This document shows, piece by piece, positions 1 to 36,237 of a DNA stretch of 36,237 nt. A model generated the notes under the pieces. The model had not been told where the DNA came from. It made no database searches and saw nothing but the letters and a program-made list of their open reading frames with translations. Where the stretch lies: NCBI GenBank assembly GCA_024277595.1, contig JAJRUV010000048.1, forward strand, positions 1 to 36,237, read 5' to 3'. How positions within the stretch are numbered: the first letter of the stretch is position 1; every line of letters begins with the position of its first letter. Origin of the DNA: Gammaproteobacteria bacterium (GTDB taxonomy: Bacteria; Pseudomonadota; Gammaproteobacteria; Thiohalospirales; Thiohalospiraceae). The translations under genes and the position numbers were made by a program.

Positions 1-1
1 A

Positions 2-276
2 CTTGAAGATTTCCTGTCCGGCACCCAGGCCGTGGCCTTTTCGGTCCTCAGCGACAAGGATGCCTGTTACCGCTGGATTCAGGGGGAACTGGTCAAGTTC
101 CGGTACCTGAGGTGCTCCCGTCCGGAGAAGAGGATGGTGATCCGCTACCTGATGAAAATCAGCGGCTATTCCCGACAGCAGCTCACCCGGCTGATTGCCC
201 GGTACCGCAAGACAGGCCGATTACAGCGCCGTCAGCGCACGGTCTCCGGCTTCAAACAAAAGTACACCGAACAGAA
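2..276 (+). pseudogene. Integrase-like transposase, N-terminal fragment (cut by window edge and by IS3 junction)
   Basis: The reading frame is open from the first bases of the window (LEDFLSGTQAVAFSVLSDKD...), so the gene begins upstream and the GTG at 32 is not its real start. The visible part is a basic, helix-rich DNA-binding region (ISGYSRQQLTRLIARYRKTG, then an RRQRT segment) like the N-terminal HTH part of DDE integrase-type transposases. Similarity ends near KYTEQ at about 273, where the sequence passes into the 3' part of an IS3-family transposase read on the other strand. The catalytic domain is therefore absent, and the residues from about 277 to the stop at 352 are antisense IS3 sequence. 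Family assignment is from recalled similarity only; that it is a broken fragment is well supported. Confidence 0.6.
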
Positions 277-751
277 ACTCGTATCCATGGTATTGGACAG
301 GCGCCAGGATAATACACGCCGGGAATGCCAGTCCATGATGGCCACCAGATAGGCAAACCCCCTGGCCATGGGAATGCAGGTGATGTCCGTTGCCCAAACC
401 TGGTTGGGTCGGTCAATCACCAAATCGCGCAGCAAATAAGGGTAAGTCTTGTGTTCCTGATTTGCCAGGCTCAGATTTCGCTTTGGATAAAGCGCTATCA
501 ATCCCATCTTGCGCATCAGCCGCCGTATGCGTTTCCGGTTGACCTTGTAACCCTGATTCATCCAGCCAATCCCGTATACGCCGACTACCATAGCAAGGGG
601 GCTTCAGGTGGTAGCGGTCAATCAATGGCATCAAGGCCAGTTCTTCTTCAGATACCGGCTTTGGCACATGGTAGAACGTGGAGCGAGACAGCTCCAGCAA
701 CTCACACTGGCGGCGAATGGTCAACGATTCCTTTTGCTCCCGATTTACCAT
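272..751 (-). pseudogene. IS3-family transposase OrfB, frameshifted and 3'-truncated
   Basis: The N-terminal part (MVNREQKESLTIRRQCELLELSRSTFY, then CYGSRRIRDWL) reads in one frame from 751. The continuation (NQGYKVNRKRIRRLMRKMGL, then the rve domain with WATDIT and AIMDWHSRRVLSW) reads in another frame. The frame change is at about 556-566, between DWLDES and MNQGY. The second frame ends at about SNTMDTSFC (near 272), so the integrase core keeps only its first catalytic Asp (in WATDIT); the second Asp and the Glu are lost. OrfB normally makes, with OrfA, the OrfAB transposase. This copy is inactive. Confidence 0.85.
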
Positions 752-1056
752 TTCTTTCCTCTGGGCCCGTGAATCCGTTCGAGTCCACGTTCCAAAAAAT
801 CATTTTCCATCGTCAGTTGGCCAATCTTGGCGTGAAGTTCCTGGATTATTGCTTCTGAATCTTCCGCCTTCCTGACTCCTTTCCCGAATACATCCGGTGC
901 ATTGGCCAACAACTGTTTTTTCCATTCTGTTATCTGATTGGCATGCACATCAAATTTCTTCACCAGTTCCGCCAGGGTCAGGTCACCCTGAGTCGCAGCA
1001 GCCAAGGCCACTTTGGATTTGAATTCGGGTAAATGCGTGCGTCTTTTTCGTCTCAT
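745..1056 (-). CDS. IS3-family transposase OrfA
   Basis: About 103 residues. It starts at MRRKRRTH (1056), with a GGGAGAG ribosome binding site just upstream; a longer in-frame start at 1083 has no such site. The protein has a helix-turn-helix (LTLAELVKKFDVHANQITEWKK) and a C-terminal leucine-zipper-like helix (IIQELHAKIGQLTMENDFLERGLERI), the usual OrfA features for binding the terminal repeats and pairing with OrfB. It ends in ATGGTAA, which also contains the OrfB start. OrfA looks intact, but its partner is broken, so at most it could act as a regulator of related elements. Confidence 0.8.
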   Translation of the reverse strand: MRRKRRTHLPEFKSKVALAAATQGDLTLAELVKKFDVHANQITEWKKQLLANAPDVFGKGVRKAEDSEAIIQELHAKIGQLTMENDFLERGLERIHGPRGKKW

Positions 1057-1191
1057 CGTTTCTCTCCCGAGCTTTTTGCTCAATGTTCAGGGAGAGCACT
1101 TATTTTTGTCCGGTTTTTCTCCAACCTATGGGGTCCACATCTGTATGCCATCCGCCGGTACGATAAATCCCCTTCAAGCCAATCGCGAACC

Positions 1192-1231
1192 GTAGACACC
1201 ATGAAGGATTGCAATCTTTCATGGTGTCTAC
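1192..1231. repeat. 40-nt near-perfect palindrome
   Basis: The arms GTAGACACCATGAA and TTCATGGTGTCTAC are exact complements. The centre GATTG/CAATC is also self-complementary, leaving one G/T pair as the only departure. It lies in the 200-bp gap between the IS3 end (about 1138) and the chemoreceptor gene at 1340. It is followed by a short T-run (GGTTTTTG at about 1241-1248), so it could act as a bidirectional terminator, but the perfect centre without a loop is unusual for that. An operator or transposon end are alternatives. No other copy was noticed in the window. Confidence 0.7.
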
Positions 1232-1339
1232 CTGCGGACTGGTTTTTGCTAAAGCTTTCTCTTTGTCCGTCGATAATCATGATGTCTATTGCCCACATAT
1301 CTGTAGTGGAAAAATGAATCTGGAACGTGAGGATGGTTA

Positions 1340-3451
1340 ATGAATACTCTGAGCATCAAGGCAAAAACCGGAATAATTCTTGTGTCCGGCTCTCTGCTGG
1401 TGGCGTTGTGCAGCACCGTTGTGTTTATCATACTGGCAGGCGCCAGAGCTGATTCCGATACGGTGGATGCAGCCGGCCGGCAGCGCATGCTGAGCCAGGC
1501 GATGACCAAATCCATTATGGGTTATGCGCTATCCCGCAACGAGCTGGCGGATCTCAGGATCAAGGTGGTCGAGTTCGACAGCTACATCACCAAGATGCGT
1601 GGTACCTATACCAGCATGGTGGTTGGAGCCGCCAAGCAGGGGGGGGTCAATATCTCCATGAATCCAGGGCAGGAGTCCCATCCGGCAGTGCCCTATCCGG
1701 CCACCTTTGCGCGTGAGGTGGGAGAGGCATTTGCCGCCGAGGGCGGGATGTCGGTAACGATCCTTTCCGATGATCCGATCAACCCTGTAATGGGCCTGCA
1801 GGACGCCGCTGACCGGGAGGCCTTTGCTGCGCTGAGCGCCAATCCGGCGCAAATTTTTTCCAAACCGATAGAGGCGGGCAACAAGATGCATATGCGTTTT
1901 TATACCGCTGACAAGGCTACTGTCCAGGCCTGTGCTTCCTGTCATACCAGCATGAAGGGCAAATCCTTTAAGGTAGGTGATATGCTGGGCGTACGGCGTT
2001 ATGACATGATCTATGCTGATGATATTGCACTGGGGCGGCAGCGTCTCAATCCCAGTATGGAGGAGTACGAAACCGCCAGAAAAATATTTGCCCAGACATT
2101 GGAAGCGTTCAAAACTGGAGGCAAGTATCCGGTCGATCTCGAGATGACCGAGTTTCGCACCTATGCGGGCAGCAACAGCGAAGCGGTTGTGACAACGCTT
2201 GCAGAGGTTGATTTAGTGTGGCAACAGTTCGAGCAGGCCGTGCAAGCGTTGTTGCAGACCACGATAGGTGATGATGCCTACTGGCGTGCCTACGAGGAAG
2301 TAATGGCCGGTTCCAACCGGTTGCGCAAGGTGAGCAACGACCTGACCCTGTTGTATGGAGAGAAGGCGCATATCAGCCAGAAATGGATTCTCTGGTCGGT
2401 TATTGCGATGTTGCTGTTTGCCTTGGCAGGTTTCGGGATTATTTTTGTTATGTTCAACCGGGCTGTTATCAACCCTGTTATCAGGCTGGTCAGAGTGGCT
2501 AATAAAATTGCAGAAGGGGATCTGACCCAGAATATTGCTGTTTCGGGAAGGGATGAGATAGGAATGCTGGCCAGCGCGCTGAATACGGTAAGTGGTAATC
2601 TTAATACCATGGTGTCGAAGATCAACAGCACTGCCCGGCTTCTGTCCGACTCGACAGCCCGGATAGTGGATGTTAGCCAGCAGATGGAACAAGGTGCCGG
2701 CAAACAGGTGGTACAGACTCACGCTGTTGCCCAGTCCATGGATCAGATGGAAGCAACTTCACAGGAGATGTCACAGCATGCGAGCGAGGCGACCCGCGCA
2801 GCTGCCCAGGCATCTGATGTGGCGGTGCAGGGTGGGGAGGTTGTTCGTCAAAACATTGACGGAATGGTGCGGGTCTCGGCTACCGTGCAGGAGTCGGCGG
2901 AAAAAGTGGAACAGCTCGCGCGCCATTCCGAACAGATCGATCAGATTGTGTCGGTCATTGAAGATATTGCCAACCAGACCAATCTGCTGGCATTGAACGC
3001 CGCAATCGAAGCGGCGCGTGCCGGTGAGCAGGGTCGGGGATTTGCGGTCGTTGCCGATGAAGTGCGCGGATTGGCAAACCGGACCACTGAAGCGACCAAG
3101 GAGATTGCTGATATGGTCAAGGTTATCCAGTCAGGAACCGAGGCAGCGGTGATCTCCATGGGAGCGGGGCAGAAGGAGGCTGAACAGGGGGTAGAGATGG
3201 CCAATCAGTCCGGTGATTCGCTGGAGCAGATTGTTGGAATGGTTGGCGGGTTATCGGATCGCATTCAGCAGATTACCCGTGCTACCGAGACCCAGTCTAC
3301 CGTAACCCGGGATGTTACCGCCAATGTGTCGGTAGTTGCCGGGATCAGTGAACAGACCGAGAAGGATGCGCAACTCTGCTCGACATCAAGCAGTGAGCTG
3401 GCCAAGCTGGCGGTGGAGCTTCGGGAGATGGTCGGGCAGTTTAAAATCTAA
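1340..3451 (+). CDS. Methyl-accepting chemotaxis protein with PilJ-like N-terminus and haem-c sensor domain
   Basis: 703 residues; TGAGGA ribosome binding site 7 nt before the ATG. An N-terminal membrane helix (about 10-33) is followed by [11 protein letters not shown] (near residue 44), typical of PilJ/NarX-type sensory helices. A periplasmic region follows, with a CxxCH haem-c motif at C198-C201-H202 in a context ([16 protein letters not shown], then VGDMLG) like the Tll0287-type haem domain. A second membrane helix (about 348-370) leads into HAMP (about 371-423) and the MCP signalling hairpin, whose tip contains [20 protein letters not shown]. There is no C-terminal CheR/CheB-docking pentapeptide; the chain ends EMVGQFKI. 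Family knowledge suggests sensing of redox state or a small gas ligand through covalent haem. The ligand and downstream CheA are unknown; the Pil-Chp cluster at 16110-25070 is one possible partner. Confidence 0.88.
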
Positions 3452-3452
3452 A

Positions 3453-3604
3453 GTAACTATTCAGCTCACCCCTGAAATCCGCCATTTCTGCGTTAAAAAA
3501 TGATCATTTACCCGTGTAAACTTACATTTTTCGCCTTGAACTGACGAATTTCAGGGGCAATCTGGGCAGTTACATACTCATTTTCAACTATGCTGAATAG
3601 CTAC
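3453..3604 (+). repeat. 152-bp inverted-repeat element, copy A (MITE-like)
   Basis: It begins with GTAACTATTCAGC and ends with GCTGAATAGCTAC, 13-bp terminal inverted repeats with one mismatch. The first base is two positions after the stop codon of the chemoreceptor gene. Inside, ACCCCTGAAATCCGCCA near the left end is mirrored by TGACGAATTTCAGGGGCAA near the right, so the whole element can fold. Near-identical copies occur at 28368-28519 (inverted) and 33515-33666 (same orientation). There is no coding capacity. It resembles a non-autonomous element, possibly mobilised by an IS66-like transposase, but that link is a guess from the terminal GTAAC. Confidence 0.88.
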
Positions 3605-3702
3605 AATCTAAACAAGAGCAAAGGGCGGTTGATGATAGCTGGTACTGAACCTGGAAACTGCTCTCGGAATAGTAGTTTTCAGCTCAACTTTTGGAATTCA
3701 TT

Positions 3703-3785
3703 GGCTCCCTCTCCCTCCGGGAGACGACTCCAGGGATGGAGGAGGTAGAGTGATGCAGGATACCCAGAGTTGGGGTGAGGGGGGT
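3703..3785. repeat. Degenerate CCCTCTCCC...GGGTGAGGG-type dispersed repeat
   Basis: CTCCCTCTCCCTCCGGGAG, followed by GTTGGGGTGAGGGGG about 50 nt later, resembles a short intergenic repeat common in proteobacterial genomes in which both blocks are adjacent. Here the blocks are separated by a purine-rich insert (GGATGGAGGAGGTAGAG). It lies in the 620-bp gene-free stretch between the chemoreceptor and the GGDEF-EAL gene. No gene was seen in this segment. Confidence 0.4.
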
Positions 3786-3850
3786 GAAAATATAACGTTT
3801 TGTTTTTTCTAATTCTCATCATCCCGTCCTTGCTGGTTGAATCATGCTAA

Positions 3851-3989
3851 CAGGCTGTTGAAAAAGCCTCGGGCGAGTGCGAGACAAGGCGGAATCCGGC
3901 GAAAAAGCGCAGTTTATACGGAGTAAATGAGCATTTTGAGCCGGATTCCAACGCCGGATCGTGCCGCATGAGGGTTTTTCAACAGCCTG
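3851..3989. repeat. 139-bp MITE-like element with 15-bp terminal inverted repeats
   Basis: The ends CAGGCTGTTGAAAAA and TTTTTCAACAGCCTG are exact complements, and both flanks carry CTAA (3847-3850 and 3990-3993), consistent with a 4-bp target duplication. The interior holds a further inverted pair (GGCGGAATCCGGC and GCCGGATTCCAACGCC). It is non-coding. Elements with GGCTGTTGAAAAA ends are widespread in Gammaproteobacteria. It sits between the convergent 3' ends of the chemoreceptor (+) and GGDEF-EAL (-) genes and its fold could terminate either transcript. Confidence 0.8.
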
Positions 3990-4071
3990 CTAATGGTTTC
4001 GCCTTACCCTGAACCCTCGCAAGTGCGCACTTTACACTGATCAGCAGCGGTTTCCAGGCCATGCTGTTTGT

Positions 4072-6861
4072 TCAGTATTTCTCGAAAAACTTTATTATCT
4101 CATCAGGAGGTACCGGGCGGCTGTACAGATAGCCCTGTACTTCATCGCACCCCTGTTCTTTCAGATAGCGCAGTTGCTCCTCAATTTCCACTCCTTCAGC
4201 CAGCACCTGCAGCTTCATGCTGTGACCCAGTGCGATAATGGGAATAATCATGCCTGCGTCAATTTTTCCATTGGTAATGTCACGCACGAAGGATTGATCG
4301 ATTTTTAACCGGTTGATTGGGAAGCGTTTCATATAGCTGAGAGATGAGTAGCCGGTACCAAAATCATCAATCGACAAGGCTATTCCCATTTCACTAAGTT
4401 CGTGCAGTATCCTGATGGTGGTTTCCGCATCCCGCATGACGATGCTTTCGGTCAGCTCCAGTTCCAGATGTGATGGCTGCATCCCCGTTTCGTCCAGAAT
4501 GTCTGCAATCAGCTTGGTCAGTCCGGGAGTATGAAATTGGCGTGCAGAGAGGTTGACTGCCATTCTGACCGGGCTGTAGCCTGCCCTGGCCCATGCCCGA
4601 TGTTGTGCACAGGCAGTGCGCAGCACCCATTCACCAATGGGCACAATTAACCCGGTCTCTTCCGCCACCGGGATGAATCTGTCTGGCAAGATCAAACCCT
4701 GTTCAGGCTGTTGCCAGCGGATGAGCGCCTCCATACCATCCAGGGTGCCACCATTTTTCAGCGAAAACTGGGGCTGATAGTAGAGTTCGAACTCGTTTCG
4801 TTTCAGGGCGCGTTGCAGCTGGTTTTCCAGGGTCAGCCGTTCGGTTGCGCTGGTGGTCAAATCGGCAGTATAAAACTGGTAGTTGTTGCGGCCTTCCTCC
4901 TTGGCGCGATACATGGCGGCATCAGCGTTACGAACCAGGGTCTGCGCATCTTCCCCGTCCCCGGGATGGATGCTGATTCCTATGCTGGCATTGACGAAGA
5001 CCTCCTGATCTTCCAGGCAGAATGGCTCATTGAACAGGGCAAGGGTATGTTTTGCGACCGCAGCGATATCGTCCTGGCCCTTCAATGCTTCGACTATCAG
5101 CACGAACTCATCGCCACCAAGACGCGCAATGGTATCTTCAGCACGCATGGCCTCTTTCAGACGTTCGGCTACCTGCTGCAGCAGCAGGTCTCCCTTGGCA
5201 TGTCCCATGGAGTCATTGATGTTTTTAAAGCGATCCAGATCGATGAACAGGATTGCGGCTTGGTTTCCCTCGCGCTGGGCGCGCAGCACGGCTTGCTCCA
5301 GCCGGTCATGAAACAGCAACCGGTTGGGCAGCCCGGTCAGGGGGTCATGATGTGCAAGATGCGCAAGTTTGTGCTCGGTTTCCTTGATCCGGCTGATATC
5401 GCTGAATATTCCAACGTGATGGGTGGTTCGCCCTTCCTTGTCTTTGACTACGTTGACGGTAAGCAGTTCAGGGAAAATCTCCCCGTTTTTGCGCCGGTTC
5501 CAGAGTTCCCCTTGCCACTGTCCAGTCTCTGTCAGAGAGTGCCACATGGCCTGGTAAAAAGCCTGTTGATGGCGTCCCGATTGCAGTATTGAAGGGTTTT
5601 TTCCCAGCACTTCATGCAGAGTGTATCCGGTGATATGGGTGAATGCGCTGTTTACGGTAATAATCCGGTGTTGTGAGTTGGTAACCATGATCCCTTCCGA
5701 CGTGCCCTCGAATACGACGGCGGCCTGTTTGAGATCCCGCTGGGATTTGTCGATCTCCGCAACCATATGATTAAACCCCGTCACCAGTGCCTTCAACTCC
5801 CTCAGCGGTGAAAACACGCGGGAAGGACGGTAGTCCTGTTTTCCGACCCGGGCAAAATCAGCGGAAAGCTCCCTGATGGGCTTGTTGATCCGGTTTACCA
5901 GCACTAGGCCAAGCCAGACAAATGGCAATACAGCAGCGGTGACGGCAGCCAGCATTTTGAGCATGTTGGTGCGAATCGGTTCTACTATCTGTTCCCGTTT
6001 TACCTCGAAAATGATGCCCCAGTTCATATCTTCCACAGCAACGCTCATTCCGTAAACCGGTTTTCCCAATAGTCCCTGATAAACCCGGGTTGGGGGCCAG
6101 TCACGGCCCGCCATGAACGCTGCGACTATGGGTAATGATTCAATTTTCTTGCCTGCCTTGAAAGGGATGTTGTTGCCGGTGTTGAGCAGAGCGCCCTCTT
6201 TGTCAATTAGATAGCTGGTAACCTCATAGGTATGGATGTTATCCAGATGTTTGACTAACGGTTTCCACAGGGCGTAGGCGTCAATGTCCGCCAGCAGAAC
6301 CGCCAGAGGTTGCTCCGGTGGCCCGACAGGAACGGCCATCGTGAACAGGGAGCCTTCGTAGTGATGCCTGACCGGGCCGATATAGGGTTTCCCTGTCAGG
6401 GGAACGGACAGCCCCGGTGGTGGTGTGTCAAAATCAGTTCGCCAGTGTCCCAGCAGCGAGGGCCGATTGACGGGGAGACCCGCGTAAGGGTCGTGGCGCT
6501 CCAGTGCAGTAATGATCTGTCCGTTCGGTTCCAGCAGCAGCAGGGTGTTGAGCGCGGATTCCCGCTCCATCATATTGCTGAAAAGATCGTCAAGCAGTTG
6601 CCGATCCTGGCTACGGCCCGGTGTCAAAGTGTAGGCCATGGGATCGCCCTTGTTCTGCAACAACGTCAGGAGTCGAGACACCTCCTGATTAACGTGATCG
6701 GTGCTTAGCTTCTTGAAGTACTCTTCTTGCTGCAGCGCTTTGTCCAGCAGCAGGCTGTAATAGAAGGAACCGCCCCATAGCAGGAGCACGATCATGGGTA
6801 TGAAACTGGTGAGTAGTATCAGCCCATACCAGGCCTTCTTGAGTGAAAGAGAGAAACCCAT
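4072..6861 (-). CDS. Membrane GGDEF-EAL protein with periplasmic Cache-like sensor, HAMP and PAS domains
   Basis: 929 residues. A membrane helix (about 12-34) is followed by a roughly 270-residue periplasmic region resembling dCache, a second helix (about 305-328), HAMP (about 330-383), PAS (about 388-500), GGDEF (about 505-665) and EAL (about 690-925). The cyclase motif is intact (GGDEF, 582-586), preceded at the usual five-residue spacing by an RAED inhibitory site (573-576). The EAL motif (711-713) and the DDFGTGYSSL loop are also intact, so both c-di-GMP synthesis and hydrolysis are possible; which dominates cannot be told. The gene stands alone. It has no strong ribosome binding site before the ATG at 6861; TTGACA occurs 6-11 nt upstream of the ATG. 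It probably feeds into pilus or biofilm control. Confidence 0.92.
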   Translation of the reverse strand: MGFSLSLKKAWYGLILLTSFIPMIVLLLWGGSFYYSLLLDKALQQEEYFKKLSTDHVNQEVSRLLTLLQNKGDPMAYTLTPGRSQDRQLLDDLFSNMMERESALNTLLLLEPNGQIITALERHDPYAGLPVNRPSLLGHWRTDFDTPPPGLSVPLTGKPYIGPVRHHYEGSLFTMAVPVGPPEQPLAVLLADIDAYALWKPLVKHLDNIHTYEVTSYLIDKEGALLNTGNNIPFKAGKKIESLPIVAAFMAGRDWPPTRVYQGLLGKPVYGMSVAVEDMNWGIIFEVKREQIVEPIRTNMLKMLAAVTAAVLPFVWLGLVLVNRINKPIRELSADFARVGKQDYRPSRVFSPLRELKALVTGFNHMVAEIDKSQRDLKQAAVVFEGTSEGIMVTNSQHRIITVNSAFTHITGYTLHEVLGKNPSILQSGRHQQAFYQAMWHSLTETGQWQGELWNRRKNGEIFPELLTVNVVKDKEGRTTHHVGIFSDISRIKETEHKLAHLAHHDPLTGLPNRLLFHDRLEQAVLRAQREGNQAAILFIDLDRFKNINDSMGHAKGDLLLQQVAERLKEAMRAEDTIARLGGDEFVLIVEALKGQDDIAAVAKHTLALFNEPFCLEDQEVFVNASIGISIHPGDGEDAQTLVRNADAAMYRAKEEGRNNYQFYTADLTTSATERLTLENQLQRALKRNEFELYYQPQFSLKNGGTLDGMEALIRWQQPEQGLILPDRFIPVAEETGLIVPIGEWVLRTACAQHRAWARAGYSPVRMAVNLSARQFHTPGLTKLIADILDETGMQPSHLELELTESIVMRDAETTIRILHELSEMGIALSIDDFGTGYSSLSYMKRFPINRLKIDQSFVRDITNGKIDAGMIIPIIALGHSMKLQVLAEGVEIEEQLRYLKEQGCDEVQGYLYSRPVPPDEIIKFFEKY

Positions 6862-6960
6862 CTGTTGTCAATTATTGTTATGGAGAAAAAACTGCCAAGG
6901 TTATTGAAAGACGGTGTCAGCACGGTATCCGCAATTATCACATGGATAACATGCCAAGAG

Positions 6961-7027
6961 GAAATGGCGGATTTCAGGGGCAATCTGAGCAGTTACCGGC
7001 AATATTGACTACTCGCTGAGTAGTTAC
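6961..7027. repeat. Remnant of the 152-bp repeat family
   Basis: GAAATGGCGGATTTCAGGGG at 6961-6980 matches the end segment of the inverted 152-bp copy. It is followed by CAATCTGAGCAGTTAC (as in the other end of copies A and C) and, after a short spacer, GCTGAGTAGTTAC, close to the terminal GCTGAATAGTTAC. The central part is missing, so this is a deleted or rearranged fourth copy. It lies between the 5' end of the GGDEF-EAL gene and the 3' end of pyrC'. Confidence 0.75.
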
Positions 7028-7062
7028 GATATTTGAATCGCTCTCCCACCTGCGCAGTAGAT
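7028..7062. repeat. Remnant of the palindromic element also present at the right window edge
   Basis: GATATTTGAATCGCTCTCCCACCTGCGCAGTAGAT matches the segment at about 36203-36237 (GATATTTTGGCCGCTCTCCCATCAGCGCAGTAGAT), with a handful of changes. It abuts the stop codon of pyrC' (7062-7064), overlapping it by one base, and follows directly on the 152-bp family remnant. This is a composite of two repeat remnants in a 200-bp gap. Confidence 0.7.
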
Positions 7063-8357
7063 TAACTATAAATCCGGCAGGCTCCTGGCTGATGAACCAG
7101 CCGACCCGCCAGCAGGGTATGAGTAACCCTGCCCTTCAGTTCCCAGCCGGTAACCGGACTGTTCTGGCCGTGACTGGTCAGTGTTTCAGGGCCAACTGTC
7201 CAGTACTGGTCCGGGTCGAAGATACAGATGTTGGCTATAGTGCCGGGTGACAGGGTTCCCACCGGGATGCCGAGGATCTGCGCCGGGTGCCAGCTGAGAG
7301 TGGCGATTACTTCCGGCAATGCCATAACCCCCTGCTCCACCAGACGCAGACTGAGGGGCAGCAGGGTCTCCAGCGCGGAGGCACCGGGTTCGGTTTCGCC
7401 AAACGGGGCCAGTTTGGCGTCGAGATCCTGTGGTTGGTGGTCGGAGCAGATCGCTCCGATGACACCACGAGCCAGACCATGGCGCAGACCGTCCTGATCG
7501 CGCTGGCTGCGCAGGGGCGGGCGCAGGTAGCACTGGCTGTTGAAGTCGCTGATATCGATCTCGCTGAGATGGAGATGATGAGCGGTGATGCTGGCACTGA
7601 CCGGTAGCCCGTCAAACTGGGCGCGGCCAATCATCTGAATTGCCCGGGCGGTGGAGAGTGGGCCAAGATGGGTGCGGGCACCGGTCTGCCCGATCAGGGT
7701 AAGCAGGCGTGTTACCTCAATCGTTTCGGCGAAGGCGGGGATGCCGGGCAGTCCGAGCCGGGTGCTGACCGCACCCTCATGAGCACAACCATTGGCCGCC
7801 AGCCAAGGATCCTGCGGGCGCAGCAGTACGGTCAGATCGTGACTGGCGGCGTACTCCATGGCGCGGCGCAGTACCTCGGTATTGACGATGGGGCGATCTG
7901 CATTGCTGAATGCGATACAGCCTGCCTGGCTGAGAACCACCATTTCGCTGATCCGCTCGCCGGCCAGTCCCGGAGTGAGAGCGCCAATGGGCAGCACTTG
8001 TACATTGCCGCTGCTCCGGGCCAGTTCCTGAATCAGGTTGGCAACAGCGGGCGTGTCGGTAACGGGATTGGTGTCCGGGGGGCAGCAGAGGGTGGTAATT
8101 CCGCCAGCGGCAGCGGCAGCGGTTTCACTCGCGACGGTGCCTTTGTGTTCCTGGCCGGGTTCACGCAGCCTGGCCTGCAGATCCACCAGTCCCGGGCAGA
8201 CCACCCGCCCGCTGGCATCGATCTGCTGATCAGGGGCGAAATCTGCCGGGGGTTCTCCCAGGGAGATGATGCGTTCACCTTCGATGCAGAGATCGGCGGT
8301 CTGGTCGGTGCCGCTGGCGGGGTCGATGATCCGGCCGCCGTGAATGTGCAGTTTCAT
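7062..8357 (-). CDS. pyrC': Dihydroorotase-like protein PyrC' (probably non-catalytic ATCase partner)
   Basis: 431 residues, amidohydrolase fold. In the strand that normally carries the HxH metal ligands (GLxDxHxHLREPG) this protein reads [13 protein letters not shown], with Gln61 and Arg63 in place of both histidines. Other family blocks remain ([16 protein letters not shown]). Pseudomonas-type class A aspartate transcarbamoylase uses such an inactive dihydroorotase homologue as a structural partner of PyrB. The start overlaps the pyrB stop by 4 nt, fitting co-assembly. A separate active dihydroorotase gene is expected elsewhere in the genome. It is the last gene of the 11-gene operon. Confidence 0.9.
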
Positions 8358-9334
8358 GTCTCCTCCCTATCATTGCCGAAGCGGTTGCCCATGATGATGG
8401 ACATGACCGCCATGCGGATGGCGATCCCGTTGCTGACCTGCTCCAGAATAACCGACTGCGGGCCATCGGCCACTTCCGAGTCGATCTCCACGCCGCGGTT
8501 GATGGGGCCGGGATGCATGACGATGGCATCGGGCCGGGCGAAGGCCAGTTTTTCGGCGGTCAGTCCATACAGTTCGAAATACTCCCGTTCGCTGGGGATG
8601 AGGGCGCCGGTCATCCGCTCCCGCTGCAGCCGCAGCATGATGATCACATCCACATCGGCCAGGCCGGCCCGGAGATCGTGGTGCACATGGACGCCGAGGT
8701 TCTGTACCTCCCGTGGCAGCAGGGTTTCCGGCCCGATTACCCGCACCTCGTGCACCCCCAGTGTGGTGAGCGCGTGGATCTGCGAGCGGGCTACCCGCGA
8801 ATGCAGGATGTCGCCGACGATGGCAACGCGCAGATCGGCAAATTTCCCCTTGTGACGGCGGATGGTGAACATGTCGAGCATCGCCTGGGTGGGGTGGGCG
8901 TGGCTGCCATCGCCGGCATTGATAACCCGGATATGGGGCGCCACATGCCGGGCGATGAAGTGGGCGGCCCCGCTCTGGGCGTGGCGTACCACGAACATGT
9001 CGCAGTGCATCGCCTCCAGGTTGCGCAGCATGTCCAGCAGGCTCTCCCCCTTGGTAGTGGCGGAGGTGTTGATGTTGATGTTGAGAACATCGGCCGACAG
9101 CCGTTTTGCCGCCAGTTCAAAGGTGGTGCGGGTACGGGTGCTGGGTTCGAAAAACAGGTTGGCGATGGTGCTGCCACGCAGCAGGGGGATTTTTTTTATG
9201 CTGCGGTTGCCAACGGTGACAAAGTTCTCCGCGTGGTCGAGAATATCCGCCAGAAGCTGCCGCTTGAGCCCTTCAGTGGTGAGGAAGTGGCGCAGTTTTC
9301 CGTTGTCGTCAATCTGGATGTTGTGTTGCTTCAT
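8354..9334 (-). CDS. pyrB: Aspartate carbamoyltransferase catalytic subunit
   Basis: 326 residues. It condenses carbamoyl phosphate with L-aspartate, the committed step of UMP synthesis, in the cytoplasm. The carbamoyl-phosphate loop [12 protein letters not shown] is intact, as are [12 protein letters not shown] and the C-terminal [13 protein letters not shown] block. The ATG at 9334 overlaps the pyrR stop and the TGA overlaps the pyrC' start (ATGA at both junctions). With PyrC' it should form the dodecameric class A enzyme; no pyrI regulatory subunit gene is present here. Confidence 0.97.
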
Positions 9335-9852
9335 CCCTGTTCCATGGGTCGTTCAGGTTCGATCAACGTGAGACGCAAGGGATCCGGGCCTTCCAGCTTG
9401 ATCTGCTGGTGCGCATCCAGCTCCAGATGGGCGCCGCTTACCGTCGGCTCGATAGGCAGCTCCCGGCCGGGCCGATCCACCAGGACAACGAGGGTTACCG
9501 AGGCGGGTCTTCCATAGTCGAAGATTTCGTTGAGGGCGGCGCGGATAGTGCGGCCGGTCTGCAGCACGTCATCCACCAGAATAATGTGGCGGTTTTCCAC
9601 CGTTACCGGCAGCCGGGAGGGTTTTACCTGTGGATGGACACCGATGTGGCTGAAGTCGTCGCGGTAGAACGAGATGTTCAGGGTTCCCAGCGGCTCTTCC
9701 AGTCCCAGCTCCCGGTGAAGCTGCTTCGCCACCCAGACGCCACCGGTGTGAATGCCAATCATCAGTGGATCGTCGATGCCGGATTGCTGCAAGTGGCGCT
9801 TTACTCCAGCCGTGACTGTTTTCAGCAACTCAGCTACATTCAAATGGCTCAT
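9331..9852 (-). CDS. pyrR: PyrR bifunctional regulator / uracil phosphoribosyltransferase
   Basis: 173 residues from the ATG at 9852 ([10 protein letters not shown]). This start is preferred over an upstream TTG at 9876 because it gives the 4-nt ATGA overlap seen at the neighbouring junctions. The type I phosphoribosyltransferase PRPP loop is clear ([12 protein letters not shown], residues 91-102). In Firmicutes PyrR binds pyr mRNA. In Gammaproteobacteria it is usually taken as a UPRTase with a less certain regulatory role, and no attenuator can be seen here because pyrB follows without a gap. Confidence 0.93.
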
Positions 9853-10277
9853 TGGGTAAAGTTCTGCTCCAGCCAACTTTGCAGGATCAGTTGCGCCGCC
9901 AGTTTGTCGACTGCCTGTTTATCATAACCTCCAGGGCTTCGCATTTCAGCAAGAATCTGCTCGGCTTCTGCCGAACTGAGTCGCTCATCCATATGGCTTA
10001 CCGGTAGCCCGAAGCGGCCATGCAACTGGTTGGCAAAATGTCGTGCCGCATTGGTCATCTCCTGCTCCTGTCCATCCAGATGCAGTGGCAGGCCCACCAC
10101 CAGCCGTACCGGGCGCCACTCCTCCACCAGTTGCTGAATGGCTTTCCAGTCCGGTTTGCCATTCTGGCTCTGCAGTGTAGTCAGCGCCTGGGCGGTTCGG
10201 GTCAGTGTCTGTCCCACGGCGACGCCGGTACGTTGTTTTCCGTAGTCGAATCCCAGGATGCAGCCTGCGTCAGGCAT
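9849..10277 (-). CDS. ruvX: Holliday junction resolvase-like protein RuvX/YqgF
   Basis: 142 residues with the RNase H-like fold signature: GFDYGKQRTGVAVG near the N-terminus, LVVGLPLHLDGQE in the middle and DERLSSAEAE near the C-terminus. Family members act on Holliday junctions and in pre-16S rRNA 5' processing; the protein is conserved and often essential. It overlaps yqgE by 8 nt and pyrR by 4 nt. The order yqgE-yqgF-pyrR-pyrB-pyrC is the same as in Pseudomonas. Confidence 0.95.
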   Translation of the reverse strand: MPDAGCILGFDYGKQRTGVAVGQTLTRTAQALTTLQSQNGKPDWKAIQQLVEEWRPVRLVVGLPLHLDGQEQEMTNAARHFANQLHGRFGLPVSHMDERLSSAEAEQILAEMRSPGGYDKQAVDKLAAQLILQSWLEQNFTQ

Positions 10278-10830
10278 GGCCTACGTCACTGGATAGCAGC
10301 GAGAGATCGACTCCCAGCAGGGTGGCAGCCGCCACCCAGCGTTGTTCTACCGGTGTTTCGAAAATAATCCTGCTGTCTACCGGCCCGGCGAGCCAGCTGT
10401 TGGCGGCCAGCTCTTCTTCCAGTTGCCCGCCACCCCAGCCGGCGTAACCCAGTGCCACAAGATAGTTGTCCGTTCCCTTTCCACGGGCAATGGCTTCGAT
10501 AATATCATGGGAGGTGGTGACGCTGATTTCGTCACTGACTTTCAGGGTCGAGGTCCATTTTCCGGCGGACTGGTGAATGACGAACCCTTGCTCCGGGTGA
10601 ACCGGTCCCCCGGAGAATACCGGTTGATTTCTGTCCGTGACTTCCTTCGCATCGATATTCATCGAGTGGAACAGCTCTCCCAGTCCGATGTTGGTGGTTC
10701 GGTTGATGACGATGCCCAACGCGCCATCTTCACTGTGTTCACAGATGTAGGTGACGGAGTGAAGAAAATCCGGATCCGCCAGCGCGGGCATGGCGATAAG
10801 AAAGTGGTTGGTCAGGTTGGTCTGTTCCAT
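10270..10830 (-). CDS. yqgE: YqgE/AlgH family protein
   Basis: 186 residues. The start (MEQTNLTNHFLIAMPALADPDF) and the blocks HSEDGALGIVINRTT, VFSGGPVHPEQGFV and LGYAGWGGGQLEEEL are diagnostic of the DUF179 family. The biochemical function is unsettled. It is called AlgH in Pseudomonas and is nearly always next to ruvX, as here. It begins 5 nt after the tonB stop. Confidence 0.95.
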   Translation of the reverse strand: MEQTNLTNHFLIAMPALADPDFLHSVTYICEHSEDGALGIVINRTTNIGLGELFHSMNIDAKEVTDRNQPVFSGGPVHPEQGFVIHQSAGKWTSTLKVSDEISVTTSHDIIEAIARGKGTDNYLVALGYAGWGGGQLEEELAANSWLAGPVDSRIIFETPVEQRWVAAATLLGVDLSLLSSDVGHA

Positions 10831-10835
10831 CGAGT

Positions 10836-11732
10836 CTAACGGGTCTGCAACTGGTTATTGTTCTCGAATACCCAGGTGCGGGTGATATGCAGCACATCAA
10901 AATCCTTGCGTATATGCTCGGGGAACGGCGCGTAGGGGGCGGCCAGGGTGACAATGCGGATGGCGGCATCATCGAGAATCTTGTGCCCGGATGAGCGCAG
11001 CAGGTCGATCCGCTTGACACTGCCATCGGTGTTGATGACGACATCCAGCAGCAGGCGCCCGTAGAGCTTCTGTTTTTTGGCCTCATCAGGGTAGTTGAGA
11101 TTACCGATACGCTCTACCTTGGAGCGCCAGGCATCCATGTAGGCGGCATATTTGTATTCCCGTGTATTGGCGTTCAGGTGCTTCTCCCGTGGTAGTTTGG
11201 CCACGGTCTCCTTGAGTTGGCGGATCTCTGCATCGATACTGGCCAGTTCCTGGCTGCTTTCAACCAGCCTGGCGGCGGTGATCTGCTCTGGCCGGGAGGG
11301 GGTTTCCCTCTTTTCATCAAGCTCGAGAACGGCTCGTTCGGACTGTTCGGCCGTCATCATCTGCATGGCGGGCAGGGGATCTGACTGCGCCTGTGGTGAA
11401 GCGGCTTGCTGTGAGGTTGGGGCGTCGCCCTGTTGGGGAATTGGCAACGGATTGAAATTCTGGCTGGACGGCCGGACTTTGTCCGGGCTGTTGCCGCCCC
11501 CGCGCTGATTGGCCTGTGCCAGATAGTCGGCATCTTCCGGAGCCTCCTCGCTGCGGCTGTGCACCAGCGTGATCTCCATGGTAGGCAGGGGACTCTCCTC
11601 CGGAAAGGTGAGCATTTCCAGGTCAAAAGAGAGACCCAGTATGATGATCATATGCAGTGCAATAGCCAGAAACAGCGTCAGGCCAAGTCGGTCGGTGGCG
11701 GTTATTGGTGTTGATGAGGTAACGGTTGTCAT
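10836..11732 (-). CDS. tonB: TonB-family energy transducer
   Basis: 298 residues from the ATG at 11732. An open frame extends to 12083 but would run through the upstream gene, and the ATG at 11732 makes the ATGA overlap. One N-terminal membrane helix (about 16-36, LTLFLAIALHMIIILGL) is followed by a Gln/Pro/Ser-rich periplasmic linker (about 60-150), a charged helical stretch, and the C-terminal TonB domain (about 205-298: YPDEAKKQKLYGRLLLDVVI). It couples the ExbBD proton-motive force to outer-membrane receptors; exbBD are not in the window. Its position between gshB and yqgE matches Pseudomonas. Confidence 0.92.
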   Translation of the reverse strand: MTTVTSSTPITATDRLGLTLFLAIALHMIIILGLSFDLEMLTFPEESPLPTMEITLVHSRSEEAPEDADYLAQANQRGGGNSPDKVRPSSQNFNPLPIPQQGDAPTSQQAASPQAQSDPLPAMQMMTAEQSERAVLELDEKRETPSRPEQITAARLVESSQELASIDAEIRQLKETVAKLPREKHLNANTREYKYAAYMDAWRSKVERIGNLNYPDEAKKQKLYGRLLLDVVINTDGSVKRIDLLRSSGHKILDDAAIRIVTLAAPYAPFPEHIRKDFDVLHITRTWVFENNNQLQTR

Positions 11733-12232
11733 TGGATGCGTTTTAACATGGCTGCCACGATTATACCGCTCACCAGTCCGAATAGCACTGCAGCAGTCAT
11801 TAATATTGGGAATAAATGAAGCAGCGCCGGGTGGGGAATAAACAGCCAGTAGGCAGCGGTGAACTGTCCTGCCATATGCGCCATCGCGGCCAGCAGGCTG
11901 TAACCAACCGGTCCGAAGCTTTTCCCGGGAATGAGCCGCGCCACACTGAGTATTAGCAGGCTGGCAACGGCGCCGGTGAAGCTCAGGGCGAAAGTGGGGG
12001 AGAGGAAGGTGCCCAGCAACAGGCTGCCCGCCAGCACCCGCAGCATTAGTACCCAGGCAGCCGTGCGCAGACCGTAGAGGCACAGCGTTGCGATGGTCAC
12101 GATGTTGGCCAGGCCCGGTTTGATGCCTGGCAGCGGGCTGGGAAGTGCGCTTTCGGCAATATGGATGGTAATGGCCAGCGCCGCGAGCAGGGCGATGCGG
12201 TGGTCTTCAGTCGTGGTGGTGAGTGTGTTCAC
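11729..12232 (-). CDS. Gx transporter / heptaprenyl diphosphate synthase component I-like membrane protein (EetB-like)
   Basis: 167 residues with a GTG start. It is almost entirely hydrophobic, with about five membrane helices, and carries LPSPLPGIKPGLANIVTI, the hallmark of the Hpre_diP_synt_I/Gx family. Despite the historical name it lacks the DDxxD motifs of a prenyl transferase. Family members resemble small-molecule transporters and occur with NusG_II proteins and ApbE in extracytosolic flavin electron-transfer loci (EetB in Listeria). Here it follows the NusG_II gene by 5 nt and overlaps tonB by 4 nt. Its role in this organism is unknown. Confidence 0.82.
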   Translation of the reverse strand: MNTLTTTTEDHRIALLAALAITIHIAESALPSPLPGIKPGLANIVTIATLCLYGLRTAAWVLMLRVLAGSLLLGTFLSPTFALSFTGAVASLLILSVARLIPGKSFGPVGYSLLAAMAHMAGQFTAAYWLFIPHPALLHLFPILMTAAVLFGLVSGIIVAAMLKRIQ

Positions 12233-12237
12233 AAGAA

Positions 12238-12615
12238 TCAGTAGTTGAAGGTATCAAACCGGGTTGTCCGGCCGGTGACCAGCATGGCGATTCGGTTGGG
12301 CAGACAGGCGGTGAATTCACCATTGTGCCGATGCCAGCCGCTGTGGACACACTGCTGACCCTGGTAGGGTGAACTGATGAAGCGAACCCGTCCATCTGCT
12401 ATCTGTATTGTGCTCGGGCCGATGTTGCCCTGGATGGTCAGGATTTGATTTTGTTGCAGGGAGATGGCGGGCAGTTCCTTGCCCCCGACCACGATATGAA
12501 CCTCGTCACCGTCACCCGGATCGTTGCTCCAGACGGTGCTGTAGAGCCAGGGAAGCAGAGCGATGCTGGCGATAATGATCAGCCAGTCTGCACGGGTGAC
12601 GAGATTGGATTTCAT
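12238..12615 (-). CDS. NusG domain II-containing membrane-anchored protein (EetA-like)
   Basis: 125 residues: one N-terminal membrane anchor (about 12-27, LIIIASIALLPWLYS) and a small beta-rich periplasmic domain of the NusG_II type ending near CLPNRIAMLVTG. Family members usually have a CPDxxC pair before the glycine-tryptophan and a CLPN block. Here the first Cys of the pair is replaced (SPYQGQQC), leaving two cysteines (in QQCVHSGW and ACLPNR). It lies between apbE (ATGA overlap) and the Gx protein gene. In Listeria-type loci the pair is part of an extracytosolic electron-transfer system. It is not a transcription factor despite the name. Confidence 0.8.
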   Translation of the reverse strand: MKSNLVTRADWLIIIASIALLPWLYSTVWSNDPGDGDEVHIVVGGKELPAISLQQNQILTIQGNIGPSTIQIADGRVRFISSPYQGQQCVHSGWHRHNGEFTACLPNRIAMLVTGRTTRFDTFNY

Positions 12616-13658
12616 AACTTTTTACTGAGAATAACCTCCGGTGATTCTGTTGTCTCGAATTGAACCCGGTTGGCCATGGCCGGGTTCATGTGAATTACCC
12701 CTTTATCGTCCACCAGCATCGCGTATTTAATGTTCAGCTGAAGGGCCGCCTGATACCAGTTGCGCGGCCCTGCGACAAACAGTGCCGTGGCGGCGGCATC
12801 GGCTTCAGTTGCGTTGTGGTGGATGACGGTGACCGAGCGAACTCCCTGGGTCGGGTAACCGGTGCGGGGGTCGATGATGTGATGGTAGCGCTTGCCATCA
12901 TATTCATAAGATCTCTCGTAGTCACCGGAAGTAAATACGCTCTCGTCTTCTGTTAGCTCGATGCCCGCCAGGACGCCTGCCTGGCGTGGATTGCGGATAC
13001 CGATCCGCCAGGGCCGATTCCCGTGGCGGCCGATGGCGCGTAGATCGCCTCCTGCATTGATGATGGCGTTATTTATGCCGGTATCAACCAGTTTCTCGAT
13101 AATCTGGTCGATGGCATAACCTTTGGCAAAGGCGCCAAAATCCAGCTGTACCGTCGGATTGGTGCTTCGTATCCGCTGTCCGTTGATGGCAATGGCATCC
13201 ATCCCCGGTTTTTGGGTGATCAGGTTGGCGATGGCCGTTGGTTCGGGTGGTGGCCCCTGCGGAAGAGTGTCACTGTGGAAGCCCCACAGCGATACCAGTT
13301 GCCCGATGGCCGGATTGAACAGGCCGTTGCTGCGCCGGTAGAGCTGTTTTGCCTGGCTGATGAGCGGCAGCACCACCGGCGGACAGATAGACCATTCGCC
13401 GGTGCGTAGTTGCTGGTTGGTCTCGGTTAGCGGTCCCGGCCGCCAGGCATGCCAGTTGTTGTGCGTGCCCTGAAGCTGTTGTTGAATGATTCGTTCGGCG
13501 TTCTCGACCTGTTCCGGCGAGGCGTCCCACAGACTGATATCCACCAGGGTACCCATGCTGAAAAGCTGGGCATGGTGCAGTTCAGGGCGGCTGCAGGCGG
13601 AGAGCAGCACCGCTGTTGTCAGTACCAGCCACGCGGTAACTCTCCGGCATTGAATCAT
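12612..13658 (-). CDS. apbE: FAD:protein FMN transferase, lipoprotein
   Basis: 348 residues. A signal peptide with lipobox LLSAC (lipidated Cys22) puts it at the periplasmic face of a membrane. ApbE motifs are present: GAFAKGYAID, NAGGDLRAIG, ERSYEYDGKRYHHIIDPRTG and DAAATALFVAG with the Mg-binding Asp. It covalently attaches FMN from FAD to Thr/Ser of target proteins such as RnfG/D, NqrB/C and FMN_bind lipoproteins. No target with an FMN_bind motif is encoded in the window, so the substrate is elsewhere. It overlaps gshB and the NusG_II gene by 4 nt each. Confidence 0.94.
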   Translation of the reverse strand: MIQCRRVTAWLVLTTAVLLSACSRPELHHAQLFSMGTLVDISLWDASPEQVENAERIIQQQLQGTHNNWHAWRPGPLTETNQQLRTGEWSICPPVVLPLISQAKQLYRRSNGLFNPAIGQLVSLWGFHSDTLPQGPPPEPTAIANLITQKPGMDAIAINGQRIRSTNPTVQLDFGAFAKGYAIDQIIEKLVDTGINNAIINAGGDLRAIGRHGNRPWRIGIRNPRQAGVLAGIELTEDESVFTSGDYERSYEYDGKRYHHIIDPRTGYPTQGVRSVTVIHHNATEADAAATALFVAGPRNWYQAALQLNIKYAMLVDDKGVIHMNPAMANRVQFETTESPEVILSKKL

Positions 13659-14602
13659 CTCAGTTTTTCCTCGATGCAGTCCATCAGTTGTCCCCCGATT
13701 GAGAGTCCGAACTGTTGATCGAGTTCCCGTACTCCGGTGGGGCTGGTGACATTTATCTCGGTGAGAAAGTCGCCGATGATATCCAGGCCAACAAACATCA
13801 GCCCCTTGTTACGCAGGGTCGGCCCCACCTGCTGGCAGATCCAGCGGTCCTGTTCGGTCAGATCCTGGCCAGTACCGATGCCGCCGGCAATCAGGTTGGC
13901 GCGGGTTTCGCCGGCTGCGGGGATGCGCGCCAGGGCGTAAGGCACCGGTTTACCATCGATCAGCAGAACGCGCTTGTCTCCCTGCCGGATCTCCGGAATA
14001 TAGCGCTGCGCCATGGTGTAGCACTGTTCATGCCGGGTAAGGGTCTCGATGACCACGTTGATATTGGGATCTGCCGACTGCAGGCGAAAGATGGAGGCGC
14101 CACCCATGCCGTCCAGGGGCTTGAGAATGGTGTCACCCTGTTCAGCGACAAACTCCCGCAGCTGGCGGGCGTTGCGTGTCACCAGTGTTGGCGGTGTGCA
14201 GTGGGGAAACCAGGCGGTAAACAGTTTTTCATTGGCATCGCGCAGGCTCTGCGGCCGGTTGACTACCAGCAACCCCTCCTGTTCAGCCTGCTCCAGCAGA
14301 TAGGTGGCATAAATGTACTCCATGTTGAAAGGGGGATCCTTGCGCATCAACATGACATCCAGTTCGGCAAGCGGAGCAGTCCATTCGTTCTGCAGATCAA
14401 ACCAGTGACGGGTGTCGTCGTAGACACGGCATGAGTGCATTCGGCCATACACCCGTCCATCGCGCAGCCAGAGATCACCCATCTCCAGATAGTAGAGTTG
14501 CCACCCTTTTGCCTGCGCGGCCAGCAACATCGCCAGTGTTGTATCCTTGCAGGGTTTGATGCGGGTAACGGGGTCCATTACCACGCCAATTTTGATTGTC
14601 AT
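13655..14602 (-). CDS. gshB: Glutathione synthetase
   Basis: 315 residues, ATP-grasp enzyme joining gamma-glutamylcysteine and glycine in the cytoplasm. Seen: the N-terminal IGVVMDPVTRIKPCKDTTLAML, DPPFNMEYIYATYLLEQAE, the flexible loop KPLDGMGGASIFR, and LDIIGDFLTEINVTSPTG, all typical of the proteobacterial GshB. It overlaps gshA and apbE by 4 nt each. Synteny of gshB with pilG (through gshA here) and with tonB recalls Pseudomonas. Confidence 0.96.
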   Translation of the reverse strand: MTIKIGVVMDPVTRIKPCKDTTLAMLLAAQAKGWQLYYLEMGDLWLRDGRVYGRMHSCRVYDDTRHWFDLQNEWTAPLAELDVMLMRKDPPFNMEYIYATYLLEQAEQEGLLVVNRPQSLRDANEKLFTAWFPHCTPPTLVTRNARQLREFVAEQGDTILKPLDGMGGASIFRLQSADPNINVVIETLTRHEQCYTMAQRYIPEIRQGDKRVLLIDGKPVPYALARIPAAGETRANLIAGGIGTGQDLTEQDRWICQQVGPTLRNKGLMFVGLDIIGDFLTEINVTSPTGVRELDQQFGLSIGGQLMDCIEEKLR

Positions 14603-15888
14603 GGCGTTATGATTTCGCGGGCTGCGGCAAGCAGGGCGAGCCGGGCAATGACTCCGTATGCGTAGAAACGGTTGGGATTGGCATCCGGTTCCTGGCTGGT
14701 GTCAGGGTTATTGAGTGGTTCAGCAAAGGCCAGCGGTTCAAAATGCATGCCGGGGGCATTGAGATTTTCATTCGGACCGCGCCCGGTATGCACCCGGTAA
14801 AATCCACCCACCACGAAGTGATCAATCATATACACTACCGGCTCGGCAACCGCCTCTTCCTCGCCCCAGGTCTCGAAGGTATAGACCCCCTCCTGGATGA
14901 TCACCTTGCTGACATCCTGCCCCCCCTTGCCAGCCGACATTCGGGTGCGTTGCTTGCGATTCAGTTCGCGCACTTCATCGGCGTCATGGGCTGTCATCAC
15001 CGCCATGCCGTAGGTGCCGGCATCAGCTTTTACCACCACAAAGGGTTTTTTATCGATATCGTACTGTTGGTATTTCTGCCGGATAGTGCGCAGCAGGATA
15101 TCGGTGTTTCGGACCAGACACTCTTCACCCTCCCGTTTCATGAAATTGATCTCCCCACAGTTACGGAACAGGGGATCAATCAGCCACGGGTCGATCTCCA
15201 CCAGTTCGGCAAACTCCTTTGCTACCTGGCGATAGTGTTTGAAATGTTCGGATTTAAGGCGGTTGCTCCATCCTGAGTTCAGCGGTGGAGCGATGCGTTG
15301 TTCAATGTTCTCCAGAACGGCTGGCCGGCCACTGGAGAGATCGTTGTTGAGCAGTATCAGGCAGGGATCAAAGTCTGTAATTCCTACCCTGTCACCAGTT
15401 CGTGTTAACGGCTCCAGCAGCAACGGTTTCCCGGAAGATGTTTTGACTTCCATGGCCCCGTCTTGCTCCAGCAGGGTTCCGATACGCACCTCGAAACCAG
15501 CTTTCGATAAAAGGTCTCGCAGCGTAACGACGCTTTCAAGGTAAAAGGTGTTGCGGGTATGGCTTTCGGCGACAAGCAGCACCCGAACCGCAGTCGGACA
15601 GTTGTGCTCGATAGCTGACTGGAGCGCCTGAATGCATAGCGGGATGAAGGCCGGATTGAGATTGTTAAAACCGGCTGGAAACAGATTGGTATCGACCGGA
15701 GCCAGTTTGAAGCCGGCATTGCGCAGATCCACCGAGGCGTATACCGGCGCCGGGGATCGTAACCACTCATTGCGGAACCAGGCCTCGATATGGGGCTGGT
15801 GCTTCAGAAAATGGGACTCAAGCTGCTGTAGTGGTCCGGAAAGAGCGGTGGTAAGATGGGGTACTGTAGAAAAGTTGTTTGTGTTCAT
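14599..15888 (-). CDS. gshA: Glutamate-cysteine ligase, Acidithiobacillus-type
   Basis: 429 residues from the ATG at 15888 (MNTNNFSTVPHLTT). An upstream TTG at 15972 would add 28 residues, but neither start has a clear ribosome binding site. The sequence (VYASVDLRNAGFKLAPVDTNLFPAGFNNL, then VKADAGTYGMAVMT, and the final block with RFYAYGVIARLALLAA) fits the ferrooxidans-type GshA found in chemolithotrophs and some beta/gammaproteobacteria, unrelated in sequence to the E. coli enzyme. It makes gamma-glutamylcysteine, the first step of glutathione synthesis, and is the first gene of the operon. Confidence 0.92.
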   Translation of the reverse strand: MNTNNFSTVPHLTTALSGPLQQLESHFLKHQPHIEAWFRNEWLRSPAPVYASVDLRNAGFKLAPVDTNLFPAGFNNLNPAFIPLCIQALQSAIEHNCPTAVRVLLVAESHTRNTFYLESVVTLRDLLSKAGFEVRIGTLLEQDGAMEVKTSSGKPLLLEPLTRTGDRVGITDFDPCLILLNNDLSSGRPAVLENIEQRIAPPLNSGWSNRLKSEHFKHYRQVAKEFAELVEIDPWLIDPLFRNCGEINFMKREGEECLVRNTDILLRTIRQKYQQYDIDKKPFVVVKADAGTYGMAVMTAHDADEVRELNRKQRTRMSAGKGGQDVSKVIIQEGVYTFETWGEEEAVAEPVVYMIDHFVVGGFYRVHTGRGPNENLNAPGMHFEPLAFAEPLNNPDTSQEPDANPNRFYAYGVIARLALLAAAREIITP

Positions 15889-16109
15889 GCGAATATAAAC
15901 AATGGGTGCTGGTTTTCTTCCGTTGCTGACAGGTTGAGCGAATTGCAAAGAGTCTCGCTGCTGTATCACCAATAAGGTTCAGTTGATGTTAAACGTTATT
16001 CTCGAGAAAGCGGCATAAATCGTGCACCACATTCAATGATTATACCATTTGCCGAGTCCCGATGGGATTTGGTATTTCGATATTGCAAGCAAGCGCGGGG
16101 GGAGTTGGT
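15889..16109. promoter_or_regulatory. Divergent intergenic region between gshA and pilG
   Basis: This 221-bp gap must carry the promoters for the 11-gene minus-strand operon and the plus-strand Pil-Chp cluster. An AT-rich patch (TTCAATGATTATACCATTTG, about 16031-16050) could hold a -10 element for pilG, and TTGTTTATATT (about 15892-15902) lies just before the gshA ATG. No convincing -35/-10 pair or operator could be assigned by eye. Confidence 0.4.
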
Positions 16110-16529
16110 GTGAATAAGGCAAACGGTGCCGGTTTAACCGCCGAAAGCGGTTTTGATGGTTTAAAGGTTGTTTTAATTGATGACAGCAAGACTATTCGTC
16201 AGAGTGCTAAAGCGCTGCTGGAAGGGGTTGGCTGCGATGTCATTACGGCATCGGACGGTTTTGAATCCCTGGCAAAAATTGTGGAACATCACCCGGATAT
16301 TATCTTTGTCGACATTACCATGCCGCGCCTGGACGGGTTCCAGACCTGCGCGCTGATTAAACAAAACAGCAAGTTCAGGCAGATTCCGGTGATCATGCTT
16401 ACCAGCAAGGATGGACTGTTTGATCGGGCGCGCAGCAAGCTGGTAGGGGCAGAATACTATATTACTAAACCGTTCAGCCGGGATGAGTTACTGGAAATAT
16501 TAAATTTTTGCACACAAAAATGTGCCTGA
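16110..16529 (+). CDS. pilG: PilG-type single-domain response regulator
   Basis: 139 residues from the GTG at 16110, chosen because GGGGGAG lies 6 nt upstream; an ATG at 16062 in the same frame lacks such a site. Receiver-domain features: acidic pocket LIDDSK, phospho-acceptor Asp in FVDITMPRLDG, Thr/Ser in MLTSKDG and Lys in ITKPFS. PilG is phosphorylated by ChpA and promotes pilus extension and cAMP signalling in Pseudomonas. It is first of the pilGHIJ-chpA order. Confidence 0.93.
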   Translation: MNKANGAGLTAESGFDGLKVVLIDDSKTIRQSAKALLEGVGCDVITASDGFESLAKIVEHHPDIIFVDITMPRLDGFQTCALIKQNSKFRQIPVIMLTSKDGLFDRARSKLVGAEYYITKPFSRDELLEILNFCTQKCA

Positions 16530-16619
16530 TTGCTTTAAAATCGTGCCGCCATGTCAGTAGTTTGACATCAATAGTACCGGAATGTGTCGGAAAACAGTTG
16601 TTGCAACCACGGGGGGAGT

Positions 16620-17000
16620 ATGGCGCATATCTTGATTGTGGATGATTCACCTACTGAGGTTCATGTATTCAGAACCCTGCTGGAAAAACATGGGCACTTT
16701 GTTTCGGTAGCGGTTAATGGTGAGGAAGGAGTTGAAAAAATACGTAGCGAGAAGCCGGATCTGGTGCTGATGGATGTCGTCATGCCCGAGCTGAATGGTT
16801 TTCAGGCAACACGCCTGTTGACCAGAGATCCGGAAACCTCCTCGATACCGGTTATTATTCTTTCAACCAAAGGGGAGGAGAGTGATCGTGCCTGGGGGTT
16901 GAGGCAGGGGGCAACGGATTATCTTGCCAAACCGGTGGATGAAGAACATCTGGTGGGCAAAATCAACTCAATACTGCAGGGGTATCCGGAATCACCATGA
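16620..17000 (+). CDS. pilH: PilH-type response regulator
   Basis: 126 residues from the ATG at 16620, preceded by GGGGGAG; the longer frame from 16584 adds residues without homology. Receiver motifs: HILIVDDSPTE, LMDVVMPELNG (phospho-acceptor), IILSTKGEESD, YLAKPVDEE. PilH is the second regulator of twitching, associated with pilus retraction and acting as a phosphate sink. Its 3' end overlaps pilI by 4 nt (ATGA). Confidence 0.93.
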   Translation: MAHILIVDDSPTEVHVFRTLLEKHGHFVSVAVNGEEGVEKIRSEKPDLVLMDVVMPELNGFQATRLLTRDPETSSIPVIILSTKGEESDRAWGLRQGATDYLAKPVDEEHLVGKINSILQGYPESP

Positions 17001-17536
17001 CGGAGGCAAGCAGTCCATTCGAGCTGCTGGACAGTATCGAGCGCCGGATTCGGGAGCATGCGGAGCCGTTGCCCGAGGAGCAGTTGCAAGCCAATAACCG
17101 GAATGGAATTGCATTTCGTCTGAAAGAGTGGCGCCTGGTGGCAACGCGGGGATTGGTGCGGGAGGTTCTTGTCCCGTCGCAAATAACCCGGGTGCCGGGT
17201 ACCCACCCCTGGGTGGCGGGAGTTGCCAATGTTCACGGGAGCGCCTTGCCTGTGGTGGATTTGGTCGATTTTTTCTGGGGGGAACGGCTGTCTGCCAGTC
17301 CAGCCAACCGGATTTTGCTGGTGTGCCAGGGAGAGCTGGAGTGTGGCATGTTGGTCAATGAGGTAATGGGGGTTCACCCTCTTTTGTCACAGGAAGAGTG
17401 TTCGGAACCCCGGCCATTTCCCGTAGAATTGAGTGATTATCTGGTGGGATGGAGGTGTTATCAGAGTGAGATATGGGGGGAATTCAGTATGCAGGCGCTG
17501 GTGGAAAGCCCCGGATTTATTGATTTGTCCCTCTGA
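16997..17536 (+). CDS. pilI: PilI, CheW-like adaptor
   Basis: 179 residues. A CheW/SH3-like domain (about 30-170) includes FRLKEWRLVATRGLVREVL, GVANVHGSALPVVDLVDFF and LLVCQGELECGMLVNEVMG. It couples the PilJ receptor to the ChpA kinase at the pole. It is translationally coupled to pilH and lies 30 nt before pilJ. Confidence 0.92.
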   Translation: MTEASSPFELLDSIERRIREHAEPLPEEQLQANNRNGIAFRLKEWRLVATRGLVREVLVPSQITRVPGTHPWVAGVANVHGSALPVVDLVDFFWGERLSASPANRILLVCQGELECGMLVNEVMGVHPLLSQEECSEPRPFPVELSDYLVGWRCYQSEIWGEFSMQALVESPGFIDLSL

Positions 17537-17566
17537 CCAAGGGCGTACTGGATAGAATGAAACTGC

Positions 17567-19639
17567 ATGATAATCAAGCAAAAAATCAACATGAGCACCC
17601 TGTATAGCAGAATAGCGAAAAACCATCAGGGCAATAGTTTGCCTATCCTGCTGATTTTGTTGCTGGGGGCTATTGCCGTGATGGTTGGCATCTACAGTTA
17701 TGCGGCTCTCCAGGTTCGCTATTATCAAGAGTACAGGAATTTATCGGATGTGATGCGCTCCGGTACCCAGCAGATCGATAAATATGCCGGGTCGGCGGCA
17801 CGTGGTGATGTGTCGGCATTCAGCGCGTTGAAAAAACACCGGGATCAGTTTGAACGGGCTATTCTGCAACTGCAGGGAGGCAATGTTGAAACCGGATTGC
17901 CTGCGTTCTCTGGTGACACAAATGAGTCGCTGGAGAAGGTGGCGGCGCTATGGCGGAAGTACCGTAACAGCGCCGACACGATTCTTGCGTATCAGGATAA
18001 TATCTATTCGCTGCAGGAGATATTGCATGGGCTGAAACAGGCTCTGCCGACGCTAACCTCTGTCAGTGAAAAAATTGCCTCGTCTCTGGTGCGCAAGGAA
18101 GACCGTGCAGGCCAGGTTTATGCCGCTGCCAGGCAACTGGTGTTGCTGGAGCGTATCAAGCAAAACCTTGATCTTATTCCTGCCGGCGGCATCAAGGGAG
18201 CCGGAGCCGCGGATCGGTTTGGTAAGGATCTCGACCTGTTTGTTCAGGTGATCAATGGCATGCTAAACGGAGATCAAATGATTGGCGTTGTGCGTGTACG
18301 GCAAAAGACAGTGCGCCGACAACTGGTGCAACTCTCTTCCCTCGCGGCAAAACTGGCCAGAAAAAAAAGGGAAATTGAGGAATTCTCGCCGATAGTATCG
18401 CAGGTTGGAGTCGTTGCTGCCGATATGCACGGTAGTACGGAAAATCTGCTCGGTGCTATTGAGAAACTCGAAGAAGAGTATGCGGCATTCGATAGTAAAC
18501 TTCACGGCTGGACCCTGTTCAACTATCTGCTGGCCGCTGCTGCTTTATTGTTGCTGGTACTGATCGCCTTCCAGCTCCGTCGTGAGGACAAACGGCGTCT
18601 TGCGGTCAGTGAAAAGCAGAAGCGTTCGAGTGAGGAACAGAACAAACGCAATCAGCAGGCCATCCTGTGTTTGCTGGATGAAATGGGCAATCTTGCCGAT
18701 GGCGATCTTACCGTCCAGGCAACGGTAAATGAAGAGATTACCGGAGCTATCGCCGATTCTGTCAATTATGCCGTGGATGCGCTGCGCCACCTGGTACGCT
18801 CCATAAATGAAACAACGCATCAGGTCTCCAGCGCTGCGCAGGATGTTCAGAGTACAACCCAGCGGTTGGCGGTTGATAGCGGCAAGCAGGCCGGGCAAAT
18901 TCGCGAGTCGGCCGTGGAAATCACCGATATGGCCAAGGCTATCGACAAGATGTCGGTTGATGCAGCCTTGCTCGCGGAGGAGGCCAGGCGTTCGGTTGAA
19001 AGTGCGGGCAAGGGCGCAAAGGCAGTGCATGATACGATTCATGGGATGGAAGCCATTCGGGAGCAGATTCAAAAAACATCCAAACGAATCAAGCGATTGG
19101 GAGAAAGTTCGCAGGAGATAGGCAACATCGTGGAGCTAATCGGCGACATTGCCGAGCAGACCAACGTACTGGCGCTCAACGCTTCCTTGCAGGCTGCCAT
19201 GGCTGGTGAATCAGGGAGCGCTTTTTCCGCTGTCGCGAGCGAGGTTCAGCAACTGGCGGAGCGTTCAGCAAGTGCGACACGGGATATCGAAACACTGGTT
19301 AGGACCATTCAGGCGGATACCAAAGAAGCAGTTATTGCCATGGAGCACAGTACAGAAGGTGTTGTCGCTGAAACCCGCCTGGCAGGGGATGCGGGGGAAT
19401 ATCTTGATAACATCGATCGGGCTGCACAGCATTTGGCCAAGCTGATTCAGAGTATATCCAGTGATGCGCGAACATATGCCAGGTCGGCGAGCGGCGTTTC
19501 CGATGGAATGAACGAGATTCAAACGCTCAGTCAGCTTTCCTCGGATGGTTTGAATAAAGCTACTGCCGCTATTGGTCATCTGGCCCAGTCGGTCAATACC
19601 CTTAAAAAATCCGTGGCGGGATTCAAGCTTCCGCAATAA
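17567..19639 (+). CDS. pilJ: PilJ, type IV pilus methyl-accepting receptor
   Basis: 690 residues. Membrane helices at about 25-45 and 316-337 enclose a helical periplasmic region (SDVMRSGTQQIDKYAGSAARGD) that in the family contacts PilA. HAMP-like sequence (about 340-400) leads to the signalling hairpin, with the tip IGDIAEQTNVLALNASLQAAMAGESG. The block after the tip (SAFSAVASEVQQLAERS) departs from the usual [10 protein letters not shown]. The start at 17567 has only a weak ribosome binding site; an ATG at 17591 is an alternative. No adaptation enzymes are encoded nearby. Confidence 0.93.
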   Translation: MIIKQKINMSTLYSRIAKNHQGNSLPILLILLLGAIAVMVGIYSYAALQVRYYQEYRNLSDVMRSGTQQIDKYAGSAARGDVSAFSALKKHRDQFERAILQLQGGNVETGLPAFSGDTNESLEKVAALWRKYRNSADTILAYQDNIYSLQEILHGLKQALPTLTSVSEKIASSLVRKEDRAGQVYAAARQLVLLERIKQNLDLIPAGGIKGAGAADRFGKDLDLFVQVINGMLNGDQMIGVVRVRQKTVRRQLVQLSSLAAKLARKKREIEEFSPIVSQVGVVAADMHGSTENLLGAIEKLEEEYAAFDSKLHGWTLFNYLLAAAALLLLVLIAFQLRREDKRRLAVSEKQKRSSEEQNKRNQQAILCLLDEMGNLADGDLTVQATVNEEITGAIADSVNYAVDALRHLVRSINETTHQVSSAAQDVQSTTQRLAVDSGKQAGQIRESAVEITDMAKAIDKMSVDAALLAEEARRSVESAGKGAKAVHDTIHGMEAIREQIQKTSKRIKRLGESSQEIGNIVELIGDIAEQTNVLALNASLQAAMAGESGSAFSAVASEVQQLAERSASATRDIETLVRTIQADTKEAVIAMEHSTEGVVAETRLAGDAGEYLDNIDRAAQHLAKLIQSISSDARTYARSASGVSDGMNEIQTLSQLSSDGLNKATAAIGHLAQSVNTLKKSVAGFKLPQ

Positions 19640-19672
19640 GGGAACAAAAAATGAAGAGCGGAATGACTCGTC

Positions 19673-22600
19673 ATGGCTGAGCCGGAAAATCTGTCGCAAC
19701 TGGCCCGAATCCGGGAAGAGGTGGATGCCGCATTGATGACAGCGCGGATTGCGCTGACTACCTCCAGTGACATAACGGCTATTCAAAAGCGTTTGCCAAT
19801 TTGTATTGAGCACCTGGAGCAAGTGCGTGGCGCTCTGGATATGGTGCAGTTGCCCGGCGCTGCGATGGTGCTGGATGAGATGTTGCAGTTGACCCGGATG
19901 CTGCTGGAGGCCGGGGAAGAGATTGTCCAGACTCCTCGCCCGGCAGTGGATGCGCTGGTTCGTGCGTTGCTGCAGTTACCGGCTTATTTCGAGCAGCTGG
20001 AGCAGGGGGCAGCAGATTCACCTTATATGATGCAGCCATTGATTGATGAACTGCGTGCCGCACGAGGGATGTCTCCGCTAACACAACAAGGGATGTTTTC
20101 CCCTCATCTGGATGTCGTCGGGCCGGGTGTCGTTTCAGTTGACGATGAAGCAGGTCAGTTGAGGACGCTGTTGGAGCGGCTCCGGCCCGTCTATGAGCGT
20201 GCCCTGTCTGAGTGGAAGAACCAGCCTGCCGAACAGGATTATGCAGAGCAGCTCGCGCTAATGATGGACGCGTTGGCAAATGCGAGCGGTACTTCGGTGT
20301 TCCGCCAACTATTTGAAGTGGCAGAAGCCGTTTTTATTCTGCTGAAAAAAGGCGAACTATCGCTAGAGAAACCCCTTTGCCAACTGCTTGGCAGGCTTGA
20401 CCAGCAGCTGGAGCAGCTGGTCAGCAGTGGGGAGACAGAATTGCTGAATACTCTGCCAGAAGAACTCATGCAGGATCTGCTCTATCAGGTTGCCTGCGCT
20501 CAAGGCGGGGGAGAAAAGGTTGATGCGATTCGGGAGCGTTATCGGCTTGATCAGGCGCTACCTTCCAGTAAAGCGATTGCACAGGTACATGCCCGGTTAA
20601 AAGCACAGGACTGGGGTGCGCTACAGAGCGCGCTTTCCGCGTTGCGCAGTGAAATGGGCTCGATTAAAAAAAATCTGGATGATCTGTTTCAAAACGGAGT
20701 CCGGCAAGGTGAAAAATGGCTGGCAGTGGTTGATGGGCTGAAGCAGTTTGTTACCACACTTGAGTTTCTGGGGCTGAAAATTTCTGCCGGACGGGTCAGG
20801 CCGCAGATAGAGGTTCTACAGCAGGTGGTTGAGGGGCAGCAGATCGCCGATGAACCGTGTTTGATGGCAGTAGCAAAAAATCTGCTGTTGGTTGAATCTG
20901 TTTTGAAAGGGGGACTCGAAGAGGCTGCACTGGAGACAGGCAGCGCAGCTGAAACCCTATCCCTGGTCGATGGTGACAACAGCAAGATACGGAGTGATAC
21001 CTGCAACGAGGCCATCTCCGAGTTGAATCGGGTAAAGGCCACACTCGAAAATGCGCCTTCCAACCTGTCGCGGAAAGAGTTTCTTCCTGCTCTGGAGACG
21101 GTAGGTGGTGCTTTGGAAATGCTTGAGTTGCACGAGGCAGTACGTCTGAACCATATTTGTCATCGCTATATCGATAGTATCGTTGGTAATGCCCATCCGC
21201 AGCAACAGACGCAGCTTGGAAACGTGGCCGAACTGATTGTTGCGGTGGAGTTTTATCTGCATGCCTTGGCGGCCGGGCGGCCTGATGCAGAACAACTGCT
21301 TGAGCCTGCCCGGTTGGTGGCCGCCGAGCTGGGCGACTCCGCTACGCTGCCTCGGCAGTCCGATGAAAAGGAGGGTGAGGATGATCGGACTATTGCATCG
21401 ATTATCAGGGCATCAATACCTTCGACCGGCACGGAAACCGAACTGAAAAAGGCATTGGTGGAAAGTATCGAAACGGCGCCTGAACTGAAAGATGGCGCTT
21501 CGGTCGAAGCGGCAGAATCTGTTGATGAACCATTGCATGAAAAAGTAGCGGAGGATGTAGCCGCTGAACAGAAAGCATCTGGTGTCGCGGCTGTTGAAGC
21601 GCCGGCCCGGCTACAAGACCCTTCTCCCTACGTGCCAGGACAGGATCCGGTGCTGCTGGATATTTTTGCCGGAGAGGTGCATGGGCACTTGGCCGCAATC
21701 CGGGGTTTTATTGTTAACGCGGAGGGTGTGGAAGAAGCGGGGGAACCCGATATGGGATTGCTGCGGATTCTGCATACCCTGCATGGCAGTGCGCTAACAG
21801 CGGGAATTGAGGATATTGCCGAGCTTTTCGGGCAGTTGGAAAGTCATGTTGAAAAATTGATTGAGAAACAGTTACCGATGCAGAGTGGACTGTTGCGGCT
21901 ATTTGAAGATTGCTGTAGTGGCATCGAGACAATGCTGGATTCGTTGCCACAATCCGGCGTGGACGCCGAGCTGGCGGATAAACACTCCCTTCTGGAACGA
22001 ATAGACGTGCTGGAGCGGTTGTTGGAGACGCCATCGGAACCGGTGGAGGAACTGACCCCGGAACAGAAAGCGGAAGCAGAGCTGCGCCAGGTGTTCAGTG
22101 ATGAGTGTGATGAGATTCTTGGCCGTTTTTATGGGCATCTGCAGCAGTGGCGGGAGGACAAGACAGACAGGGCTCTGATGAGAGCGCTGGAGCGTGAGCT
22201 TCATACCTTGAAAGGGAGCGCCCGGGTGGTTGGTGTGGGGGCGATTGCCGACATCAGCCATGTACTCGAATCCTTGTTGGTAGAGGTATCAGCTGAACGA
22301 ATAGCACCGGCCGACAGCCTGTTTGAACTGTTGGAGAAGGTGCATGAGCAGTTGCTGGCGATGGTCGAGCAGCTCAAGGGCGGTTGTCTGCCAGAGGATG
22401 CTCCCGGACTGATTCGTCAGATTCGGGAATTTGTTGTTGATTCCCATGGTATGGCGCAGCAGGACGATGAAGATAGTCAAGAGCGTGATGCTCCGCTTTT
22501 TGTCAACCGGGAGAGTGGCCGGATTGTGCGTTTTCCCCCGCCGGAGGAAGAACATCAACAAACGGCGGATGAAGTATCAGCGGATGAACCGCCCCAACCT

Positions 22601-24442
22601 CAATTGTCACCGGAGCAATTCAGGATACGGGCTGATTTAATCGATAGTATGGCTGGCATGGCCAGCGAGGCCGGAGTCTGCAATTCCCGTATCGTGCAGC
22701 AGCTTGAGGGGGGCAGGCAGAATATCGAGGAGTTGCACCGGACTGTTGAACGCTTGCGGGATCAGCTGCGCCGGCTGGATATGGAAACCGAGTCGCAAAT
22801 GCTGTCGAATTATGCCGAAGTGGATGACTCTTCCGGGGAGCAGTTCGATCCTCTTGAACTGGATCGTTTTTCCCGCAAGCAGACCCTTTCCCGCGGTATT
22901 ATGGAATCTCTCAATGACCTGAGCAGTCTTGAAGAACTGCTGTCGAATCAGATAAAGCAGTCCGAGAGCCTGTTGCAACAGCAAGGGGAAGCGACCCTGG
23001 AGCTGCAGGATGTGCTCAACCGGGCACGTCTACAGCCTTTTTCAAGTTATCTTCTCCGTCTTCACCGTGTTGTTGAACAGGCCTGCAAGGCACTGGGCAA
23101 GGAGGTGGATCTGTATGTGGAAGGGGCCGAACAGGAGCTGGATCGCAGCATGTTGGCACGGGTACTGCCCGCTATCGAGCATATTCTGCGCAATGCGGTT
23201 ACTCATGGAATCGAGATGCCACCCTTGCGTTGCGAGGCTGGCAAACCCGAGAAGGGAAAACTCACTATTCAACTGGAGCGGCATGGGTCGGACATGCTGA
23301 TTCGTATCCACGACGATGGTACCGGGCTGGATCTGGAACGGATACGCCACAAGGGAATTGATGCCGGTTATCTGCGTTCGACTACGCCATTTACCGAAGA
23401 GCAGGCTGTTCAGTTCATCCAGCAGGCGGGCTTCAGTACGGTCGACTCGGTGACGCAGCTGGCCGGGCGCGGCGTTGGGCTTGATGTGGTCAACAATGAA
23501 ATTCGCCAGCTTGGAGGAACTGTCCAGGTTTCCAGCCGGCAAGGCGAGGGCGTGCGGTTTACCCTCCGCCTGCCCCTGATTCGCTATCTGTCCAGTGCAC
23601 TGCTGGTCAAGGTCGGTACCGAGACCTATGCACTGCCTCCAATGGGGATCGAGGGGATAACCCGTATTGAAGGCGCGCAAATCAGCGCCAGCGAACAGGA
23701 TCGTGGGCTGGACAGCTATGTTGAGTGCATGGGGCAGAGTTATCGAATTGAAATTCTTGCCGATCTGGTTGGTGCCAGGCGTCTCCATCGCTATCGGAAC
23801 GATCGTCATGCTATCGTGATTCTGTTGCGGGTGGCGGAGCACCGGTTGGCGGTTGTGGTGGACAAAGTTTTTGGTGAACGTGAGATTGTGATGAAATCGT
23901 TTGGTTCGCAGCTGAGCCGGGTCAAGGGAATCCCTGGCGCCACCTTTCTGGATGATGGCAGCGCGGTGCTGATTCTGGATCTTGCGGCTCTGATTGAATC
24001 AGATGGATCTTGGCATAAGGGGGTGAGCCAGCATCAGGTTTCCCGTGAGGAGGTAGGGTGCAAGGTGCTGATGGTGGACGACTCCATTACGGTGCGGAGC
24101 GTCATGGCCCGCTTCCTGGGGCGTCAGGGGATACATGTGTTAACGGCAAAAGATGGCATGGAAGCGCTTCTGGTACTGGAAAAACAGCGTCCGGATGTGA
24201 TTCTGCTGGATGTTGAAATGCCGCATATGAACGGTTACGAGCTGACCCGTTACATCCGTAATGATGCTGATTTGAAAGATATCCCTATCATCATGATCTC
24301 ATCCCGCAGTGGCGAAAAACACCGCCAAAAGGCTCTGGCCCTGGGAGTAGAGGTCTATTTGAGCAAACCTTATCAGGAAGATGAGTTGCTGGAACATATC
24401 CGGCAGCTACAGGCTCCAAAACGGGTGAAACCGGAGAATTGA
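19673..24442 (+). CDS. chpA: ChpA, hybrid CheA-like histidine kinase with Hpt domains and receiver
   Basis: 1589 residues, shorter than P. aeruginosa ChpA (about 2,470). An N-terminal helical region of roughly 550 residues lacks an HxxKG motif and resembles the FimL-like/degenerate Hpt part. An acidic linker follows, then two Hpt domains with phospho-acceptor His701 (HTLHGSA) and His844 (HTLKGSA). The dimerisation helices (about 980-1110) precede an HATPase domain with N-box HILRNAVTHGIE (about 1170), HDDGTGLDL and GRGVGLDVV (about 1265). A CheW-like domain (about 1300-1435) and a C-terminal receiver (KVLMVDDS, phospho-acceptor Asp1513) complete it. It should phosphorylate PilG and PilH. It begins 33 nt after pilJ, where P. 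aeruginosa has pilK. Confidence 0.94.
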   Translation: MAEPENLSQLARIREEVDAALMTARIALTTSSDITAIQKRLPICIEHLEQVRGALDMVQLPGAAMVLDEMLQLTRMLLEAGEEIVQTPRPAVDALVRALLQLPAYFEQLEQGAADSPYMMQPLIDELRAARGMSPLTQQGMFSPHLDVVGPGVVSVDDEAGQLRTLLERLRPVYERALSEWKNQPAEQDYAEQLALMMDALANASGTSVFRQLFEVAEAVFILLKKGELSLEKPLCQLLGRLDQQLEQLVSSGETELLNTLPEELMQDLLYQVACAQGGGEKVDAIRERYRLDQALPSSKAIAQVHARLKAQDWGALQSALSALRSEMGSIKKNLDDLFQNGVRQGEKWLAVVDGLKQFVTTLEFLGLKISAGRVRPQIEVLQQVVEGQQIADEPCLMAVAKNLLLVESVLKGGLEEAALETGSAAETLSLVDGDNSKIRSDTCNEAISELNRVKATLENAPSNLSRKEFLPALETVGGALEMLELHEAVRLNHICHRYIDSIVGNAHPQQQTQLGNVAELIVAVEFYLHALAAGRPDAEQLLEPARLVAAELGDSATLPRQSDEKEGEDDRTIASIIRASIPSTGTETELKKALVESIETAPELKDGASVEAAESVDEPLHEKVAEDVAAEQKASGVAAVEAPARLQDPSPYVPGQDPVLLDIFAGEVHGHLAAIRGFIVNAEGVEEAGEPDMGLLRILHTLHGSALTAGIEDIAELFGQLESHVEKLIEKQLPMQSGLLRLFEDCCSGIETMLDSLPQSGVDAELADKHSLLERIDVLERLLETPSEPVEELTPEQKAEAELRQVFSDECDEILGRFYGHLQQWREDKTDRALMRALERELHTLKGSARVVGVGAIADISHVLESLLVEVSAERIAPADSLFELLEKVHEQLLAMVEQLKGGCLPEDAPGLIRQIREFVVDSHGMAQQDDEDSQERDAPLFVNRESGRIVRFPPPEEEHQQTADEVSADEPPQPQLSPEQFRIRADLIDSMAGMASEAGVCNSRIVQQLEGGRQNIEELHRTVERLRDQLRRLDMETESQMLSNYAEVDDSSGEQFDPLELDRFSRKQTLSRGIMESLNDLSSLEELLSNQIKQSESLLQQQGEATLELQDVLNRARLQPFSSYLLRLHRVVEQACKALGKEVDLYVEGAEQELDRSMLARVLPAIEHILRNAVTHGIEMPPLRCEAGKPEKGKLTIQLERHGSDMLIRIHDDGTGLDLERIRHKGIDAGYLRSTTPFTEEQAVQFIQQAGFSTVDSVTQLAGRGVGLDVVNNEIRQLGGTVQVSSRQGEGVRFTLRLPLIRYLSSALLVKVGTETYALPPMGIEGITRIEGAQISASEQDRGLDSYVECMGQSYRIEILADLVGARRLHRYRNDRHAIVILLRVAEHRLAVVVDKVFGEREIVMKSFGSQLSRVKGIPGATFLDDGSAVLILDLAALIESDGSWHKGVSQHQVSREEVGCKVLMVDDSITVRSVMARFLGRQGIHVLTAKDGMEALLVLEKQRPDVILLDVEMPHMNGYELTRYIRNDADLKDIPIIMISSRSGEKHRQKALALGVEVYLSKPYQEDELLEHIRQLQAPKRVKPEN

Positions 24443-24444
24443 AT

Positions 24445-24567
24445 ATGGGAGCGTTGATGCTGGCTAACAACAATGCGTTTTTTCTGCGACCGCCAGAGAC
24501 GGTGGAAGTGCAGAAAATGCAGGGACGCAATTTTCTGCGACCGCCGCTCTCACCAAAAAACAACTGA
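24445..24567 (+). CDS. Small ORF with duplicated FLRPP motif, between chpA and chpC
   Basis: 40 codons, starting 2 nt after the chpA stop, with GGAG 8 nt upstream of the ATG. It begins MGALMLANNNAFFLRPPETV, continues through EVQKMQGR and ends with a second FLRPP and PLSPKNN. The two FLRPP copies are 18 residues apart and are encoded by an identical 15-nt stretch (TTTTCTGCGACCGCC, at 24480-24494 and 24531-24545). The position, ribosome binding site and in-frame repeat favour a real small gene or a repeat-derived leader for chpC. I do not recognise a family, and a non-coding DNA repeat is a serious alternative. Confidence 0.4.
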   Translation: MGALMLANNNAFFLRPPETVEVQKMQGRNFLRPPLSPKNN

Positions 24568-24581
24568 TTTCAGGAGTGCTC

Positions 24582-25070
24582 ATGGGTATTGACAGTGCAT
24601 GGGTAATGGGACAGCGGCGTGACAGCATTCGTTGTCTGTTGCTTCCGATGGCTGGTTGCAAGCTGTTGCTGCCTGCTATTGCCGTTGCAGAGGTGCTCCG
24701 TGATGCGAATGTTAAATCGGTGGCTGATGCTCCTGGCTGGATGCAGGGGATGGTGGAGTGGCGCTTTGTTTCCCTGCCATTAATCTCGTTCGAGGCACTG
24801 GCCGGGAGGTCTCCTCCCAAGCCGGACAGCAACTGCCGGGTTGCTGTTTGTCACACTCTTTCCAGTAATGGCGATGACGGACTGGGTTTTTATGGACTCT
24901 TGATGCAGGGAATACCCCGTATCATTGAGGTTCGGGAAAGTGAACTGACGCTGCTTCATTCAGAATCCGATGATGTGGCGGTGCTCTCCCGGGTTGAGGT
25001 ACAGGGTCAACTGGCTGTTATCCCCAGTCTTGAACTGCTGGAAGAGCATGCCAATCGCTGTCAGAGCTAG
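24582..25070 (+). CDS. chpC: ChpC-like CheW-domain protein
   Basis: 163 residues from the ATG at 24582, with AGGAG 5 nt upstream (a GTG at 24576 overlaps that site). It is a weak CheW-like domain: IRCLLLPMAGCKLLLPAIAVAEVL, MVEWRFVSLPLISFEALAG and FYGLLMQGIPRIIEV. In Pseudomonas ChpC is a second CheW adaptor of the Chp system, downstream of chpA. It ends the Pil-Chp cluster. The following 217 bp hold no gene; the spacer ahead of the fructokinase gene probably contains its promoter. Confidence 0.83.
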   Translation: MGIDSAWVMGQRRDSIRCLLLPMAGCKLLLPAIAVAEVLRDANVKSVADAPGWMQGMVEWRFVSLPLISFEALAGRSPPKPDSNCRVAVCHTLSSNGDDGLGFYGLLMQGIPRIIEVRESELTLLHSESDDVAVLSRVEVQGQLAVIPSLELLEEHANRCQS

Positions 25071-25287
25071 CAACCCGGCGGCAGGTTCAGGCCAGGTCGA
25101 AGGCGTTGCACAGCATCACTTTAGGTATTGGTGAGTACTACCATTGCCCGTATTGTTAACCCGGCCAAATGTGCTCATTAGAGGGTGTCGATGATATTGG
25201 CAATGGATTGCAGTAAACTCATGAGGTTGGGATTTACTACGGAATAGGCGCAGGATACCGGGGGTCAATAATGATTTACAGGGAAAA

Positions 25288-26205
25288 ATGATGCTTCCAG
25301 TCAGTAATAAACATCATCCTTCCAGTCGGCCGATTGTTTTTGGTGAAGTGCTGTTCGACTGTTTTCCTGATGGTTCCAGTGTGTTGGGTGGCGCTCCGTT
25401 CAATGTCGCCTGGCATCTGCAGGGGTTTGGCCTGCGGCCGCTGTTCGTTAGCCGTGTCGGTGACGATGAACGGGGGGAGCAGGTGCTGGATACCATGCAG
25501 CAGTGGGGGATGGATGGCAGCCAGGTACAGCTCGATACGGAGCATCCCACCGGTCAGGTGGCGGTTACTATCGAGGGTGGGCAGCCGAGCTACGCTATCC
25601 TTCCTGAGCAGGCGTATGATTTCATTGAATCTCCCGTTATCGTTGCGGCAGATTTTTCCCTTCTCTATCAAGGCTCGTTGATTACCCGCAGTCCGGTGTC
25701 GCGCAAGGCGCTCGATCTGCTTTGTGAGTGCTCCCGACTACCCGTGTTCATGGATGTCAATCTGCGCGATCCCTGGTGGGAGCACGGGGCGGTGATGGCG
25801 CGGTTACGGGCGGCATGCTGGGTCAAACTCAATGACGAAGAGCTTGATATTCTGCTGCAGCGGACACTCTCCCGAACCGACATTCATTCCGCAGCAGAGC
25901 AGCTGCGCGTGGATGCCGGGCTGGAGCTGCTGGTGGTCACGCTGGGAGCGGATGGTGCCTGGATCTTTACCGCCGGGGAAGCTCAGTGTGGTGAGCCGGT
26001 AGTGGTGGATGAGATTGCCGATACGGTCGGTGCCGGAGACGCCTTCAGCGCCGTTACCCTGCTGGGTCTGTTAAGCGGCTGGAGTACTCCGGTAACGCTG
26101 CAGCGGGCGTTGGAATTTGCGGCCCGGATCTGCCGTCAGCGTGGTGCAACGGCACTTGACCGATCCCTGTATGAAGCATTTATGCGGCGGTGGCAGGATG
26201 GGTGA
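25288..26205 (+). CDS. Fructokinase, PfkB family
   Basis: 305 residues; ribosome binding site AGGGA before the ATG at 25288. It carries PfkB signature 1 (LGGAPFNVAWHLQGFG) and signature 2 (DTVGAGDAFSAVTLLGL) with catalytic Asp251. It phosphorylates fructose with ATP in the cytoplasm. Its place ahead of a sucrose-phosphate synthase and a sucrose synthase argues for fructose from sucrose cleavage as substrate, as in the sucrose clusters of halophilic methanotrophs. The 3' end overlaps the next gene by 8 nt. Confidence 0.92.
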   Translation: MMLPVSNKHHPSSRPIVFGEVLFDCFPDGSSVLGGAPFNVAWHLQGFGLRPLFVSRVGDDERGEQVLDTMQQWGMDGSQVQLDTEHPTGQVAVTIEGGQPSYAILPEQAYDFIESPVIVAADFSLLYQGSLITRSPVSRKALDLLCECSRLPVFMDVNLRDPWWEHGAVMARLRAACWVKLNDEELDILLQRTLSRTDIHSAAEQLRVDAGLELLVVTLGADGAWIFTAGEAQCGEPVVVDEIADTVGAGDAFSAVTLLGLLSGWSTPVTLQRALEFAARICRQRGATALDRSLYEAFMRRWQDG

Positions 26206-28360
26206 GGCCAGAGATGAGGGGTTGTATCTGGTACTGGTCAGTATTCATGGTCTGATTCGCGCCGAGCACCTTGAACTGGGGCGCGATCCGGATACCGGCG
26301 GGCAGATTCAGTATGCGGTCGAGCTGGCCCGGGCGCTGGCGGCGGATCCGGCCGTTGATCGGGTCGATCTGCTGACCCGCCAGGTGCACGACCCCAGTGT
26401 GAGTCCGGACTATGCCGAGCCACAAGAGGAGATTGCTGACGGCGCCTACATTATCCGGCTGCCCTGGGGTCCGCGCCGCTATCTGCGCAAGGAACTGCTC
26501 TGGCCTCACCTCGATGCCTTTATCGACAACGCATTGCAGCATGCGCGGCGGGTTGGCTGCACCCCCGATGTAATTCACAGCCATTATGCCGACTCCGGCT
26601 ACGTCGGTTCACGCCTGTCGCAGTTGATGGGAGTTCCGCTGATCCATACCGGCCATTCGCTGGGCCGCGTCAAGCTGGAGCGGCTGCTGGCTTCCGGGGT
26701 GGCGGAGAACATTATCGAAAGCCAGTACAACATCAGTCAGCGCATCGAAGCGGAAGAGATTGCGCTGGGTAATGCCTCGCTGGTGGTGGCCAGCACCAAC
26801 CAGGAAGTCGAGGAGCAATACAGCCAGTACGATAACTATCATCCCAAGCGGATGGTGGTGATCCCGCCCGGTGTCGATCTGTCCCGCTTCCGTCCCCCCC
26901 GCCGCGCCGATCCGGTGCCAGCCTATGCGGCAGAGATTAGCCGTTTTTTGCACTATCCGCGCAAACCGATGTTTCTTGCCCTGTCGCGGGCGGATGAGCG
27001 CAAGAATATTGCTGTGCTGGTGCGTGCCTACGGCGAAAACCGGCAGCTGCGTGATATTGCCAACCTGGTGGTCGTTGCCGGAAACCGGGATGATATCGAT
27101 TCCCTGAGCAAAGGACCGAAGGAGGTGCTGAAAGAGCTGCTGATGATGATTGATCGTTATGATCTCTACGGCAACATCGCCTATCCCAAGCACCACAAGT
27201 CAACCGATGTTCCCGATCTGTACCGGCTGGCCGCCAGGACGCGCGGCCTGTTTGTCAATCCGGCGCTAACCGAACCCTTCGGTCTGACGCTGATTGAGGC
27301 TGCCGCCAGCGGATTGCCACTGGTGGCGACCGAGGATGGCGGGCCGATTGATATCATCCGCCACTGCAACAATGGCCTGTTGATCGATCCACTTGATACC
27401 GATGCCCTGGGAGCGGCTCTGCTGGATGCGCTCAGTAACCGGGATCGCTGGCGGCGCTGGTCAAAAGGCGGCTTGAGCGGGGTGCGGCGCTACTACTCCT
27501 GGAAGGCCCATGTAAAAAGGTATCTGCGCGAGTTGCAGCGGGTGAAACGGCGTTATCACAAGCCAGTCATTCGTTCGCACAAAAGCCGTCTGCCTGCCGT
27601 TGACCGCATCCTGGTCAGTGATATCGACAATACCCTGATTGGTGACAGGGAAGGGTTGGATATACTCCTTGGGCGACTGCAGGAAGCGGAGGGTCGAATC
27701 GGTTTTGGCATTGCCACCGGCCGCCATCTGAACAGCGCGCTCAAAGTGATCAAGGAGTGGGGTATTCCCAAGCCGGATCTGTTGATTACCTCGGTAGGCA
27801 GCGAGCTGCACTACGGAACCGGACTGGTGGAAGATGTCGGATGGCAGCGCCATATCGATTATCTGTGGAAACCGGAGGCGCTGCGAGAGGCGCTCGATAC
27901 GCTGCCGGGACTGAAGCTGCAGGCGAAGACCAATCAGCGCAGATTCAAGATCAGCTATAATGTTACGCCCGACAGTATGTTGACTCTTCAGGAGATCCGT
28001 ACCCATCTGCGCAAGCTGGATCTTCATGCGCGGCTTATCTACTCGCATCAGGCCTACCTCGATGTATTGCCGGTGCGGGCATCGAAGGGGATGGCGGTCC
28101 GTTATCTGGCCATGAGGTGGGGTGTTCCGCCCGATTGCCTGCTGGTTGCCGGTGATTCCGGTAATGATGAAGAGATGTTGAGTGGTAATACGCTGGGAGT
28201 CGTGGTTGGCAACTATAGTCCGGAACTGGAGCCGCTGCGCAGCAGGCCACGGATCTATTTTGCGCAAGCGGGCTATGCCCGTGGAATCGTGGAAGGGATG
28301 GATCACTACCGTTTTCTCGATGCGGCGTGTGTTTCTGAGTGTATCTCCTGGGAAATTTAG
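26198..28360 (+). CDS. Sucrose-phosphate synthase fused to HAD-type sucrose-phosphate phosphatase
   Basis: 720 residues from the ATG at 26198 (MGEARDEGLYLVLVSIHGL), overlapping the fructokinase stop; in-frame starts upstream lie wholly inside that gene. Residues about 1-455 form a GT4 GT-B glycosyltransferase (DPDTGGQIQYAVELARAL, HSHYADSGYVG, HTGHSLGRVK, and the EX7E motif Glu359/Glu367 in EPFGLTLIE). Residues about 470-715 form an HAD phosphatase with the catalytic DxD (Asp475, Asp477 in SDIDNTL) and GDSGNDEEM, both intact. It should make sucrose 6-phosphate from UDP-glucose and fructose 6-phosphate and then dephosphorylate it. Sucrose commonly serves as a compatible solute in such bacteria. 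Confidence 0.93.
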   Translation: MGEARDEGLYLVLVSIHGLIRAEHLELGRDPDTGGQIQYAVELARALAADPAVDRVDLLTRQVHDPSVSPDYAEPQEEIADGAYIIRLPWGPRRYLRKELLWPHLDAFIDNALQHARRVGCTPDVIHSHYADSGYVGSRLSQLMGVPLIHTGHSLGRVKLERLLASGVAENIIESQYNISQRIEAEEIALGNASLVVASTNQEVEEQYSQYDNYHPKRMVVIPPGVDLSRFRPPRRADPVPAYAAEISRFLHYPRKPMFLALSRADERKNIAVLVRAYGENRQLRDIANLVVVAGNRDDIDSLSKGPKEVLKELLMMIDRYDLYGNIAYPKHHKSTDVPDLYRLAARTRGLFVNPALTEPFGLTLIEAAASGLPLVATEDGGPIDIIRHCNNGLLIDPLDTDALGAALLDALSNRDRWRRWSKGGLSGVRRYYSWKAHVKRYLRELQRVKRRYHKPVIRSHKSRLPAVDRILVSDIDNTLIGDREGLDILLGRLQEAEGRIGFGIATGRHLNSALKVIKEWGIPKPDLLITSVGSELHYGTGLVEDVGWQRHIDYLWKPEALREALDTLPGLKLQAKTNQRRFKISYNVTPDSMLTLQEIRTHLRKLDLHARLIYSHQAYLDVLPVRASKGMAVRYLAMRWGVPPDCLLVAGDSGNDEEMLSGNTLGVVVGNYSPELEPLRSRPRIYFAQAGYARGIVEGMDHYRFLDAACVSECISWEI

Positions 28361-28367
28361 ATTCTGA

Positions 28368-28519
28368 GTAACTATTCAGCATAGTTGAAAATGAGTATGT
28401 AACTGTTCAGATTGCCCCTGAAATTCGTCAGTTCAAGGTGGAAAATGTGAGTTTACACGGGTAAATGATCATTTTTTAACGCAGAAATGGCGGATTTCAG
28501 GGGTGAGCTGAATAGTTAC
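28368..28519 (-). repeat. 152-bp inverted-repeat element, copy B (inverted)
   Basis: It runs from GTAACTATTCAGCATAG to GAGCTGAATAGTTAC with perfect 13-bp terminal repeats, and is the reverse complement of copies A and C with few changes. It begins 8 nt after the stop of the sucrose-phosphate synthase and ends 53 nt before the preferred sucrose synthase start. It thus lies inside the sucrose cluster and forms most of the spacer. Its stem could terminate or process the transcript, or it could supply a promoter. Confidence 0.88.
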
Positions 28520-28572
28520 GATTCTGATTGAGAACACCCGCCAGGATGGGGTTGGAAATTTGGATTGCAAGC

Positions 28573-30957
28573 ATGATTACTGAAGAACTGGAGAGTTACC
28601 TGGAAGCGCATCGTGATGAGGCGTTTCTTCTGCTGCATCACTATCTGAATCTGGGGCGGCTGTTTCTGCTGCATTCCGATCTGCAGGATGAAATGGAAAG
28701 TTTTTGTGACCAGCAGCCCCGCAGCACTCTCCCCGGCAGCGAGTTGGCCACTGTTATTCGAGCCTCCCAGGAGGCGATCGCAAATGCACCCTGGCTCTAT
28801 TTTGCAGTACGGCCCGGCGTGGCTCACTGGTATTACCTGCGTTTTCATGTGGAACAGCGGGTGGTCGAGGAGATTCCCGTTGCGGAATTTCTGGCTTTCA
28901 AGGAGCGCCAGGTCGATGGAAATGACGGTGGCTGGACACTCGAAATTGACCTGCAACCATTTAATCGCGAGTTCCCCCGGATGCAGCAGGCGCGCTCCAT
29001 CGGGAGGGGCGTGGAGTTTCTGAACCGCCACCTTTCCGGCCGGATGTTCCAGTCGCTGCAGGAGGGTGATCGCCGTTTGCTGGGATTTTTGCGCGTACAC
29101 CAGCATCAGGGGCAGCAGTTGATGCTGAATCAGCGTATCAGCTCGGTAAAGGTGCTGCGCCAGGCCTTGCGCCGGGCAGAGGAGTATCTGGCAGAGCAGC
29201 CGCAGGAGGCATCGTGGACACAGGTGGAGGGTGTCTTGCAACCAATTGGTTTTGAGCCGGGGTGGGGACGTACGATTGCCCGTATGCGCGATACCATGCA
29301 ACTGCTGGCTGACATCCTCGAAGCGCCTGATCCGGTGACCCTGGAGAGATTTCTGGGGCGTATTCCGATGATTTTCAGACTGGCCATTCTGTCACCACAC
29401 GGCTATTTCGGCCAGGCCAATGTGCTGGGGCTGCCTGATACCGGTGGCCAGGTGGTCTACATTCTGGATCAGGTGCGGGCGCTGGAAAAAGAGATGCGCC
29501 AGCGGATTTTTGAGCAGGGGCTGGATATCGAGCCCTGCATTCTGGTTGTTACCCGGTTGATACCGGAGGCGCGGGGAACCACCTGCGATCAGCGCCTGGA
29601 ACCGATTGTTGGCACCGAACATTCGAGCATCTTGCGGGTGCCGTTTCGTTCAGCGACAGGGGAGGTGGTGCGTCACTGGATCTCCCGTTTCGAAGTGTGG
29701 CCCTATCTGGAATCTTTTGCCGCAGAGGCGAGCCGGGAGCTGGTTGCCGAACTCGGGGGGCGGCCCGATCTCATCGTTGGTAACTATTCGGATGGTAATC
29801 TGGTCGCCTCCCTGCTGGCGAATGAACTCAAGGTGACACAGTGCAACATCGCCCATGCGCTGGAGAAGACCAAATATCTCTACTCCGATCTGTATTGGCG
29901 GGAGAATGAGGAGCAGTATCATTTTGCGGCCCAGTTTACCGCCGATCTTATTGCCATGAATGCTGCGGACTTCATTATTACCAGTACCTATCAGGAGATT
30001 GCCGGCCGCAAGGATGGTGTGGGACAGTACGAGAGCTATCAATCCTTTACCCTGCCGGGTCTGTACCGGGTGGTGAACGGTATCGATGTGTTCGAGCCGA
30101 AATTCAATATTATTTCACCCGGTGCGGACAGTGAGGTCTATTTTCCCTATACGGAAACCGGGCGGCGGCTTGGCGTCCTGCACGAGGAGCTGGAGCAACT
30201 GGTGTTCGGTTCGCCGGATGAATCATCCCGCGGTGAACTGGCTGAACGGGACAAACCGTTGTTGTTTACCATGGCCCGTCTGGATCATATCAAGAATATC
30301 ACCGGGCTGGTGGAGTGGTACGGGCAGAGCGAATCATTGCGTGACGCCGCGAATCTGCTGGTGATTGCTGGCCATGTGCAGACAGAACATTCCAGTGATC
30401 GGGAGGAGCAGGAGCAGATTGCCCGCATGCATGAACTGATGGACAGATACCAGCTTGATGGTCAGTTGCGCTGGCTGGGTGTCCATCTGGATAAAAGCAT
30501 GGCCGGAGAGCTGTATCGCTTCATTGCGGATCGGCGGGGCGCCTTTGTCCAGCCCGCCCTGTTTGAGGCGTTTGGACTGACCGTCATCGAGGCCATGGCT
30601 TCCGGTCTGCCTGTTTTCGCTACGCTTTACGGGGGACCGCTGGAGATTATCGAAGACAACGTCTCCGGATTTCATATCGATCCCAATCACGGTGAACAGG
30701 TAGCCCGACAGCTCGCTGCATTTTTCAAACGGTGTCGGCATGAGCCGGACTACTGGGAGGATATTTCCCGTAGCGCCATCGCCCGGGTAGAAAATCACTA
30801 TACTTGGGAGCTATACGCTGAACGGCTTATGACCCTGTCGCGCATCTATGGTTTCTGGAGATATGTTACCGATCCGGAGCGTACGGAGACCCGGCGTTAT
30901 CTGGAGATGTTCTATGGCCTGCAGTTCAGGACTCTGGCTGAAAAGATTCCCCGTTGA
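28573..30957 (+). CDS. Sucrose synthase
   Basis: 794 residues from the ATG at 28573 ([21 protein letters not shown]), preferred because bacterial sucrose synthases begin at this point and are about this long; ATG 28546 and TTG 28528 would extend it. An N-terminal regulatory/helical region (about 1-255) precedes the GT-B core, with [47 protein letters not shown] and the EX7E motif (Glu665/Glu673 in EAFGLTVIE). It reversibly converts sucrose and NDP to NDP-glucose and fructose. With the upstream kinase this gives a sucrose salvage route. Sucrose synthase is uncommon in bacteria outside cyanobacteria and some chemolithotrophs. Confidence 0.94.
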
Positions 30958-31352
30958 CGGTTTTTTATTCGGGGTAGAAAAACAGTTTTTTGTCACTTGA
31001 CGAGAAGGTCAAACCGTAAACAGGGGTGCTGTTGTAATTTTTTGCACAGAGCAGAAGAATATGGTAAAGGAATAATTGACCACCTTGCCCATATAGGGTC
31101 TGCCCCCAGTGAGTTCGATCTAACCCGCTGATTATAATCAAATAATCAGGGGTGGTTAAATTTTAACCAAATTAACCATAATGCCTGAATTATGTGTATT
31201 TAAGAGCGTTGTTACCATTTCATCCACAAAGTTATACACAGGTTTTGTGGATAACTGTCCAATGCCTGATATTACAGCCAGTTAACAGAATTGTTTCATG
31301 ATTGTTTCATGATTGTTTCATAAAGCAGGGCTAACCTGGAGCAAGAAACCGG
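30958..31352. other. Convergent non-coding interval with DnaA-box-like sites, inverted repeats and tandem repeat
   Basis: Both flanking genes end here (sucrose synthase + and MFS -), so promoters are not needed. Seen: a perfect DnaA box on the minus strand (31246-31254, TTATCCACA), TTATACACA at 31232-31240, and a one-mismatch box TCATCCACA at 31220-31228. The last and the first are parts of inverted arms TCCACAAA/TTTGTGGA. Upstream are the inverted repeats CTGATTA...TAATCAG (31128-31149) and GGTTAAATTTTAACC (31154-31168), in a strongly AT-rich stretch. No ORF or RNA gene was recognised. An origin-like, datA-like or DnaA-titrating site is possible. Confidence 0.5.
31290..31322. repeat. Three tandem 11-mers
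   Basis: ATTGTTTCATG at 31290-31300 and 31301-31311, and ATTGTTTCATA at 31312-31322, differing only in the last base. The 11-nt period equals about one helical turn, as in iteron-like or protein-binding arrays. It lies 36 nt from the DnaA-box cluster and 30 nt beyond the 3' end of the MFS gene. Confidence 0.85.
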
Positions 31353-32639
31353 TCAATTCTCTTCCGTGATACGCGCCATACGGCGTCCCTCCTGTTCATC
31401 AACAAAAAAGAGCAACAGCAGCCCCAGAATAAACAGTGGTGCAATAGCAAGAATGGACAGGCGGGGATCGCCGGTAGCCATACTTACCCAACCCATCAGG
31501 ACGGGGCCGAGGATTGCTGCGAACCGGCCCAGCATGTTGTAGAAACCGAAAAACTCTCCGGCTTTATCCGCAGGAATGATGCGGGCATAAAATGAGCGGC
31601 TCAATGACTGGATTCCCCCTTGTACCAGGCCGATAGTGATCGCCATGGCATAGAATTCCCATTCGCTCTCCATCTTGCTGGCCCACACGATAACGATGAG
31701 ATAGACGGTAATGGCGATATAGATGCCGGTTCGGGCTCCGAACCGTTCACCCAGGATGCCAAATGCAATTGCGGCCGGGAATCCTACGAACTGGGTAATC
31801 AGTAGTGCCACGATAAGGCTGGTGCTGTCGAATCCCAACGCCATTCCATAATCTACTGCCATTTTGATGATGGTGCTGACACCGTCGATGTATAACCAGT
31901 AACTGAGCAGAAACAGAAATACCACCCGCAGACGGCGTATTTCCCTGAAGGTGTTGGAAAGCTGTCGCGTGGCCAGGCGCAGTGCAACCAGGCCGGTTCG
32001 TGTAGCATCAGCGGGCTGCGGTTCCTTGATGAACAGGAACAACGGAATGGAAAACAGCGCCCACCATGCGGCAACCATCAAAAACGACCATCGTACCGCT
32101 TCACTGGCATCTGCCAGACCAAACCAGTCCGGATTGAGGGTCATGGCGACATTGAGCGCGAATAGCAGGCCGCCACCCAGGTAGCCAACAGCGTAGCCAA
32201 AGCCGGAGACGAAATCCAGATGCTGGTGTGGGGAAACATCCACTATCAGAGCGTCATAAAAAATGATGCCACCAAAAAAACCGATGGAGGCCAGGGCATA
32301 AAGCCCCATTGCAGCAGGCCAGTTTCCCGATTCCACCCAATACAGTGCGGCGGTCATGATGATGCCAAGCAGGGTAAAATAGAGCAGGAAACGTTTTTTT
32401 TTGCCGCCCTGGTCGGCGATGGTTCCCAATAAGGGAGCCACAACAACAATCACCAGGCTTGCCGAAGAGTTGGCAATGCCGAGATAGAAACTGCTTTGGG
32501 TGACGTCGCCTCCCGCGCTCCAGTACTGTTTGAAAAAAACCGGGAAAAACCCGGCCATGATGGTGACAGCAAAGGCTGAGTTAGCCCAGTCGTACAGTGC
32601 CCAGGAGACAATCTGCTTGTTGTTGAGCCGCCGTTTCAC
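31353..32639 (-). CDS. MFS transporter, UMF1/Atg22-like family
   Basis: 428 residues with about 12 membrane helices. The opening (KQIVSWALYDWANSAFAVTIMAGFFPVFF) is diagnostic of the UMF1 family, as are IVVVAPLLGTIADQGGKKK and GLVQGGIQSLSRSFYARIIP. Substrates of bacterial members are mostly unknown; Atg22 exports amino acids from the yeast vacuole. It overlaps tatD by 4 nt (ATGA). Proximity to the sucrose genes does not by itself make it a sugar exporter, since it is on the opposite strand. Confidence 0.88.
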   Translation of the reverse strand: MKRRLNNKQIVSWALYDWANSAFAVTIMAGFFPVFFKQYWSAGGDVTQSSFYLGIANSSASLVIVVVAPLLGTIADQGGKKKRFLLYFTLLGIIMTAALYWVESGNWPAAMGLYALASIGFFGGIIFYDALIVDVSPHQHLDFVSGFGYAVGYLGGGLLFALNVAMTLNPDWFGLADASEAVRWSFLMVAAWWALFSIPLFLFIKEPQPADATRTGLVALRLATRQLSNTFREIRRLRVVFLFLLSYWLYIDGVSTIIKMAVDYGMALGFDSTSLIVALLITQFVGFPAAIAFGILGERFGARTGIYIAITVYLIVIVWASKMESEWEFYAMAITIGLVQGGIQSLSRSFYARIIPADKAGEFFGFYNMLGRFAAILGPVLMGWVSMATGDPRLSILAIAPLFILGLLLLFFVDEQEGRRMARITEEN

Positions 32640-33424
32640 GCTGGCCCCTGATTGGTGATGTTGATTGCAAACAGCTGCTTGGCATTTGCGGTTGTCCGGG
32701 TTGCAACTGTTAACGGATTTTCGTCACGCAAGTGAGCCAGGGTATTCAGGATTTCCGGCAGATAGTCGGGCCGGTTGCGTTCGCCGTGGTGGTTGGCCGG
32801 AGCCATGTCCGGCGCATCCGTTTCGAGCACCAGTGCGCTTAGTGGAAGCTGTTGTGCCAGACGCCGTAACCGGTGTGCCCTGGAGTGGGTGACTGTACCA
32901 CCAAAACCAAGCTTGAAGCCCAGGCCAATATATTGCTCAGCCTGCTGCAGACTGCCGTTGAAGGCGTGGGCCACTCCGCCTTTAATGCGCCGCCGTCGCA
33001 GCAGGCCCAACACGACATCATGGGCTTTGCGGACGTGCAGGATAACGGGTAGGCCGGTCTGTTCAGCAATATCCAGCTGGGCCTCGAAACAGCCCAGTTG
33101 CCGTGTGCGGTTTTGGTCTGGCAAATAGTAATCCAGGCCGATCTCCCCCACAGCTACCGGCTGGTGTTGGTGGATCTGTCTGGCCAGTTCGGACAGATCA
33201 GTCTCTTTATGCTGTGCCCAAAACAGCGGGTGCAGGCCAAGCGCCGGATAGAGCAGGTTGCTGTGTCTGGAGCAGAGGGTGAGCAGTCGTCCCCATCCCG
33301 CCTTGTTTATGCCGGGAACAATGATACTCTTGACGCCGATTTTTCCGCACCGGGCCAAAATGGCATCCCGATCCGGGTCAAATATCGGGAGGTCCAGATG
33401 ACAGTGAGAATCAAGCAGTTCCAT
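32636..33424 (-). CDS. TatD-family metal-dependent hydrolase/nuclease
   Basis: 262 residues from the ATG at 33424 (MELLDSHCHLDLP). The frame remains open back to 33547, through part of the repeat element, but the family starts at this Met. Metal-ligand blocks: SHCHLD (His7, His9), VGEIGLDYY, VILHVRKA, GVAHAFNGS and LETDAPDM. TatD proteins are 3'-5' DNA exonucleases of the amidohydrolase fold. It is coupled to the downstream MFS gene. The spacer upstream contains 152-bp repeat copy C. Confidence 0.9.
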   Translation of the reverse strand: MELLDSHCHLDLPIFDPDRDAILARCGKIGVKSIIVPGINKAGWGRLLTLCSRHSNLLYPALGLHPLFWAQHKETDLSELARQIHQHQPVAVGEIGLDYYLPDQNRTRQLGCFEAQLDIAEQTGLPVILHVRKAHDVVLGLLRRRRIKGGVAHAFNGSLQQAEQYIGLGFKLGFGGTVTHSRAHRLRRLAQQLPLSALVLETDAPDMAPANHHGERNRPDYLPEILNTLAHLRDENPLTVATRTTANAKQLFAINITNQGPA

Positions 33425-33514
33425 GAGGTACAGGATACCTTGATAATCATCGCAATAGTGGAAAGTATGCCGGAAGTTGCTGCGGTTGTTCTGTTTCTGC
33501 TGGTAACGGGTTTT

Positions 33515-33666
33515 GTAACTATTCAGCTCATCCCTGAAATCTGCCATTTCTGCGTTAAAAAATGATCATTTACCCGTGTAAACTTACATTTTTCGCCTTG
33601 AACTGACGAATTTCAGGGGCAATCTGAACAGTTACATACTCATTTTCAACTATGCTGAATAATTAC
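33515..33666 (+). repeat. 152-bp inverted-repeat element, copy C
   Basis: Same orientation as copy A and nearly identical to it from GTAACTATTCAGCTCA to GCTGAATAATTAC. The element begins 7 nt beyond the 3' end of the diguanylate cyclase gene (stop at 33674-33676 on the minus strand) and lies about 90 bp ahead of tatD. It separates two minus-strand genes that could otherwise be one transcript. Confidence 0.88.
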
Positions 33667-33673
33667 CGGATTT

Positions 33674-35272
33674 TCAGGTTGGCCGTAGGATTTGAGCCGG
33701 GTTGAAGCAGGTAATGCGGTTTCGACCGTTCTCCTTGGAGGTGTACAGTGCCTTGTCCGCATTATGGAACACCTCCTCATAAGTGGTCATGCTGTCGCAT
33801 AATTCGGCAACTCCGATGCTGACCGTGACATTAATGGGCCGGCCTTCAAAGAATACCGGCCGCTCAGCAATCAGTTCACGCATCTTGTCTGCGATCTGCG
33901 CCGCATCGGATGTGGGCGTTTCCGGAAGGATAACGACAAATTCTTCGCCACCATAGCGGCCGATAAAATCTGTTTCACGGATCGTTTTTCCGAGCCGCCG
34001 ACCCACTTCGCTTAATACCTTGTCTCCGGCAAGATGGCCGAGAGTATCATTGATTTTCTTGAAATGATCCAGATCGACCATCAACATGGACAGGCTATGG
34101 TCATATCGTACCGCACGCTTGAACTCTACTCCCATCTGCTCTTCCAGATAGCGGCGGCTGGACAGGCCGGTAAGCGGATCGGTGTTGCTTAATTGTTTAA
34201 TCTCTTTAGTGCGGGCTTCGACCTCTTTTTCCAGCCGATCCCGTTCCTGCCTGACGTTCTGCATATTGACCTGGTAGATGGAATAGGCGATCAACACCGC
34301 GTACAGGATTCCTGCCAGGGTAGTTGCTATGGCTGTCATCAGCAGGGAACGGGTGTTTCTGGCGTACTCGCTGGCGTTAACCTGCATCAGCAGGGTGTGT
34401 TCATGGCCGCCACCATGACTCATGTTGGGCAGTGGGGCGGTGATGCGATACACTGGCTGGCCGCGATCATACATGAACATTCCTCTGAAAATCCTGGCTG
34501 GGTTGTCTATATTGGCGGTGCTGTTGACCAGCAGAAAATCACTGCTTAACTCGATGGTTCCGTCAGGGGCTAAAATGGAGATCTGTTTGAGATTGTTGCT
34601 GGTGGCGGTGAAATTGCGCAAGAAATCATAATAATCAAGAGTTTCGTAAACCGCCAGGCTGGTGGTCACCGAGCCGGCTATCGCTTTCAGCAGATTTCTG
34701 ATATCCCGCTGCATATGACGCACTGCAGCGTTTCTGAGGTCGTTCTCCATGTAGTTGAGATCCGAAATATCAACGGCAAGATCAATGATTCCGGCCAGTT
34801 CATTTTTTGCGTAAACCGGGTACGATATCGCCAGTATCGGCGTCATATCCCGGTTATCTTTATAGAATTTCCCCAGTTCATCAGGTTTTTGCAGGTTTTC
34901 CCTGAAACCGGGGCGGTCAAAGGTGCGGCCAATCTCGTCCTGGAACATGGAGTTGATGATGATGCCGTTCCGATCCAGATAGCGAAACTCGAAAATTTCC
35001 AGTTCAAGGGATATGTTTCTGACCAGTACCTGCAGATTTACTGTTTTCCTGATAGTTTCAAAACGGGTCAGAGCGGCGTGAAAAGAGTGTACCAGGTTGA
35101 TGTTGTCTGTTTCCAGCTGTTTCAGCAGCACACTCTTTTGTGAAAAATAGTTATGTGCGGACAGACCCCCGAGAACCATGATCATGGTGGCAAAAGGGAG
35201 GATGTTGTAGCGCCGCAGAAACCCTATCGGTCTGCTGCCTTCGTCTTTATTGAACAGGGTGAAAAATTTCAC
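33674..35272 (-). CDS. Membrane diguanylate cyclase (GGDEF)
   Basis: 532 residues. Membrane helices at about 24-45 and 313-335 enclose a roughly 265-residue periplasmic sensor region of Cache-like character (FEFRYLDRNGIIINSMFQDEIG, then MTPILAISYPVYAKNELAGIIDLAVDIS). A short coiled coil (RQERDRLEKEVEARTKEIKQL) leads to GGDEF (about 362-525). The active site GGEEF (441-445) is intact, with the RETD inhibitory site (432-435) at the usual spacing. It should make c-di-GMP from GTP. It starts 23 nt after the tetrahaem cytochrome gene, so the two are probably co-transcribed. Confidence 0.94.
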   Translation of the reverse strand: MKFFTLFNKDEGSRPIGFLRRYNILPFATMIMVLGGLSAHNYFSQKSVLLKQLETDNINLVHSFHAALTRFETIRKTVNLQVLVRNISLELEIFEFRYLDRNGIIINSMFQDEIGRTFDRPGFRENLQKPDELGKFYKDNRDMTPILAISYPVYAKNELAGIIDLAVDISDLNYMENDLRNAAVRHMQRDIRNLLKAIAGSVTTSLAVYETLDYYDFLRNFTATSNNLKQISILAPDGTIELSSDFLLVNSTANIDNPARIFRGMFMYDRGQPVYRITAPLPNMSHGGGHEHTLLMQVNASEYARNTRSLLMTAIATTLAGILYAVLIAYSIYQVNMQNVRQERDRLEKEVEARTKEIKQLSNTDPLTGLSSRRYLEEQMGVEFKRAVRYDHSLSMLMVDLDHFKKINDTLGHLAGDKVLSEVGRRLGKTIRETDFIGRYGGEEFVVILPETPTSDAAQIADKMRELIAERPVFFEGRPINVTVSIGVAELCDSMTTYEEVFHNADKALYTSKENGRNRITCFNPAQILRPT

Positions 35273-35295
35273 GTATCAACTCTGAGACCGCATGC

Positions 35296-35982
35296 CTAGT
35301 CGCTGTCGTCGTCACCAGGAAGCGGGGTTTTATATAGATTATAGGCTGCCTGAAAATCGTGTGCCGTGCGTGGAAATGAGTGTCCCCAGCGCTTGGTATG
35401 ACAAGAGAGACACATTCTTTTGATGATTTTTGGCTTGTCCGCTCCTACCAGAAACCCACCCTTGATCTCTTTATTGTCCTTCCTTTTTTTGGTGCCGCCA
35501 ATCCGCGGTATCGCAAACGGACTGGCATCTTTTGCATGCAGACGGACGTGCTCACTCCCCGGGCCATGACACCCTTCGCATTGAACACCGATCAGAATGG
35601 GGGTTTTTTTAAAGGAGATAAAGCCGCTCTCTACGTTATATCCTGTGGTGTGGCAGCCAAGGCATCGTTTGTTTTTCTGATGCTTCGTTGCTACCAGGCG
35701 TTCATAACTGTAGATATGAGGATCTTTTTTCCGTCCGACAAAAAACTCCCGATGGCACAGACGGCATTTGGCATTTCCGGTGTAGCGATATTTTCCGGAT
35801 TTCATGGCGTGATCGTACGTTTTGTTGCCCAAGGCCTTGCGCAGCGGGTTAAAGGTGGGCGAGGGGTCGCTCAGTTCGTCCTGGATGCGCTCATCCGCTG
35901 CCAGGGAGTATTGCGGTACCAACAGGCATGCCAGCGCAGTCAGTAGCGCTACAATTATGATTTTACCGCTGTTTTTTCCCAT
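35296..35982 (-). CDS. Periplasmic tetrahaem cytochrome c (c554-like)
   Basis: 228 residues. A Sec signal peptide (hydrophobic 9-22, cleavage probably after SLAA, about 29) and four CxxCH motifs at residues 73-77 (CRLCH), 107-111 (CLGCH), 135-139 (CEGCH) and 191-195 (CLSCH). The context (NAKCRLCH, CEGCHGPGSEHV) fits the cytochrome c554 family of multihaem electron carriers. The C-terminus is acidic (PLPGDDDSD). AGGG lies upstream of the ATG. It precedes the diguanylate cyclase by 23 nt. Electron donor and acceptor are unknown. Confidence 0.9.
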   Translation of the reverse strand: MGKNSGKIIIVALLTALACLLVPQYSLAADERIQDELSDPSPTFNPLRKALGNKTYDHAMKSGKYRYTGNAKCRLCHREFFVGRKKDPHIYSYERLVATKHQKNKRCLGCHTTGYNVESGFISFKKTPILIGVQCEGCHGPGSEHVRLHAKDASPFAIPRIGGTKKRKDNKEIKGGFLVGADKPKIIKRMCLSCHTKRWGHSFPRTAHDFQAAYNLYKTPLPGDDDSD

Positions 35983-36100
35983 GATTGCCCTGGTTGTTTA
36001 TTGTTCCGGAAACCGGATCGGGGAAAGCCTGTACCTGCTATTGCCCAGTTGTAACTAATAACGGCACAACCAAAATGTTCCTTTAGTGCACCTTTACTAG

Positions 36101-36237
36101 GAGTCTGTCGGGTTTGGGTAATCGTAGCGAGCTGGTGGGAGAACGAGTCAAAATATTTCCGGTTTTGAGGCGAATAGTGGGGCTATTTAACGAAAAACCG
36201 GGGATATTTTGGCCGCTCTCCCATCAGCGCAGTAGAT
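36101..36237. repeat. Palindromic dispersed element, cut by the right window edge
   Basis: It begins GAGTCTGTCGGGTTTGGG, like an inverted-repeat terminus. Inside, a left arm (about 36121-36172, with GGTGGGAGAACGAGTCAAAA) is mirrored by a right arm (about 36189-36237, with CCAAAATATCCCCGG read in reverse). The second terminus would lie beyond the window. A fragment of the right arm lies at 7028-7062 beside pyrC'. No coding frame was found in 35983-36237. Confidence 0.65.

Follow-up and report, generated by a model that had tools for sequence, protein, structure and literature searches.

What does a cluster of DnaA boxes do between the converging ends of two genes? The question is raised by a 395-bp gap within the window (the whole 36,237-nt stretch of DNA analyzed here), bounded by the end of a plus-strand open reading frame (ORF) at 30957 and that of a minus-strand ORF at 31353. 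Judging the translations by eye, we take these ORFs to encode a sucrose-synthase-like protein and an MFS-like transporter, respectively. The original prediction had described the gap as a convergent intergenic region, which both ORF ends bear out, and its contents as a replication origin or DnaA-binding structure, with datA/DARS-like regulation and a relic of an integrated replicon as alternatives. An Rfam search of the window gave no match at the gathering threshold. In E. coli, DARS sites (DnaA-reactivating sequences) help to set replication timing, and the IHF/Fis mechanism was worked out in that bacterium. Sequence comparison makes it very likely that the site in the window is a DARS, to which DARS activity may be ascribed by analogy.

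A three-box core with DARS1/DARS2 geometry

The perfect DnaA box claimed at 31246..31254 is present on the minus strand (TTATCCACA; box I). It faces two boxes on the plus strand, namely box II (TTATACACA, 31232..31240), offset from box I by 14 bp, and box III (TCATCCACA, 31220..31228, one mismatch), offset from box II by 12 bp. Both had been predicted as near-boxes within 35 bp; this holds for box III, whereas box II is better than predicted, a full match to TTATNCACA. Read on the minus strand, the boxes are arranged as TTATCCACA-5 bp-TGTGTATAA-3 bp-TGTGGATGA, and the 33-bp core that they make up (31222..31254, minus strand) matches the DARS-type pattern TTATNCACANNNNNTGTGNATAANNNTGTGNAT with 0 mismatches, compared with 1 for E. 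coli DARS1 and 3 for DARS2. The same pattern found no match with up to 4 mismatches in the fetched E. coli datA and oriC regions. In DARS1 and DARS2 of E. coli K-12, box I likewise lies on the strand opposite to boxes II and III, with offsets of 14 and 12. Because box order, orientation and both offsets are thus identical in the window, we favor the DARS reading. Passages of PMC5742627 describe the shared DARS core as such a three-box arrangement, with a spacing kept in beta- or gammaproteobacteria close to E. coli.

The arrangement of the boxes stands out from chance more than their number does. Single boxes are only mildly enriched in the window (6 matches to TTWTNCACA vs 2.07 expected), and the three-box geometry occurs once in it and in 0 of 100 shuffled windows (up to 3 mismatches). 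Genome-wide, there are 47 perfect TTATNCACA boxes, only two pairs of which have starts no more than 40 bp apart, one here and one on contig C153, and both show the identical convergent 14-bp geometry. As a geometry control, 114 genomes were searched for perfect convergent box pairs with gaps between 0 and 30 bp. The gap was exactly 5 in 63 of the 75 convergent pairs among the matches listed, as counted by hand, and two of the remaining 12 listed pairs consist of box I and box III of sites already counted. The reversed pattern was found in 2 of these 114 genomes.

Conservation within and beyond the genus

The core occupies the same place in all seven congeners (G001-G007), where it adjoins the sucrose synthase gene at its 3′ end. 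It faces the MFS gene or, in two congeners, a diguanylate-cyclase-like gene located further along; this name and those of dusB, rdgB and citrate synthase used below are presumed from translations judged by eye. Loss of the boxes in close relatives had been named among the observations that would count against the prediction. On the contrary, 28 of the 33 core positions are invariant in the eight aligned genus sequences. Distances are given here and below from the point at which the 33-bp core ends, on the box III side. In the same alignment, the Fis block (+45 to +68) has 14 invariant positions of 24 and the IHF block (+85 to +101) 6 of 17; outside these sites, they number 6 of 21 at +0 to +20, 1 of 24 at +21 to +44, 1 of 16 at +69 to +84, and none of 38 past +102. 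On the other side, the 40 positions immediately upstream of box I (window 31255-31294) include 14 that are genus-invariant, a GTTAA block among them, and the next 50 further upstream include 11; we offer no explanation for this.

The three tandem 11-mers are present at 31290..31322 (plus strand), as predicted, and probably do not belong to the DARS element. Their reading as iterons fails, since one 11-bp unit is an insertion found only in the window among the eight aligned sequences.

Contigs C153 and C82 of the same genome hold further copies of the core, with 0 and 2 mismatches, respectively, and five congeners carry a second, weaker copy. The perfect C153 core (L005:10774-10806) lies between rdgB-like and citrate-synthase-like genes. 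Its flank matches the Fis consensus perfectly at +54, and the IHF-like site at +89 has two mismatches. Among the core matches listed for the congeners, none was a third copy matching that of C153.

On a wider scale, a search that tolerated 3 mismatches detected the core in 48 of 56 genomes, the window's own genome among them. With 2 mismatches tolerated, it was found in 286 of 369 genomes of the class (own included) and in 196 of 398 genomes of a phylum draw in which the class is mixed with other classes. The reversed core pattern matched 0 genomes in each of the three draws. At up to 2 mismatches, the core is absent from 83 of the 369 class genomes; two genomes lacking it at this threshold (G117 and G233) were checked, and both carry a short Fis-like ORF. 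Many families of other classes in the phylum draw had no match, and families such as f207, f211 and f215 did. A strict composite pattern retrieved 11 named contigs, 10 of them titled as Gammaproteobacteria or lineages within this class and one only as Proteobacteria. Some genomes (G408 and G052) list eight core matches, possibly with mirror matches included. Crude ORF calls placed 47 of 93 cores in tandem, 23 in divergent and 12 in convergent gene contexts, 10 inside predicted ORFs and 1 at an edge, a variation that is unlike that of a promoter operator.

Fis- and IHF-consensus sites and a phased linker

Two conserved blocks lie beyond box III in a flank set of 93 cores from 90 loci, obtained from 94 loci after a flank-length filter had removed 4; no two of these cores, taken together with their flanks, are more than 80% identical. 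On this side, the window carries a Fis-consensus site with 0 mismatches (GGTTAAAATTTAACC, 31154..31168, minus strand) at +53 and an IHF-consensus-like site (AATCAGCGGGTTA, 31121..31133, minus strand), one mismatch from WATCAANNNNTTR, at +88. The former lies within an inverted repeat at 31153-31178 and the latter overlaps another at 31125-31152; both AT-rich repeats had been predicted, and they overlie these consensus sites. The searches used the Fis 15-mer consensus GNNYRNNWNNYRNNC and the IHF consensus WATCAANNNNTTR, the latter in agreement with published text.

Perfect Fis-consensus matches start at exactly +53 in 36 of the 93 cores, vs 0.17 per other position. Allowing starts from +51 to +56 raised this number to 45, and to 75 with one mismatch tolerated, whereas shuffles yielded means of 0.6 (maximum 3) and 9.1 (maximum 19), respectively. 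The IHF consensus, in one orientation and with up to one mismatch, starts between +74 and +94 in 57 of the 93 cores, 24 of them with a perfect site, and 55 of the 57 sites fall at +85 to +89; the shuffle control gave a mean of 1.8 and a maximum of 6, and the mirror side 3. Both sites occur in 49 cores and neither in 12. In the opposite orientation, the IHF consensus forms a smaller peak, with 13 matches at +70 to +79 among the 93 cores, close to where E. coli DARS2 has one of its two IHF-like sites.

The Fis consensus was recognized after the conserved columns of these same 93 cores had been viewed, and loci outside the set thus constitute the fairer test. They comprised nine named loci (a tenth, L130, is the same site as L016 of the set and was left out), genus and class members, and 33 loci from other classes that represent 31 distinct sites. 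A Fis site at +51 to +56 was found in 9/9 named loci, for which the search pattern already included the IHF site and some of the flank, as well as in 7/7 genus copies of the window site, 6/6 genus second copies and 5/5 loci of family f160. Weaker groups were f183 (1/2), f184 (0/2) and further class members (1/8), and 22 of the 31 distinct other-class sites, several of them from one genome, were positive. The IHF site, sought from +72 to +92, was found in 6/7, 4/6 and 3/5 of the genus copies, second copies and f160 loci, in 1/2 and 0/2 of the f183 and f184 loci, and in 5/8 further class members and 11/31 distinct other-class sites. Families on the E. coli side are often without the layout. As far as these sequence matches indicate, the core-Fis-IHF layout is frequent, with exceptions, and weak in the sampled families that carry E. 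coli-like DARS cores.

A strict palindrome was considered for the +53 site and discarded for most loci, as at least 6 of 7 pairs are formed in only 4 of the 93 cores, the same number as at a control place. Mean pairing is nonetheless highest at +53 (2.97 of 7 vs an overall mean of 1.98 in the 93 cores), and the degenerate Fis pattern fits the site better than a strict palindrome.

The Fis site is separated from the core by a 53-bp linker (31169..31221, minus strand), the first two bases of which are the end of box III. Across the 93 cores, the G+C content of the first 52 bp after the core follows a period of about 10 bp that is in phase from core to core. The power at 10.3 bp is 0.295, compared with at most 0.052 in 2000 randomly rolled sets (rolls that ignore shared ancestry), and the phasing is seen in both random halves of the cores. 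The 52 bp on the upstream side are more weakly phased (0.067), still above their own 2000 rolls (at most 0.022). Phasing is thus strongest, not exclusive, downstream of the core, and the sequence periodicity suggests that the linker DNA is bent or wrapped.

Alternative functions and relation to the E. coli sites

A chromosomal or relic replication origin would account for the box cluster, the AT-rich DNA and the direct repeats, but boxes and AT-rich DNA also occur together elsewhere in this genome. On contig C64, dnaA is next to dnaN, and the interval separating the two genes holds two perfect DnaA boxes and an AT-rich stretch; mnmG is on the 5.2-kb contig C166, which has no perfect boxes. The site adjoins none of the three genes, and the GC skew, computed within the 36-kb window only, weakens across it and stays positive, without any change of sign. 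Distances from dnaA were taken in 11 of 16 genomes, relatives with a chromosome contig that is complete or almost so and of known exact length (one of them, G329, has a further contig). Their 18 cores lie between 84 kb and 1.37 Mb from dnaA, or 0.04 to 0.87 when expressed as a fraction of a half-chromosome, compared with 0.39 for E. coli DARS2 and 0.68 for DARS1. None of the genome's own dnaA, mnmG, ParA-like and C64 proteins was matched by tblastn in the fetched sequences of the 90 loci, and the 11-mers, as noted, are not conserved. We therefore regard an origin as extremely unlikely, and the occurrence of the site at the same place in 7/7 congeners speaks against a relic of an integrated replicon. 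An intergenic gap, with dnaA on another contig, is in turn the kind of location expected of a DARS, away from oriC. The dnaA-dnaN intergenic region (L001:1651-1869) is itself a candidate oriC of this genome.

Three other functions for a DnaA-binding site were weighed against reactivation. The site might inactivate DnaA as datA does, with IHF beside the box cluster promoting hydrolysis of DnaA-bound ATP, and according to the excerpts of PMC5742627 consulted, E. coli datA also joins DnaA boxes with an IHF site and has the opposite effect on DnaA to that of DARS. The two have no geometry in common, however: the core pattern that matches DARS1 and DARS2 is unmatched in datA even at 4 mismatches, and datA boxes within one mismatch form no trio with offsets of 14 and 12. 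On these grounds, datA was discarded and a datA-like role appears quite improbable; from the pairing of datA with DARS in the original prediction, only the DARS half, whose anatomy matches, survives. High-affinity boxes could alternatively make up a plain titration site that holds DnaA and leaves its nucleotide unchanged, and joint deletion of datA, DARS1 and DARS2 is reported, in the portions seen of PMC12371093, to reduce how much of the DnaA is bound in slow-growing E. coli. Titration, which we hold to be improbable, needs neither the fixed 5-bp convergent gap that prevails among the pairs listed nor IHF and Fis sites of set orientation and distance. There is hardly any likelihood, finally, of a DnaA-controlled promoter or terminator of the neighboring genes. 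The one promoter-like match (31159-31131) is no more than shuffled sequence would give (1.0), the single hairpin resembling a terminator (31425-31409) falls outside the element, and the same element recurs in tandem, divergent and convergent gaps.

If the site is a DARS, as we consider very likely, its operation can be pictured by analogy with E. coli. ADP-DnaA would bind the three core boxes, and the molecules on boxes I and II would meet head to head, which may loosen the ADP. Fis at +53 and IHF at +88 would bend the flank and aid complex formation, and apo-DnaA would then depart and bind ATP, so that the next round of initiation at oriC could draw on more ATP-DnaA. At this site, binding, looping and nucleotide exchange are all postulated from that model. 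The genes for the proteins involved are present. Of the 446 residues aligned between the genome's DnaA and that of E. coli, 283 are identical; Asp269, Arg285 and Leu290 are retained, with Gln in place of Glu21 and Ile in place of Val211. Asp269 serves ADP release at DARS1 and Leu290 at DARS2, according to passages of PMC5742627. Two of the four IHF/HU proteins of the genome pass the IHF-alpha and IHF-beta model cut-offs, and a short Fis ORF (86 aa), which comes after a dusB-like ORF, scored 98.2 bits against a profile-model cut-off of 99. One further, weak DnaA-like match resembles a transposon helper ATPase by eye.

The likeness to E. coli DARS2, in the rppH-mutH interval, extends from the three-box core to the flank beyond box III, which carries both an IHF and a Fis site, as judged in the window by sequence match (IHF, 1 mismatch; Fis, 0). 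The order differs: core-Fis(+53)-IHF(+88) in the window and core-IHF-Fis in DARS2, where we found IHF-like sites at +60 and at +76, each with one mismatch, followed by a Fis consensus at +112. These IHF-like sites are 3 bp apart, matching IBS1-2 in the published text available. Nor does the window site lie beside mutH, its neighbors being the sucrose-synthase-like and MFS-like genes, and by either order or place it does not qualify as a DARS2 orthologue. DARS1, in the bioD-uvrB interval, has the same core and, unlike the window, no Fis consensus within one mismatch at +51 to +56; in excerpts of PMC5742627, it releases ADP in vitro without added factors. At +88, where the wider layout has its IHF site, DARS1 (L011) reads TTTTAACTGGTTA. 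This sequence differs from the IHF consensus at two positions and is perhaps an IHF remnant, a hint that DARS1 descends from the core-Fis-IHF layout.

We tentatively propose, with somewhat less than even confidence, that core-Fis(+53)-IHF(+87) with a helically phased linker was the ancestral DARS of Gammaproteobacteria and related classes. DARS1 would then be a worn copy that lost its helper sites and kept an IHF remnant at +88, and DARS2 a rearranged one; the active complex would hold the linker in a bent or wrapped state, and the site at +53 would be older than Fis. No description of the core-Fis-IHF order was found in the titles, abstract beginnings and passages covered, the latter from PMC4245941, PMC5742627, PMC8682772, PMC5010248, PMC4585315, PMC10380432, PMC13220808, PMC12371093 and PMC6090056. 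In the parts consulted, the literature presents Fis and the DARS2 core as conserved in gammaproteobacteria related to E. coli (eight species shown, E. coli included), reports DARS-like sites in Vibrio cholerae and, in a 2023 review, mentions DARS1/2-like sequences in many proteobacteria. A core with Fis and IHF sites at fixed distances provides a simple signature to locate DARS in uncultured and model bacteria, and a recurring layout ordered unlike E. coli DARS2 opens the looping model of DnaA recharging to comparative tests.

In family f207, from another class, the site at +52 of four loci (L162, L170, L171 and L172) reads GCCTAAAATTTAGGC or nearly so. In all eight f207 genomes checked, the best Fis-model match lies in an open frame of 473 to 611 aa and not in a short Fis. 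The +52/53 site is thus present in this family, in which a short Fis may have been missed or another protein may bind there.
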